From the IMG/VR virus record IMGVR_UViG_3300025674_000063, positions 1-51,504 of that record: a stretch of 51,504 bases of DNA. The stretch is one strand, 5' to 3'. This stretch comes from a virus. This document shows, piece by piece, positions 1 to 51,504 of the stretch (positions are counted from its first letter, which is position 1; the number at the start of each line of letters is the position of its first letter). The position numbers were made by a program, and so were the translations under genes. The notes below the pieces were generated by a model. The model made no database searches and was not told the origin of the DNA. It saw only the letters and a program-made list of their open reading frames with translations.

Positions 1-225
1 CACATGCTAGAGATGGGTATTGCTAAAGAGTGTGCTCGCTTTGTGCTTCCTTTGGCAACTCCCACCCGTATCTACATGTCAGGATCTGTGCGTTCTTGGA
101 TGCACTATATAGATCTACGCAGCGCCCATGGAACCCAGAAGGAACACATGGACATTGCTGCTCAGTGTAAGGAAATCTTCGCTGAACAATTCCCTATTTG
201 TGCCGAAGCATTGGAGTGGAACTGA
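1..225 (+). CDS. thyX: Flavin-dependent thymidylate synthase ThyX, C-terminal part
   Basis: The 5' end lies outside the window; about 74 C-terminal codons are present. ThyX makes dTMP from dUMP with FAD and folate, supplying thymidine for phage replication. What is visible is the typical C-terminal ThyX segment: an [17 protein letters not shown] stretch followed by [20 protein letters not shown], which matches the family's substrate-binding LRS-containing helix region. Phage ThyX is common in T4-like cyanophages, next to other nucleotide and replication genes as here. The stop TGA overlaps the ATG of the next gene, so the two are translationally coupled. Confidence 0.9.
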
Positions 226-488
226 TGGCAACATACCCTGTAATCAATACTAAAACTGGTGAACAAAAGGACGTTGTGCTCAGCGTTCATGATTGGGATC
301 AGTGGAAGACTGACAATCCAGATTGGACAAGAGACTGGAGTGATCCATCTACTTGTCCTTCCTCTGGTGAGGTTGGTGACTGGCAAGACAAGATGAGCAG
401 AACTCATCCTGGATTCCATGACATCATGAAGAACAAGATTGCCAAACACGCACCAAGAAACAAAACTATTACCGACAAGTATCGTTAA
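225..488 (+). CDS. Small conserved cyanophage protein (87 aa)
   Basis: Start chosen at the ATG overlapping the thyX stop (TGATG). It begins [14 protein letters not shown] and is rich in Trp and Asp (VHDWDQWKTDNPDWTRDWSDP). The N-terminus resembles the opening of FmdB-type zinc-ribbon proteins, which start with a short beta-hairpin of this kind, but the cysteine pairs needed for zinc are absent. I recognise it only as a type of small protein seen between thyX and phoH-like genes in cyanophages; function unknown. Confidence 0.7.
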   Translation: MATYPVINTKTGEQKDVVLSVHDWDQWKTDNPDWTRDWSDPSTCPSSGEVGDWQDKMSRTHPGFHDIMKNKIAKHAPRNKTITDKYR

Positions 489-492
489 TCAT

Positions 493-1245
493 ATGCCAGT
501 AAGAAAGAAGACACAGAAGGCACCTGGACAAGGTATGACTTCTAAGCAGCGTAAGCGTCGTAAGCCTATTGATGAAGCTTACATGATCCCCGTTGAACCA
601 CTTACTGAAAACCAGAAGGTGATGTTTGATGAGTGGGACAAAGGTCAGATGATCTATGCCTATGGTGTAGCAGGAACTGGTAAGACATTCGTTGCTCTCT
701 ATAAGGCACTCAAGGATGTGCTCAATGAGTATAGTCCTTATGAGAAAGTCTATATCGTTCGCTCTCTAGTTGCTACGAGGGAGATTGGTTTCCTTCCTGG
801 TGACCATGAGGATAAGTCTTCTCTCTATCAGATACCATATAAGAACATGGTTCAGTCCATGTTTGAGATGCCTGATGACAATAGTTTTGAGATGCTCTAT
901 GATAATCTCAAGGCACAGGAAACTATCTCGTTCTGGTCTACTAGTTTCATTCGTGGCACCACTCTTGATAACTGTATTGTTATCATTGACGAGTGTCAGA
1001 ACCTGAACTTCCACGAACTGGATAGTATCATCACTCGTGTGGGACAGGATAGCAAGATCATCTTCTGTGGTGATGCTGCTCAGACTGACCTGCAAAAGAT
1101 CTCTGAGCGTTCAGGTATCCTAGACTTCCAACGCATCCTACAGAACATGGATGAGTTCTCGCTAATTGAATTTGGTATTGAGGACATCGTTCGTTCTGGT
1201 CTTGTCAAGTCTTATATCATCAACAAAATTAATCTGGGTCTATGA
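493..1245 (+). CDS. phoH: PhoH-like P-loop ATPase
   Basis: 250 residues from the ATG at 493; longer in-frame starts run into the upstream gene and look unnatural. Residues 58-65 are a Walker A motif (GVAGTGKT), and CIVIIDECQN further on is the Walker B, followed by a sensor-like IIFCGDAAQTDL. This is the PhoH family, a helicase-superfamily-1-like ATPase. phoH is one of the commonest marine phage genes; it belongs to the Pho regulon in E. coli, but its phage role is not settled (RNA metabolism or phosphate response have been proposed). It sits in the replication operon and its 3' end overlaps the next gene by 4 nt (ATGA). Confidence 0.92.
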   Translation: MPVRKKTQKAPGQGMTSKQRKRRKPIDEAYMIPVEPLTENQKVMFDEWDKGQMIYAYGVAGTGKTFVALYKALKDVLNEYSPYEKVYIVRSLVATREIGFLPGDHEDKSSLYQIPYKNMVQSMFEMPDDNSFEMLYDNLKAQETISFWSTSFIRGTTLDNCIVIIDECQNLNFHELDSIITRVGQDSKIIFCGDAAQTDLQKISERSGILDFQRILQNMDEFSLIEFGIEDIVRSGLVKSYIINKINLGL

Positions 1246-1937
1246 AGTTGTTTAATCATGTGGGATTAGATCCTATTGAAATGTCTGCTGAGATGGTGGA
1301 TGGCAAACGAGTTTACCTCACACCTACAGGAGATAAGTTTCCATCTGTCACCACTGTGATTAGCAACAACAAAGATAAGGTAGCGGGCATCGCCAGGTGG
1401 CGAGCCCGTGTTGGTGAGGAGAAAGCAAACAACATCTCCAAACGATCTACTAATAGAGGAACAAAGTATCACTCCATTGTTGAAGATTATTTCAACAACG
1501 ATCTTGACTTGAAGAAGTATAGTAAGTTCCCGCTTCCCGTTCTAATGTTCCAGCATTCTAGGGATATTTTAGACCGCATAAATAATATTTACTTACAGGA
1601 AGCGGCGCTCTACTCTAAACATTTAGAGATTGCTGGGCGTGTAGATTGTATCGCTGAGTTCGACGGCGTGTTGTCTATCATCGATTTCAAGACAGCAGCA
1701 GAACCCAAGCGTGAAAAATATCTTTATGACTACTTCGTTCAAGAAACAGCATACGCTTGTATGCTTCAAGAAAATTACGGGTTGAGTGTTAAGCAACTCG
1801 TGACGATCGTTGCATGTGAAAACGGCGAAACTCAAGTCAAGGTGCTTCCACCTAAGAAAGAATTCTTTATCAAACTAATGAGTTACATCGCGGAGTATCA
1901 GGAACGATATGGAGAAAAAACAATTATTAGAGGATAA
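1242..1937 (+). CDS. PD-(D/E)XK exonuclease, RecB/Cas4-like
   Basis: 231 residues starting at the ATGA overlap with phoH. A RecB-type nuclease core is readable: GTKYHSIVE with H77, then GRVDCIAEF with D135, IIDFKTA with D148 and K150, and a downstream QETAYACML (Q167-x-x-x-Y171) helix. These are the H, GxxD, DxK and QxxxY motifs of the RecB/Cas4/MGME1 exonucleases, which degrade single-stranded or flapped DNA ends with Mg2+. A DNA recombination or host-DNA processing role fits its place between phoH and gp33. No Fe-S cysteine cluster is visible, so it is not a canonical Cas4. Confidence 0.82.
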   Translation: MKLFNHVGLDPIEMSAEMVDGKRVYLTPTGDKFPSVTTVISNNKDKVAGIARWRARVGEEKANNISKRSTNRGTKYHSIVEDYFNNDLDLKKYSKFPLPVLMFQHSRDILDRINNIYLQEAALYSKHLEIAGRVDCIAEFDGVLSIIDFKTAAEPKREKYLYDYFVQETAYACMLQENYGLSVKQLVTIVACENGETQVKVLPPKKEFFIKLMSYIAEYQERYGEKTIIRG

Positions 1938-2163
1938 ATTTATGACCGCTGCGAGATTCTCGCAGGAAGTGGAGAAGATTGCACTACACAATCCAGACAT
2001 GAATTATATTGATTCGGTTATCCACTACTGTGAATTGAATGAAATTGAGATAGATAGTGTATCAAAGTTGATCAGCAAACCTCTAAAGGAGAAACTCCGT
2101 TACGAGGCACAGCAACTCAACTTCATGAAGAAAACTAGCAGAGCAAAACTTATGCTGGTATGA
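1909..2163 (+). CDS. 33: gp33-like late-transcription coactivator
   Basis: 84 residues. Start at ATG 1909 has AGGA six nt upstream; ATG 1942 with GAGG ahead is the alternative. The core resembles T4 gp33: a short helical protein with NPDMNYIDSVIHYCELNEIE and a conserved KLISKPLKEKLRYEAQ segment. In T4, gp33 binds the beta-flap of host RNA polymerase and links it to the sliding clamp for late transcription with gp55. Its presence agrees with the T4-type late promoters found before the structural genes. It overlaps the upstream nuclease gene by 29 nt. Confidence 0.75.
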   Translation: MEKKQLLEDKFMTAARFSQEVEKIALHNPDMNYIDSVIHYCELNEIEIDSVSKLISKPLKEKLRYEAQQLNFMKKTSRAKLMLV

Positions 2164-2849
2164 ATGTATTAACAATTGATTTGGATTATATCTCAACTAA
2201 CTACGCCAAGTTAGTTGATAATAATTTTTATAATAACTTTGCTGATAAAAGATGGGGAGAGTTTTATAACAACACCTATTACAAAGAAGAACATTTCAAT
2301 GTCAGTATTGACAACTGGATGTTTATCTTAGATGTTTTTACAAAAGCATTGTCAAAATGTCAGAATGTATCCTTTGGTTTTGAACATGATAGTATCCTCT
2401 TTGATCTGCATCATGTAGATGAAGAGATTAATATCTTGAATATTGATCAGCATCATGACATTTGCTATCTCAATGAACAATATAAAGAAGTCATCGAGTA
2501 TGATATTGTTTCTCAAGCTGATTGGGTCTTGTGGTTAGTAAAGAATAAAAAACTTTCCAGTTATATCTGGGTGGGAAATGAAAACTCAACGCCCCTTGAC
2601 CCATCAGTAGTCCAACTTGATTGGAACTATCAATCTATCTCAAAAGAAAACTTAGAGATAGGTAATTATAATTTTGACTACATCTTTGTATGTGGTTCTC
2701 CACAATACCTTGCTCCACATCATTGGTATCACTTTGATATCATGAAAATGATCTATGAAAATATAACAGGTGAAACTGCTAAGGTTCATAGAAATAAATT
2801 TGGTTATGATTTAAGTAAACATTACAAGTACAAAGGTAGATCACTATGA
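2160..2849 (+). CDS. UPF0489 domain protein
   Basis: 229 residues with an ATGA overlap to gp33. The NIDQHHD motif and the N-terminal VLTIDLDYI strand are typical of the UPF0489 family, an arginase/deacetylase-like fold of unknown substrate; the acidic and histidine residues may bind metal. FVCGSPQYLAPHHWYHFDIM near the C-terminus adds further conserved histidines. Genes of this family recur in T4-like cyanophages near gp33 and DUF1825. Biochemical role unknown. Base composition is more AT-rich than gp32 nearby. Confidence 0.7.
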   Translation: MNVLTIDLDYISTNYAKLVDNNFYNNFADKRWGEFYNNTYYKEEHFNVSIDNWMFILDVFTKALSKCQNVSFGFEHDSILFDLHHVDEEINILNIDQHHDICYLNEQYKEVIEYDIVSQADWVLWLVKNKKLSSYIWVGNENSTPLDPSVVQLDWNYQSISKENLEIGNYNFDYIFVCGSPQYLAPHHWYHFDIMKMIYENITGETAKVHRNKFGYDLSKHYKYKGRSL

Positions 2850-3187
2850 GTTTTTTCCAGTCAGATATTATTCGTGGAGACATCCAAGAGATGATGGACC
2901 TCCAGCAGTTCTGTTTTAGATCTGCCATGAACTTTGTTCTTCTCGATGACGAGAGGAAGATGGAATACTTTGAGAAACTTGAACTGTTGATTGAGAAGCA
3001 GAAGACTTTCTACTTCCGTATTAAGTTGAGTGACGATCCTGAAGCAGTCTCTGTCCTAGAGACCATGAAGCAGGGTATTATTATGCTTGGTGCCACCCCA
3101 GGCACCACCGTCGAAGAGATGTTCGACGAACTGCTGCAGAAAGTCCAGTTCATGAAGGACAAACTGCGTAGTGGCACAGGGGGTTGA
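2846..3187 (+). CDS. DUF1825 family protein
   Basis: 113 residues, ATGA overlap with the previous gene. The sequence (SFFQSDIIRGDIQEMMDLQQ, helical throughout, ending in a KVQFMKDKLRSG helix) is a clear DUF1825 member, a family nearly restricted to cyanobacteria and their phages. Function unknown; predicted all-alpha and cytoplasmic. Its stop codon TGA (3185-3187) lies inside the -35 hexamer TTGACG of the promoter for gp32, so the last codons also carry regulatory sequence. Confidence 0.8.
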   Translation: MSFFQSDIIRGDIQEMMDLQQFCFRSAMNFVLLDDERKMEYFEKLELLIEKQKTFYFRIKLSDDPEAVSVLETMKQGIIMLGATPGTTVEEMFDELLQKVQFMKDKLRSGTGG

Positions 3188-3234
3188 CGCCCGACCCTGT
3201 GCCCTTGTATAATGACTGAGTGATAGGGCATCAC
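3168..3234 (+). promoter_or_regulatory. gp32 promoter, member of a repeated cassette
   Basis: Sigma-70 type promoter: -35 TTGACG at 3184-3189, 18-nt spacer, -10 TATAAT at 3208-3213. The -35 lies in the loop of a hairpin whose arms are GGCACAGGG (3173-3181) and CCCTGTGCC (3195-3203). GTAGTGGCA (3168-3176) ends exactly 31 nt before the -10, as the related 9-mer does before several small genes at 45-49 kb. A short dyad GTGAT/ATCAC (3220-3234) lies in the leader. The consensus boxes are strong, so this is very likely the gp32 promoter; the shared cassette is inference. Confidence 0.85.
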
Positions 3235-3268
3235 ACAAACCAAATCCAAACTAATCCGAGAAAATCCT

Positions 3269-4138
3269 ATGTCTTTCGCAGATCTGAAGCGTAAATCCCA
3301 GAACAACTTCGACTTCCTCCAGAAGGAACTAGAGAAATCATCCAGCGGCAAGAACGTTGATGAGCGTTTCTGGAAACCAGAGGTTGACGCTTCTGGCAAC
3401 GGGTACGCTGTTATCCGTTTCCTCCCCGCCCCCGAAGGTGAGACCATCCCCTGGGCGAAGGTGTATTCCCATGCCTTCCAAGGTCCTGGTGGTTGGTACA
3501 TCGAGAACTCCCTGACCACTCTCAACGAGAAGGATCCCGTTGGTGAAGTCAACCGCCGTCTCTGGAACAGCGGTAGTGATGAAGACAAAGAGACTGCTCG
3601 TAAGCAGAAGCGTAAGCTCCAGTATTACAGCAACATCCTTGTCGTGAAGGATCCTAAGAACCCTGAGAACGAGGGTCGTGTGTTCCTCTACAAGTATGGC
3701 AAGAAGATCCATGATAAGATCCTTGCTGCGATGCAACCTGAGTTTCAGGATGAGCAACCCGTGAATGTTTTTGATCTTTGGGAAGGTGCTAACTTCAAAC
3801 TGAAGATCAAGAAGGTTGCAGGTTACTGGAACTATGATTCTTCTGAGTTTGATAGTGTCTCTGCTCTCAGTGCAGACGATGATGAACTGGAAGGTATCTG
3901 GAAGTCCGAGCACTCTCTGGAAGCGTTCACTTCTAAGGACCAGTTCAAGTCCTACGAGGATCTTGAGCGTCGCCTGAACATGGTGCTTGGTATCACCCAG
4001 CGCACTGCTGTTCCTAGCGTTGATGACGAAGAGTATGAGCCTGTTGTTGCTGCAGCACCATCTCCTGTAAAGCAGGAGTCTGTTGTTGATGATGACGATG
4101 CTCTGTCTTACTTCGCTCGTCTTGCTGAAGAAGACTGA
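3269..4138 (+). CDS. 32: gp32 single-stranded DNA-binding protein
   Basis: 289 residues. T4 gp32 homology is clear: N-terminal cooperativity region (SFADLKRKSQNNFDFLQKEL), OB-fold core with GGWYIENSLTT, YYSNILVVKDPKNPENEGRV, and LWEGANFKLKIKKVAGYWNY, and an acidic C-terminal tail (DDDDALSYFARLAEED) used to recruit replication partners. It coats ssDNA in replication, recombination and repair. Unlike T4 gp32 there is no cysteine anywhere, so the T4 zinc site (one His, three Cys) is lost. Codons are GC-richer than its neighbours, consistent with high expression from the strong promoter upstream and a hairpin terminator downstream. Confidence 0.95.
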   Translation: MSFADLKRKSQNNFDFLQKELEKSSSGKNVDERFWKPEVDASGNGYAVIRFLPAPEGETIPWAKVYSHAFQGPGGWYIENSLTTLNEKDPVGEVNRRLWNSGSDEDKETARKQKRKLQYYSNILVVKDPKNPENEGRVFLYKYGKKIHDKILAAMQPEFQDEQPVNVFDLWEGANFKLKIKKVAGYWNYDSSEFDSVSALSADDDELEGIWKSEHSLEAFTSKDQFKSYEDLERRLNMVLGITQRTAVPSVDDEEYEPVVAAAPSPVKQESVVDDDDALSYFARLAEED

Positions 4139-4172
4139 TCTGTCAGGGATCAAACATTAACCGATCCTTAAC

Positions 4173-4180
4173 TCTAAATA
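4173..4180 (+). promoter_or_regulatory. Possible T4-type late promoter
   Basis: TCTAAATA followed by TACGG, one mismatch class away from the T4 late consensus TATAAATA. It precedes the outer-membrane-like gene at 4249 but also the terminator 4185-4213, so a transcript from here would have to pass that hairpin. Weak call. Confidence 0.35.
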
Positions 4181-4184
4181 TACG

Positions 4185-4213
4185 GACCTCTGTTATAATA
4201 CAGAGGTCTTTTT
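4185..4213 (+). terminator. gp32 rho-independent terminator with TATAAT loop
   Basis: Perfect 9-bp stem GACCTCTGT / ACAGAGGTC with a 6-nt loop that reads TATAAT, then five T. It lies 46 nt after the gp32 stop. The loop equals a -10 consensus, but no good -35 is placed 16-18 nt upstream, so the promoter reading is uncertain. Confidence 0.88.
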
Positions 4214-4248
4214 AATGACACACAAACCCTACTCAAAGGAAAAAACAA

Positions 4249-4605
4249 ATGAAAGCACTCGCTCTTGCCGCCCTTGCCATTCCTATGGTGACGGCACCTG
4301 CCCTTGCTGGTCCCTACGTCATGACTAAATCTGAATTCAAATTCAGCGACGACAATTACAAAGAAGCAGTCAACCAAGCTCGTGTTGGTTATGACTGGAA
4401 GGTTGGTATCGCCAAACCTTATGTTGAACTTGGCGGTGGTGCTAAGACCCCTGATGGTGGTTCTTCTACTGGATTCACCGCTGCTGAAATCGGCACTGGT
4501 CTTGCCCTGACTGAGAAACTGTCTGCTAAAGCAAAGGCAGAATTCATCAGCACCAGCACCAAGACTGACTGGAAAGTTGAGATCGGTACTAAGTATAAGT
4601 TCTGA
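4249..4605 (+). CDS. Secreted outer-membrane-like beta-strand protein (paralogue 1)
   Basis: 118 residues with AAGGA well placed upstream. It starts with a signal peptide (MKALALAALAIPMVTAPALA, cleavage expected after ALA, giving GPYVMTKSEF). The mature part of about 98 residues is alternating polar/hydrophobic strands (ARVGYDWKVGIAKPYVELGGGAK, LSAKAKAEF, DWKVEIGTKYKF) and ends in Phe, the classical BAM recognition signal of outer-membrane barrels. It resembles the gene product at 20819-21190: both have AGPYV after the cleavage site, a PDGG turn, GLGVALTDDL/GTGLALTEKL, and an aromatic terminus. Likely placed in the host envelope; role (receptor masking, porin, lysis aid) is unknown. Confidence 0.72.
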   Translation: MKALALAALAIPMVTAPALAGPYVMTKSEFKFSDDNYKEAVNQARVGYDWKVGIAKPYVELGGGAKTPDGGSSTGFTAAEIGTGLALTEKLSAKAKAEFISTSTKTDWKVEIGTKYKF

Positions 4606-4808
4606 TGGACTTTAAAAAGAACCTGACATGCTGTGCCACAAGTCCTATATGCCACTTCGTAGCCCTGTGTGTTGGGTTCTTGGCGATGATCGAAGTAATA
4701 CATACTCACGCTCACTACACTATGAATACAGACACGAACAGTTATGTCCGTGCCTTCTGTAAAAAAAACTTGAAAGAGTGTGAGAGGATAATTTCAAATT
4801 TCGATTGA
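4605..4808 (+). CDS. Small membrane protein (67 aa)
   Basis: Starts at the ATG overlapping the previous stop (TGATG). A single hydrophobic segment (about residues 14-32, ICHFVALCVGFLAMIEVI) is followed by a polar tail with CKKNLKEC. It is probably an inner-membrane or exported protein co-translated with the outer-membrane-like protein. No family recognised. Confidence 0.6.
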   Translation: MDFKKNLTCCATSPICHFVALCVGFLAMIEVIHTHAHYTMNTDTNSYVRAFCKKNLKECERIISNFD

Positions 4809-4818
4809 CGATTTCACG

Positions 4819-4848
4819 ATTGGGGAAAATTTTTTCCCCAATTTTTTT
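4819..4848 (+). terminator. Terminator between convergent operons
   Basis: Stem ATTGGGGAA / TTCCCCAAT with a short A/T loop followed by seven T (4842-4848). It ends the plus-strand operon just before the convergent minus-strand gp53 gene. Confidence 0.85.
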
Positions 4849-4863
4849 GTCTAAAAAGTCGCG

Positions 4864-5511
4864 CTATGCTTTTTTTAGTTTGTTGCTAATAAAATCAGTA
4901 GACTCTTTGTATTTGTTCTGAGTTTTGAAACTATTAACAAACCCTTCTAGGTATCCTGATCTTAGAAGATAAATTTCTCTCTTCGATTCATTAACTGTAG
5001 ATTCGTACTCGTATATTGTTACTGGTCTGGACAAGATAAAACCAGATACGCTAACCATACTTCCACTGGAATTGAAGTAGTGATTGGTTGTATAGTAATT
5101 TTTGTCAACAACAATGCCTTTTTCCAGTACAATATTGTTGCCAATCTTATGCTCGTTAGTTTCATAGTGGTGAACTTCAGCATATGGATCTTGCCCTGGA
5201 TATTTTTCTTCCACATATTTTTGTAGTTGAATTTCTTCCATCGGCCAATCAAACCTTGGGTCTATCATATTGTTTGTTAAAACAATAACCCAATCATAAA
5301 ATGGATTTCCATAAACACTATTTGCTATGGTGTCTAGTCGCTCACCAGTTTTGATGCTATACTTTTTAAAGTATACTGCATAGTCAAAAATCTCGGGGTT
5401 AACCTGATATCTTCTGAAGAAATTTTTTGCAGTGATATAATCTGCTTCCGAAAATGGAAACCCAATTGGTTTGGTTGAGTACTGTATGTTTGGTATTAGA
5501 TTGAAGTACAT
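4864..5511 (-). CDS. 53: gp53 baseplate wedge subunit
   Basis: 215 residues. The segment FDYAVYFKKYSIKTGERLDTIANSVYGNPFYDWVIVLTNNMIDPRFDWPM matches the T4 gp53 core, where RLRTYYIKGSPRPEELANAIYGNPQLYWVLLMCND occupies the same place; this is a LysM-like fold. gp53 joins neighbouring wedges of the baseplate around the hub. Its ATG overlaps the gp48 stop by one base (TGATG), so it is the last gene of a minus-strand four-gene unit. Confidence 0.88.
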   Translation of the reverse strand: MYFNLIPNIQYSTKPIGFPFSEADYITAKNFFRRYQVNPEIFDYAVYFKKYSIKTGERLDTIANSVYGNPFYDWVIVLTNNMIDPRFDWPMEEIQLQKYVEEKYPGQDPYAEVHHYETNEHKIGNNIVLEKGIVVDKNYYTTNHYFNSSGSMVSVSGFILSRPVTIYEYESTVNESKREIYLLRSGYLEGFVNSFKTQNKYKESTDFISNKLKKA

Positions 5512-6677
5512 CAGTATGAAACTCCGCTAACATTAAGTTCTTCTGCAAATAGAAGTTTGGATTCTAGGAATGTGACTGACAATTCTGTTGCTACTGGAGA
5601 TCCATCTCCAAATGTTGCATACGCACCATCTGGAGTGTAGTTAACGGTTACTTTTTGAATAACACATGTTTTATATTGTGGCAACCATTCATGCAGATTG
5701 GATCCCCTCATAAAACTTACTCTGCACATGGACGGAACACCAATGACATTTGATCCTTGTATATTTTGTGAATCTGTGGTGTTGCCATTATAACTTTTAT
5801 CATACGATGGCATAGATGCTTTTCTAAAAACTTGTGTTATGTTTCTAATTGTTTGAGCTTCAGTGCCATCGTGTGGAGTCATTTTGAATTTTAAAGTAAA
5901 CTCTCTCAACTCAAGAGAGTCATACATAACTTCAACATTTGGGTTGAGAACAAGTCCCTGTGTAGTTGATAAGACATCATTTAATGTAAAGTTACCACCA
6001 ACACCAGGAACTGCATTGAGAGCACCAGTTACCAGTGCTTTAACAGCGTTGTTAAGACCTTCACCTATTCTATAATCTTTTAATTTATCTGCATTTCCGC
6101 CACCAAATAATCCTAATCCAGCACCACCAATATTGCTGATAGCTTTGCCATTCCAATTTTGTTTTGATTCTGTTTGGATATCTTGAGGCATGTATAAAAT
6201 AACTGGTTTCAAATCACTTGAAGAAGAGTATGGTTTAAAACTATTTGCAGATGAATTATAATTGTTGTATTTGGTTCTATCCTGAGCAGCATCAGCTGCT
6301 GCAGCCCCTTCTGCTGTTCCCGAATATGGAGGTATATAATCTCCAAATTCAAATAAAATATAATCTGTTGATTTGTCTTTGATATTGTTTGGATATCTAT
6401 AAGACGCACTCTTAGAAGGAACTGTTGGATTTGTTAGTTTAATAGACAACGCACCTGCTGCCGCTGCGGCAGCTGCCGCATCATCCAGTTTCTTTTGTGC
6501 TGCTGGCGTTAGTTGTTTTGTATCTTTACTTACTTCATTTCCAGTAACATATGATGGTAAAGCACTTCCTTTAACATTAGTATTCTGCCAATCGAGGTCA
6601 CCATCGCCAAACTTATACCAGATGACACCGTTAGATTCTCTATAGTAATCTCCTTTTTTTGCTTTATATGTTGCCAT
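5511..6677 (-). CDS. 48: gp48 baseplate tail tube cap
   Basis: 388 residues. The C-terminal half (from about residue 240: EVMYDSLELREFTLKFKMTP, IRNITQVFRKASMPSY, CRVSFMRGSNLHEWLPQYK, CVIQKVTVNYTPDGAYATFGDGSPV, TELSVTFLESKLLFAEEL) is a tail-tube-like beta-barrel of the gp48/gp54/gp19 type. The N-terminus carries a small domain (YYRESNGVIWYKFGDGD) and an alanine-rich linker. gp48 caps the hub and begins tube polymerisation with gp54. The assignment to gp48 rather than gp54 rests on length and on the better gp54 candidate at 7859. Confidence 0.78.
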   Translation of the reverse strand: MATYKAKKGDYYRESNGVIWYKFGDGDLDWQNTNVKGSALPSYVTGNEVSKDTKQLTPAAQKKLDDAAAAAAAAGALSIKLTNPTVPSKSASYRYPNNIKDKSTDYILFEFGDYIPPYSGTAEGAAAADAAQDRTKYNNYNSSANSFKPYSSSSDLKPVILYMPQDIQTESKQNWNGKAISNIGGAGLGLFGGGNADKLKDYRIGEGLNNAVKALVTGALNAVPGVGGNFTLNDVLSTTQGLVLNPNVEVMYDSLELREFTLKFKMTPHDGTEAQTIRNITQVFRKASMPSYDKSYNGNTTDSQNIQGSNVIGVPSMCRVSFMRGSNLHEWLPQYKTCVIQKVTVNYTPDGAYATFGDGSPVATELSVTFLESKLLFAEELNVSGVSY

Positions 6678-7367
6678 TTACTTTACCATTTCCCTGTCGG
6701 ATTTTGTACTGTACCCTTTGATGATTCTTTGTGCTTTCAATTTGTCATAGAATTTATCGTTGGTTTCTTGCCAAACTAATTCTTTTTCATAATCAAATTG
6801 GTGACCACCTTTAACATCAATAACAAAATCTTCTACGGGTAAAAGTATGGCGGTGTCCCATTCATCTGCATGTAGATCTAAAATGTAACCACCTTCAATG
6901 TTACTTTTCAAATATTTATGTAGACATATCTTAGGAAAGTCAATTTTTCCACGCATCAATGATCTCACTGCCAGGATTCTTTTCTTTGGATTCATGTAGT
7001 GAAGATTGGCACCCCAAAACTCTGATGGAGTTGCTTTGATCACATAGACCAACGGAAACCTGTCATAGTACGGTAGTCTAGATGATGCTTTGTATTCGAA
7101 GAGATACATGTGTCCAGCAACTGCATATCTTCTTAACATATTTCCATCTTCTTGAGCAGCAGATCCCATTCGATCACGCCGCTCATCTCTTATGTATTTT
7201 GATTTGTCTTTTGCAAAGCGTGCTATCTCTCTGCGTACTGCATTTTTATACCATGTGAAAGTTTTTTTCTCTCCTCCTGTAGCTTCTGTAACTTTTTCGA
7301 AAATAGTTTTGTATCCAGCGTCTTCTTTTATTGTGTTGCGTTGGATTTCTGCAAATCCTTGTGCCAT
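6678..7367 (-). CDS. Probable virion assembly protein, possibly gp2-like
   Basis: 229 residues between gp4 and gp48, directly abutting gp48. Visible motifs are YLFEYKASSRLPYYDRFPLVYVI and WGANLHYMNPKKRI, a tyrosine-rich YYDRFPLV...LHY pattern I associate with T4-like head or tail completion proteins (the DNA end protector gp2 is the best guess, by synteny with T4 order 2-4-53). The N-terminal 80 residues are basic and helical (RREIARFAKDKSKYIRDER), compatible with nucleic acid contact. The precise gp number is uncertain. Confidence 0.55.
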   Translation of the reverse strand: MAQGFAEIQRNTIKEDAGYKTIFEKVTEATGGEKKTFTWYKNAVRREIARFAKDKSKYIRDERRDRMGSAAQEDGNMLRRYAVAGHMYLFEYKASSRLPYYDRFPLVYVIKATPSEFWGANLHYMNPKKRILAVRSLMRGKIDFPKICLHKYLKSNIEGGYILDLHADEWDTAILLPVEDFVIDVKGGHQFDYEKELVWQETNDKFYDKLKAQRIIKGYSTKSDREMVK

Positions 7368-7371
7368 TGTC

Positions 7372-7806
7372 CTATACTCCTAAGTGGTCTTCTGTCAGGA
7401 TTAAAAATTTCATCTGCCTATCCTCACAAAAGTCTTCAGCAGCATCCCACTTGGCGCGGTTTTTTGCAAAAGTCAGAGCAGCTTTCTTGTAGGCAGCAGT
7501 TCTTTTGTTTTTGTCATTCGGTGCTGTTGTTTGTTTTTTTGGTTTAATTTCAACAATGTATTTTGAAACAAGTCCAGATTTTTCACGAACTTTGATGTAG
7601 AAGTCTGGATAGTATCGATGCGCTCTTCCGTCTATGGGAGAACGATATGGTATAATGATTTCCTCGCTACCCCATTCCAAAATGGATGGGTTGTTATCAC
7701 AGAACACCATGAACTTTCGTTCCCATAATGATCTATAGATAACACGAGTTGGATTCCCACGATACTTGCCAGGATTAACGGGTTTGTATAGTCCTGAATA
7801 TGCCAT
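7372..7806 (-). CDS. 4: gp4 head completion protein
   Basis: 144 residues from ATG at 7806 (MAYSGLYKPVNPGKYRG); the in-frame extension to 7887 crosses the promoter region and is rejected. NPTRVIYRSLWERKFMVFCDNNP, WGSEEIIIPYRSPIDGRAHRYYPDFYIKV and KYIVEIKPKKQT are the diagnostic motifs of the T4 gp4 (50/65) family, whose fold is PD-(D/E)XK nuclease-like: PDFYI supplies the Asp and VEIKPKK the E-x-K. It completes the packaged head before tail joining. First gene of the minus-strand unit, divergent from gp54. Confidence 0.88.
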   Translation of the reverse strand: MAYSGLYKPVNPGKYRGNPTRVIYRSLWERKFMVFCDNNPSILEWGSEEIIIPYRSPIDGRAHRYYPDFYIKVREKSGLVSKYIVEIKPKKQTTAPNDKNKRTAAYKKAALTFAKNRAKWDAAEDFCEDRQMKFLILTEDHLGV

Positions 7807-7811
7807 AAATA
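7804..7811 (+). promoter_or_regulatory. T4-type late promoter for the hub operon
   Basis: CATAAATA followed by TATAAG, 48 nt before the gp54 ATG at 7859. It overlaps the start codon region of divergent gp4. Seven of eight match TATAAATA. Confidence 0.6.
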
Positions 7812-7829
7812 TATAAGATCCCACAACTA

Positions 7830-7837
7830 TATTTAGA
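7830..7837 (-). promoter_or_regulatory. Late promoter for the minus-strand gp4-gp53 unit
   Basis: On the minus strand the sequence reads TCTAAATA then TAG, ending 24 nt before the gp4 ATG at 7806. With 7804-7811 it forms a compact divergent late-promoter pair. Confidence 0.5.
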
Positions 7838-7858
7838 GTGAGAAATTTATCGGAAATC

Positions 7859-8503
7859 ATGAGTAGAATAGGTGTAAAGGGCGGCATGGCTCTTACATCT
7901 TCTTATCGTGTTTACATCCAACCAAATACGAATGATACTGGTGGGCTTAGTTGGTATACAACTTGGAAAGAAGATAAAGAATGGATTGAATTTTTCTGTG
8001 ATGAAACTCAACTTCCAAATATACAAGCTCAGACTGGAATGCTGGCTGGTAGAGTTTTGGGTGAAGGTCAGTTCCAATATCCACACACTAGGATTCACTC
8101 TGATCTATCAATGAGTTTTATGTGTGATGCAGATATGACACCAATGAAATTTTTTACTGCATGGCACAATTATATTTTTTTTGGTGCAGCAGGTGATGAA
8201 ACTGGGTATGGAGTTATCTACACTGACAGCACCGATCCAGCCAAAGTAAGTGAACTGGCGACGCTTGGAACCCACAAATCTGTTCGCTTATCATATCCAG
8301 ATCAATATACTGCGAAAATTAGAGTTGTAAAAACTGAATTGGGAACTACTACCAATACAGATAGGGCATCAATCGGATTCGTTCTCCAAGATGCATATCC
8401 ATACAGTGTTGACACGGTTCCTCTAGCATATGGATCATCTCAACTAACAAAGGTCACTGTGAATTTTTATTATAAGAGACATGACCTTATTTTTGCTGGT
8501 TGA
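7859..8503 (+). CDS. 54: gp54 baseplate tail tube initiator
   Basis: Start taken at ATG 7859 (MSRIGVKGGMALTSSYRVYI); ATG 7886 (MALTSSYRV) is a good alternative with AAAGGG ahead. About 214 residues with a tail-tube-like fold: FFCDETQLPNIQAQTGMLAGRVLGEGQ is typical of the gp19/gp54 beta-sandwich loops, followed by FMCDADMTPMKFFTAWHNYIF, and VNFYYKRHDL at the end. gp54 sits on gp48 and nucleates the tube. It is divergent from gp4 and leads the hub genes. Confidence 0.78.
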   Translation: MSRIGVKGGMALTSSYRVYIQPNTNDTGGLSWYTTWKEDKEWIEFFCDETQLPNIQAQTGMLAGRVLGEGQFQYPHTRIHSDLSMSFMCDADMTPMKFFTAWHNYIFFGAAGDETGYGVIYTDSTDPAKVSELATLGTHKSVRLSYPDQYTAKIRVVKTELGTTTNTDRASIGFVLQDAYPYSVDTVPLAYGSSQLTKVTVNFYYKRHDLIFAG

Positions 8504-8569
8504 AATTGATTTTTCAATTCCATGAAACTGGGAAAAAAATTTCCGACAATTTTTACTTAAAAAAGTCGT
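8504..8569 (+). other. Leader/spacer with small hairpins before gp26
   Basis: AATTGA TTTT TCAATT (8504-8519 region) forms a 6-bp hairpin right after the gp54 stop, possibly a weak terminator. Further on, CGAC and GTCG pair around an A/T stretch (8543-8568). The string TAAAAA-GTCG also occurs at 4852-4862 next to the other terminator. Confidence 0.35.
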
Positions 8570-8581
8570 TCTAAATAAATA
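8570..8581 (+). promoter_or_regulatory. Late promoter for gp26
   Basis: Overlapping T4 late-like elements TCTAAATA (8570-8577) and AATAAATA (8574-8581), 21-25 nt before the gp26 ATG at 8602, with GAGG as ribosome binding site in between. Confidence 0.6.
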
Positions 8582-8601
8582 TACGATCTGAGGTTATTAT
8601 C

Positions 8602-9315
8602 ATGGCTTTGCCAAAGGTTGGTTATCCAACATACGAACTTGAACTGCCATCTACGGGGAAAACTGTAAAATATCGCCCATTTTTGGTAAAAGAAGAAAAA
8701 GTGCTTTTGCTGGCATTAGAGGCAGAAGATGAAAAGCAGATTCAACAAGCTGTCAAGGATTTGATCAAAAACTGCGTTTTGAGCAGAATTAAGGTAGATC
8801 AGCTTCCTATCTTTGATCTCGAATATTTGTTCCTGAATATTCGTGGTGCATCTATTGGAGAAAGTATCAGTTTGACTGTTACATGTCAAGATGACAATCA
8901 AACCAAAGTTGATGTAAGAATTCCAATTTCTGATATTCAAGTATACAAACCAGAAGGTCATTCTACCAAAGTTGAGTTTGATGAAGATTTTGGTGTTGTG
9001 ATGCGTTATCCTAGTATGCAAAGATTCATTGATTTGGACTTTTTGCAGAAAGACATGGATACTGAGGAAGTATTTGAGTTGATTGCAGAAAGCATCGATC
9101 AGATCTACCAGGGTGAAGAGGTCTATGATTCTACTACCACTACTAAGAAAGAATTTCGGGAATTTGTTGACAGTTTGACTTCTAAGCAGTTTGAAGAGTT
9201 GCAGAAATTTTACGAAACTTCTCCAAAACTGCGTCATGCGTTTAATGTCAAAAATCCCAACACTGGCGTAGAATCTGAGTACGTCTTGGAGGGTCTTCAG
9301 AGTTTTTTCGCGTAG
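8602..9315 (+). CDS. 26: gp26 baseplate hub chaperone-type protein
   Basis: 237 residues. It matches the T4 baseplate gp26 family: GYPTYELELPSTGKTVKYRPFLVKEEKVLLLALE near the N-terminus, then FDLEYLFLNIRGASIGESISLTVTC, and a helical C-terminal half. It is a hub assembly factor needed before gp27-gp5 and gp29 assemble. The last codons CAG AGT TTT TTC GCG TAG contain a T TTT TTC slippery heptamer (9303-9309) followed by an 11-bp hairpin, and the -1 frame stays open for 60 codons of conserved-looking sequence, so some ribosomes probably make a 296-residue fusion. Confidence 0.85.
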   Translation: MALPKVGYPTYELELPSTGKTVKYRPFLVKEEKVLLLALEAEDEKQIQQAVKDLIKNCVLSRIKVDQLPIFDLEYLFLNIRGASIGESISLTVTCQDDNQTKVDVRIPISDIQVYKPEGHSTKVEFDEDFGVVMRYPSMQRFIDLDFLQKDMDTEEVFELIAESIDQIYQGEEVYDSTTTTKKEFREFVDSLTSKQFEELQKFYETSPKLRHAFNVKNPNTGVESEYVLEGLQSFFA

Positions 9316-9342
9316 CACTCTTCCAAAATAATTTGGAGGGGT
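9303..9342 (+). promoter_or_regulatory. Programmed -1 ribosomal frameshift signal
   Basis: Slippery heptamer T TTT TTC in the gp26 frame at 9303-9309, 7-nt spacer, then stem ACTCTTCCAAA (9317-9327) / TTTGGAGGGGT (9332-9342), 11 bp with two T-G pairs and loop ATAA. The gp26 stop TAG is at 9313-9315, between slip site and stem. Layout is that of canonical X XXY YYZ bacterial/phage signals. Confidence 0.75.
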
Positions 9343-9491
9343 ATTACAGGGTCAATTTTGCCCTCATGCAGTACCATAAATATAGATTGAGTGATATTGA
9401 AAACTGGATCCCCTGGGAGCGTGAAATCTATGTTGCGTTCTTGATGCAGTATCTTGAAGAAGTCAAACAGCGCCAACAACAGCAGAAATAA
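9309..9491 (+). CDS. 51: gp51-like -1 frame extension of gp26
   Basis: Sixty codons in the -1 frame from CGC 9309 to TAA 9489-9491. They encode a compact helical segment with ALMQYHKYRLSDIENWIPWE and an EIYVAFLMQYLEEVKQ helix ending in a Gln-rich tail. This resembles the short gp51 (hub assembly catalyst) proteins annotated after gp26 in cyanophages, and the PWEREIY pattern of tail assembly chaperone T-domains. There is no convincing independent start: ATG 9367 would drop the first third and lacks a close ribosome binding site. Expression by frameshift is therefore proposed. Its stop overlaps the next ATG (TAATG). Confidence 0.65.
   Translation, partial: RVALFQNNLEGYYRVNFALMQYHKYRLSDIENWIPWEREIYVAFLMQYLEEVKQRQQQQK
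9375..9382 (+). promoter_or_regulatory. Possible internal late promoter
   Basis: CCATAAATATAG inside the gp51-like frame, identical in its core to the element at 7804. It could drive the 1014-residue gene at 9491, but it is also coding sequence. Confidence 0.3.
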
Positions 9492-12400
9492 TGGCAGGAT
9501 ATTCAACAACATATTCTGGGGACCTTACCACAACGATCGCTGGTAAGTTATATGCTGCTGTCAAAAAGCGTATTGAAAAAAATAGAGACAAAGCGGACGA
9601 AGAAAAAGAAGAATTGAAGTCTGCTACTAAAGAAGCAGAATCTAAAGTAATAACACCAACACCAACACCTGTCACCGACAAGTCTGGACGACAGTATGTG
9701 TCAAGAATGCTTGGAGGTGGTGTTGTATTGAAAATGATACAGCTTGAGTCAAAGGCAGCTCAGAACTTGCAGAGCATTAATGAAATTAAAGCGATTACTG
9801 CTCAAAACAATAAATTAATTGTAGATCACAATGAAATGTTGCTTGGCAAGCTTGATGCCTTGCTTGACATATATCAAAAAAAATTAGCACACGATAAAAA
9901 ACTTGCTGATGACGCCGAAACCGTCAATGCGAGTGGATCTGGCGGAGGAGCTGGTACAGCAGGGTATGTAAATAACATTCTCAAGAGACCTAAAAGTGTT
10001 GTTGGAAATCTTATTAAAGATTTACTCCTAAGAAGAGCAAAGTCTGCTATTGGTAGGGTGATACCCAGAAGACTGAGAGCAAGAGCCAGACTATTTGCTA
10101 GGGGACCACTTGGCAGGAGAATAGCACCCCTTGCTAGGGCAGCATTGAGACCTAGGGCAGCAGCAAAAACCGCACTAGTTAATTACGCAAAGCAGGGTGC
10201 AAAAAGATATGGTCTAAAATTTGGTACTAAAGCATTAGGAAAGACAGCTCTAAAGTCTGCTGGTAAAAAACTTCCATTTGGTATCGGTCTTGGTATTTCT
10301 GCAGTATTTGCAGCACAAAGACTATTTCAAAAACCACCCGATCCAATGGGTGCAGCATTGGAACTGGCATCTGGGGCAGCAGCATTTGTTCCTGGTGTTG
10401 GTACTGCTGCATCTTTGGCAATTGATGCTGGCATTGCAGCTAGAGACGCGACCAAAGATACTCAGAAATATGAAACAGGCACAGGATTAACTAAGAGAGG
10501 TCTCGCAATCCTCCACGGTACGGAACGAGTTGATAGAGTTGATCCTAAAACAGGACTGGCAACCAGTTTGATTGAATCATCTGGAAGTCAACTTGTGTCT
10601 GTAGCGATGAAATATGCGAGAGATGCTAAAGTAGATAATCATATTCTTCCAGAGGTTTCTAGATTACCATTTAAAATAGTAAATATTCCATTTTCTACTG
10701 GAATTAAAAGAAGTAAGTTAAAAACAACATCAACTGCGTTCTTTAAGAAATCTGATCAAAAATTATCTGCAGATACTGATTTTCGTACAGCAGAAGAAGC
10801 AGATGATGATACAACTCGCGGTAATAATGACCCAAGTCAAAGACCCAGGACTTTTATTGAAACGGCCTTAGAGATATTTAAACCTAAACCCCGTGGCGGA
10901 GGCGGTCAGCCTAGACTAACACAAAGAATTGGAAGTCAATCTCAAATTTGGAATAAAAATTTACCTGCTAATGCGGTTACATATGACCCTGCTCAGGGAA
11001 TTGATGCAAGCGGCGAACCTGGAGTTGACTTTAGTTATAATAACATCTATAAAAATTACGCGGCATTTGATGGTGAAGTTGTATCTGTGGGTCCGATCGC
11101 AGGCGCTTCTGGATATGGAGAATCTGTTGTTATTAGAAGTACAGATCCTTTCGAACCTTCAAGAAAATTTGATGCACTATATGCACACTTTGCTCCTGGA
11201 ACTGCAACAGTAGCTCCTGGACAAAAAGTTTCTGCAGGTGAGTACATAGGTCCAGTTGGATGGTTAGGACAATGGCCTGGCGGTAGTGCCGCGCCAGGTG
11301 CTGGTAGTATGCGTGGTCCACACACAAGTTTGGACTTTTTTGAACCAGATTCCGCCGCTGCGGCAAAAAATTACCGTAGATTGCAAAGATATATGCTTGA
11401 TCTGGAAGGAAAAGTTCCTCCATCAAAGCCTACGATTAAAGCATCTGGTAATAATGGAAACATTGGGGGACGCCCAAATGTTGATCAACCTAGTATGCCC
11501 AATTTGATCGCAGGATATGGATTGAGACCAGATGGAACTTCTGGAAATAATAAGCCTGGTGATACTAATAGGGGTCATGATGGAACTGAATATAAATTGG
11601 TTCCTAGACCTGGATATGGATATAATCAATGGGTTCCTATCAAAACAGCTTCTGCTAATACGCCAATGGTTGGTCGTGGAAGAACAGGTGGATCTCCTCG
11701 CAAGCCCCCAAAGGTTAGTGATAAAGATTTTGCCGCTTTAGTTGCAATATCTTCCTTGGAGGGTATAGGTGATCAGTCTAGAGTTGATGTAGCACAGTCT
11801 ATTATGAATAGACTTGGGGATGGTACATATGGCAGCACTCTTTTCAGTGTTATTACTGCAGATGCTCAATATCAACCAGCATATATCGATCCAAATGTAT
11901 CAAGCGGACCTGGAACAAAAACATCTCCAGAATGGAAGGCAATCACAGACAAAAAATCTGCTATTGCAGCAATGCAATCATATTATTGGAGAAGATATAA
12001 AAAACGTATTTCTTACAAGGAAATGCTAAATTTGTATGAGTCTACTCTTGCTGCAATGAAAAATCCCCTACTGCAAGCAGCAGCTGCTAAAAAACTTGGT
12101 GGAAGAACTGAATTTCTTGCAGGTGAAGTTAAGGGTTCTGATGTTGTTAGAAGAGAGGGTTATGGACATAATTCTTACTTTGCTGAGTATGGCAGTGGAA
12201 ATCAGTTATCTAGGGGTGCTATGCCATTTCCACAGAGACTTATTTCAAAACCAAAACCAAAACCCAGTCCAAATCCAACTCCTTCAAATCCAAAACGACC
12301 TTTCAGTTGGTGGGATTTTTTCACTGGCGGCAATCGATCAAGCATTCAATCTCAACAATTAATGGCATCAAGTGCAGATAATGAGTCTATTGAAGAAGGT

Positions 12401-12535
12401 TTATCTGTGCTCCCTATTGTGTTAAATAAGACAGTGATAGTAGAGAGACAAGTTTCTTCTTCTAGTGGATCTAGATCTTCTAGAGATTCTTCTTTTGATC
12501 CACTAGCATACCAAATGTCACGACTAGCAACCTAA
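9491..12535 (+). CDS. Large hub/tape-measure-like protein with peptidoglycan hydrolase domains
   Basis: 1014 residues. Order: an N-terminal motif YSTTYSGDLTTTIAGKLY shared with the next gene; a coiled-coil-rich region (to about 140); a very basic Arg/Ala segment (about 175-235); a hydrophobic Gly/Ala segment (about 255-320, LPFGIGLGISAVFAAQRLF and AAAFVPGVGTAASLAIDAG); an M23/LytM-like domain (about 495-645); and a SleB-type cell-wall hydrolase domain (about 740-905) with the expected Glu (E757 in ISSLEGIGDQ) and a C-terminal GYGHNSYFAEYG. The M23 zinc site is broken: E509 replaces the His of HxGxD and S613 the last His of HxH. Probably a tail lysin that opens host peptidoglycan on injection; hub versus tape-measure identity (gp29-like) is uncertain. 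Confidence 0.75.
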   Translation: MAGYSTTYSGDLTTTIAGKLYAAVKKRIEKNRDKADEEKEELKSATKEAESKVITPTPTPVTDKSGRQYVSRMLGGGVVLKMIQLESKAAQNLQSINEIKAITAQNNKLIVDHNEMLLGKLDALLDIYQKKLAHDKKLADDAETVNASGSGGGAGTAGYVNNILKRPKSVVGNLIKDLLLRRAKSAIGRVIPRRLRARARLFARGPLGRRIAPLARAALRPRAAAKTALVNYAKQGAKRYGLKFGTKALGKTALKSAGKKLPFGIGLGISAVFAAQRLFQKPPDPMGAALELASGAAAFVPGVGTAASLAIDAGIAARDATKDTQKYETGTGLTKRGLAILHGTERVDRVDPKTGLATSLIESSGSQLVSVAMKYARDAKVDNHILPEVSRLPFKIVNIPFSTGIKRSKLKTTSTAFFKKSDQKLSADTDFRTAEEADDDTTRGNNDPSQRPRTFIETALEIFKPKPRGGGGQPRLTQRIGSQSQIWNKNLPANAVTYDPAQGIDASGEPGVDFSYNNIYKNYAAFDGEVVSVGPIAGASGYGESVVIRSTDPFEPSRKFDALYAHFAPGTATVAPGQKVSAGEYIGPVGWLGQWPGGSAAPGAGSMRGPHTSLDFFEPDSAAAAKNYRRLQRYMLDLEGKVPPSKPTIKASGNNGNIGGRPNVDQPSMPNLIAGYGLRPDGTSGNNKPGDTNRGHDGTEYKLVPRPGYGYNQWVPIKTASANTPMVGRGRTGGSPRKPPKVSDKDFAALVAISSLEGIGDQSRVDVAQSIMNRLGDGTYGSTLFSVITADAQYQPAYIDPNVSSGPGTKTSPEWKAITDKKSAIAAMQSYYWRRYKKRISYKEMLNLYESTLAAMKNPLLQAAAAKKLGGRTEFLAGEVKGSDVVRREGYGHNSYFAEYGSGNQLSRGAMPFPQRLISKPKPKPSPNPTPSNPKRPFSWWDFFTGGNRSSIQSQQLMASSADNESIEEGLSVLPIVLNKTVIVERQVSSSSGSRSSRDSSFDPLAYQMSRLAT

Positions 12536-12538
12536 TCC

Positions 12539-14902
12539 ATGGCATCATATTCTTACACATATAGTGGAGATCTTACCACCACAGTTGCATCGTTTTTGTA
12601 TAACACGGTGCAGAATGCGCGTGGAGATGCAAAGCAAGAGAGGGCAACAGCAGAAAAGAAAGCAGCAAAATATGGTGTAGATCCACAACTAAAGCGTGGT
12701 GAGTTTTTTAAGCAGGCACTGCCATATAGATTTACTCCCAGCATGTTTAGGGAGAAAAAATTTAGTGACAAATTTAAGTATCCTGATTACTTTGCTAGAG
12801 GACAAAGATCTGAATTAGCATCTCCACTACCTTCAGATTATTATAACCGTGGTCAGAGCAGTCCAATCGGAGGATCATCTGCTCAAGCACAAGCACGCAG
12901 AGCAAGTCAACCATTTCCAATGGTTGCTGTTGGCGCACCTCTGAATCAACAGGTTCAGGCAAATACGCCAATGATGGCGTCTACCACTAAGTATGGCAGT
13001 ACGGTTAATGAAGACAAACCTGTAAAAGTTAAGGATGAAAAACTAGGCATTCTTTTTGCTAAAGTTGCTGAGTCTTTAGCAAGAACGGTAGCATCTGTTT
13101 CTGAACAACAGTCTGAAATTAATAGTGAGATTACTAGTGCAAAAGAATCTTCCATCGCTGTTGCAAAAGCACTGGAAGTTAATACTGATCTTGTATCTGA
13201 TAAACTAGATCAACTTATTAATGTATTGAATCAGCAACTTGCATTTGACAAGCAGAAAGTAGATGATGCTCAATCAAAAGAGAAACAAGACATTATAAGT
13301 AAAACTGAAAAAACTTCTGGTACGGATGAATATGCCGATCCATGGGAGGATGCATCTGCTGTTCAACAAAGAAATGATGCAGAAGATGACCTGACTGAAA
13401 GAATGAATCAGGATCCAAATATTCCTAAGGCAGCTGCTGGTGGAGTATTTACTGGACCTGATAGTGGATATCCAGTCCTTCTTCATGGTACAGAGTCTGT
13501 TCAACCAATAGACAATAATTATACTCAGGGTCAACCTCTTGCTACTGGCGGAGGAATACAGCAATTTGAATTAGGAACATCTGAAGGATCTGCTACTCCT
13601 GCAGTAACACCTACAACTAATATGATTGGTGGGCAGTCTCCATTAGTGTCTCCAACCAGAACTGAAAATCAAACTAATGATGCTTCTACCAAAGATTTGT
13701 TTGGTGCTTTAAGAGCAGTCAATCAAGTTGCTGGATTGTCAACAATGGCGATGGCATCTGATGCTGCAGAGGTTCTTCCAGATTCAGTTGGATTGAATAT
13801 ACCAATGCAAATGGTTACAAAACCAATTGCTGATGCATTCAATATTACTGATAAGATATCAAATTCTTTTGGATCTAGTAGAAAAAGCACTAGAAATAGT
13901 ATTGTTTCTAATATGTTTGCTGGCAATGCTGGCGGTGGTGACGGTGGCGGAATATTTTCTCCAATTATTAAGTTCTTTTCTTCTATAGGAGATAATATTG
14001 GAAAATTCTTTAATTTATTACGCGGCGCTGGTGGTGCATCTAGAGGAACTGGTGGTTCTGGAACAAAATACAGTGGTTCTACGGGAAGAACTGGAGGACC
14101 ATTCAGTTGGTTGCCTGGCACTGGTAGAGTCATGGCACCCAGCGGATCTCAATATGATTCTAGGGGAGGAACAGTACAGAAATTCTTTGGGATGACAGTT
14201 CCTGGTTCTTATCAGAGAACTGGATACAAACAAGAAGATATTGATAGATTTAACAGAACAAGTCCGACACAGTATCTTGAGCAATACAAGGCTCAACCAT
14301 TGGCTCCTAGTCCAGAACTTGAGGCGATGTACAGTAAGTATGGAATACAATACACCGATCCTGCACATAGAGTTCGCAGCAGAACAAAACCAAATCCAAA
14401 TGTGACTCCACAGCAAGGTGCTATTACTGGTGCAAACAATACAAGATTGAATCAGGCAATTCGTGATGCTCAACAAATTGGTGATAGGACTGGTACTCGC
14501 GCTCTGATGGATTCTACAGCAGACACTGCCATAAAAGCACAGAATAGGTATGATGTTTTGAGACAGTATATGCGTGACAATAACATGTCAGGTGCTGATC
14601 AAAATATGAATATCTATGGAAAACCCATGGGTGATCAGTCTAGTCTTGGAGCACCTGCTGCAAATAACATTGCACATTATGTTAGTAGACCAGAAAATAT
14701 GATGGCGTCTTTGGTTAATCATAATTCCATGGAAACCAAGATGAATTATGGCAGGTCGATGGATCCAGTCATAATAAATATGAGTAGTAATTCTGTAGGT
14801 AATGTTGCCCAGCGGGATGAAGTCAGTGCATTTGACACAATGGCAGATCCTGGCACAAAAACATATACTAATGCATATACTCCATCCTTCTTGTATTCAT
14901 GA
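12539..14902 (+). CDS. Hub/tape-measure-like paralogue without hydrolase domain
   Basis: 787 residues, 3 nt after the previous gene. It opens with YSYTYSGDLTTTVASFLYNT, nearly the same as the 1014-residue protein, and also shares a VLLHGTESVQPID segment (cf. AILHGTERVDRVD) and a coiled-coil stretch (about 165-250, FAKVAESLARTVASVSEQQ). A Gly-rich hinge lies near residues 460-530. No enzymatic domain is visible. The pair probably arose by duplication, one copy keeping muralytic domains. It directly precedes gp27 with an ATGA overlap, so a central hub or tape-measure role is likely. Confidence 0.7.
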   Translation: MASYSYTYSGDLTTTVASFLYNTVQNARGDAKQERATAEKKAAKYGVDPQLKRGEFFKQALPYRFTPSMFREKKFSDKFKYPDYFARGQRSELASPLPSDYYNRGQSSPIGGSSAQAQARRASQPFPMVAVGAPLNQQVQANTPMMASTTKYGSTVNEDKPVKVKDEKLGILFAKVAESLARTVASVSEQQSEINSEITSAKESSIAVAKALEVNTDLVSDKLDQLINVLNQQLAFDKQKVDDAQSKEKQDIISKTEKTSGTDEYADPWEDASAVQQRNDAEDDLTERMNQDPNIPKAAAGGVFTGPDSGYPVLLHGTESVQPIDNNYTQGQPLATGGGIQQFELGTSEGSATPAVTPTTNMIGGQSPLVSPTRTENQTNDASTKDLFGALRAVNQVAGLSTMAMASDAAEVLPDSVGLNIPMQMVTKPIADAFNITDKISNSFGSSRKSTRNSIVSNMFAGNAGGGDGGGIFSPIIKFFSSIGDNIGKFFNLLRGAGGASRGTGGSGTKYSGSTGRTGGPFSWLPGTGRVMAPSGSQYDSRGGTVQKFFGMTVPGSYQRTGYKQEDIDRFNRTSPTQYLEQYKAQPLAPSPELEAMYSKYGIQYTDPAHRVRSRTKPNPNVTPQQGAITGANNTRLNQAIRDAQQIGDRTGTRALMDSTADTAIKAQNRYDVLRQYMRDNNMSGADQNMNIYGKPMGDQSSLGAPAANNIAHYVSRPENMMASLVNHNSMETKMNYGRSMDPVIINMSSNSVGNVAQRDEVSAFDTMADPGTKTYTNAYTPSFLYS

Positions 14903-16341
14903 AAGCCTCTAATTTTGGGTTAAAATCGGTCAAAATTTGGAAGGTAGGTGCAGAATCTTCTGGAGATCCTACATACTGGATTTACAAATCTGGTGAGTCT
15001 GAAGGAACAGTCATCAATTTTCAGTATTTTGAATATCTATATGAAGAGATTGGATATAAAGCAACGCTGATTGTTCATGATAGATCTGCAAATATCATTA
15101 GCTCTATGCCCATTCAGGGATTTGAAAAAGTAACGATCGAAGTCGTTGATTATCTCGGAAAAGATCATGAATATGACTTTAGGGTATGGAGAGTCAGTAA
15201 TCGAGTAGAAACTTCTAACAAGAGAGTTTATACGCTTGGATTGGTTTCTGAAAGTTATTTGTTGAACGAAGGAATATTCGTTAATACAAAACTAGAAGGA
15301 ACATCAACTGATATTGTTAGAAAAATTCTCAAAGATTTTCTAAAAATTCCAGAAGCGAAAATGACTCTGGAAGATAGCATTAATATCTTTAAGTTTATTC
15401 CTGCCTCAAAGAATCCATTCTCTATTATTAGAGACTTGCAGGCAAAGACTATTGCAAAAGCAGCAGTTGAACCAAAAACCAAAAAATCTCAATCTGGAGC
15501 AACTGCATCAGGATCTAATCCTGTTAGATCTGATGCTCCAACGGACGCACAAAAATTGAAAGGTACTGCAGGATTTTTCTTTTTTGAAACTAAAGATGGG
15601 TTTACATTCAAAAGCATCGATGCTATAGTATCTGCTGATGAAACTAAATTTGGAGGATCACCACCAGTCACTGAATATGTGTACAAACCAGCGTTGATCG
15701 ACAAGACAGAAGCAGAAGATGATAGAAAAATTTTGAATGTTGCATTTCGATCTGAGATCGACATAATGAAGAAACTTCGTGAAGGAGCATACTCTTCATT
15801 GTGTGTCTTCTTCAACATAAATACTGGGAAGTACGAAGAGTACGTGTATAATCTAAAAGATATGTGGGACAACATGGCCCATCTAGGTGCTCAAACGAAG
15901 CTACCACAGGGGCAAGAAAAACTCTCCCAGTATCCAACTCGCATATTGTCTACAGTTGTAAATAACGAAAACTGGTATAACGGAACAGAAATAGCGTCCG
16001 AAGTTGGCGCAAGCGGCGATAATACCAATGCGGTAACGGATTCCCAGAAACAATACTTAGTCCAATCGATTGCTAGAGCAGGTATTCTAACCAATCAGCA
16101 ATTATCAATAGAAATAACTGGCAATCTTGATTTACGTGTAGGTAATAAAATTATAGTAAAGATACCAAACCAAGTTCCCAATGCAAGCAAGGAAGAATTA
16201 GGATCATATGATCCAGAGCACAGCGGTATCTATTTAATTAAAAAAATCAACCATCAGTTTGATTGTATATCTTTTACTTGTAGAACAGTCTTAGATCTCA
16301 TTAGAGATTCTAGTGGTTATGAAGAATCAAATGTAACATAG
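14899..16341 (+). CDS. 27: gp27 baseplate hub subunit
   Basis: 480 residues, overlapping the preceding stop (ATGA). It shows gp27/VgrG-type hub features: FQYFEYLYEEIGYKATLIVHD early beta-barrel strands, VTIEVVDYLGKDHEYDFRVWRVSNR, YTLGLVSESYLLNEG, and LTNQQLSIEITGNLDLRVGNKI with SGIYLIKKINHQFD at the C-terminal barrel. T4 gp27 is 391 residues; the extra length is a Ser/Ala/Thr linker at about 195-215. gp27 forms the trimeric hub that holds gp5 and adapts 6-fold to 3-fold symmetry. gp5 follows after the cp12 gene. Confidence 0.85.
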   Translation: MKASNFGLKSVKIWKVGAESSGDPTYWIYKSGESEGTVINFQYFEYLYEEIGYKATLIVHDRSANIISSMPIQGFEKVTIEVVDYLGKDHEYDFRVWRVSNRVETSNKRVYTLGLVSESYLLNEGIFVNTKLEGTSTDIVRKILKDFLKIPEAKMTLEDSINIFKFIPASKNPFSIIRDLQAKTIAKAAVEPKTKKSQSGATASGSNPVRSDAPTDAQKLKGTAGFFFFETKDGFTFKSIDAIVSADETKFGGSPPVTEYVYKPALIDKTEAEDDRKILNVAFRSEIDIMKKLREGAYSSLCVFFNINTGKYEEYVYNLKDMWDNMAHLGAQTKLPQGQEKLSQYPTRILSTVVNNENWYNGTEIASEVGASGDNTNAVTDSQKQYLVQSIARAGILTNQQLSIEITGNLDLRVGNKIIVKIPNQVPNASKEELGSYDPEHSGIYLIKKINHQFDCISFTCRTVLDLIRDSSGYEESNVT

Positions 16342-16348
16342 GAGGAAA

Positions 16349-16561
16349 ATGGAAAACATCGAAGCACATATTGAGGCAGACAAGGAAGAACTTGCCAACC
16401 CTCAACTTTCTGCACAACGCCGTCGTCACATTGAGGGCGAACTGGAAGAACTGCAAGCATATGCAGAGCGTCATCCAGAAGATGATCATGATCCCACTCC
16501 ACTTGAGTTGTATTGTGACACTCACCCAGATGCATCTGAGTGTAGAATTTACGAAGACTGA
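16349..16561 (+). CDS. cp12: CP12-like Calvin-cycle regulator
   Basis: 70 residues with AGGAGG directly upstream. The C-terminus, TPLELYCDTHPDASECRIYED (C56 and C65), is the CP12 signature: two cysteines around a Pro-Asp loop that form the redox-sensitive disulphide binding GAPDH. The N-terminal half is helical and charged (EEL-type helix, HIEGELEELQAYAERHPED) as in short cyanophage CP12 proteins that lack the first cysteine pair. Host CP12 inactivates GAPDH and PRK; phage versions are thought to shut carbon fixation and push carbon to the pentose phosphate pathway. Its position inside the late hub operon, between gp27 and gp5, is striking. Confidence 0.85.
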   Translation: MENIEAHIEADKEELANPQLSAQRRRHIEGELEELQAYAERHPEDDHDPTPLELYCDTHPDASECRIYED

Positions 16562-16572
16562 TACTTATTAAT

Positions 16573-19488
16573 ATGGATCCTTTATCACATCTATATCCTA
16601 TTCATCAAATCGGTTCCGATGGATTCTCCTGGTGGATCGGTCAAGTTGTTTCGCCAACTTTTAGGTCAGATGGAACAAAGGACCCAAAGCGTTCTGGTAG
16701 ATATAAAGTTAGAATTGTAGGACACCACCCAAAATCTTGCAATGCTGTTGCAGTAGATGATCTACCATGGGCAATTACTATGATGCCCGTTACCTCACCA
16801 TATTCTGCTGGTGCTGTTAGATCATCTACTCCTAGACTCGAACCAGGAGATTGGGTGATTGGATTTTTTCTGGATAGAGAACAGCAACAGCCAGTCATCA
16901 TGGGGTCGATTGGTCAAGTTGCAAATGCAGGCGAACTAGAAGAAGATCCAGATCCTAGTGGAAACTGTAAAGACTTTAAAACATTTCTTGATCCTAATGT
17001 AAGGGCTCTCGATCAACCAGAAGACTCATCTAAGCTTAATCCTACACCTAGTGGTGTCCCACTTAGTGGCGGAGAACCTGCTGCTGCTGCAACTCCTGCA
17101 ACTGGTGCAACTCCTGCAACTGGTGCAGCTGCTACTCCTGCAACTCCTGCTACAACTGTAGCAACTATTAGCAATCTTTCCGCAGCAAAGCGTGCAGATG
17201 CATCGGAAACAAATAGAGCAGGTGTTAATTGGAGTGTAGCTGTAGTAACTAAGTGTGGAGCTGACACTGACCTCAATAATACTTTCACACGATTGCTGGG
17301 CGATATGCTCAAGGATGTGCAACAGAGTGATGGAAAACTAGGAACATATCTTGTCGGTAAATGGACAGGTGAGTTGTACGATGTTATGGACATCGGAAGG
17401 AAGTATGTCAACAAAGCAATTAGAATTGTAGAGACTTTTGTTGCAAAGGTCAAAGGATATGTTCTTGGTAAGATCAAGGCAGGTATTGATGACTTGATCA
17501 AGTTATTACTTCAACCAGATGATAAAGGAAATGCTCTAACACCAGTAACAAAGTTCTTCAATGAAATGTTGAAGAGTCTTGGATGTCAGATGAAGGATCT
17601 TGGACTCAGATTGCAAGAATTTTTAGAAGACTTAATATTTGGTTATTTGTTTGATCTTTACAAAGCAGCTGCTTGTCAAGTAGATAAGTTTGTTTCTGGT
17701 CTCCTCAACACAATTCAGTCGTTGATGGATGAACTTCTAGCATCAATTCTTGGTCCCATCGAAGATATTTTAGGACTGTTGATCTCGCCACTTGACCTTA
17801 TTGGTGACGCAATCAACTATGTTCTAGATCTTCTTGGCATCAGTTGCGATGGACCAGATCATACATGTAAGAAGACCACCTCTGTATCTACTAAATGTGG
17901 AACGAACAAGAAGGAAGGTGATTTTCTTGATAGATTGCTAGATGATCTAAATGATCCTTGGGACGGAACAGGTGCCGATTGGTCTACTTATACATGTGAA
18001 GAGGCATACGAAGGAACAACCTTATCTGGTACAGATGTTGTTGTAGTTGGTGGAACTCAAATTCCATTAGCACCAAATAATATAACATATAACATTACTG
18101 ATATTACAGTTACAGAAGGTGCTGCTGCTGTTTTCACTGTAACTAGAACTGGACTTACGGAAATTGCATCTAGCGTTAGATATCGTAGTGTTGATGGTAC
18201 TGCTATTGCTAATTCTGACTATAGTCCAAATGAGGGAATCTTAGGATTCTCCGAAGGCGAAACATCAAAAACACTTTCATTTCAAACATATGCTGATGGT
18301 GATGACACAGAACTAGATGAGGATTTTTATGTATATCTTCAACTCGATAGTCCTGGATCAGAAGTTGCTTCGACTTCTTTTACAAATTCATATGCAAGAT
18401 GTGTCATTTCTGGATCTCCACTCAGCAGTGGTAATCCATCATCTCCAACTGACCCTGGAAGTAGTACAAATCCCCCTCCATCTATACCAAACTTTGATGT
18501 AATTATTGATGATTCTTTCCCAACAGATGATATCGATAATCTAAATCCACCTAGTGAAACTCCAGTCAATGAGATTCTCACACCAACATATTCTGTTGTC
18601 GCTGATAAGTCTGTGGTTAGTGAGGGTGAGTATATTACCTATACGATTACAACTACCAATGTTCAGAATGGTCTTGAATTGGGATATACTCTGTTTGGAT
18701 CTAATATTACATCCAGTGACATCATTGGTGGAAGACTCAACGGAACATTTACTATTGAAGAAAACTCTGCCAGAGTGATTGTTGGTATTGAGGAAGATGA
18801 TACCATTGAGACAAGTGAGAGGTTGGTATTTGCTATTAATGGAACATCCGCTAGCGTAACAGTTTTAATTAGGTCTCAGTTTGATGATTTATCAGATGAG
18901 GAACTTCTTGACGAATTGGATAGTTCTAGTCCACCAGTAACAACTAGAAAACCAGTACCACCAACCTTCGGTGAACCAATCACAGATAATGTTGGCAGAA
19001 TTATTGAAATTCCAATTGATGATCCTGGAGATCCATATGAAGAACCACCTTCAATAATTATTGTTGGTGAAGGTGTTGGAGCAACTGTCATCCCGCTTGT
19101 AGATTCTAATGGTAGAGTTACCGAAGTTAGAGTTACTAACCCTGGATCTGGATTTAAGGTCAACAGACCACAAGATAGAGGAGTGAGATGTATCATTGAT
19201 GCTTTCACCATGCTGTCCCCAGGTAAAAACTATAAGACTACACCAAAGGTTTATGTCAATGGAGAATTGGATAAAGCAGAAGCTGTAATCGATACCCAAG
19301 GTTTTGTAACGAGTGTTAGAATACTCGATCGAGAAACTACATATACTGATTATCCCGAAGTCATCATTCTAGGTGGTGGCGGATATGGTGCTAGATTTAT
19401 CCCATCATTTGCCTGCCTAGATACTCAGGCACTCGTCAAGGTTGGCTCTGCCAAGATTGGCACTGGTCGTTATATTGATTGTCCCTAA
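16573..19488 (+). CDS. 5: gp5-like baseplate hub spike protein with Calx-beta-like domains
   Basis: 971 residues. Residues 1-112 are the gp5 OB-fold (SWWIGQVVSPTF, GRYKVRIVGHHP, DDLPWAITMMPVTSP, LEPGDWVIGFFLDREQQQPVIMGSIG). A Pro-Ala-Thr low-complexity linker follows (about 170-197), then a helical domain (about 210-430) with amphipathic or hydrophobic helices, two Calx-beta-like immunoglobulin domains (about 498-615: VTEGAAAVFTVTRTG, DEDFYVYL; about 670-760: VVSEGEYITYTI), and Gly-rich beta repeats with VTNPGSGF. The T4 lysozyme domain is absent, fitting a hydrolase supplied by the 1014-residue protein instead. Acts at the tail tip; Calx-beta domains may bind Ca2+ or glycans. Confidence 0.82.
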   Translation: MDPLSHLYPIHQIGSDGFSWWIGQVVSPTFRSDGTKDPKRSGRYKVRIVGHHPKSCNAVAVDDLPWAITMMPVTSPYSAGAVRSSTPRLEPGDWVIGFFLDREQQQPVIMGSIGQVANAGELEEDPDPSGNCKDFKTFLDPNVRALDQPEDSSKLNPTPSGVPLSGGEPAAAATPATGATPATGAAATPATPATTVATISNLSAAKRADASETNRAGVNWSVAVVTKCGADTDLNNTFTRLLGDMLKDVQQSDGKLGTYLVGKWTGELYDVMDIGRKYVNKAIRIVETFVAKVKGYVLGKIKAGIDDLIKLLLQPDDKGNALTPVTKFFNEMLKSLGCQMKDLGLRLQEFLEDLIFGYLFDLYKAAACQVDKFVSGLLNTIQSLMDELLASILGPIEDILGLLISPLDLIGDAINYVLDLLGISCDGPDHTCKKTTSVSTKCGTNKKEGDFLDRLLDDLNDPWDGTGADWSTYTCEEAYEGTTLSGTDVVVVGGTQIPLAPNNITYNITDITVTEGAAAVFTVTRTGLTEIASSVRYRSVDGTAIANSDYSPNEGILGFSEGETSKTLSFQTYADGDDTELDEDFYVYLQLDSPGSEVASTSFTNSYARCVISGSPLSSGNPSSPTDPGSSTNPPPSIPNFDVIIDDSFPTDDIDNLNPPSETPVNEILTPTYSVVADKSVVSEGEYITYTITTTNVQNGLELGYTLFGSNITSSDIIGGRLNGTFTIEENSARVIVGIEEDDTIETSERLVFAINGTSASVTVLIRSQFDDLSDEELLDELDSSSPPVTTRKPVPPTFGEPITDNVGRIIEIPIDDPGDPYEEPPSIIIVGEGVGATVIPLVDSNGRVTEVRVTNPGSGFKVNRPQDRGVRCIIDAFTMLSPGKNYKTTPKVYVNGELDKAEAVIDTQGFVTSVRILDRETTYTDYPEVIILGGGGYGARFIPSFACLDTQALVKVGSAKIGTGRYIDCP

Positions 19489-20576
19489 TGGCATTAGCAG
19501 ATATTAACAAAGATAGTGGCAGTAGATTAGATGCTGCCGCCAGAAAAAATTCACAAGCAACTCCAGACGAGAACAAGCCTGATGTTGTAGAAAAGATTGT
19601 TGTCATCTTTCAGAACGAAGAGTATATTCTTAGAACTGATGGTGGAGATCTTGACGCTAGAAATAAATTAACTGGACACGGATTTACTATCACACAAAAT
19701 GGTGATTTTATTTTTGTGTCTGGTCCTGGTGGCAAGGGAAATCCTTGTGGTGGTCGATTTATGATTAACACCACTGGTGGACAAATCACCAAGAATGATG
19801 GACCAAACATCGAAGAAAACACAGCAAATACTACTAACGCTACTGCAGAAGAGTCAGAATCGAATGGTTCTAAGTCTGGTCTAGCAAAGTCTGTAATGTG
19901 CAATGGCGACCATTTGGAGGAATGCCATGGAACTCGCAGAATAGACGGCACACATGTCGTTATAACAGCGTCTGAGAAACTAACTCTCACTGGACTGAAT
20001 GGTATTGTACTCCAAGCAGGTCCAAAGGGTGATGGTGAGCTGATTATGAATGCTGGAACCATCAAACATGTTACTGGTCAGATGGAAACCACTATTGGTG
20101 GTCAGAAAACAGAAACTAATTCTGAAAGTTCAACTACACAAATTGATCCTCGCAGTACAACAGCTATTGTATCTTCTGGACATCTCTCACAGCAGTTTCT
20201 TGGAGACTTGAAGCAAGTTGTTACTGGTCAGTATGAACTTCAGGTTCTTGGTAAGGTATCTGTTCCTCCATCTGGATTTATTACTAGTCTCACCAGTGGT
20301 ATAAACATGTATACCCTCAATGGGGACATGAAATTTTCTACTGCTAATCCAAAGAGTAGTATTTTTGCTACTGCTGGTATTGAAAAACCAAGTCTTATTG
20401 TTGAACCTGGATCTGTTTCGATTCAGGCAACAAGCAGTGTTGAAATAAAAGCATTGGTAAAGGATATCGTTTTAGACGCTTTGCAAAAAATTACAGCAAA
20501 AGGTAAGCAAGGTGTCGAGATAGACGCTGACGGCGGCGATGTCACGATCAAGGGCACTAAGATCTACCTCAACTGA
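19488..20576 (+). CDS. Spike/needle-like virion protein after gp5
   Basis: 362 residues from ATG 19488, which overlaps the gp5 stop (TAATG). Repeating short strands (GHGFTITQNGDFIFVSGPG, HVVITASEKLTLTGLNGIVLQAG, MNAGTIKHVTGQMETTIGG, SIQATSSVEIKALVKDIVLDAL, GDVTIKGTKIYLN) are what a gp5 C-terminal beta-helix or VgrG-type needle looks like. T4 gp5 carries this needle within one chain; here it seems encoded as a separate gene, a split of the T4 arrangement. Exact role inferred from position and repeat pattern. Confidence 0.7.
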   Translation: MALADINKDSGSRLDAAARKNSQATPDENKPDVVEKIVVIFQNEEYILRTDGGDLDARNKLTGHGFTITQNGDFIFVSGPGGKGNPCGGRFMINTTGGQITKNDGPNIEENTANTTNATAEESESNGSKSGLAKSVMCNGDHLEECHGTRRIDGTHVVITASEKLTLTGLNGIVLQAGPKGDGELIMNAGTIKHVTGQMETTIGGQKTETNSESSTTQIDPRSTTAIVSSGHLSQQFLGDLKQVVTGQYELQVLGKVSVPPSGFITSLTSGINMYTLNGDMKFSTANPKSSIFATAGIEKPSLIVEPGSVSIQATSSVEIKALVKDIVLDALQKITAKGKQGVEIDADGGDVTIKGTKIYLN

Positions 20577-20712
20577 TAACCAGACCTTATCATACCCATC
20601 GGTTATCCGTATCAAAAACTGGCACAAGGGGGCTTGTTTTTGGCAACCTGCCATGCTAAATTACATCTGTAACAAATGAGAGCGGTGCCTCAATTACTCG
20701 CACCTAACTCAC
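20577..20712 (+). other. Intergenic region with terminator and possible weak promoter
   Basis: Contains the hairpin 20624-20641 and the string TGCTAAATTAC (20654-20664), the same extended -10-like string as in the promoter at 49846-49874, with TTGTTT 17 nt upstream. No convincing ORF. Confidence 0.35.
20624..20641 (+). terminator. Terminator of the hub operon
   Basis: Short stem ACAAG / CTTGT with GGGG loop followed by TTTT, about 47 nt after the last hub gene. Only 5 bp, so modest strength. Confidence 0.5.
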
Positions 20713-20741
20713 TTGACGCGCACTGCTTCATGTGTTACAAT
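20713..20741 (+). promoter_or_regulatory. Strong sigma-70 promoter for outer-membrane-like gene 2
   Basis: TTGACG (20713-20718), 17-nt spacer, TACAAT (20736-20741). TGTGT and ACACA (20731-20735, 20742-20746) flank the -10 as a perfect inverted repeat. About 75 nt of leader follow, with two hairpins: GGTCGG/CCGACC (20750-20771) and TGCGG/CCGCA (20779-20797). Confidence 0.8.
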
Positions 20742-20818
20742 ACACAAGCGGTCGGAAAGTCGAACCCGACCCATCATCTGCGGGTAACCATTCCGCAAGT
20801 AAATTACAGGTAATTCAA

Positions 20819-21190
20819 ATGATCAAAACCACTATCGCAGCTCTCGCTGCTGCTCCCCTTTTCGCTGGTGCTGCTATGGCAGGTCCTTATGTGAATGTTG
20901 AAGCCAACTCTGGTTGGTCTGGTTCTAACTACGGTGGCACTGCTGTTGACACCCATGTTGGTTACGAAGGTCCTATCGGTGAGTCCGCTTCCTACTATGT
21001 TCAGGGTGGCGCTACCGTCAAACTGCCTGACGGCGGTGCTACTGACACCGTTCCTTCTGGTAAGGCAGGTCTGGGCGTTGCTCTGACCGATGACCTCGGC
21101 GCTTATGCTGAAGTCTCCTTCGTTGGTTCTGGCGTTGCTGGTGTTGACCGTTCCTACGGCACCAAGGCAGGTCTGAAGTATTCCTTCTGA
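20819..21190 (+). CDS. Secreted outer-membrane-like beta-strand protein (paralogue 2)
   Basis: 123 residues from ATG 20819 (MIKTTIAALAAAPLFAGAAMA signal peptide, mature GPYVNVEANSG...). The upstream in-frame extension crosses the promoter and is rejected. Mature chain is a run of glycine-rich amphipathic strands ending AGLKYSF, a C-terminal Phe typical of outer-membrane barrels. It shares the AGPYV start, PDGG turn and LGVALTDDLGAYAEVSF strand with the protein at 4249-4605. GC-rich host-like codons, a consensus promoter and a tight terminator suggest strong early expression. Envelope target likely; function unknown (superinfection immunity or porin-like are guesses). Confidence 0.75.
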   Translation: MIKTTIAALAAAPLFAGAAMAGPYVNVEANSGWSGSNYGGTAVDTHVGYEGPIGESASYYVQGGATVKLPDGGATDTVPSGKAGLGVALTDDLGAYAEVSFVGSGVAGVDRSYGTKAGLKYSF

Positions 21191-21216
21191 TCCTTCCTAA
21201 AAATTAAATAAAAATT

Positions 21217-21242
21217 GAGGGGCTTGACGCCCCTCTTTTTTT
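21217..21242 (+). terminator. Terminator whose loop is the next promoter's -35
   Basis: Stem GAGGGGC / GCCCCTC (7 bp) with loop TTGAC, followed by seven T. Ends the outer-membrane-like gene transcript. Confidence 0.9.
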
Positions 21243-21252
21243 ACCCTATAAT
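21224..21252 (+). promoter_or_regulatory. Promoter for the bilin/tRNA module
   Basis: -35 TTGACG (21224-21229) formed by the loop and first stem base of the preceding terminator; 17-nt spacer; -10 TATAAT (21247-21252). A palindrome TGTATACA follows at 21256-21263. Drives 21276 onward. Confidence 0.85.
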
Positions 21253-21275
21253 GACTGTATACAACTTTTTATATC

Positions 21276-21470
21276 ATGCATTACAAACCATATTCCCCTG
21301 AGTGGCATAGATATAGATATCTTAAGGAAGCACTGGATAAATACCTAGATGATAATGTAGATCCTACTTTTATAGTGGATGATATTCGTGATATCCTTCA
21401 CATTCGATCTGAATTAGCACATCAAGAATTTACACGAATCAATCAATTGGAACATTATCTCAGCGACTAA
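21276..21470 (+). CDS. Hypothetical protein (64 aa)
   Basis: First gene behind the consensus promoter at 21224. Short helical charged protein (MHYKPYSPEWHRYRYLKEAL, then DDIRDILHIRSELAHQEF). No family recognised. Together with the next genes it forms a plus-strand unit running into the bilin genes. Confidence 0.6.
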   Translation: MHYKPYSPEWHRYRYLKEALDKYLDDNVDPTFIVDDIRDILHIRSELAHQEFTRINQLEHYLSD

Positions 21471-21503
21471 TAGATGCTCACCCAATTTTATTGGAGAACT
21501 TTA

Positions 21504-21821
21504 ATGCTATCTACTCAATATAGGGTTCGTTTAGAAAAAATTTGTAAGTGTATTATCGATGGGGATCAAGTTTCTCTCGAAGACATGATTTGGTCAAACA
21601 AATTAGCAAAGGCAAATACAACTGCTAATGAAATGCTTAAAAAAGCAAGACGCCAAGCAATGAATCCCGACATGCAAGAGGGAAGTTTAGATGATTTTAT
21701 GAATAGGATGGGACTAGGTGACCCCGACCCATCCAATCACAGAACGGGGTTCAGTTCTGCAGATGAAATTGTAGACTGGTTTAATAGGGAGAAACCTGAT
21801 GATTGGAGGCAGCGTGACTGA
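21504..21821 (+). CDS. Hypothetical protein (105 aa)
   Basis: Start set at ATG 21504, with GGAG 9 nt ahead; ATG 21474 is an in-frame alternative without a site. Helical and charged, with SSADEIVDWFNREKPDDWRQ near the end. No recognised domain. Overlaps the glutaredoxin-like gene by 8 nt (GTGACTGA). Confidence 0.6.
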   Translation: MLSTQYRVRLEKICKCIIDGDQVSLEDMIWSNKLAKANTTANEMLKKARRQAMNPDMQEGSLDDFMNRMGLGDPDPSNHRTGFSSADEIVDWFNREKPDDWRQRD

Positions 21822-22113
21822 ACCATATCCTGATGCAATGTTTGAAGAAGCAGAGCGTCGTGAAAGACTTAGTAAACTAACAGCAGTTATCTATAGTAAT
21901 GGTAGTCAAGAGTGTGAGCGAATGTCGATGCTACTCAAGGCTATTGGTGGAGAGTTTCACGAATATTTGCTTGGTGTTCATTTTAGCGACAGACAATTTA
22001 GACAAGAGTTCGGATCTGAAGCAACATATCCTCAATGTTCCATTGGTAGTAAACATGTTGGCAACATGAAAGAAACAATGCAGTACATGAAAGATGTGGG
22101 GTTGTTTACATGA
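21814..22113 (+). CDS. Glutaredoxin-like protein lacking the nucleophilic cysteine
   Basis: 99 residues from GTG 21814, chosen because GGAGG lies just upstream; ATG 21838 is possible. After a charged N-terminal helix comes a thioredoxin fold of glutaredoxin type: KLTAVIYSNGSQECERMSML (beta1 and active site), GEFHEYLLGVHFSDRQFRQEF, and the cis-Pro strand EATYPQCSIGSKHVGNMKET. Normal glutaredoxins carry CPYC; here the tetrad is S31-Q-E-C34, so the N-terminal nucleophile is Ser and only the second Cys remains. It may bind glutathione or a partner rather than act as a reductase of ribonucleotide reductase. Confidence 0.8.
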   Translation: MTEPYPDAMFEEAERRERLSKLTAVIYSNGSQECERMSMLLKAIGGEFHEYLLGVHFSDRQFRQEFGSEATYPQCSIGSKHVGNMKETMQYMKDVGLFT

Positions 22114-22574
22114 GTTCTATCGAATTTTGTGATAAACTTGAGGGGTTATACGACAGTTGGGATCAAGCCTCTAGAGATCCAGCAAGATATGCTCATGTAA
22201 AAATTAGATGGACTCGATTAGGACCAGACCAGTTAGAATCTAAACAGTGGTATCATTATCTTGGAGAAGAAAAACCTTATCGCCGTAGATGGCATAAGGT
22301 AAGAGTTCAAGGAAATGATATTAGAGTTGAAAATTGGTCTATCGATTGGAAGGATCATAACTCTTGCTGCGACATGATCTTTACATTGGAGAATGGAATT
22401 TACAAAGGTAAAGTTTGTTCTGATAAATGCATTGTGAATGGCGGAATCGTAGAAAGTATGGTAGAATTTGATGGTGAACGATACAGAAGTCGTGACCGAG
22501 GATGGACTGCTAACCATGGCAAAAGGGTATGGGGTAGTGATGTCATTTACGAATTCAAACAAGTGGGAGCGTGA
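22110..22574 (+). CDS. cpeT: CpeT-like phycobiliprotein lyase 1
   Basis: 154 residues, ATGA overlap with the glutaredoxin-like gene. CpeT/CpcT family features: KLEGLYDSWDQASRDPARYAHVKIRW at the N-terminus, PYRRRWHKVRVQGNDIRVENW, then CCDMIFTLENGIYKGKVCSDKC, and the family signature RSRDRGWTANHGKRVWGSDV. Host CpeT attaches phycoerythrobilin to a Cys of phycoerythrin; phage copies may act as bilin chaperones, adjusting antenna pigments during infection. Sequence is diverged from the second copy at 23603. The stop TGA (22572-22574) lies inside the tRNA-Leu acceptor stem. Confidence 0.8.
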   Translation: MSSIEFCDKLEGLYDSWDQASRDPARYAHVKIRWTRLGPDQLESKQWYHYLGEEKPYRRRWHKVRVQGNDIRVENWSIDWKDHNSCCDMIFTLENGIYKGKVCSDKCIVNGGIVESMVEFDGERYRSRDRGWTANHGKRVWGSDVIYEFKQVGA

Positions 22575-22648
22575 CGGAATCGGTAGACGTATCGGACTTA
22601 AAATCCGCTGAGTGTAAACTCGTGGGGGTTCAAGTCCCCCCGCTCCTA
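22565..22648 (+). tRNA. tRNA-Leu (TAA)
   Basis: 84-nt class II tRNA: acceptor GGGAGCG / CGCTCCT (first pair G-T), T8-G9, D-arm with AATCGGTAGAC, anticodon loop CTTAAAA (anticodon TAA), a variable arm (GAGTGTAAACTC), T-arm GGGGG TTCAAGT CCCCC, discriminator A at 22648. CCA not encoded. Its 5' end overlaps the cpeT stop and its last base is the A of the pebS ATG. Confidence 0.92.
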
Positions 22649-23298
22649 TGGTGAAATATATGTGGAAAAACTATCAGAATTTTTTAATTACACAACTAAA
22701 ACTAAAATCTCATGAGTATACAACAGCATCTAACAACGGATGCGATTTGGAATCTAGGATCTATACAGGACCACACATCCTAAAATCTAGAGAGACTATT
22801 ATTCGTCAGGGTTCTACTGACATTTACAATAATATTGTCTATCCGAATACTGGTGAAGATCTTCCATGCTTTGGTATGGACTTAATGTGCTTCTTTGAAA
22901 AGAAAGTAATCATCGTATTTGATTTTCAAGATCCACGACCAAATAAAGATTTTAATCATCCAGTTATTCTATATCTTCTTGGTGATATGATTGATAACAC
23001 CAGCAAGGATATTAGATTCTTTGAAGCAGGTAATCACTTTTCTAGATACATCTATGTCAGAAAGTGTACAGTCGATGAGATTCCTAACTATTTGAACGAT
23101 TTTAAGAGATATGTTAGAGCATATGAGGAATTGTTAAATTTTGCTAGACCTACAGAAAAAAAATCGGAAGAATATAGGGACTTTGACAAGTATATGTTGG
23201 ACTTAGATCCAGTTGCTGGTTATATGTCAAGTAAATTTGGAAAAGAATTTTCTGAGAGCTATGTGAATGAGTTTTTGTTTTCATATGCTAATAAATAA
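22648..23298 (+). CDS. pebS: Phycoerythrobilin synthase PebS
   Basis: 216 residues (ATG 22648; ATG 22660 also possible). It resembles phage PebS along its length: SRIYTGPHILKSRETIIRQG, DIYNNIVYPNTGEDLPCFGM, KKVIIVFDFQDPRP, RFFEAGNHFSRYIYVRKC, and FDKYMLDLDPVAGYMSSKFG. The two Asp needed for catalysis are kept: D78 (FGMD, PebS D105) and D187 (DLDP, PebS D206). PebS reduces biliverdin IXalpha with ferredoxin in two steps to phycoerythrobilin. The N-terminus is some 25 residues shorter than in the P-SSM2 type. Bracketed by two cpeT-like genes, it suggests a phage bilin module. No heme oxygenase is seen in this window. Confidence 0.88.
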   Translation: MVKYMWKNYQNFLITQLKLKSHEYTTASNNGCDLESRIYTGPHILKSRETIIRQGSTDIYNNIVYPNTGEDLPCFGMDLMCFFEKKVIIVFDFQDPRPNKDFNHPVILYLLGDMIDNTSKDIRFFEAGNHFSRYIYVRKCTVDEIPNYLNDFKRYVRAYEELLNFARPTEKKSEEYRDFDKYMLDLDPVAGYMSSKFGKEFSESYVNEFLFSYANK

Positions 23299-23322
23299 CC
23301 CAGGGAGCGGAGAAAACTTAAT

Positions 23323-23619
23323 ATGGCTTTCAAAGGTTATACATTAACATCGAAGTATGTTTTCTGTACTTTCCCAGAAAACTATGAAACGATTGTGAAG
23401 ATGTATTTCATTGAGAATATGCCATTTGCATTTGACACCCTAGAAAAAGAAGAACTTGAAGATCATTGGATTAAGTCAGAAGCAGCGTTGAATCCAGAAT
23501 TTGATTTGGACCAAGTTGACAAAGCTTCTGATTATTTGATTCAAGAACAGATGCATCCTTTGTTGTTTGAATTTAAATTAATGAATCCAGAACTTTTGCC
23601 AGATGACACTTTTTCATGA
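23323..23619 (+). CDS. Hypothetical protein (98 aa) in the bilin module
   Basis: GGGAGCGGAG precedes ATG 23323. Acidic, helical, with aromatic N-terminus (FKGYTLTSKYVFCTFPENYE). No family recognised. It overlaps the second cpeT-like gene by 17 nt, so it is co-translated with it; a supporting role in bilin handling is only guilt by association. Confidence 0.6.
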   Translation: MAFKGYTLTSKYVFCTFPENYETIVKMYFIENMPFAFDTLEKEELEDHWIKSEAALNPEFDLDQVDKASDYLIQEQMHPLLFEFKLMNPELLPDDTFS

Positions 23620-24082
23620 TTACCTAGAAGGAACATTTGACAATCGAATACAATCGATGAAATATCCTACTCGTTATGCTAGGATTATCATCACCCATGA
23701 AAGAATTGACACAGATTGGTTCTACGGCAAGCAAGCATATCATCATTCCCAACATAATCCATATAGGGAATTCAAAATGAAAATTTGCCAAGAGGGGAAA
23801 AAATTTCGCGTCAAAAATTTCCACCTAGATGGTTTGACATACAAGGAAGGATGTGATACAATATTTGAGTTGATCGGGGATGAGTTCCACGGACACAACA
23901 CGGATTGTACCTGCTGGGTCAATTGGAAAGGAGTCAAAACTTACTTGACAAACGACATCATCCTTGGGTATAATACATACAAGGTCATGGATTCGGGGAT
24001 TAACCCCAATACAGGACAAAAAATCTGGGGGTCCAATTGGGGACACCTAGAATTCATACGCCACTATAGCTCAGCTGGATAG
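23603..24082 (+). CDS. cpeT: CpeT-like phycobiliprotein lyase 2
   Basis: 159 residues. Clear CpeT/CpcT signatures: DYLEGTFDNRIQSMKYPTRY, WFYGKQAYHHSQHNPYREF, GCDTIFELIGDEFHGHNTDC, CWVNWKGVKTYLTNDIIL and DSGINPNTGQKIWGSNWGHL, the last matching the family's DRGxDxxTGxxxWGSxxGP block. It is closer to bona fide CpeT than the copy at 22110. Acts, by family, in attaching phycoerythrobilin to phycobiliprotein; pebS upstream would supply the pigment. The last 23 nt, including stop TAG (24080-24082), lie within tRNA-Thr, so its C-terminus (YSSAG) is encoded by tRNA sequence. Confidence 0.85.
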   Translation: MTLFHDYLEGTFDNRIQSMKYPTRYARIIITHERIDTDWFYGKQAYHHSQHNPYREFKMKICQEGKKFRVKNFHLDGLTYKEGCDTIFELIGDEFHGHNTDCTCWVNWKGVKTYLTNDIILGYNTYKVMDSGINPNTGQKIWGSNWGHLEFIRHYSSAG

Positions 24083-24133
24083 AGCAACGGTTTTGTAAAC
24101 CGTAGGTCGTCGGTTCAAGTCCGACTTGTGGCT
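24060..24133 (+). tRNA. tRNA-Thr (TGT)
   Basis: 74 nt. Acceptor GCCACTA / TTGTGGC (one T-T mismatch), D-arm GCTC AGCTGGATA GAGC, anticodon stem ACGGT / ACCGT with loop TTTGTAA (anticodon TGT), T-arm GTCGG TTCAAGT CCGAC, discriminator T. CCA not encoded. Overlaps the 3' end of the second cpeT-like gene. Confidence 0.92.
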
Positions 24134-24151
24134 TTCTCTCTTTTGAGAGAA
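24134..24151 (+). other. Hairpin between tRNA-Thr and tmRNA
   Basis: Perfect 7-bp stem TTCTCTC / GAGAGAA with TTTT loop. Probably a processing boundary between the tRNA and the tmRNA acceptor piece; could belong to the tmRNA precursor. Confidence 0.5.
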
Positions 24152-24405
24152 TAGGTGACGCCACCTACATTTCGGACAGGGGTTCGATTCCCCTCACCTC
24201 CATGCGAGGGGGTGCCATGGTTTCGACGGGGTATAAGGAGCGTGACTGAAACCTGCTTGGATAAGCACCCAATAGATGCAAACACATCTGACACCGCAGC
24301 GAATAACATCGTTGCATTCTCCCGCAGCACCGTTGCTGCCTGAAGGGGAGATGGGGGATAAGTCATCCTTCTTAACCAAATGACTCATTAGGGGTGGAAT
24401 GCCCC
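24152..24405 (+). ncRNA. ssrA: Circularly permuted two-piece tmRNA (ssrA)
   Basis: Acceptor piece first: hairpin TAGGTG/CACCTA (24152-24167), the diagnostic CATTTCGGAC (24168-24177), T-arm AGGGG TTCGATT CCCCT (24178-24194), CACCTCC acceptor strand (24195-24201), A73. After only 5 nt (TGCGA) the coding piece begins with GGGGGTG (24208-24214), complementary to the acceptor strand with one G-T, then CCATGGTTTCGACGGGG, the universal tmRNA 5' motif. A tag frame (24299-24343) and hairpins including AGATG/CATCT and GGGG/CCCC (24391-24405) follow. This is the permuted layout used by marine cyanobacteria. It would rescue stalled ribosomes and tag products. Outer ends are approximate; CCA is not encoded. 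Confidence 0.88.
24299..24343 (+). other. tmRNA proteolysis tag reading frame
   Basis: GCG resume codon to TGA encodes ANNIVAFSRSTVAA. Cyanobacterial tags known to me (for example ANNIVRFSRHAAPVAA in marine Synechococcus) share the ANNIV-FSR core and the VAA end; the phage tag is two residues shorter. The preceding codon GCA would add one more Ala if used. Confidence 0.85.
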
Positions 24406-24409
24406 TTTT

Positions 24410-24482
24410 GGGGAATTAGCTCAGTTGGTAGAGCACCTGCTTTGCAAGCAGGCTGTCAGGAGTTCGAGTCTCCTATTCTCCA
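24410..24482 (+). tRNA. tRNA-Ala (TGC)
   Basis: 73 nt. Acceptor GGGGAAT / ATTCTCC, D-arm GCTCAGTTGGTAGAGC, anticodon stem CCTGC / GCAGG with loop TTTGCAA (anticodon TGC), T-arm CAGGAG TTCGAGT CTCCT, discriminator A. CCA not encoded. Begins 4 nt after the last tmRNA hairpin. Confidence 0.93.
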
Positions 24483-24533
24483 TTGAAGGGAATACCAAAG
24501 GTCTGTATTTTAGAAACAGCGCCCTTCATACAT
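24483..24533 (+). other. Structured spacer between two tRNAs
   Basis: TGAAGGG (24484-24490) and CCCTTCA (24522-24528) pair perfectly, enclosing a smaller CTGT/ACAG hairpin. It does not fold as a tRNA. Possibly a processing signal or small RNA. Confidence 0.4.
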
Positions 24534-24605
24534 TCCTCTTTAGCTCAGCGGTAGAGCGAACGACTGTTAATCGTTTGGTCCCTGGTTCGATCCCAGGAAG
24601 GGGAG
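24534..24605 (+). tRNA. tRNA-Asn (GTT)
   Basis: 72 nt. Acceptor TCCTCTT / AAGGGGA, D-arm GCTCAGCGGTAGAGC, anticodon stem AACGA / TCGTT with loop CTGTTAA (anticodon GTT), T-arm CCTGG TTCGATC CCAGG, discriminator G. CCA not encoded. Confidence 0.93.
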
Positions 24606-24614
24606 TTTAAATGG

Positions 24615-24622
24615 TATAAATA
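24615..24622 (+). promoter_or_regulatory. Consensus T4 late promoter for the giant virion gene
   Basis: Exact TATAAATA, 37 nt before ATG 24660. It is embedded in an 8-bp inverted repeat ATGGTATA (24611-24618) / TATACCAT (24638-24645). Confidence 0.82.
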
Positions 24623-24659
24623 ATCTGAGATCGGAACTATACCATACGCGGTTGGAAAT

Positions 24660-27600
24660 ATGGCTTTGACTAGGCTTGATAATCTTATCAGTTCTAAGAC
24701 TGGTAAGTATCTGTATGTGTCTCCAGACGACTTTAACGCTACAGATGAACTGAACAATAGGGGTAACTCCCCAATTAGACCATTCAAGTCTATTCAGCGT
24801 GCTTTCTTAGAAGTTGCTAGGTATTCATATCTGCCTGGTCCTGACAACGATCGATTCGATCAGTTCAGCATCATGCTGATGCCTGGTAATCACTATATTG
24901 ATAACCGCCCTGGCATCCAAGACACTAATGGTATCGATCCTTTCGCCTTTGATCAGGCGATGAATCTATGGACCGATAAGTCCAACTTGGATATTTCTGA
25001 TCCTAATAACGTATTATATCTTTTCAACAACACTGAGGGTGGTGCTATCCTACCTAGAGGTTCATCCCTCGTTGGTTATGACCTTCGTAGAACTGTTGTT
25101 CGTCCTCTGTATGTTCCTGATCCTGCAGATAGACTTGAAAAAAGATCTGCTATCTTTAATGTAACTGGTGGTTGCTACTTCTGGCAGTTCACTATTAAGG
25201 ACGGTGACCTAGAACCAGCATCTCCACTGTATGACAAGACAGATGGTATCGGTAAAGTCTACTATCAGAATGGTGATTGGACTGCAAAGGCAGTACCAAA
25301 CTTCTCTCACCACAAACTAACTGTCTTTGAATATGCAGACAAAGAAGAACTAGGTCTGTACTATCAAAAGATTGCTAAGGCATTTTCGCAATATCAACCA
25401 ACAATTGACGATCCTGGTGAATTCAGTGATAGAATTCAAGAAACCAGAATTGTTGGTCCTCTATCCGACTTCCGCTCTATTGAGAGTATCAAACTGACAG
25501 ACTCCAGTCCTGCTGGTACTATCAGTGTTGAGGTTACTTCTAAAGTCAACCATGGTTACTTTAAGAACCAGTTCGTTGCTATTGAGAACAACGGTCTAGA
25601 TGATCAACTTAACGGTGCATTTGCTATTGATAGCATTGACCTTGTAGATCAGCGTAAGTTTACCTATAAGATTCCTGGAACTGTTGCTGCTCTTGGAACT
25701 GGTGCAAGTCTCGTTAGCGGCACAACCTATACAGCACAGAATGGTTTAAGTGCTAACGCTATTGTTAAGGCAGAGGTTGACTCTGTTGAGTCTGCATCTC
25801 CATATGTCTTCAACTGCTCCATCCGTTCTACCTGGGGTATTTGTGGTATCTGGGCAAACGGTCTTAAGGCAACAGGCTTTAAGTCGATGGTTATCGCGCA
25901 GTACACTGGTGTGTCTCTGCAGAAGGATGACCGTGCATTCATCCGTTACGACGAATATACCAATACTTGGAACCAAGCATCTCTAGCAGACGCATTTGCA
26001 ACTGTTCCTTACCACACCAAGGGTGATGCATACTGGAAGGATGACTGGAGAAACTTCCATGTCCGTGCATCTGAAGATGCATTCATTCAGAACGTTTCGA
26101 TCTTCGCTGTTGGTTTCGCTGATCACTTCCTGATGGAAAGTGGTGGTGACATGTCGATCACCAACTCTAACTCTAACTTCGGTAACACCTCTCTGCACGC
26201 AATCGGTCATAAAGGATTTGCATTCAGTCAGGATAAGGGTGGTTATGTCACCGACATCATTCCACCACAAGTTGTTGATACAACCTCTGGCAATATCAAG
26301 CGTTCTGCATACTATACTCTTGATATTCCTGCGACAAAGAACCGCAACACTGCAACTGATCAGACTAAGATCTATCTTGGTGACGACGAGGGTTACGATC
26401 CTAGTGTTCGTCCTGCTGCATCTATTGATGGATTCAGACTTGGTGCTAGATCTGACGAAAAACTATATGTTAAACTGATTCCTAGAACTGCTGGCGGCAG
26501 CAATATCTTCGAAGCAACTTTATCTCCAAATGGATTTAAGAAGTTTACTGCATCTGCAGATATTCTAAACCCAGCTGGCGTCACCATCAACCATAAGAAT
26601 CTTGACGCTGCAGATAGAATCGAAGACAACAAAACCTTTATTGCTGAAGAAGCATATGGTTATATCACTAACAAGTATCCATACCTGTTAGACAAGCAAG
26701 GCATTACTATTGAGAAGTGCCGTCGTGACATCGGTTATCTAATTGATGCTACTGTACAAGACTTGAGACTTGGTGGCAATATCAATACCATTCAAGCAGC
26801 AGAAGCATATTATGTTGGCAACAGTCTGTCCTATATCACGGGTGAACTAACAGAAACTCTAGAAGGTTATGACTATGCTAGAGACTTGGCAATCGCAGCA
26901 ATGCGTAATTTCTCCTATCTGCGTACAGGAGCGTCTACAACTGCATCTTCTGCAATTGTAGACATCGGTGATACCTCTGGTGTCGTTCAGGGTATGGTAG
27001 TCGCTGACTACGATCCCTCTCAGTTCACTGATGGTAAGCTAAACAATGGTGCAACTCGCCCTGCATCTCCAGTTATTCCTAACGACACATATGTTAAGCG
27101 TGTTGTTAGTGCTACTGAGATCGAACTAGGTCAGAAGGCAACTTATTCTACTAAGAAACTAGTTGCAGATCGCAATGGTGATGCCCGCAATCAAATTCTC
27201 GCTAACAAAAACTTTATCGCTGCTGAGGCAGTGGCGAGAATGCATCTTGACTTCCCTGGATTCTCTGTTCCAAACGGAGATCAGAATTGCATCGATGATG
27301 TTGTCGATGTCCTGGAAGCAGTTGCTGAGAATACTGCTTATGGTGGTAACGAAGCAGTTTGGGATGCAGCATATCTGTATGAAACTGGCGCACACATTGC
27401 TGGTGAAGAGGCAGAATCTGTTCGTGTGTTTGAATATGCCAGAGACATGGCAATTCAGGTCATGCGTAACGAAGATGTATTTGTATTCGGCACACATGGT
27501 TTAACACAGCAGAAAGATTTAACCATCATTTATGAGCAACCAGAACTGGTAAATGACCGTAATGGTGATGCTCGTGATCTTATTCTTGCTAATAAGAATT

Positions 27601-30600
27601 TGATTGCAAATGAAGCAGTTGAAAGAATGCTGCAAAAGTATCCTGCATTCTCTATTCCTGGTGGTAATCAGAACTGCATCGATGATGTAGTTGATCTACT
27701 AGAAGCTGTTGCAGACAACACTGCATACGGTGGCAACGATAAGACTTGGGATGCAGCATATTCCTATGTCACTGGAGCACATGTATCTGGTGAGGAATTA
27801 GAGACTCTGTATGTCTTTGATCAGGCAAAGATCATGGCTGCTCAAGCTATGAGAAACCAGAGAATTCTAATTACTGGATCTCATGGACTGACACAAACAA
27901 CCGACAATACTATTATCTATGAAGAGCCCGACTCTGTAACTGATCGTGGTGGTGATGCACGAAATGTAATCGTTGCTAACAAGAACCTCATTGCTAATGA
28001 GGCATATGCTAGAATGCTAGCAGCCAACCCTGGTTTCACCACTCCAACTGGTAATCCACAGGATTGCATCGATGACATTGCTGATTTTATCGAAGAAGTA
28101 TCTTACAACCTAGCATACGGTGGTAACGATAGAGTCTGGGAAATGGCAGATCTCTATGTACAGGGTGCTCATGTTGCTGGTGAAGAGACTGAAACTATTG
28201 AGTGTTTCAATCATGCCCGTGACATGATGGTTGAGGCAATGAGGAACCAGAGAATCCTAGTTGTAGGATCTCATGGTCTAACTCAAACCTTCGATCAAAG
28301 TATCACCTACGACCTCCCTGATCCTGTAACCGATCGTGGTGGTGATGCTCGTGATCTAATCCTGCAGAATAAGGCATTCATTGGTGCTGAAGCATATGAT
28401 AGAATGCTCGCACAGAATCCTGGTTTCACCAGTCCAACTGGTAATCCACAGGATTGCATCGATGACATCATGGACTTTGTTGAGGAAGTAACCTACAACA
28501 CTGCATATGGTGGTAATGATCGTACCTGGGACATGGCAAACCTATATGTACAGGGTGCTCATGTTGCCAATGAAGAGAATCAAACTAATCAGTGTTTTGA
28601 AGCTGCTAGAGATCTGATGGTTCAGATCATGAGAAACGAATCCGTCCTGGTTATGGGTTCTCATGGTCTAACTCAAGTTAAGGATGAGACAATCACCTAC
28701 AACGAACCAACTCCTGTCAATGACAAGGCAGCAGATGCTAAGAATCTAATTCTTGCTAACAAACAGTTCATTGCAGAGATTGCTGTTGGTAGAATGCTAA
28801 CAGCGAACACGGGATTTGCTGTCCCTGGTGGCACTCAGAACTGCACAGATGACATCATGGATGTTATCGAAGTTGTTGCACATAACCTAGCATATGGTGG
28901 TAACGACAGAACTTGGGATGCTGCAAACCTGTATGCAACTGGTGCTCATGTTATAAACGAAGAACTACAGACTGTACAGGCATTTAATCATGCTCGTGAC
29001 ATCATGATTGAAGTCATGAGAAACATTGATGTTACTGTTGGTGGTTATACAACTCTAACCCAGGTTAAGGATCTCACCATCACTGTTGATACTACTAACC
29101 CCACATGTCAGAATGAAGCAGCAGCAATCACATCTTTGATCCTGCTTCTTACCAACACTGTTACAACTCCAACCACTCTATACAGTGTACCTCGTACATT
29201 CTCTCAGGGATCTTGTGAGGATGTAAGATCTACTATTACAACTCTGACTACTATCGTCACTAATGCAGTTGCTAACAATGCATCTCTCGCACTTGTAACT
29301 AGAACTGTTTCAGTTGGTTCCTGTGAAGATACTAGGTCTGCTATCAATACTTTGACTCAGTTTGTAACTGATGTTATTGCTGGCAATACTAATCTCTATA
29401 ACATTGTTAAGACTCCTTCTGTTGGTTCTTGTGAAGATGTTAGAACTACAATCAATACACTGTTCAAGATTGTTGAGGATGCTGTATCTAACCCAGCATC
29501 TCTATCTTCTATTGATCGCACAGTCTCTAATGGCTCCTGTCAGAATGTTGCATCGACTATCACAACTCTATTCAAGATTCTAACTGATACTATCCAGAAT
29601 CCTGGATTCATTGATAGTGTTAGCAGAGATCCAGTTCCTCTCGGTCTGGAGTTTGGTCCATCGATTAATGCTAATTCCACCAGCACAAATGCTTATCTGT
29701 ACTTCACACTAGATACTGGTGTATACAGCGGTACTGTTCCTACTGTTGATGAGACAATCACTCAGCATACCACATATCCTGAGTGTGTTGACCAGGCATC
29801 TACTATCCGTCAGTATTTTGCTAACATCTCTACCATTATTCAGACTGGTCTGGGATCTGTTGCTCGTAACGAACCATCTCAGTTGACAACTGAACTTGCT
29901 TCCAGAGCAACAGTTTGGACACTGAACAATAATGGTGCTAATCCACACAATCTAGAGACGGGAACAGCAGTTAGACTTGTACCTCGCCCACGCTATGACA
30001 CTGTAACCAACCAGTATGTAGATGTTGACAAGCGTCTTATTCGTCTGCCAAATGGTTTCGAAACCAATGAGAAGTATTATGTAATTGCTCCTGGCAGACA
30101 AACTAAACCAGAAGATTATTCTTCTGTTGGTGCATTTGATGGTTCCGATCAAACCAAGATTATGCTTGCAAGCAGCAAAGAGAATGCTGCTGCTGGTATC
30201 TACATCCACTCTGCTGAGGTTGAGGATATCAATCCTGATATTGAGATCGATATCTATAACTTCGTTCTTGATGATAACTATGACCTCCACCAGTATTCTT
30301 GTGTACTTGATGGAGTTAGCAACACTAACATTAGAACAGATGTACCACACATCTTTGATGTACCATTTGCAAACATCGAAGGTCACACAGTATTCTTCAG
30401 AGAAAATGAAGGCGGTGCTCTTCCTCTAGTAGGATCTGCATTTGCTTCTGATCCAACTGTTGCTGATGGCAATGGTAGAATTCTGAACAATGTATTCTTC
30501 TTTGCTCGTTACATCAACGAAAAAGTATTTACAATTCACAAGACAAAGGGCGACGCTGAAGCGGGTGTAAATCCAATCACATTCCAACCTGGAACATATG

Positions 30601-33600
30601 ACTTCAGCGTCTTCGCTAACAAGCGCGAGTCGCCTATGAAGTTTGATCCATCTTATCAGAATCCTGGTACTGCTCCAGCGATTTATGGTAAGTGGTATCT
30701 ACAGGTCGAAAATGACAACGGCACTGATCAGATCATTCCACGACTCAGAGAATATGCTGACGGTATTGATAAGACAAACGACTCTTACTTTGAGCGTGTT
30801 AAGGATGAGCGTGATGCACTTGACAGAATCTATCGTTTGCGTTATGTTATTCCTAAGTATCTTCAGTCTGTCCGTGATCCCATCAATGGATTCATCATTA
30901 AGACTAGAACTGACGAAACTAGAAAACTAGTACCACAAAAACTGGTACTGAAACCAGTAACTGGTACTGTAACTAAGGCAAGATTCTTCAACCCTGTACA
31001 GGCAAATGAAGCAATCGGATATACTAAGGAAGATTTTATCAACCTCAGCCTTAATGATGAGGTAGCATATGATCCTTACAGAAAGGATTTGATCGGTAGC
31101 ACACAATATGCTAAGGTCATTCAGACACAGAACTATGTCTCCATGACTATTGAGTCTGGTAGATATTTTACTGATGCAACAGATGGTAATGACTATCTAG
31201 AACTGACAGTTATTAACCCTGAGATCACTAACACTGCTCTCATCAATGAGACATTCACTACAATCAAGGTTACCGCACCACAGGGTGGCAACTTTGTTGC
31301 TGATAGAACTCAGTCTTCTGATGCAGTTAACCGTGTTGAGTGGTTTGGTAATTCTTCTGGTTATGGTTATCTACATGCTATTACAAATGTTCCTGGAACA
31401 TCTGACTGGTATATGATCCTCAAGGGCGTAGTTGGTGACCTTGATTACAGTGACATTGAGAACATCAGAGTTGCTCAAGGTGCTGCATTCTCCGATCTAC
31501 TAGCAGACCAAGACTTTGGTAAGTCTCTCTACATCAAAGATCTAATCGCTAAAGGATATCCAGAATACTATTACAGACAGAATGGTGCTCCAGTATACAC
31601 TGTTACTCCTGGTGATATTGTTGAAGACGATGCTGGTATTCAATACTACATCGAGTCTGTCAAGGACACTGGCGTTATTGATGATACCTTCTACATCTTT
31701 GATGTTGAAGAGATTCAGCGTCGTATCTTCGGTCAGCAAGATGGTATCTACTATCTAACCGCAGTTCGTGGTAATATTTCTCCACTGCCACAAGGTGCTG
31801 GTAACCTAGGCAACTTCCGTAATCTGAAGTTCTCTCAACCTATCAGCAAACTATATCCTCTTAACTATAAGAACGATCCTCTGTGGTATAAGCAACTGGA
31901 TGCTACATTAGTTGATCCACCACAGACATACTCTGCTGCTGACAACTATGTACATGGTTTGGTAAGAGTCAACGACTTTAAGGGTTCGATGACTAAGGAG
32001 GCAATGGTTGACCTCCTCAACACACCAGCATTTAGCAACAATAGCTATACTCAAGTAAGTTCTACTGTTGATAACAGACTCATTGCACAGAAGGGTAATG
32101 CAGCATCTGGATCTGAAGACAGAACTATCCCCATTGCTGGTGACAGCACAGTTGTTTCTGATCAGAAATACTACATCGAACTTCGTAGACCATCTATTGC
32201 TCGTGCTGGTAACCACACATTTGAATACCTTGGTTTCGGTCCTGGTAACTACTCCACAGGTCTCCCAGCGCGTCAGGAAGTCGTTCTAACAGCGACACAA
32301 GACTTCTATGCACAGTCTAAGAAGCAAGACGGTGGTATTGTATTCTACACTGGTCTAAACTCCAATGGTGACCTCTACATTGGTAACCGTAAGATCGATG
32401 CTATCACTGGTCAGGAAGAGTTCCTAGAGTCTGCACAGTTGGTTGATTCTGCCGATGATGACGAGACACTAGGTAACCTCGTTACCACCTTCGACACACC
32501 TGTTACATTCAATGAATACATCACCGTCAATGGTGGTGAAGCACAGGATCGTCGCAGCACATTCAACTCCCCAGTTCTAATTAATGTTCTTGGTAGTGTA
32601 AGAGAGCACGCACTAACGATCTCTTCGTTCGTTGATCCTGCTATTGATGATGGATCTCTTGATAGATCTGCATGGTTGAGAAATACCGAAACTGAAGGCG
32701 ATATTGTCATTGCACGCAATAAAATTTCTGCGGCAATTTTCCAGTTCAATAGTCGCAGAGACGGTCAACCTTATAAGATCCAGACACATATCGTTGGTAC
32801 ATCACCATCGAACATGACTCCTGATCAGACAGGAGCATTCAATGCTGCACAGATTGTACAGTATGGTTCTGCTGGTTCTCCATTCGCAGGAGACATGTTG
32901 CTCAAGGGTGAGTCTGTCGGTCAGAGTGCATCTCTTGGTTGGATCTATGCAAACTTCTTCACTGAAGTTGGCAACCTGAACATCTACTCCCTCACATTTA
33001 ACAATACTAACATTGTTACTCTTGAGTGGGCAGGATCTCTAACTAACGATCTAATCGGCATCACAGATGGTTCTGAGATCAGAATCAGTGGCATGACCGA
33101 TAGCCAATTGGATGGAACCTGGCAAGTTATTGCTAACGGATTTAATGGTGGAGCAAATACAGTACAGTTTGCTATTACTTCTGTCAAGAACAGTGTTCAG
33201 GGTGATAACCCCAGACTCTGGGCAGATGAAGTCACAGCAAATGCAAATGTAAGACTTGAGTTCTCTAACTCCAACTGGAAAGAATTTGGTGTCATTGGCG
33301 CTGAAGCACTGAGAACTTGGACTGCTAGCATCGGTGATTACAGACTCGGTGTTAACACCGTCGCAAGATCTGATAGAGATTCTTACGAAACTAATTACAC
33401 CGATGCTAATACTGAGCCTCGTGCAAACTTGGATGTTGTTGGTACAGCATTCATCTCTGGTAAGAAGGTAACCGACTACGGTTCACATTCTATCTTTGCA
33501 CAGAGAACTCTACAAGACCGCACCGATGCACTTATGGTCGGTGGCGATGCATACAACCCAGCAAATGAGGCAACTCTGCGTGTCTCTACTGCTGATAATG

Positions 33601-36600
33601 GTCGTGTTGGTATCAATGTAACCAATGCTGAACTAGACAGAGCACTGGTTGTTGATGGACTATCTAGATTCACTGATGATGCTAGATTCCAACAGGATAT
33701 TGAAGTTAATGGTGGCGGTGGTGCTAACACTGCTGAAGTTAGAACAGACATCACATCTGGTATCTTCAACCTAGTAACTGATTCTACTTTTGCTGGTACT
33801 TTAAACCTTGCTAATTATGCTGGAACAGCAAATATTCTGAATACCAGTACAGATGATCAGTTCATCTATGTTGGCAATTCATCCCTGCACAGCAATATCT
33901 GGATTGGCAATACACCAGATACATCAACTAACATCTCGAAGATCACCATTGGTGGTGCATACAACAACAACGAGTCTTTATCATTCACTCAGATTGATAC
34001 TAAGTCTCTGAAGGTATCTGGTGACATGCAACTTGGCACCAGACGCGGACTGAATGACACCGTTAGGTTGACATCTACTGCAGGTGAAGTTGAATTCTTC
34101 TCTGGCAACTCTGCTACTGTTAAACTACAGTTTGCAACTAACGCATCTGAGATCAACATTGCAGGTCAGGGTGGTACAACTAAAATTAGAAACAACCTAG
34201 TTGTTGATTCTACTGCTAGATTTAACGCTGATATCACACTATGTGGTGGATTTGCATCGTACTCCTTCACTGCTTTCAGAGCACAAATGGGTTCGGTTGC
34301 ATTTGCACACAACACTGGCGATCTTGGCAACAACCTATTCAATGCTAATACGGACATCATCGATGTTCTGAGAGTTCTAGAAACTGATCAGGTTTACAAC
34401 GAAGTTGATACTGCTGGTACTGGTGATTGGGGTGGTTCTGTATTCCAGAACGAGGTCACCACTATCGGTGGCACACCACTGATTGAACCTCAGGTTCTAC
34501 CTGCTCTAACTGGTAGCGAATACTATCTACCAATTAAGAATCGTCCATATGATGCTCAAGGCAATCCATACTTCACTGAGAATGATATCCTACTGATTGA
34601 TACTGATGATAGTGGCGGAATTAAGCATCCTGAATTCGTTCGTGTTGTAAGCACACCTAGAATTAATGTTGCTCCATACTACATCATTGTTGAGAGAAAA
34701 CCATTTGGTACATTCACTCAGATTAGAAGCGATCACAATGACAATACACCTATCTACAAGTGTAATGTTCAGTTTGATGCTACTTGGACTACCACATACA
34801 TTGATGGCGCAGGAACTGAAGAAAATATCTATCTGTCTCAATTTGGTGGCAGCATTGACATCGGTGATTACATCATCGTTGATCGTGAGGATGGTACACC
34901 TGCAGGTGATGGTGTTGATGACCAGGGTGAAGTATTCAAGGTTAATACTCTTCTTGATCTAGTTGCTAAGAAACTCAAAATTGTTAATGGTTGTGACACA
35001 GATAATGAGGAAGTTGTATTTGAGGTAGATTCTACAACTGGTAAGATTGATTCTAAGGGTGATGTTGAGATCAAGGGTGGACTACTGCTCAATGGATCTT
35101 GCACCACACCATTCCAGAACTCTACTACAAATAATAAACTAACCATTACAAATGGTGCAGAAAACCCTGTCACCACATTTGAAGTTGATACTTGCACAGG
35201 TGATACAAATATCGGTAATAATCACGGTACTGTATTCTTCCTAGCAGAACAGTTTGGTACATCGCCTGCTGCATATACTGCTGATGTTGATGAGTGTGTT
35301 GTCTATAGATTTGATCCTCAGTCTGAACTATCTGATGGTCCTGTTACCACTCTGGATGGTGCTATTGTTGCAGCAGATACCAACATTAAGATTCAATCCA
35401 ATCTAGATGCATTTATGGTTGGCGATCTGGTTGCTATCTATGTAACTGGATCTCAGATTGAAATCATTCAAATCACAGATAATCCTTATGAACTGAATGG
35501 CGATCTGATTCTGCCAACTGGTTCAAATGCAGGATACCCCAGTGGTGGTAGAGGTGTTGAAGGTACAACTGCACAAGACTTTTCTGGTGGAACTCAGGTT
35601 GTCAAACTTGAGAAGTATGCTGAAACAACAACTCTTCTACATGATCTTCCTGGTACACAAAGTGAGCGTGCTGCTGCACGCAGAGCACGCACTCCTAACA
35701 CCAGTGACATCAGACTAGAACTTACTCTGCGTAATGCTGATCTAATTTCTCCAAAACTAGATTACTTCACGATGATGAGAATCGGCACCGAATTCTTCGT
35801 TGCTGATAGTGTTGATGGTTCTCTCGATATCTTCTATGCTATCAAACTACCTAAGCAGATTAGATACCCCAATACACTTGCAACTGAACCAGTCAAACTG
35901 TTCAATGGTGGTAAGACAAAGATCTATGATGATCTGACTGTATACAGTGGTGCCTTCAGAATGTATGGTTCTGATGGTAAGACTCTGGTTCTTTCTATCG
36001 CTAACGATGACGGTCACGCTGGTGATGGTTCTATTGAAGATCCAACAACTGGAACTAATGGACTAACACTCAAGGGTGGTGGTACATTCTACGGTGACCT
36101 CAGAGTTTATTATGATGATTGCCAGATGAATGGCATTTGCTCTACTGAAGAATCTTTCCGTGTTACTAACCGCGAAGGAAATCTTTCGATGGGTCAGACC
36201 TTCTATCAGAAGGGTGAGGTTCGTGAGGATGAGAGCGCATCTCAAGTCATGTTCCACATTGATAACCTAGGATCTGCTGGTCAGGGTGGTACTGAGGGTG
36301 CTAAAGACTTTAGAATCTATCACAACAACGCTATCGATTCGTTCGGCATTGAGAAATACTGGACAGGTAACGGTGGTAGAAGACAGACCTATGTTGCATT
36401 TGATCCTACAACTGGTATTGGTCAGCAGCAAGATAATGCACTACAAGTCAATAACAACTATCTAGTCAATGCTTCTTCTGGTAGCAACATGGTTCTCTAT
36501 CTACCAGATAATGCACAGACAGGTGACATGATTAGATTCATTGAACTCAGTGGTAACCTGACATACAACACTAGCTTGATCATCAGAGCACTGAAGATTA

Positions 36601-36821
36601 ATAACATTGCTACTCCAATTCAAGGTGATAGCACTGGATCTAGAGTTGGTGCTGGTTCTGGTCAAACACTGACCACCGCATGGGATTCTGGAGAACTGGT
36701 TATTCAGTCCAGAAACGCATCGTTCGGTCTTGTATATGCTGGCGCAACTGACATTGAAGGATCTCCTAACGCAAGAACTATTCCACCATCACTGCGCGGT
36801 TGGTGGTTGATGGAACTCTGA
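24660..36821 (+). CDS. Giant virion structural protein (4053 aa), tail fibre type
   Basis: TTGGA precedes ATG 24660. N-terminal part (about 1-560) looks like a right-handed beta-helix (NVTGGCYFWQFTIKDGD, NCSIRSTWGICGIWANG, NVSIFAVGFADHFLMESGG). Then come a degenerate and five good copies of a 129-130 residue helical repeat (837-1482), five 36-residue repeats each with a Cys (1483-1662), and long beta-rich stretches with TGxxxV turns as in fibre shafts. The C-terminal 400 residues hold more beta repeats and end GWWLMEL. No catalytic motif recognised. Giant proteins of this kind occur in cyanomyoviruses before collar-domain fibre genes, as here; probably a long tail fibre or baseplate appendage. 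The late promoter upstream fits a structural gene. Confidence 0.8.
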   Translation: MALTRLDNLISSKTGKYLYVSPDDFNATDELNNRGNSPIRPFKSIQRAFLEVARYSYLPGPDNDRFDQFSIMLMPGNHYIDNRPGIQDTNGIDPFAFDQAMNLWTDKSNLDISDPNNVLYLFNNTEGGAILPRGSSLVGYDLRRTVVRPLYVPDPADRLEKRSAIFNVTGGCYFWQFTIKDGDLEPASPLYDKTDGIGKVYYQNGDWTAKAVPNFSHHKLTVFEYADKEELGLYYQKIAKAFSQYQPTIDDPGEFSDRIQETRIVGPLSDFRSIESIKLTDSSPAGTISVEVTSKVNHGYFKNQFVAIENNGLDDQLNGAFAIDSIDLVDQRKFTYKIPGTVAALGTGASLVSGTTYTAQNGLSANAIVKAEVDSVESASPYVFNCSIRSTWGICGIWANGLKATGFKSMVIAQYTGVSLQKDDRAFIRYDEYTNTWNQASLADAFATVPYHTKGDAYWKDDWRNFHVRASEDAFIQNVSIFAVGFADHFLMESGGDMSITNSNSNFGNTSLHAIGHKGFAFSQDKGGYVTDIIPPQVVDTTSGNIKRSAYYTLDIPATKNRNTATDQTKIYLGDDEGYDPSVRPAASIDGFRLGARSDEKLYVKLIPRTAGGSNIFEATLSPNGFKKFTASADILNPAGVTINHKNLDAADRIEDNKTFIAEEAYGYITNKYPYLLDKQGITIEKCRRDIGYLIDATVQDLRLGGNINTIQAAEAYYVGNSLSYITGELTETLEGYDYARDLAIAAMRNFSYLRTGASTTASSAIVDIGDTSGVVQGMVVADYDPSQFTDGKLNNGATRPASPVIPNDTYVKRVVSATEIELGQKATYSTKKLVADRNGDARNQILANKNFIAAEAVARMHLDFPGFSVPNGDQNCIDDVVDVLEAVAENTAYGGNEAVWDAAYLYETGAHIAGEEAESVRVFEYARDMAIQVMRNEDVFVFGTHGLTQQKDLTIIYEQPELVNDRNGDARDLILANKNLIANEAVERMLQKYPAFSIPGGNQNCIDDVVDLLEAVADNTAYGGNDKTWDAAYSYVTGAHVSGEELETLYVFDQAKIMAAQAMRNQRILITGSHGLTQTTDNTIIYEEPDSVTDRGGDARNVIVANKNLIANEAYARMLAANPGFTTPTGNPQDCIDDIADFIEEVSYNLAYGGNDRVWEMADLYVQGAHVAGEETETIECFNHARDMMVEAMRNQRILVVGSHGLTQTFDQSITYDLPDPVTDRGGDARDLILQNKAFIGAEAYDRMLAQNPGFTSPTGNPQDCIDDIMDFVEEVTYNTAYGGNDRTWDMANLYVQGAHVANEENQTNQCFEAARDLMVQIMRNESVLVMGSHGLTQVKDETITYNEPTPVNDKAADAKNLILANKQFIAEIAVGRMLTANTGFAVPGGTQNCTDDIMDVIEVVAHNLAYGGNDRTWDAANLYATGAHVINEELQTVQAFNHARDIMIEVMRNIDVTVGGYTTLTQVKDLTITVDTTNPTCQNEAAAITSLILLLTNTVTTPTTLYSVPRTFSQGSCEDVRSTITTLTTIVTNAVANNASLALVTRTVSVGSCEDTRSAINTLTQFVTDVIAGNTNLYNIVKTPSVGSCEDVRTTINTLFKIVEDAVSNPASLSSIDRTVSNGSCQNVASTITTLFKILTDTIQNPGFIDSVSRDPVPLGLEFGPSINANSTSTNAYLYFTLDTGVYSGTVPTVDETITQHTTYPECVDQASTIRQYFANISTIIQTGLGSVARNEPSQLTTELASRATVWTLNNNGANPHNLETGTAVRLVPRPRYDTVTNQYVDVDKRLIRLPNGFETNEKYYVIAPGRQTKPEDYSSVGAFDGSDQTKIMLASSKENAAAGIYIHSAEVEDINPDIEIDIYNFVLDDNYDLHQYSCVLDGVSNTNIRTDVPHIFDVPFANIEGHTVFFRENEGGALPLVGSAFASDPTVADGNGRILNNVFFFARYINEKVFTIHKTKGDAEAGVNPITFQPGTYDFSVFANKRESPMKFDPSYQNPGTAPAIYGKWYLQVENDNGTDQIIPRLREYADGIDKTNDSYFERVKDERDALDRIYRLRYVIPKYLQSVRDPINGFIIKTRTDETRKLVPQKLVLKPVTGTVTKARFFNPVQANEAIGYTKEDFINLSLNDEVAYDPYRKDLIGSTQYAKVIQTQNYVSMTIESGRYFTDATDGNDYLELTVINPEITNTALINETFTTIKVTAPQGGNFVADRTQSSDAVNRVEWFGNSSGYGYLHAITNVPGTSDWYMILKGVVGDLDYSDIENIRVAQGAAFSDLLADQDFGKSLYIKDLIAKGYPEYYYRQNGAPVYTVTPGDIVEDDAGIQYYIESVKDTGVIDDTFYIFDVEEIQRRIFGQQDGIYYLTAVRGNISPLPQGAGNLGNFRNLKFSQPISKLYPLNYKNDPLWYKQLDATLVDPPQTYSAADNYVHGLVRVNDFKGSMTKEAMVDLLNTPAFSNNSYTQVSSTVDNRLIAQKGNAASGSEDRTIPIAGDSTVVSDQKYYIELRRPSIARAGNHTFEYLGFGPGNYSTGLPARQEVVLTATQDFYAQSKKQDGGIVFYTGLNSNGDLYIGNRKIDAITGQEEFLESAQLVDSADDDETLGNLVTTFDTPVTFNEYITVNGGEAQDRRSTFNSPVLINVLGSVREHALTISSFVDPAIDDGSLDRSAWLRNTETEGDIVIARNKISAAIFQFNSRRDGQPYKIQTHIVGTSPSNMTPDQTGAFNAAQIVQYGSAGSPFAGDMLLKGESVGQSASLGWIYANFFTEVGNLNIYSLTFNNTNIVTLEWAGSLTNDLIGITDGSEIRISGMTDSQLDGTWQVIANGFNGGANTVQFAITSVKNSVQGDNPRLWADEVTANANVRLEFSNSNWKEFGVIGAEALRTWTASIGDYRLGVNTVARSDRDSYETNYTDANTEPRANLDVVGTAFISGKKVTDYGSHSIFAQRTLQDRTDALMVGGDAYNPANEATLRVSTADNGRVGINVTNAELDRALVVDGLSRFTDDARFQQDIEVNGGGGANTAEVRTDITSGIFNLVTDSTFAGTLNLANYAGTANILNTSTDDQFIYVGNSSLHSNIWIGNTPDTSTNISKITIGGAYNNNESLSFTQIDTKSLKVSGDMQLGTRRGLNDTVRLTSTAGEVEFFSGNSATVKLQFATNASEINIAGQGGTTKIRNNLVVDSTARFNADITLCGGFASYSFTAFRAQMGSVAFAHNTGDLGNNLFNANTDIIDVLRVLETDQVYNEVDTAGTGDWGGSVFQNEVTTIGGTPLIEPQVLPALTGSEYYLPIKNRPYDAQGNPYFTENDILLIDTDDSGGIKHPEFVRVVSTPRINVAPYYIIVERKPFGTFTQIRSDHNDNTPIYKCNVQFDATWTTTYIDGAGTEENIYLSQFGGSIDIGDYIIVDREDGTPAGDGVDDQGEVFKVNTLLDLVAKKLKIVNGCDTDNEEVVFEVDSTTGKIDSKGDVEIKGGLLLNGSCTTPFQNSTTNNKLTITNGAENPVTTFEVDTCTGDTNIGNNHGTVFFLAEQFGTSPAAYTADVDECVVYRFDPQSELSDGPVTTLDGAIVAADTNIKIQSNLDAFMVGDLVAIYVTGSQIEIIQITDNPYELNGDLILPTGSNAGYPSGGRGVEGTTAQDFSGGTQVVKLEKYAETTTLLHDLPGTQSERAAARRARTPNTSDIRLELTLRNADLISPKLDYFTMMRIGTEFFVADSVDGSLDIFYAIKLPKQIRYPNTLATEPVKLFNGGKTKIYDDLTVYSGAFRMYGSDGKTLVLSIANDDGHAGDGSIEDPTTGTNGLTLKGGGTFYGDLRVYYDDCQMNGICSTEESFRVTNREGNLSMGQTFYQKGEVREDESASQVMFHIDNLGSAGQGGTEGAKDFRIYHNNAIDSFGIEKYWTGNGGRRQTYVAFDPTTGIGQQQDNALQVNNNYLVNASSGSNMVLYLPDNAQTGDMIRFIELSGNLTYNTSLIIRALKINNIATPIQGDSTGSRVGAGSGQTLTTAWDSGELVIQSRNASFGLVYAGATDIEGSPNARTIPPSLRGWWLMEL
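27168..29105 (+). repeat. Five tandem 129-130 codon repeats
   Basis: Units begin at 27168, 27555, 27942, 28332 and 28722 (spacing 387, 387, 390, 390 nt). Each starts D-R/K-x-x-DAR-x-x-I, contains QNC or QDC-IDD and AYGGND-W, and ends GSHGLTQ-x-x-D-x-T-I. A more diverged unit precedes them (about 26605-27000). Confidence 0.92.
29106..29645 (+). repeat. Five tandem 108-nt (36-codon) repeats
   Basis: A conserved Cys codon TGT recurs at 29106, 29214, 29322, 29430 and 29538, exactly 108 nt apart. Unit: CEDVRSTITTL followed by a hydrophobic helix, then a V/S-rich link ending SxGS before the next C. A degenerate sixth copy may start near 29787. Confidence 0.93.
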
Positions 36822-36831
36822 TCTAAGAAAG

Positions 36832-38523
36832 ATGACAGTAAGATACGATTCACTAAAGACCATGAGGGCTGCCAAAATTGGCACCATCATGCCCTGGGGA
36901 GGAGACGGGGGTACTGGATTCTTAGAGTCCAATATCCCTAAAGGTTGGATTACATGTACTGGACAGACACTAAGAGCTGAAGATTATCCATTATTGGCGG
37001 CAGCACTTGGTGATGGATATGGTGGTACTATGACTGATAACGGTGGAAACTATATTGAGTTTCCATATGTTGGAACTGAAGCAACATTTAAATTACCACA
37101 GTTGTCTAATGGTGTGTTGATGGATCTCGAAAGATCATATCTAGATGATCCGACATATCAAATGGGTCAAAGTGATCCTGCCAATGCTGCATATGACACA
37201 GAAGGAAATACACTTGGTGATCTAATTGTTGACTTCGGTGAGACTGTCTCTATTAACACAACATATCAGGCAACTGCTGATATTGATTTCAATCTCAACT
37301 TAGCTGGTAATTTATATTTTAAATTTGATAACATTACACTAACAGCACCAGATTTTCTTGAGACAGTACACACCCTCAACAGAAAGCTAGGCATCAACCA
37401 TATGCCATCTCATGGTCACAGTGATTCACTTGGGTCTGTAAACCCAAATGCTTCTGGACCTATGACATTCAGAACTGATGCTGGCATTAATATGACTGGT
37501 GAAGCATCTACTGGTCTATGTAATCAAACTGAAGGTCCAAACACTTGTGAAAATGCAGACGCTGAACCAACATCTTGGCAACAGGGTGCTATGGTTTGTA
37601 CATTCTATGGTGATGCATTCAAAGAGCACACACTTCCACGATGTGATTACTTTCAGGAATTTATTAACGACAGTTCTGGAAAAAATTATTGGGGATTTGT
37701 ACCTGCTGGTGAAGATAACTGGACAACAACAGATAGAGAACAGTTGGGTGGTGGTACTGGTCAAGCATCTCAAACATATACACAAACAATTTTTGGCCGC
37801 GGCAATACTGATCAAATCATTGATACTGTACCAGTTGATACACACAAAACACCTGCTCACACTGGATATTTTCCAAGACCAATGGAAACTAGATCCAGAC
37901 CAAATTTCTTTGGATATAATACTGGATCTCCAATTAGAGCAGATGGTCTGGTCGATAACCCAGAGACAGCACCAGTATTCTCTGTGTCTGGTGTAACCCT
38001 AACTGCTGAAAGTTCTACGATTACATTACCAGCTGGCACAGATATTAGAAGACTGTATACAGTTGGTGGAGAGAGTTGGTATCAGTATGATAGGATCACT
38101 CCTTTAATGTATGTCACCACTGTTATACTTGACAACAAATATCACTACTTCCGTGAAGGAACAATGGTTCAAGTTGTCGAAAATGTTGGTACAGAAGCAG
38201 CACCAATTTATCAAATCACATTGAATCTTCCTGCTAAAAATTCTGGAACAATTGATGTTGCATTTAGACATGGATCCTGGCCAGGTTCTCTTAACACTGC
38301 CGCAGATGGTAAAGATCCAACGGAGCAAACATTTAGATCACACAACCACGGAAGTTTTGAAATTTCTCAGACTATTGGATCGATGGCAAGTCCACCATCA
38401 CACACAGCAAATGATGCAGATGGATCATCACTTTCGGCAGATAGTCTAGAAGATGCTCTAAATATTACATGTGATACTACACAACCTAGTGTCACTATGA
38501 CATTCATCATCAAAGCGTACTAA
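36832..38523 (+). CDS. Tail collar domain fibre protein 1
   Basis: 563 residues. The N-terminal GTIMPWGGDGGTGFLESNIPKGWITCTGQTLRAEDYPLLAAALGDGYGG is a phage tail collar domain (T4 gp12/gp37 foot type): G-x-I-x-P-W, P-x-GW-x-x-C-x-G, YP-L-A-x-L-G. Histidine motifs HMPSHGHSDS, FKEHTLPRC, FRSHNHGSFE recall the HxH metal site of T4 gp12 receptor-binding tip. Likely a short tail fibre or baseplate adhesin. Its stop overlaps the next start (TAATG), first of three related genes. Confidence 0.82.
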   Translation: MTVRYDSLKTMRAAKIGTIMPWGGDGGTGFLESNIPKGWITCTGQTLRAEDYPLLAAALGDGYGGTMTDNGGNYIEFPYVGTEATFKLPQLSNGVLMDLERSYLDDPTYQMGQSDPANAAYDTEGNTLGDLIVDFGETVSINTTYQATADIDFNLNLAGNLYFKFDNITLTAPDFLETVHTLNRKLGINHMPSHGHSDSLGSVNPNASGPMTFRTDAGINMTGEASTGLCNQTEGPNTCENADAEPTSWQQGAMVCTFYGDAFKEHTLPRCDYFQEFINDSSGKNYWGFVPAGEDNWTTTDREQLGGGTGQASQTYTQTIFGRGNTDQIIDTVPVDTHKTPAHTGYFPRPMETRSRPNFFGYNTGSPIRADGLVDNPETAPVFSVSGVTLTAESSTITLPAGTDIRRLYTVGGESWYQYDRITPLMYVTTVILDNKYHYFREGTMVQVVENVGTEAAPIYQITLNLPAKNSGTIDVAFRHGSWPGSLNTAADGKDPTEQTFRSHNHGSFEISQTIGSMASPPSHTANDADGSSLSADSLEDALNITCDTTQPSVTMTFIIKAY

Positions 38524-39893
38524 TGCCTGCATTTTACTCAAAAGAAAGAGCTAAGTATGGTAACCTCACGGGTCAAATTATTATTTGGCCTGTGCAATAT
38601 GATGGCGACCCAACTGATGCTGTTAACGCAAGAAATTTGCCTGCTGGATATCTGAAATGTGATGGAGCTCGATATTTTGCTGATGATTATCCTGCTCTAG
38701 CAGCAATTCTTGGAACTGGCGAAGCTTCCAAGTATGCTAGAAGAACAATTGATGGAGAACTGTTTGATACGGTAACTGACAACCAGTTTGTTGTTCCAGA
38801 TCTTGGTTCTAAGTATCCAGAACCAACATCTGGTGCTAACGCTGGTGTTTATAATAACATCAGACTTCCCAACGCAGCTGGTAATGAAATTAGCAGATCT
38901 GGAATTGGTATTGAGGCAACATCTGCTATTGGTACAGATGTTAGAATCACATACTCTGGTTCTATAACTGTACCAAGTCAAGAGATTGCTATTAGAGGAA
39001 GACCTGGATGGAATTATGCTGGGGACACTCACTATACTGATAATGAAGGTGTAGAAGAAACAGCAATTCACCCACATGCACACTTCCATGGTGCTGTTAG
39101 AGCTAGAAACATGGGAGTTCTTGAGACGGATTCTGATAATCCATTGGCAGAAGGAAGAACTGGACTTCTAAATGCATCTACTATCGCTATTCAAGATTGG
39201 TTAGATGAAACTACAAATTCCAGTAATGAACCTGGAAGTGGTGCAGAACCTTGTCTGGCAATTCATAAATGGAGTCCTGGCGATGGTGGCGGACCTACTT
39301 CTGTTAATGTTTCTGGATTCCAAGAGACCATTTACTGGGGTGGTTGTATTTTTGGAGCAAATGAATCTACCTATACATATGGATGTATTACTAACAGTTC
39401 TTTTAGCGTTGATGGTGGTGCATTAGAGGGTGCTATCGATGGTGAGACAGCACAGTATAAAAATACTTGGGGTTTATTTGGTGCTTGTTTGTATTCTGGA
39501 AACCCAACAGTTGCAACGAATACTATCGATGTTCCTGTAACATATGATCAAGGATACCCTGGAGTTCCAACTGATTTCAATGGTAATAGTCTTTATGATG
39601 TTCTTCCAATGCAATCTAATTTTGCAGTAAAAGAGGGAACTGCTACAACAGATGTTGAGAATGTTTCTACAGATACAGTTGATTTAACAATTGCTGCTGG
39701 AACTGATCCTACAAGTCACAACCACAGAATTGATTTGGAAAGAGGTGATCACAATTATAAAGTTAAAACACAAGCAATTGTTGTTCCACCAGAAAATCTA
39801 GTAACAACAATGACTATCGGAGCAGACGCATCAGTATCTGTTGATTCTGCATGTGCTCCATTTATCGTTATGGAATACCTAATTAAGATCTAA
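38523..39893 (+). CDS. Tail collar domain fibre protein 2
   Basis: 456 residues. Collar domain near the N-terminus: GQIIIWPVQYDGDPTDAVNA, LPAGYLKCDGARYFADDYPA, LAAILGTGEASKYA. HPHAHFHG and TSHNHRIDLE are candidate metal-binding histidines as in gp12-type tips, and the end (CAPFIVMEYLIKI) matches the ends of both neighbours (MTFIIKAY, CKYLIKAF), showing that the three proteins are paralogues. Confidence 0.8.
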   Translation: MPAFYSKERAKYGNLTGQIIIWPVQYDGDPTDAVNARNLPAGYLKCDGARYFADDYPALAAILGTGEASKYARRTIDGELFDTVTDNQFVVPDLGSKYPEPTSGANAGVYNNIRLPNAAGNEISRSGIGIEATSAIGTDVRITYSGSITVPSQEIAIRGRPGWNYAGDTHYTDNEGVEETAIHPHAHFHGAVRARNMGVLETDSDNPLAEGRTGLLNASTIAIQDWLDETTNSSNEPGSGAEPCLAIHKWSPGDGGGPTSVNVSGFQETIYWGGCIFGANESTYTYGCITNSSFSVDGGALEGAIDGETAQYKNTWGLFGACLYSGNPTVATNTIDVPVTYDQGYPGVPTDFNGNSLYDVLPMQSNFAVKEGTATTDVENVSTDTVDLTIAAGTDPTSHNHRIDLERGDHNYKVKTQAIVVPPENLVTTMTIGADASVSVDSACAPFIVMEYLIKI

Positions 39894-39898
39894 TAGTA

Positions 39899-42800
39899 AT
39901 GGTACAGAGTTATAGAAACGCAAGACAGGGATTCTTAACAGATATGCTGGTGGACACCACACCAGTGGGAGCTATTGTGCCCAATTTAAAGAGCACACAA
40001 AACTCATTTGATCATCACTATCGCCCTGCAGGTGGATCATTTCCAAAACTTTCTGAAACTAGTGGAAATTCCTATAATACTGGTGATGATCCAGCATATA
40101 CACATGAAGGATATTTGTATTGTGATGGAACGGAATATAATATTGCAGACTATCCTGCTCTCTACGCTGTTATCGGAACTCAATATGGTGGTGCATCCAG
40201 TAGTGGAATTGATATAATTAATGGTGGATCTGGATACACATCGGCACCCATTGTCAATATTACTGCGCCGCAAGCAACAAATGGTGTTCAGGCAGTTGCA
40301 TATGCTAGTGTTGACACTACTAACGGTATTGTCACTTCAATTAGTGTAGCAAACAGTGGATCTGGATATACATCTGCACCTATTGTCACTTTAACAGGTG
40401 GTGGTGGAACTGGTGCTCAAGTGGAAGTTAGATGGAATTCTACCACTGGATCTATTCAAGGAATCAACACCAATAATGTATTTGAATGGTGGGGAGATCC
40501 TAATCTAGGAACATTTAAAGTTCCTGATACAAAAGCAAAGAAAATCGTTGGCAATGGTCCTGTATTTGGTAACAACTCTCCTAATGCTGGCAACAGTACA
40601 TTGGGTGTAGGAACTACAGGTGGATTCTGGTATTTTGCTAAAGAATCTCAGGATGATTATTTCTCTCTGGGTAGAATTGTAACCTCTGGATATGAACAAG
40701 TTACTGAGAATACTGGTTGTACTATCATTGGATCTCAGTCAGTAACTGTTACCATGAGAGAGTCCAGAGTTCCTGGTGCTCCACAACACAACCACACCAT
40801 GTATCACAGTATTCCTGGTGGTGAAGAATGGATTAAAGAGAGTAGTGGTGATAGATATCTTGTAGATTATAAACTTGGATCTGGTAGAATTTCTAGATGG
40901 TATCCAACAACAGGTCAGGTATTTACACACAAGCATGGACTACTGAGAGTTGCAAATACAGATAATACTGTTGCAACCTATGATGTATTTGATTATCTTG
41001 GTGGTGCAGGTGGCAATGGTAGTATTAAAGATCCTACTGAACCAGAGAATGATCAATACTATCTTGCATCTGGTGCAAATGGTGCTGGATCATATGAGTT
41101 CCAAACATATATTCCAAACCCAGAGTTTCTAAGATTCTCCACAAACTCTATTATTGGCGGTAGAAATATAACAACTGGTGGTACACCAGTTTATGATTAT
41201 TCTAATGAGTGGGAATTTACCAGTCCTGGTAACTACAGCATCAATTTTACAAATATAACTGGTAATCCAAAAACCTTACAATATATTGTTGTTGGTGGTG
41301 GTGGATCTGGTGCTGCTGGAACTATTCAAGGAAATAGTGGAACTGCTAGTAGATTAACAATTGGTGATGGAAGTAAGATCGATCTCACTGCAAATGGTGG
41401 ACAAAGAGGTGGAGCATCTAGTGGACTTCAAGGTGGTATTGGTGGTGCTGGCGGTACTACAGTTACAAATGGCACAGAGGGTGGGGGTGAAAACACTGGT
41501 CTTGCTGGAACTAACGGAGGAAATGGTACATCTGGTAATGGATATCCATATGCAGATTATCCAAGTAATCCAAGTAGCGGTGGTATTGGCGGACTCATTG
41601 GATATCCACCATATGGTCAAGGAACCAATGGTGTAAACGTATTTGTTGGTGGACAGAGTGGAACACTAGACACAGAATTAACTAGTGATGGATCTTTTAA
41701 CCTGACTCAAGTTGCTAACCCAACATCAGTTGCATTTTATGTTCATGGTGCAAAGGGTGGTAATGCTAGAGGTGGCAGACAAGGTGCATATGGTAGCAGA
41801 GTATATGCTGAGTTAAGATCTGATCAACTCAGTTCATTTACACAACAAAACTGGAATGTCCAGATTGGATATAATGGTGTAGATGGTACTACTGATAATC
41901 CAACTGGTGGTAGTGCATCTCACTCAGGTCGCGGCGGTGCTGGTGGTGAAGGTCACGCTGATGCTGATGGCGGCGGTGGTGGTGCATCAACTCTTCTGAG
42001 AAGAGGAACACAAACTGTTATCGGTGCTGGTGGCGGCGGTGGAGCTGGTGCTGATGGATATGATGGCGGTGCTGGTGCCAATGGTAACGGTCCCCCTGCA
42101 GGGTTGCAGTCAACAACATCTGCCCTAGGTGCTGGTGCTGGTGGTACTGGTGGTTACTACGGTTGCGTCGGTGGTGGCGGCGGAGGCGGTGGCGGCGGAT
42201 GTGCTGTCAACGGTCTTACCTTCGGTGGTATTGGTAACGGCGGTGGTTCTTCTGGTCCTGGTGGTGGTCCTGGTGCTGATGGTGGTCACGGTGGTGGTGG
42301 CGGTGGACTAACGGGTGTAAGTTCTTACAGAACTGATTACTTCACTAATGGTTCACTGGCTACATCAGGAAGAACAACAGGTAAAGTAAGGTTAGTTGTA
42401 TCATATAATAATGATTACTGGACTCCTGGTGGAGGCGGTGGTGGAGGCGGTGGTTCCTGGAATGGAAACACACCATGGGAAGATATGGATAATCCTGCAT
42501 CTGCAACCGTTGTTGTTGGTAGTGGTGGTTCTGGTGTGTCTGCATCTGGTTCTAGTAGTGGATCAACATCTAGTGGTAGTGGTGGATATGTAAAAGTTGC
42601 TCTGGGTGTCATCACTGGATATGAAGGTGGTATAACTACAGTATCTGTTGGTGATGTAATTACAAAAGGATCTGCAACAGCAGATGACTGGGATATTGAT
42701 GTTTATAGTAGTGGTTCTGGTCAAGGAACAGCAGGTGACTTTAAACTACCAACTGCAACTCCAGATGTCTATATTGTTGGCGGTGGTGCTACAACGGCAG

Positions 42801-43705
42801 CAACAGCAACATGTACACTCTCTGGTTCTAACACAGTAACCAGTGTTACATTAGCAAGTGGTGGTGCTGGATACCAAGAAATACCATATGTTTATATCAT
42901 GAATGGTGCTGCTGGCGGTACTATTGTTAATGCTCAAATTGATACTGCAGCAGGAACTGTAAGTGATTTGACATTAACAACAAACTCTTCGCAGCAATAT
43001 ACAAGATATCTGAAGTTTGGTGGACAAAGTATTCAAACAGATAAAACTAGATTTGCTGAAACAGTTAGTGCAGACTGTACAAATGTCAATTATTTCTCGA
43101 TTAAATGTTGTAGAGGTAATGGTGTAAATGGTGGTGACACACCAGAAGAAACACTTAGAGTATATTATCAGTTGTCTGGTTCTACAACATGGCAGTTGAT
43201 TGATACTATTGTCAATCCAAATGCAACTAGAACTGATCCTATTATTGGTGATGTTCCTGCAGTATCTCAGGCATGGGATGGTGCTTCTGGTGATACTAAG
43301 TGGTATACATATTCTGTTGCTTTACCTGCAGCTGCAAAACAGACTGGTACAAAGTTTAAGATTGAACAACCCAGATCTGTTGCATCTGGAGCAAATGATA
43401 ATGATTTCAATAGTGACCACTATGGTATTGCTGAAATTATTCTGTGGAAAGAGAAAGTTACTGAACTGGTATTCGTACCAAGTGCTGGTGCTATTTCAAA
43501 ACCAGCGATTGACTCTCTAACATATACTGTTCAGGGTGAGACTGGTCCATCGATTACATACAGTTCTGGTCTCGGTGCAACTGATGCTAGACTCACAATG
43601 AAATCAACTACTAAGGTTGAACCAGTGGCATCACTTGATCCTGACTTTGATATTCCATTGGTTCACCCATACAGATTATGTAAGTATCTGATCAAAGCGT
43701 TCTAA
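39899..43705 (+). CDS. Polyglycine-rich collar fibre/adhesin protein (1268 aa)
   Basis: Collar domain at the N-terminus (GAIVPNLKSTQNSF, YLYCDGTEYNIADYPALYAV), then two copies of a GSGYTSAPIV beta motif (about residues 105-170), a HNHTMYHS metal-like motif, and a central glycine-rich region (about 470-900) with runs such as GGGGGGGGGC and GGGGGGGGGSW. Polyglycine sandwich regions are typical of the tips of T-even adhesins (gp38) and of other phage adhesins where they present variable loops. A discoidin-like beta domain is possible near 1030-1170 (TVSADCTNVNYFSIKCCRGN). Ends CKYLIKAF like its paralogues. Likely host-range determinant. Confidence 0.8.
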   Translation: MVQSYRNARQGFLTDMLVDTTPVGAIVPNLKSTQNSFDHHYRPAGGSFPKLSETSGNSYNTGDDPAYTHEGYLYCDGTEYNIADYPALYAVIGTQYGGASSSGIDIINGGSGYTSAPIVNITAPQATNGVQAVAYASVDTTNGIVTSISVANSGSGYTSAPIVTLTGGGGTGAQVEVRWNSTTGSIQGINTNNVFEWWGDPNLGTFKVPDTKAKKIVGNGPVFGNNSPNAGNSTLGVGTTGGFWYFAKESQDDYFSLGRIVTSGYEQVTENTGCTIIGSQSVTVTMRESRVPGAPQHNHTMYHSIPGGEEWIKESSGDRYLVDYKLGSGRISRWYPTTGQVFTHKHGLLRVANTDNTVATYDVFDYLGGAGGNGSIKDPTEPENDQYYLASGANGAGSYEFQTYIPNPEFLRFSTNSIIGGRNITTGGTPVYDYSNEWEFTSPGNYSINFTNITGNPKTLQYIVVGGGGSGAAGTIQGNSGTASRLTIGDGSKIDLTANGGQRGGASSGLQGGIGGAGGTTVTNGTEGGGENTGLAGTNGGNGTSGNGYPYADYPSNPSSGGIGGLIGYPPYGQGTNGVNVFVGGQSGTLDTELTSDGSFNLTQVANPTSVAFYVHGAKGGNARGGRQGAYGSRVYAELRSDQLSSFTQQNWNVQIGYNGVDGTTDNPTGGSASHSGRGGAGGEGHADADGGGGGASTLLRRGTQTVIGAGGGGGAGADGYDGGAGANGNGPPAGLQSTTSALGAGAGGTGGYYGCVGGGGGGGGGGCAVNGLTFGGIGNGGGSSGPGGGPGADGGHGGGGGGLTGVSSYRTDYFTNGSLATSGRTTGKVRLVVSYNNDYWTPGGGGGGGGGSWNGNTPWEDMDNPASATVVVGSGGSGVSASGSSSGSTSSGSGGYVKVALGVITGYEGGITTVSVGDVITKGSATADDWDIDVYSSGSGQGTAGDFKLPTATPDVYIVGGGATTAATATCTLSGSNTVTSVTLASGGAGYQEIPYVYIMNGAAGGTIVNAQIDTAAGTVSDLTLTTNSSQQYTRYLKFGGQSIQTDKTRFAETVSADCTNVNYFSIKCCRGNGVNGGDTPEETLRVYYQLSGSTTWQLIDTIVNPNATRTDPIIGDVPAVSQAWDGASGDTKWYTYSVALPAAAKQTGTKFKIEQPRSVASGANDNDFNSDHYGIAEIILWKEKVTELVFVPSAGAISKPAIDSLTYTVQGETGPSITYSSGLGATDARLTMKSTTKVEPVASLDPDFDIPLVHPYRLCKYLIKAF

Positions 43706-43708
43706 ATA
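43701..43708 (+). promoter_or_regulatory. Possible late promoter
   Basis: GTTCTAAATA overlapping the stop of the fibre gene, same string as at 8568-8577, followed by GGAG as ribosome binding site for ATG 43733. Confidence 0.4.
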
Positions 43709-43732
43709 CATCTGGAGACTATATTCAACAAC

Positions 43733-44647
43733 ATGTCAACGTATAATTCATCTGACATACCTGTGTTGCAAGTCCAACTTGACACTGTTCAGCAGGAAAT
43801 TACATATAATGGGATGTCAAAGACCATCCCTGACAGTCTCTGGAAGGATGAGATTGCACCATTCTTGTATCCTCTATGGGATAGTGACAAGGATAAACTA
43901 ATTATGTTTAGTTGGTTTACTAATGAAACATATTATGCTAAGCGTAGACGCTTCAAGAAGAACTTTAAGACTGGTGAATATGAATGGGTTGACTATGAGA
44001 TGGAGCAACTTGGTGCTGCTGAAGGTCTCGCACTAAAGAATAAACTAGTAGAATCATATTATCTTATTGATTCTATTGAGAACACTGAGTTCCAACTAGA
44101 ACTCACACGCATGTATCAAAAGCAGAAGGAAGTTTCTCCATTCAGTCTAAGACTTGCAAGAAACTTCCTGCTGTCTGAAACTGACTGGGCACTGGCATCT
44201 GATTCTCCACTCGGTGCTGAAGATAGAGAACTATACACAGTGTACAGACAGAAACTGAGAGAATTAACTGATCAAACTGAGTTTTCTGTAGATCCTGAAT
44301 CTACTAAATTTCCTATTTCTCCAGATTTTTATAAAAATGTATATTCTGTAGATTATCCTGGTGAAGGATATTTGACAACTGAAACTCAGTATCTTCCTAT
44401 TGGAAAACATTATTTGAAACTATTCAGAGAAAAGATTGCAAACTATCTGGTTCTGAAGTCTCTTACTGAGAGTAATTATTTCAGCAGACTGCTGCTAGAA
44501 TATGATAAAGTACAGAATGGTTCTCAAGTACAAGATGCACCAACTGAACTTGAACTCACAGATGAACAAAAAGCAGAAAGAAGAGAGTGGTTAGAAGACT
44601 TTATTAAAAACCTTGAAAATCAAATGGATGATGGAGCAGGAGCATGA
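43733..44647 (+). CDS. Phage tail assembly chaperone-like protein
   Basis: 304 residues. The segment ARNFLLSETDWALASDSPLG followed by YRQKLRELTDQ matches the Phage_tail_APC type domain (RNxLLxxTDWTxLPDxPL...WxxYRQxLRDL), found in tail fibre assembly proteins. The N-terminus contains IAPFLYPLWDSDKDKLIMF, the C-terminus an acidic coiled coil. Probably a chaperone for the fibre proteins just upstream. ATGA overlap with the next gene. Confidence 0.72.
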   Translation: MSTYNSSDIPVLQVQLDTVQQEITYNGMSKTIPDSLWKDEIAPFLYPLWDSDKDKLIMFSWFTNETYYAKRRRFKKNFKTGEYEWVDYEMEQLGAAEGLALKNKLVESYYLIDSIENTEFQLELTRMYQKQKEVSPFSLRLARNFLLSETDWALASDSPLGAEDRELYTVYRQKLRELTDQTEFSVDPESTKFPISPDFYKNVYSVDYPGEGYLTTETQYLPIGKHYLKLFREKIANYLVLKSLTESNYFSRLLLEYDKVQNGSQVQDAPTELELTDEQKAERREWLEDFIKNLENQMDDGAGA

Positions 44648-45006
44648 TTGTACAAGGTAACGAACTACAATTATTTGATTTGATTGCATCATATGCACAG
44701 AGATATCAGTGTGTGCTGGTATACTTTGACCTCACAAAATATAATCAACTAGACGAAGCAAAGAAGAATGTGGTTAATGCATTCTATTCTGAATTTATTG
44801 ATGATTACATTTTAGACATCATGAAGCAGGGGTTGTTTAATACAATTAGATTTGAAGATGAAACAATTGCTTCACTCAATGCTGGATCGTGGTTCCCATC
44901 ACCAGAGTATTGTCCTGATGAAGATCATTACATTCATGCATATGTTGTAGATGCATATGGTGATATTGTTTGGCAGAACACAGCGAGACCATTGACAGAC
45001 GGTTAG
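44644..45006 (+). CDS. Hypothetical protein (120 aa) after the chaperone gene
   Basis: Translationally coupled (ATGA) to the chaperone-like gene. Acidic, with aromatic-rich strands (YAQRYQCVLVYFDLTKYN, WFPSPEYCPDEDHYIHAYVVD). No family recognised; may assist fibre assembly. Confidence 0.6.
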   Translation: MIVQGNELQLFDLIASYAQRYQCVLVYFDLTKYNQLDEAKKNVVNAFYSEFIDDYILDIMKQGLFNTIRFEDETIASLNAGSWFPSPEYCPDEDHYIHAYVVDAYGDIVWQNTARPLTDG

Positions 45007-45043
45007 TACCTGTGCTACTGTGGTAGGACATTGCTGAGACAAA

Positions 45044-45223
45044 ATGAACAGTCCTACAAAAAGTGAATTGATGCATTTGCAACTCCAAGCGATGCTGAGA
45101 GAGAATTCATTCCCCGAAGATGAATTGAAGTATCTTGGTGAGGAAGATGGAGAGCATTGGTATCTCGTAGCAGGTGAGCATAGGGTGCCAGTGACTCAGA
45201 TTGAGGAAGTCAATCCAGTTTGA
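45044..45223 (+). CDS. Small hypothetical protein (59 aa)
   Basis: ATG 45044 to TGA 45223, MNSPTKSELMHLQLQAML... ending IEEVNPV. Acidic, with a helix then a small beta segment (HWYLVAGEHRVPV). Too short for family assignment. Its stop lies within the inverted repeat CAGTT-TGAG-AACTG that starts the next regulatory cassette. Confidence 0.55.
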   Translation: MNSPTKSELMHLQLQAMLRENSFPEDELKYLGEEDGEHWYLVAGEHRVPVTQIEEVNPV

Positions 45224-45280
45224 GAACTGTCCATCCCACCCCCAGGCGGGATGGTTTTGCCCTTATACTACTAAGGTAGT
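45216..45280 (+). promoter_or_regulatory. Repeated regulatory cassette, copy A
   Basis: Perfect inverted repeat CAGTT-TGAG-AACTG (45216-45229); 9-mer GAACTGTCC (45224-45232); hairpin CCATCCC/GGGATGG with TTTT (45231-45258); -10 TATACT at 45264-45269, exactly 31 nt after the 9-mer; dyad ACTAC-TAAG-GTAGT (45267-45280) over the -10. No consensus -35, which suggests an activator. Confidence 0.65.
45231..45258 (+). terminator. Terminator inside cassette A
   Basis: 7-bp stem CCATCCC / GGGATGG, loop of 10, then TTTT. Sits 7 nt after the 59-residue gene. Confidence 0.7.
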
Positions 45281-45294
45281 CAAGGGAACGACCC

Positions 45295-45450
45295 ATGATC
45301 ACTGACAACACGGAAACCAAGCAACTTCGCCGCCAGATTCTCAACAGTATCGAATCATACGACATTGAGTTGCTGAAGCGTATTGCTTACGAGTGCCGTT
45401 GTGAAGAATACGGCATCTATCCTGACCACACCTACACTTCTCTCGCCTGA
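45295..45450 (+). CDS. Small hypothetical protein (51 aa)
   Basis: ATG 45295 behind cassette A; MITDNTETKQLRRQILNSIE... ending YTSLA. Helical with a CRC pair. Stop TGA overlaps the next ATG (TGATG). Early small gene; function unknown. Confidence 0.6.
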   Translation: MITDNTETKQLRRQILNSIESYDIELLKRIAYECRCEEYGIYPDHTYTSLA

Positions 45451-45614
45451 TGATGACTAAAGCACAAATCCTCAAGGTTGTGAAGACTACGGCAGTTCCC
45501 TACTGCCTCACCCGCGAAGAAAAGTTCCAAGTTTTTATCAATGTGTGTGATAACATGTTGAATGAAGGACGCATCACTCTTGCTCAACACGATCGCTGGA
45601 CCAATGTTTTCTAA
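45450..45614 (+). CDS. Small hypothetical protein (54 aa)
   Basis: ATG 45450 or 45453 to TAA 45614: MMTKAQILKVVKTTAVPYCL... ending DRWTNVF. Basic N-terminal helix, then TREEKFQVFINVCDNMLNEG, reminiscent of small EF-like helical proteins without a clear match. Overlaps the next gene by 11 nt. Confidence 0.55.
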   Translation: MMTKAQILKVVKTTAVPYCLTREEKFQVFINVCDNMLNEGRITLAQHDRWTNVF

Positions 45615-45750
45615 AGAAGATCTTGAGTTTGTTGATTTTCTTTTCGGCAAACTCCTCACTCACACCGACACTGATATGATTGACCTACAGGATGATGATT
45701 CCTGTGATGACCACATTCGATTCGAACAACTGTCTCTGCTAGAAGTATGA
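45604..45750 (+). CDS. Small acidic hypothetical protein (48 aa)
   Basis: ATG 45604 is preferred over 45562, which would overlap the previous gene by 53 nt. MFSKEDLEFVDFLFGKLL... with a DLQDDDSCDD acidic stretch. Stop overlaps the next start (ATGA). Confidence 0.5.
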   Translation: MFSKEDLEFVDFLFGKLLTHTDTDMIDLQDDDSCDDHIRFEQLSLLEV

Positions 45751-46028
45751 CACAAGGCACGCTCCCTCCTCGACACACACTCACAGTTCGTGAGTATGCT
45801 GCTCTGGAACCATTTTACAAAGCACAACGCCCTCACGATGATGTGATGACATGGAGGCAACTTCGTGCTGCTGGTGCCAAACCTAAACCCAAAGAAGATC
45901 CTGCACTCAAATTCGTTTGCGTAGCATTCAATACAGCATACGGTGCAGAACTAGACTATTCTAAAGTAGAAAACAAACCCAAGAAAGAAGAACCCACTCC
46001 CGCTGACTCACATGCCACTGACTGCTGA
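45747..46028 (+). CDS. Hypothetical protein (93 aa)
   Basis: Starts at an ATGA overlap. LTVREYAALEPFYKAQRPHDD, TWRQLRAAGAKPKPKED, and a Lys/Glu/Pro-rich C-terminal tail. No family recognised. Overlaps the putative endonuclease gene by 17 nt, so all of 45295-47351 reads as one unit. Confidence 0.55.
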   Translation: MTQGTLPPRHTLTVREYAALEPFYKAQRPHDDVMTWRQLRAAGAKPKPKEDPALKFVCVAFNTAYGAELDYSKVENKPKKEEPTPADSHATDC

Positions 46029-46632
46029 ACAAGGTTACAAAATCCGCGAAGAATACTCTGACATCAAAGAGAAAGCAGTCTGTGATGCTCATGGACTGAC
46101 TCAAGTTGGTGGATCACGCACTAAGATTGATGGTCAGAGTGGTGATGTTCGCAAGAGCATCAAGAATGCTAGCGGCACTTCTACCCAGGTGCATCTAACC
46201 ACACAAAAACATTTTATGGAAACCCTAGGCATTACTGGGTTGTCCGCTGCATTTATTCGTCATTTCTGTGGCAACGCGGAGTATGATTACAATGGTAAGG
46301 ATCGTCGCACCATCAAAGAGATTGATCCTGCTCAGGTAGAGGCATTCAAGCAATTCCTTGATGCCAACAAAGAGAAGATTGTTGATCTGATCATTCGTAA
46401 TGGTGATGACATTACTCATGTAGTATACAACCACATGCCAACTCAAGAGTATGAGTTGACCTATCAGGAGATCCTTGATAAGATTAAGGATGCAGAGTGG
46501 AAATTCTTGAGTGGGGGTGTACACCTCAAACTTGGTAGTAAGACTCTGTTTCACTTCCAGCGTGAGGGTAAAAAATCCAAATCCAACCGCTATAATGTTC
46601 TCTGGCACATTCATCTCAACCTGTTTGTATGA
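46012..46632 (+). CDS. Possible restriction-type endonuclease (206 aa)
   Basis: Overlaps the downstream DNA methyltransferase by 4 nt (ATGA), the arrangement expected of a restriction-modification pair. The region KIDGQSGDVRKSIKNASGTS (residues 38-57) has Asp residues, then K48-S-I-K51, and STQVHLTTQKHFMETLGI; a D-x(n)-x-I-K pattern of this type occurs in the PD-(D/E)XK cores of some type II enzymes. This is pattern-level evidence only. It could instead be a methylation-linked protein of other function. C-terminus is basic (HFQREGKKSKSNRY). Confidence 0.45.
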   Translation: MPLTAEQGYKIREEYSDIKEKAVCDAHGLTQVGGSRTKIDGQSGDVRKSIKNASGTSTQVHLTTQKHFMETLGITGLSAAFIRHFCGNAEYDYNGKDRRTIKEIDPAQVEAFKQFLDANKEKIVDLIIRNGDDITHVVYNHMPTQEYELTYQEILDKIKDAEWKFLSGGVHLKLGSKTLFHFQREGKKSKSNRYNVLWHIHLNLFV

Positions 46633-47351
46633 TTATCAATAAAGACTGTATCGAAGGTATGCGTGAGTTGGATGACAACTCTATTGATTGTATCATCACA
46701 TCTCCTCCATACAACAAGAAAGGTCTGCTTGGTAATGTTAAGCGTGGTAATCAGATCTGGGGTAAGTTTAACATTGATTATTCTACCTACGGTGATGATA
46801 TGCCAGAGGAAGAGTATCAGGCATGGATGGTAGCATTCTTGAATGAGTGTCACAGGGTGATCAAAGATGATGGTAGCATCTTCTTCAATCACAAACCACG
46901 ACGACACAAGAATAGATGCTACCTGCCTACAGATTTCATTGCACATAGTGATGCACAACTGTATCAACTTATCATCTGGGACAGACGCAACTCACCTAAC
47001 ATTCGCAATGATATTCTAGTGCCATGCACTGAACACATCTATTGGTTCTGTAAAAAGAAACCCAAGGTGTTTCGTGATGCTGTTGACCCACAGTATCGTG
47101 GTGAAGTATGGGTGATTCCACCTGACCGCCAGAAGCAGCATCCTGCCCCCTTCCCTGAGCAGTTGGTACGCAACTGCATCCAACTCACTACAGAGGCATC
47201 AGAGACGGTCCTAGACCCCTTTCTGGGGTCAGGCACCACTGCCCTGGTGGCGCAGTCGCTGGATCGTAAGTGGATGGGGTTCGAGATTGATGAAGAATAC
47301 ATTAAGATTGCTGCACAACGCACCAAATCTAGTTTATTATCGTTTACATAG
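46629..47351 (+). CDS. DNA N6-adenine/N4-cytosine methyltransferase
   Basis: 240 residues. Motif order is that of beta-class amino-methyltransferases: catalytic TSPPY (residues 24-28) first, then the SAM-binding motif DPFLGSGTTALVAQSLDRKW and GFEIDEEY near the C-terminus. MPEEEYQAWMVAFLNECHRVIKDDGSIFFNH matches the family between these motifs. TSPPY occurs in both N4-cytosine and N6-adenine enzymes, so the target base is open. Phage MTases usually protect phage DNA from host restriction; the partner at 46012 raises the possibility of an active restriction system. Confidence 0.9.
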   Translation: MIINKDCIEGMRELDDNSIDCIITSPPYNKKGLLGNVKRGNQIWGKFNIDYSTYGDDMPEEEYQAWMVAFLNECHRVIKDDGSIFFNHKPRRHKNRCYLPTDFIAHSDAQLYQLIIWDRRNSPNIRNDILVPCTEHIYWFCKKKPKVFRDAVDPQYRGEVWVIPPDRQKQHPAPFPEQLVRNCIQLTTEASETVLDPFLGSGTTALVAQSLDRKWMGFEIDEEYIKIAAQRTKSSLLSFT

Positions 47352-47362
47352 TATTACCACGC

Positions 47363-47368
47363 TAGACT
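47363..47368 (+). promoter_or_regulatory. Weak -10-like element before 47372
   Basis: TAGACT within the palindrome TAG-A-CTA (47363-47369), like the -10 of the cassette at 48803. Only 4 nt before the ATG and without the 9-mer at the cassette spacing, so low confidence. Confidence 0.25.
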
Positions 47369-47371
47369 ACC

Positions 47372-47554
47372 ATGGATTACCAAAAACACGATAAGCGTAG
47401 AGATGCCCTTGGTCTCTTCTACGAGAGTGTCCTAAAACCAGATCCAGAGTTGCGCCAGTGTGCTCATAACCAAGAATGTTTCCATGAGTTGATGGAATGG
47501 CGCTCTGAAGTGCTAGAATACCTTGACCGTCGCCGTAATGAGGAGTTTAACTAA
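47372..47554 (+). CDS. Small hypothetical protein (60 aa)
   Basis: MDYQKHDKRRDALGLFYESV..., charged helical, ends RRRNEEFN. One-base stop/start overlap (TAATG) with the next gene. No family recognised. Confidence 0.6.
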   Translation: MDYQKHDKRRDALGLFYESVLKPDPELRQCAHNQECFHELMEWRSEVLEYLDRRRNEEFN

Positions 47555-47862
47555 TGACTGACTGGAAAGCAGAGTATGCACGACAGCGTAAAGATCGCCT
47601 AGCAGACACGCTTAATGAATATCTTGAGGATGACGAAGTTAGTGTCCTTCTGTTCTATAATGATTTGAAGGATGAGATTAACGAGATCATCAAATATCAT
47701 GATAAGCGTAAAGCAAATGCTACTGCAGCGATGGAATTGATCATGGGTCATCGTCCAGTTAATTTAGATGACGAACCAGTTGACAAACCCAACTCATATG
47801 AGTATGCTGCACACATCACCATGAGTGACATCGCTAAGTTCAACAAAGGATCTACTCTATGA
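47554..47862 (+). CDS. Hypothetical protein (102 aa)
   Basis: Helical N-terminal two thirds (DWKAEYARQRKDRLADTLNE, LLFYNDLKDEINEIIKYHDK). No recognised domain. ATGA overlap with the next gene. Genes of this size and charge are typical of the early accessory region of cyanomyoviruses. Confidence 0.6.
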   Translation: MTDWKAEYARQRKDRLADTLNEYLEDDEVSVLLFYNDLKDEINEIIKYHDKRKANATAAMELIMGHRPVNLDDEPVDKPNSYEYAAHITMSDIAKFNKGSTL

Positions 47863-48029
47863 ATCGTTACCGCATCCTCTGGAAGCGTTTGAAGAAACCA
47901 GGATACTCTGCACAACAGCAAGTTGTGATGTATGATCTGGATGACATTGCACATTTCATTAAACATTTGGAGAAGGATCCGAAGGTAACAGGTGCTATTG
48001 ATGTGGTGCCGTGTCTCGGGGACAGTTGA
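47859..48029 (+). CDS. Small hypothetical protein (56 aa)
   Basis: ATG 47859 to TGA 48029: MNRYRILWKRLKKPGYSAQQ..., VVMYDLDDIAHFIKHLEKDP, ends VVPCLGDS. Beta-alpha-beta-like arrangement. Its stop lies in the inverted repeat beginning cassette C. Confidence 0.58.
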   Translation: MNRYRILWKRLKKPGYSAQQQVVMYDLDDIAHFIKHLEKDPKVTGAIDVVPCLGDS

Positions 48030-48088
48030 AGAAGTGTCACAGGGGGTCGTCAGACCCCTTTTCCATGCTGTATGATTACAAGGTAATC
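48023..48088 (+). promoter_or_regulatory. Repeated regulatory cassette, copy C
   Basis: Imperfect repeat CAGTT-GAAG-AAGTG (48023-48036); 9-mer GAAGTGTCA (48031-48039); hairpin GGGGTC-GTCA-GACCCC with TTTT (48043-48062); -10 TATGAT at 48071-48076, exactly 31 nt after the 9-mer; dyad GATTAC-AAG-GTAATC (48074-48088). The start of the hairpin region (GTGTCACAGGGGGT) closely matches the gp32 copy (GTGGCACAGGGGGT). Confidence 0.68.
48043..48062 (+). terminator. Terminator inside cassette C
   Basis: Perfect 6-bp G/C-rich stem GGGGTC/GACCCC, tetraloop GTCA, then TTTT, 13 nt after the preceding stop. Confidence 0.8.
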
Positions 48089-48099
48089 GAGAGACACCA

Positions 48100-48339
48100 A
48101 TGCAACTCCAAACCTCTGCCCTTCAGATCGACTTCTACCCTGTCGCTGGTGGCAAGCGTTTTGTTAAGCGTATCATCTGGCACCCCACTGAAGAACTCTC
48201 TCAGATGACTTCTTTCACCACTCGTGTCAAGTCTGACGCTCTCTACGACATCCGTCAGTATCTCGCCAACGGTGCTGAGGTCACTGATTTCAACACTGAA
48301 GCATATGCTGGCAAAGATTACTCCCCCGTGTACTGCTGA
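48100..48339 (+). CDS. Small hypothetical protein (79 aa)
   Basis: Behind cassette C. Beta-rich start (LQTSALQIDFYPVAGGKRFV), then ELSQMTSFTTRVKSDALYDIRQYLANGAEV. GC-rich host-like codons suggest high expression. No family recognised. TGATG coupling to the next gene. Confidence 0.65.
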   Translation: MQLQTSALQIDFYPVAGGKRFVKRIIWHPTEELSQMTSFTTRVKSDALYDIRQYLANGAEVTDFNTEAYAGKDYSPVYC

Positions 48340-48620
48340 TGATTGATTTTCCACATGTCCCGCCTAAAGGATACTCTTACGAATATGACACTCCCTCTCG
48401 TGGTGTTGTTCGTATTTGGATTGTTAACCATTATCAATTTAGTTACACTTCCGAGCAAGTTAAATCCATCTGGGGATTCTACAAACCTAAAACAAAAAAA
48501 TACTACGCACCTATCAACTCAATCAAAGTAGGAGATATGGTTGACATTCAGGATACCACACCCTATAGTGCTATGCAGATACTTAAACCACTCAAACCAT
48601 CTGTGCTTCAATTTCTATGA
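48339..48620 (+). CDS. Hypothetical protein (93 aa)
   Basis: Tyr-rich beta protein: GYSYEYDTPSRGVVRIWIVN, QVKSIWGFYKPKTKKYYAP, INSIKVGDMVDI. The middle suggests a small all-beta fold. No family recognised. Overlaps the next gene by 4 nt. Confidence 0.62.
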   Translation: MIDFPHVPPKGYSYEYDTPSRGVVRIWIVNHYQFSYTSEQVKSIWGFYKPKTKKYYAPINSIKVGDMVDIQDTTPYSAMQILKPLKPSVLQFL

Positions 48621-48799
48621 CCATGAAACATGTTGACATTACTCTCAGTGAGGCAGAACTTAAGTTTCTGATTGACTTGATGTGGGGTGCTCCGATTTCT
48701 ATTGTAAAGAATACAGCAGATCGGCATGGCATCCACGATTATGACCTGGAAGGACACCTTGCAAAGTGTCTGGGATACATGTATTTGGGCAACGACTGA
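48617..48799 (+). CDS. Small hypothetical protein (60 aa)
   Basis: MTMKHVDITLSEAELKFLID..., with two helices and a HGIHDYDLEGHLAKCLG segment. The LSEAELKFLIDLM helix is common in small phage regulators, but no family is recognised. Its 3' end contains the 9-mer AAAGTGTCT of cassette I. Confidence 0.58.
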   Translation: MTMKHVDITLSEAELKFLIDLMWGAPISIVKNTADRHGIHDYDLEGHLAKCLGYMYLGND

Positions 48800-48810
48800 C
48801 CTTAGACTAA
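48763..48810 (+). promoter_or_regulatory. Repeated regulatory cassette, copy I
   Basis: 9-mer AAAGTGTCT (48763-48771) inside the preceding gene, 31 nt, then -10 TAGACT (48803-48808) within the palindrome TTAG-A-CTAA (48802-48810). No terminator hairpin in this copy. Confidence 0.5.
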
Positions 48811-48831
48811 CCAAGTAACCAACGCAAACCA

Positions 48832-49002
48832 ATGAACGACGCTTTCAATTTCTACTCCACGACCGATGATGTTATGCTTGATCGTAAATTGCTTGAATTG
48901 CTCGACAGTCAAGAGATGGACTTCGAAGATGACATCATGGATCTGAATGATCGTTGGTCTCATGAGGAACTATCTGCTGAAGTTCGATCGATTTTGTTCT
49001 GA
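48832..49002 (+). CDS. Small acidic hypothetical protein (56 aa)
   Basis: ATG 48832 to TGA 49002: MNDAFNFYSTTDDVMLDRKL... ending VRSILF. Very acidic (DFEDDIMDLNDR), helical; could be a DNA mimic or polymerase-binding peptide, but that is speculation. Confidence 0.55.
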   Translation: MNDAFNFYSTTDDVMLDRKLLELLDSQEMDFEDDIMDLNDRWSHEELSAEVRSILF

Positions 49003-49004
49003 TC

Positions 49005-49160
49005 ATGTCTAAAAATCCTATGCTTTATGTCTTATTTGTGCTGGTTGCCATGACATCCATGAAAATGGTATATCAGGGAGAGAGTAAGATTGAACAGATG
49101 GAGCGTCTTGCTCGCGTCTGTGCCACACTACCACAACCACACCCTGACTGTGCCAGTTGA
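49005..49160 (+). CDS. Small membrane protein (51 aa)
   Basis: ATG 49005 to TGA 49160. One N-terminal hydrophobic segment (MLYVLFVLVAMTSMKMV) then a polar tail with CATLPQPHPDCAS. Single-pass inner-membrane protein. Stop lies inside the inverted repeat of cassette B. Confidence 0.58.
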   Translation: MSKNPMLYVLFVLVAMTSMKMVYQGESKIEQMERLARVCATLPQPHPDCAS

Positions 49161-49218
49161 GGAACTGTCCCACGAGGCGCTGGACTTGCTCTGATCTGCC
49201 CTATACTGATTACATCAG
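49154..49218 (+). promoter_or_regulatory. Repeated regulatory cassette, copy B
   Basis: Perfect inverted repeat CAGTT-GAGG-AACTG (49154-49167); 9-mer GAACTGTCC (49162-49170), identical to copy A; 31 nt; -10 TATACT (49202-49207); dyad CTGAT-TAC-ATCAG (49206-49218). The leader GAGGGACACCACCC before ATG resembles copies A and C. Confidence 0.68.
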
Positions 49219-49233
49219 CGAGGGACACCACCC

Positions 49234-49446
49234 ATGACCTACTCACACTACCGCATCGAGATCGACATGCCTGAGACCGAGATCCCCATCGTGTATTTCC
49301 GTAAGGTCAAGCGTTGCACCACTGCCAAGGGCATGGATCGTCAGCACAATCGTATGGTGAACGAGGCATGTGATGCCTGGCGTCAGTATGACTTCAAGCG
49401 TCTCACCGTGTCCCGTGTGCCAGCTAGCGAAGTGGTCCCTGCCTGA
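49234..49446 (+). CDS. Small hypothetical protein (70 aa)
   Basis: Behind cassette B, with AGGGA upstream. Beta then helix: HYRIEIDMPETEIPIVYFRK, MDRQHNRMVNEACDAWRQYD. GC-rich codons. No family recognised. The last codons carry the 9-mer-like GAAGTGGTC of cassette D. Confidence 0.62.
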   Translation: MTYSHYRIEIDMPETEIPIVYFRKVKRCTTAKGMDRQHNRMVNEACDAWRQYDFKRLTVSRVPASEVVPA

Positions 49447-49483
49447 CCCACAGGCACTCATTTCACCCTATACTGATCTCAGT
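49429..49483 (+). promoter_or_regulatory. Repeated regulatory cassette, copy D
   Basis: GAAGTGGTC (49429-49437) ends 31 nt before -10 TATACT (49469-49474). Hairpin GCCTG/CAGGC (49441-49455) lies between, and palindrome ACTGA-TC-TCAGT (49472-49483) covers the -10. CACCCTATACT matches the sequence before other -10 boxes of the set. Confidence 0.5.
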
Positions 49484-49495
49484 TCAGACAACGAC

Positions 49496-49849
49496 ATGAC
49501 CACCACCTTCGCCCAGTTCGCTTCCGAGCAAACCGCCCGCAACACCATTTACCTTAACATTGTTAAGTATGGTATGATGCTGTGTGATGCTCTCCAGCAA
49601 GATGCTCCTGATGGTTATCACTACTCCCTGGACTCTTCTGGTCGTAAGTATCACAAAGTCTTCATGCACATTGGTGATCGCCGCGATAGCATCCACGCTT
49701 TCATTGATAAAACGACTGGTGAAGTGTACAAACCTGCTAGCATCAAAGCACCTGCTAAAGGTGTTCGTTACAATCTCCTGATCATGAGCGAGCGCGAAGA
49801 GATGCTTGAGAAGTGTGACTGGTCGGGTGGTTATCTGTACATGCGTTGA
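49496..49849 (+). CDS. Hypothetical protein (117 aa)
   Basis: ATG 49496, after cassette D; longer starts cross the promoter. Two-part protein: helix SEQTARNTIYLNIVKYGMML, then strands YHKVFMHIGDRRDSIHAFID and KTTGEVYKPASIKAPAKGVR. The last motif is familiar from small proteins conserved in marine cyanomyoviruses, function unknown. Its stop overlaps the -35 of the next promoter. Confidence 0.65.
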   Translation: MTTTFAQFASEQTARNTIYLNIVKYGMMLCDALQQDAPDGYHYSLDSSGRKYHKVFMHIGDRRDSIHAFIDKTTGEVYKPASIKAPAKGVRYNLLIMSEREEMLEKCDWSGGYLYMR

Positions 49850-49874
49850 CATTCCGCGCTTTTCCTGCTAAATT
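49846..49874 (+). promoter_or_regulatory. Sigma-70 promoter for 49900 gene
   Basis: Consensus -35 TTGACA (49846-49851), 17-nt spacer, extended -10 TGC-TAAATT (49866-49874). The upstream stop TGA is inside the -35, as at gp32. Confidence 0.8.
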
Positions 49875-49899
49875 ACTACAGAGTTCAAACGCTTCTAAC

Positions 49900-50133
49900 A
49901 TGACTGTTCCTGGTTACTATCTGGTTGTCAATGAGCAAGCATTTGCTCTTGAAGAAGACGGTATCACTGTCTTTGGTGCTCCTGTCAACACTGATGGCAC
50001 TGTCGATTGGGATTGTGCCTATGATTTCGATCCTTGTGAGGAAGATGTTGAGTATGTTGCTCACATGTCCAAACTGCTGATTGATGCTGCTAAACTGTAC
50101 TACGAACACAATGTTGAGGTCTTTATCAAATGA
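49900..50133 (+). CDS. Small acidic hypothetical protein (77 aa)
   Basis: ATG 49900; the upstream in-frame ATG at 49846 lies in the promoter and is rejected. TVPGYYLVVNEQAFALEEDG, then WDCAYDFDPCEEDVEYVAHM helix. Acidic throughout. No family recognised. ATGA overlap with the next gene. Confidence 0.62.
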   Translation: MTVPGYYLVVNEQAFALEEDGITVFGAPVNTDGTVDWDCAYDFDPCEEDVEYVAHMSKLLIDAAKLYYEHNVEVFIK

Positions 50134-50423
50134 GTTTGAGACTTGGTAATCAAATCCTGAAGCAACAACGGACATCACCCATTGTTGTTCAGCACATCAA
50201 AGAGTTGATGCTGCCTATTCAAACACGATACAGTCGTGGTGAATACAACACCAAGGTCAGCACCGTTGCTGATCCGTATGACCGAGAGTATCGTACATTC
50301 TGGCGATACCAGGCATTCTTCACATTAGAATTTGTGAAGGCGATTTGCGATTCTCTCCCTCGTGATGTAGAATTCGTTCGTTACGACCACCTGACCAACA
50401 CTCTGACTCTGAACAAACTATGA
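50130..50423 (+). CDS. Hypothetical protein (97 aa)
   Basis: Basic N-terminal half (RLGNQILKQQRTSPIVVQHI), then FWRYQAFFTLEFVKAICDSL. Possibly nucleic-acid binding by charge. No family recognised. ATGA overlap to the next gene. Confidence 0.6.
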   Translation: MSLRLGNQILKQQRTSPIVVQHIKELMLPIQTRYSRGEYNTKVSTVADPYDREYRTFWRYQAFFTLEFVKAICDSLPRDVEFVRYDHLTNTLTLNKL

Positions 50424-50647
50424 ACAATGTTGACGCCCTCCGCATCTCTGAAAACCGTGATGACATCTGTGAGTGGGTAGTAGAACGCTTTCGTGAGTTG
50501 ATTGCAGAAGATCGTAATGACGATGCCATTTGTTTTGCTGATGAGTGGTTTGAGTGGTTAGATCCTAACAACTACATAAATGAACAGACTCACTACTATG
50601 ATGAGCATGAACTCCAAGAACTCTACGAATCACTCCAATGTGAGTGA
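50420..50647 (+). CDS. Small acidic hypothetical protein (75 aa)
   Basis: MNNVDALRISENRDDICEWV..., strongly acidic and helical, with YYDEHELQELYESL near the end. No family recognised. Its end overlaps the next frame. Confidence 0.6.
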   Translation: MNNVDALRISENRDDICEWVVERFRELIAEDRNDDAICFADEWFEWLDPNNYINEQTHYYDEHELQELYESLQCE

Positions 50648-50786
50648 TCAGATTCGCACACTTGTCTTAGATTACATGACTGCATATGGTGATGGTGAGC
50701 ATGAACTAGCAGAGAAACTACTCAATGACATCAGAACCATCAAAAAACTGTGCCCAGATTCCCCTGATACCACAACTACAGATTGA
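50580..50786 (+). CDS. Small hypothetical protein (up to 68 aa), start uncertain
   Basis: The frame opens at ATG 50580 with further ATGs at 50598, 50601 and 50607 and a GTG at 50640; the later starts reduce overlap with the preceding gene. The supported core is SDQIRTLVLDYMTAYGDGEH and ELAEKLLNDIRTIKKL, a two-helix protein. No family recognised. Confidence 0.5.
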   Translation: MNRLTTMMSMNSKNSTNHSNVSDQIRTLVLDYMTAYGDGEHELAEKLLNDIRTIKKLCPDSPDTTTTD

Positions 50787-50883
50787 ATTCGAAGATTGGT
50801 TAGAGTGTTGTAAGGCACTTGATGTACACCCGAACATTAGATCATTTTTAGCATACATTCACAATTATGGATACCCAGACTGA
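50725..50883 (+). CDS. Small hypothetical protein (52 aa)
   Basis: ATG 50725 to TGA 50883: MTSEPSKNCAQIPLIPQLQI..., EFEDWLECCKALDVHPNIRS, ends GYPD. It fills the otherwise open stretch between two genes and overlaps both; coding is likely but the start is uncertain. Confidence 0.45.
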   Translation: MTSEPSKNCAQIPLIPQLQIEFEDWLECCKALDVHPNIRSFLAYIHNYGYPD

Positions 50884-51082
50884 TTACTATGATGCAATCG
50901 AAGAGTGCATCGAAGATTACATGTATGTCATGAATAAGGTTCGTGAGAACATGTATGGTACTGGTGGCGGCAATTATGCCAATCTTCCTGGAACCTGTAT
51001 TGAACAAGTGCGGAAGATTACGGAATACGTTATTGCCAAGTGCGCTGAGCATGAAGATTCTCCTGAATATTTGAAGGGTTGA
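50867..51082 (+). CDS. Small acidic hypothetical protein (71 aa)
   Basis: MDTQTDYYDAIEECIEDYMY..., acidic helix then GTGGGNYANLPGTCIEQVRK. No family recognised. Last gene before the secreted peptidase-like gene, which starts 3 nt after its stop. Confidence 0.6.
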   Translation: MDTQTDYYDAIEECIEDYMYVMNKVRENMYGTGGGNYANLPGTCIEQVRKITEYVIAKCAEHEDSPEYLKG

Positions 51083-51084
51083 TC

Positions 51085-51504
51085 ATGAATTTACGCAATC
51101 GTGTTCTTTCTGCTGTCCTCCTGGGTATCACATGTGGTTTTGGTGTGCCAGTCAACGCGGAACCTAAAATCAAAGGTTATTACACCATGGATGCCATGGG
51201 TTGTATGATCCTTCGTGAGTGTACTGATGGTGTAGTTGAGATCAAATCTGCTGCTGATGTAGGCAAATACTATCAGAAGTATGGCATGATGGAGCCAGTC
51301 CGCACAGAGTTCAATGCCATGATGACATCATTGGGCAAGATTGGTGTCAAAGTATACATGGCACCTGAGAAGTATTTCCCTCCTGGTCATCGTGGTGTGT
51401 ATCATACTGTCAGTAATAACTTCTTCCTCAATGCTACATTGGTGAAGCGTTACTCTACACTGATGAGTGTGATGAGGCATGAAGGATGGCACGCTGCACA
51501 AGAT
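51085..51504 (+). CDS. Secreted HExxH metallopeptidase-like protein, 5' part
   Basis: 140 codons to the window edge; the rest lies outside. N-terminal signal peptide (NLRNRVLSAVLLGITCGFGV then PVNA-EPK) predicts export to the periplasm. At the visible end SVMRHEGWHAAQD contains H-E-x-x-H, the zinc-binding core of gluzincin/metzincin-type peptidases. A pair of cysteines (GCMILREC) may form a disulphide. Could act on envelope proteins or peptidoglycan during infection; family not identified because the C-terminus is missing. Confidence 0.65.
   Translation, partial: MNLRNRVLSAVLLGITCGFGVPVNAEPKIKGYYTMDAMGCMILRECTDGVVEIKSAADVGKYYQKYGMMEPVRTEFNAMMTSLGKIGVKVYMAPEKYFPPGHRGVYHTVSNNFFLNATLVKRYSTLMSVMRHEGWHAAQD

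What the first reader, a model, noticed from the sequence alone, without database searches (positions are those of the whole stretch)
45216..49483. Repeated regulatory cassette before small early genes, shared with gp32
Six sites show a 9-mer close to GAASTGTCM ending exactly 31 nt before a -10 hexamer: 45224 (GAACTGTCC, TATACT), 48031 (GAAGTGTCA, TATGAT), 48763 (AAAGTGTCT, TAGACT), 49162 (GAACTGTCC, TATACT), 49429 (GAAGTGGTC, TATACT) and 3168 before gp32 (GTAGTGGCA, TATAAT). In copies A and B the 9-mer is half of a perfect repeat CAGTT-N4-AACTG that holds the upstream stop codon. A short dyad covers the -10 in most copies. Most lack a consensus -35. Fixed phasing over nearly three helical turns suggests an activator or sigma-modifying phage protein, a functional analogue of T4 MotA but with a different site.
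Basis: seen in the sequence. Interest (0 to 1): 0.82.

Follow-up and report, generated by a model that had tools for sequence, protein, structure and literature searches.

The report
Palindrome-driven promoter cassettes of T4-like cyanophages
Small genes in this marine cyanobacterial virus, and in most of its relatives tested, are preceded by a 22-letter DNA palindrome at a fixed distance from a simple polymerase start signal, which looks like the docking site of an unidentified activator protein that switches those viral genes on.

Summary
The window is a 51.5-kb fragment of a T4-like Synechococcus cyanophage. The 9-mer is the right half-site of a 22-bp dyad, GKGMCASTT-N4-AASTGKCMC, centred near -53 and 33-36 nt (mode 34) upstream of a sigma70 -10 box that usually lacks a good -35. 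Five of the six sites belong; gp32 does not (canonical TTGAC-17/18-TATAAT). Within the window the 9-mer alone is barely above chance. Across relatives the evidence is overwhelming: leave-one-gene-family-out tests recover the dyad in 87/114 homologous upstream regions at distances 33-36 only, with none in shuffles. Seven T4-like cyanophage genomes carry 7-28 copies each (null at most 1.6); T4, KVP40, T7-like cyanophages and Ma-LMM01 carry none above chance. Cyanobacterial genomes show no regulon. The arms vary independently, so it is a DNA site, not an RNA hairpin. Sequence upstream of the dyad is unrelated between copies, so cassettes sit at gene-shuffling junctions. Best explanation: operator of a dimeric activator, probably phage-supplied, driving the small-gene block. 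It is probably the 'novel regulatory element' for early genes of phage Syn9 (Doron 2016, recalled; text not available). The activator is unidentified.

The parts
45212..45233 (+). Site A dyad AATCCAGTTTGAGAACTGTCCA (perfect core CAGTT-N4-AACTG); upstream stop codon TGA at 45221-45223 inside it
   Evidence: score 26.9, distance 34
45231..45258 (+). Terminator-like hairpin CCATCCC-N10-GGGATGG with TTTT, lying between dyad A and its -10
   Evidence: read directly; the loop is too long for the terminator scan
45264..45269 (+). -10 box TATACT of promoter A (followed by dyad ACTACTAAGGTAGT)
45295..45450 (+). Gene A, 51 aa, phrog_24220, unknown function
   Evidence: dyad in 6/11 homologous upstream regions
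48019..48040 (+). Site B dyad GGGACAGTTGAAGAAGTGTCAC
   Evidence: score 33.0, distance 34
48043..48062 (+). Terminator-like hairpin GGGGTC-GTCA-GACCCC with TTTT between dyad B and its -10
   Evidence: read directly
48071..48076 (+). -10 box TATGAT of promoter B (followed by dyad GATTAC-AAG-GTAATC)
48100..48339 (+). Gene B, 79 aa, phrog_500, unknown function
   Evidence: dyad in 36/46 homologous upstream regions
48751..48772 (+). Site C dyad AGGACACCTTGCAAAGTGTCTG, the weakest copy; relatives carry the stronger GGACACTTGGTAAAGTGTCT in a homologous upstream gene end
   Evidence: score 17.1; homologous strong copies in L516/L518
48803..48808 (+). -10 box TAGACT of promoter C
48832..49002 (+). Gene C, 56 aa; only one (identical) relative found in IMG/VR
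49150..49171 (+). Site D dyad GTGCCAGTTGAGGAACTGTCCC, the best copy; relatives encode VPVEELS here
   Evidence: score 36.5, distance 34
49202..49207 (+). -10 box TATACT of promoter D (followed by CTGATTACATCAG)
49234..49446 (+). Gene D, 70 aa, phrog_5495, unknown function
   Evidence: dyad in 12/16 homologous upstream regions
49417..49438 (+). Site E dyad GTGCCAGCTAGCGAAGTGGTCC, inside the 3' end of gene D
   Evidence: score 25.4, distance 34
49469..49474 (+). -10 box TATACT of promoter E (followed by CTGATCTCAG)
49496..49849 (+). Gene E, 117 aa, Pfam DUF7717 / phrog_818, homologous to S-PM2 T4-GC 68
   Evidence: dyad in 33/41 homologous upstream regions
3184..3213 (+). gp32 promoter, NOT a member: TTGACG (3184-3189), 18-nt spacer, TATAAT (3208-3213); the -35 lies in the loop of hairpin GGCACAGGG/CCCTGTGCC (3173-3181/3195-3203)

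Best explanation
Each site is a compact promoter cassette of T4-like cyanophages. A 22-bp palindrome (GKGMCASTT-N4-AASTGKCMC) centred near -53 is bound by a dimeric activator, which recruits host sigma70-type RNA polymerase, most simply through the alpha C-terminal domain or sigma region 4, to a -10 box 33-36 nt downstream that has no or a poor -35. In many copies the spacer holds the intrinsic terminator of the upstream gene, so one cassette ends one transcript and starts the next. The cassettes serve the hypervariable block of small genes and sit at gene-shuffling junctions. Shown by sequence: the dyad, its phasing, its lineage restriction, the independence of its arms, and the loss of homology at the dyad. 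Inferred: that a protein binds and activates, that the protein is phage-supplied (virion-delivered or made very early) rather than a host factor, and that the genes are early.
For: Leave-one-family-out recovery A 6/11, B 36/46, D 12/16, E 33/41 at distances 33-36 only, null 0; gp32 2/48. Genome scans: S-RSM4 14, S-PM2 26, P-HM2 11, S-WAM2 20, P-SSM2 28, S-CRM01 20, Syn9 7 (hits counted per strand), null 0-1.6; T4 0. Distance histogram 36 at d=34 against 0.9 expected. Of 94 strong palindromes, 62 have a -10 at 33-36 on at least one side and only 3 on both; chance is 2.8% per side. IMG/VR: 62 of 72 strict palindromes have the -10; cellular genomes 6 of 32. T7-like Syn5 and P-SSP7, and Ma-LMM01, have none. 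No host regulon: no strict hit titled as marine Synechococcus or Prochlorococcus, and at most 2 sites per genome in 390 cyanobacteria. Arm pairing equals shuffled pairing.
Against: No transcript, binding or infection data were available here. No helix-turn-helix protein was recognised among the non-T4 core proteins tested. About a third of strong palindromes genome-wide lack a strong -10; some lie inside genes such as nrdA. A quarter of cassettes keep a partial -35, so some may fire without an activator. A repressor binding the same site cannot be excluded from sequence.
Confidence: 0.75

Rival explanations
1. A host-encoded transcription factor binds the dyad; the phages have adopted a host operator to get immediate early transcription (a variant of the activator model that differs in where the factor comes from).
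For: Early genes need a factor present at infection; the recalled Doron 2016 abstract places a novel element before early genes. Cyanobacterial genomes show a slight excess of the palindrome (28 sites against about 12 for the reversed control; 7 of 31 strict cellular hits are cyanobacteria).
Against: No multi-site regulon in 390 cyanobacterial genomes; no strict site titled as marine Synechococcus or Prochlorococcus; absent from T7-like cyanophages Syn5 and P-SSP7, although Syn5 shares Synechococcus hosts. Lineages S-TIM5 and S-CREM2 have cassettes with altered dyad wings, and S-TIM5 shares host WH8102 with Syn9, which suggests a phage-borne factor.
Confidence: 0.25
2. The dyad is a repressor operator (shut-off of early genes or superinfection control), not an activator site.
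For: Fixed spacing and dyad symmetry are compatible with repression by looping or contact; many cyanobacterial promoters work with -10 alone; a second dyad overlaps the -10/start in a third of copies.
Against: A repressor would normally overlap -35 to +20; at -53 it leaves the core promoter free. A 33-36 nt window with a sharp mode at 34 and -35 poverty is typical of activation.
Confidence: 0.12
3. The palindrome is an RNA hairpin (terminator or processing site of the upstream mRNA) and its distance to -10 is incidental.
For: It lies at the end of upstream genes, often over the stop codon; many spacers are hairpin-prone (34% fold below -8 kcal/mol).
Against: Arms do not covary (Watson-Crick pairing equal to shuffled at all five variable pairs); no U-tract follows the palindrome; the distance to -10 is sharply fixed.
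Confidence: 0.04
4. Primarily a recombination cassette like the T4 PeSL elements; the shared sequence is kept because it mediates gene shuffling rather than for regulation.
For: Homology between copies ends at the dyad: 60 nt upstream are 27-29% identical, against 71-76% in the first 60 nt of the gene, for families B and E.
Against: Pure homology would not keep both half-sites plus an exact 34-nt phase while the spacer sequence is free; shuffling is a consequence of, not an alternative to, promoter function.
Confidence: 0.08

Closest known systems
'Novel regulatory element' of early genes in Syn9 and P-TIM40 (Doron et al. 2016, ISME J 10:1437; doi 10.1038/ismej.2015.210)
   Same: From memory of the abstract: an early-gene regulatory element, conserved and abundant in T4-like cyanophages. 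The Syn9 copies found here sit before small genes gp61-gp90.
   Different: Identity unverified: the paper is not in the held library. Dyad anatomy, phasing and lineage limits are derived independently here.
P2/186/P4 Ogr-Delta activated late promoters (from memory)
   Same: Dyad centred near -55, -10 without -35, small phage-encoded activator.
   Different: Sequence (TGT-N12-ACA) differs; late genes of temperate phages; no Ogr-type zinc finger found here.
T4 middle promoters and MotA/AsiA (PMC2988021)
   Same: Phage element plus host -10, -35 replaced.
   Different: The MotA box is a monomer site centred at -30, 12 bp from -10; T4-like cyanophages lack motA and asiA (PMC2984593, PMC5780444); T4 has none of these dyads.
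PeSL promoter-terminator cassettes of T4-type phages (Arbiol 2010; Comeau 2014, cited in PMC4503421)
   Same: Terminator plus promoter between hypervariable small genes; junctions of gene shuffling.
   Different: PeSLs are recalled as ordinary early promoters without an upstream dyad; PMC4503421 found few PeSL-like features in the S-PM2 ORFanage, whereas this cassette is dense there.
Mu Mor/C activated promoters (from memory)
   Same: Dimeric activator on a dyad just upstream of a -35-less promoter.
   Different: Dyad lies closer to the start; different sequence; no homologue sought.

Membership tests
T4-like cyanophage dyad promoter class (as defined here) | 22-bp dyad GKGMCASTT-N4-AASTGKCMC | tested here: met
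   Five window sites; site C weak
T4-like cyanophage dyad promoter class (as defined here) | -10 hexamer 33-36 nt downstream of AASTG | tested here: met
   All five at 34
T4-like cyanophage dyad promoter class (as defined here) | gp32 promoter belongs to it | tested here: not met
   2/48 relatives carry the dyad; TTGAC-17/18-TATAAT conserved
T4 middle (MotA) promoters | MotA box centred at -30, 12+/-1 bp from -10 | tested here: not met
   Dyad centre about -53; consensus unrelated (PMC2988021)
T4 middle (MotA) promoters | motA and asiA encoded | not tested
   Literature says cyanomyoviruses lack them (PMC2984593)
Syn9 early regulatory element (Doron 2016) | Same motif sequence | not testable with these tools
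   Paper not held
Syn9 early regulatory element (Doron 2016) | Present upstream of Syn9 small genes and conserved in T4-like cyanophages | tested here: met
   that these are the early genes was not tested
PeSL cassettes | Terminator stem-loop plus promoter at junctions of gene shuffling | tested here: inconclusive
   Junction behaviour met; terminator present in many but not all copies (site D has none)
P2 Ogr-type promoters | Dyad near -55, no -35 | tested here: met
   Centre -53.5 at the modal distance; -35 poor
P2 Ogr-type promoters | Ogr/Delta zinc-finger activator | tested here: inconclusive
   No such family among the core proteins scanned; phrog_385 'transcriptional regulator' is the only annotated candidate
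Host sigma70 promoters | TTGACA -35 at 16-18 nt | tested here: not met
   Only 26/110 sites match 4 or more of 6

The most novel reading that the evidence does not exclude
T4-like cyanophages carry an activator, packaged in the virion or made first, whose dimeric operator defines their early promoters. Its DNA specificity has diverged between lineages (standard cyanophages, S-TIM5, S-CREM2), and the operator-terminator-promoter cassette is the exchange unit of the small-gene block.
Probability: 0.3. Interest if true: 0.8.

Novelty: new member of a known kind. Interest (0 to 1): 0.58.

Why it matters
T4-like cyanophages are among the commonest ocean viruses and lack the T4 Alt, MotA and AsiA machinery, so how they seize host transcription has been left open (PMC2984593 reports that sigma70-like early promoters could not be found in S-RSM4). 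A precise 22-bp operator at a fixed phase, present 7-28 times per genome and absent from hosts and T7-like cyanophages, gives a bait for finding the activator, a way to predict takeover genes from sequence alone, and an explanation for shuffling of the small-gene block.

Tried and rejected
Rejected: gp32 as a member. RNA-hairpin reading (arms do not covary). Genes next to the palindrome in Nostoc, Calothrix and other cyanobacteria as a clue to a host factor: no consistent gene. Exact 15-mer CCAGTTGAGGAACTG in IMG/VR: at least 120 hits, about chance level for that length, uninformative alone. Bidirectional promoters, suspected from weak -10 boxes on both sides in P-SSM2, vanish with a stricter -10 (3 of 94). 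Phylogenetic-profile hunt for the activator (core families, and families missing from S-CREM2) gave no DNA-binding candidate beyond phrog_385. Whether the large element-bearing contigs without T4 capsid, portal or polymerase genes are other virus types was not resolved. Whole-genome analysis of the window's own phage was impossible, since the record is the 51.5-kb fragment. Literature searches did not yield the text of Doron 2016 or the PeSL papers.
Full report
WHAT THE WINDOW IS. The 51,504-bp window is itself the whole IMG/VR record. It matches 108 phage records, all Synechococcus phages or cyanophages, and carries T4-like genes. The finding concerns the block of small genes at 45-50 kb.

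CHECK OF THE OBSERVATION. At all six positions the 9-mer ends exactly 31 nt before the stated hexamer. On its own this is not strong. In the window, 9-mers within one mismatch give 3 hits at distance 31 (0.7 expected, maximum 3 in 40 shuffles); within two mismatches, 9 hits against 6.5 expected. Homologues rescue the claim.

THE REAL UNIT. Upstream regions of homologues of gene B (48100) and gene E (49496) show an inverted repeat, of which the 9-mer is the right half. In the fetched contigs, 330 CASTT-N4-AASTG matches (about 165 sites counted on both strands) show -10-like hexamers at 101 counts at distance 34, 27 at 33, 24 at 35 and 16 at 36, against 5.4 expected per distance. From 110 non-redundant sites the consensus is GKGMCASTT-N4-AASTGKCMC, with distance 34 in 64, 33 in 20, 35 in 20 and 36 in 6, and -10 TATAMT (core letters are fixed by the search pattern, wings and -10 positions 3-5 much less so). 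At distance 34 the dyad centre is about -53.5 if transcription starts 7 nt after the -10; the start site is assumed, not mapped.

UNBIASED TESTS. Models trained on other gene families recover the dyad in 6/11 (A), 36/46 (B), 12/16 (D) and 33/41 (E) homologous upstream regions, with distances only 33-36 although 28-43 was allowed, and none in shuffles; gp32 gave 2/48. Site C has only one relative, but its sequence is homologous to stronger dyads in L516 and L518. Whole genomes: S-RSM4 14, S-PM2 26, P-HM2 11, S-WAM2 20, P-SSM2 28, freshwater S-CRM01 20, Syn9 7, nulls 0-1.6, T4 0; these are per-strand hits, so a palindrome with a weak -10 on both sides counts twice. A simple pattern agrees and finds nothing above its reversed control in T4, KVP40, P-SSP7, Syn5 and Ma-LMM01, nor in S-CBS2, Pelagibacter phage HTVC008M and S-CREM2. 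Of 94 strong palindromes in seven genomes, 62 have a strong -10 at 33-36 nt on at least one side (chance 2.8% per side), only 3 on both.

VIRAL, NOT HOST. Of 72 distinct viral sites, 62 have the phased -10; of 32 cellular sites, 6 do. In 390 cyanobacterial genomes with one mismatch allowed there are 28 sites against about 12 for the reversed control, never more than two per genome: no host regulon.

DNA SITE, NOT RNA. At each variable arm pair, Watson-Crick pairing equals that of shuffled partners. A dimeric protein tolerating changes in either half explains this; an RNA stem does not.

PROMOTER ANATOMY. TTGACA-like -35 elements (4 or more of 6) occur in 26 of 110 sites against about 9 expected: poor but not absent. 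The spacer often holds a terminator-like hairpin (sites A and B by inspection); upstream stop codons fall inside the dyad at A, B and D. A second dyad over the -10/start (arms of at least 5 bp) occurs in 33% against 1% and is unexplained. Sequence upstream of the dyad is unrelated between copies (27-29% identity) while the gene start is 71-76% identical for B and E, so cassettes are shuffling junctions. In S-PM2, PMC4503421 recognised one host-like promoter and two stem-loops near this region; the present scan finds about 11 cassettes in the first 23 kb, including one at 11348-11369 directly beside the stem-loop reported at 11369-11391.

gp32. Its promoter is ordinary: TTGAC invariant and TATNAT present in 17 of 17 aligned relatives. 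The -35 lies in the loop of an inverted repeat whose arms change together between relatives, which explains the chance resemblance of GTAGTGGCA to the half-site.

MECHANISM. A dyad one helical turn upstream of the usual class II activator position, fixed to a -10 with poor -35, points to an activator contacting RNA polymerase. Shown: site, phase, lineage restriction. Inferred: binding, activation, early timing, phage origin of the factor. Phage origin is favoured because hosts lack the regulon, T7-like phages lack the site, and S-TIM5 and S-CREM2 carry cassettes with altered wings (few sites, suggestive only). No DNA-binding protein was recognised among non-T4 core proteins; phrog_385, annotated 'transcriptional regulator' (Syn9 gp230), is the only named candidate.

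KNOWN OR NEW. From memory, Doron et al. 2016 reported a novel regulatory element before early genes of Syn9, conserved in T4-like cyanophages; this is probably it, but the paper is not held. PMC2984593 states that sigma70-like early promoters were not found in S-RSM4; 14 dyad promoters are found there now. The window is therefore filed as a new member of a known kind, with anatomy and distribution added here.

Noticed in passing
window 24113-24434: Cyanobacterial-type tmRNA gene inside the phage (Rfam RF01851, 171 bits; tag ANTSDTAANNIVAFSRSTVAA) beside tRNA-Thr, tRNA-Ala and tRNA-Asn; similar DNA in S-CAM1, S-CAM3, S-SSM7 and Sf-FS3, where listed features under it include hypothetical proteins and tRNAs but no tmRNA.
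   Followed up: partly
window 3219-3268: gp32 leader: conserved hairpin GTGATAGGGCATCAC followed by a T/G-poor repeat leader CAAACCAAATCCAAACTAATCCGAG, conserved in relatives; a candidate gp32 autogenous operator like that of T4.
   Followed up: partly
window 3173-3203: The gp32 -35 hexamer lies in the loop of an inverted repeat whose arms change together across relatives, an overlapping hairpin/promoter.
   Followed up: partly
window 45264-45285, 48071-48088, 49202-49215: Second dyad over the -10 and start region (for example TTAC-AAG-GTAA), in a third of copies; possible second operator.
   Followed up: partly
S-CREM2 (L642-L650) and S-TIM5 (L659-L667): Same cassette layout but diverged dyad wings and arms, hinting at changed activator specificity.
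   Followed up: partly
L403, L413, L440, L463: Dyad placed before a promoter that also has TTGAC and a T4-type late box TATAAATA; possible dual early/late promoter.
   Followed up: no
window 4174-4215: Terminator after gp32 whose loop is TATAAT (ACCTCTGT-TATAAT-ACAGAGGT-CTTTTT).
   Followed up: no
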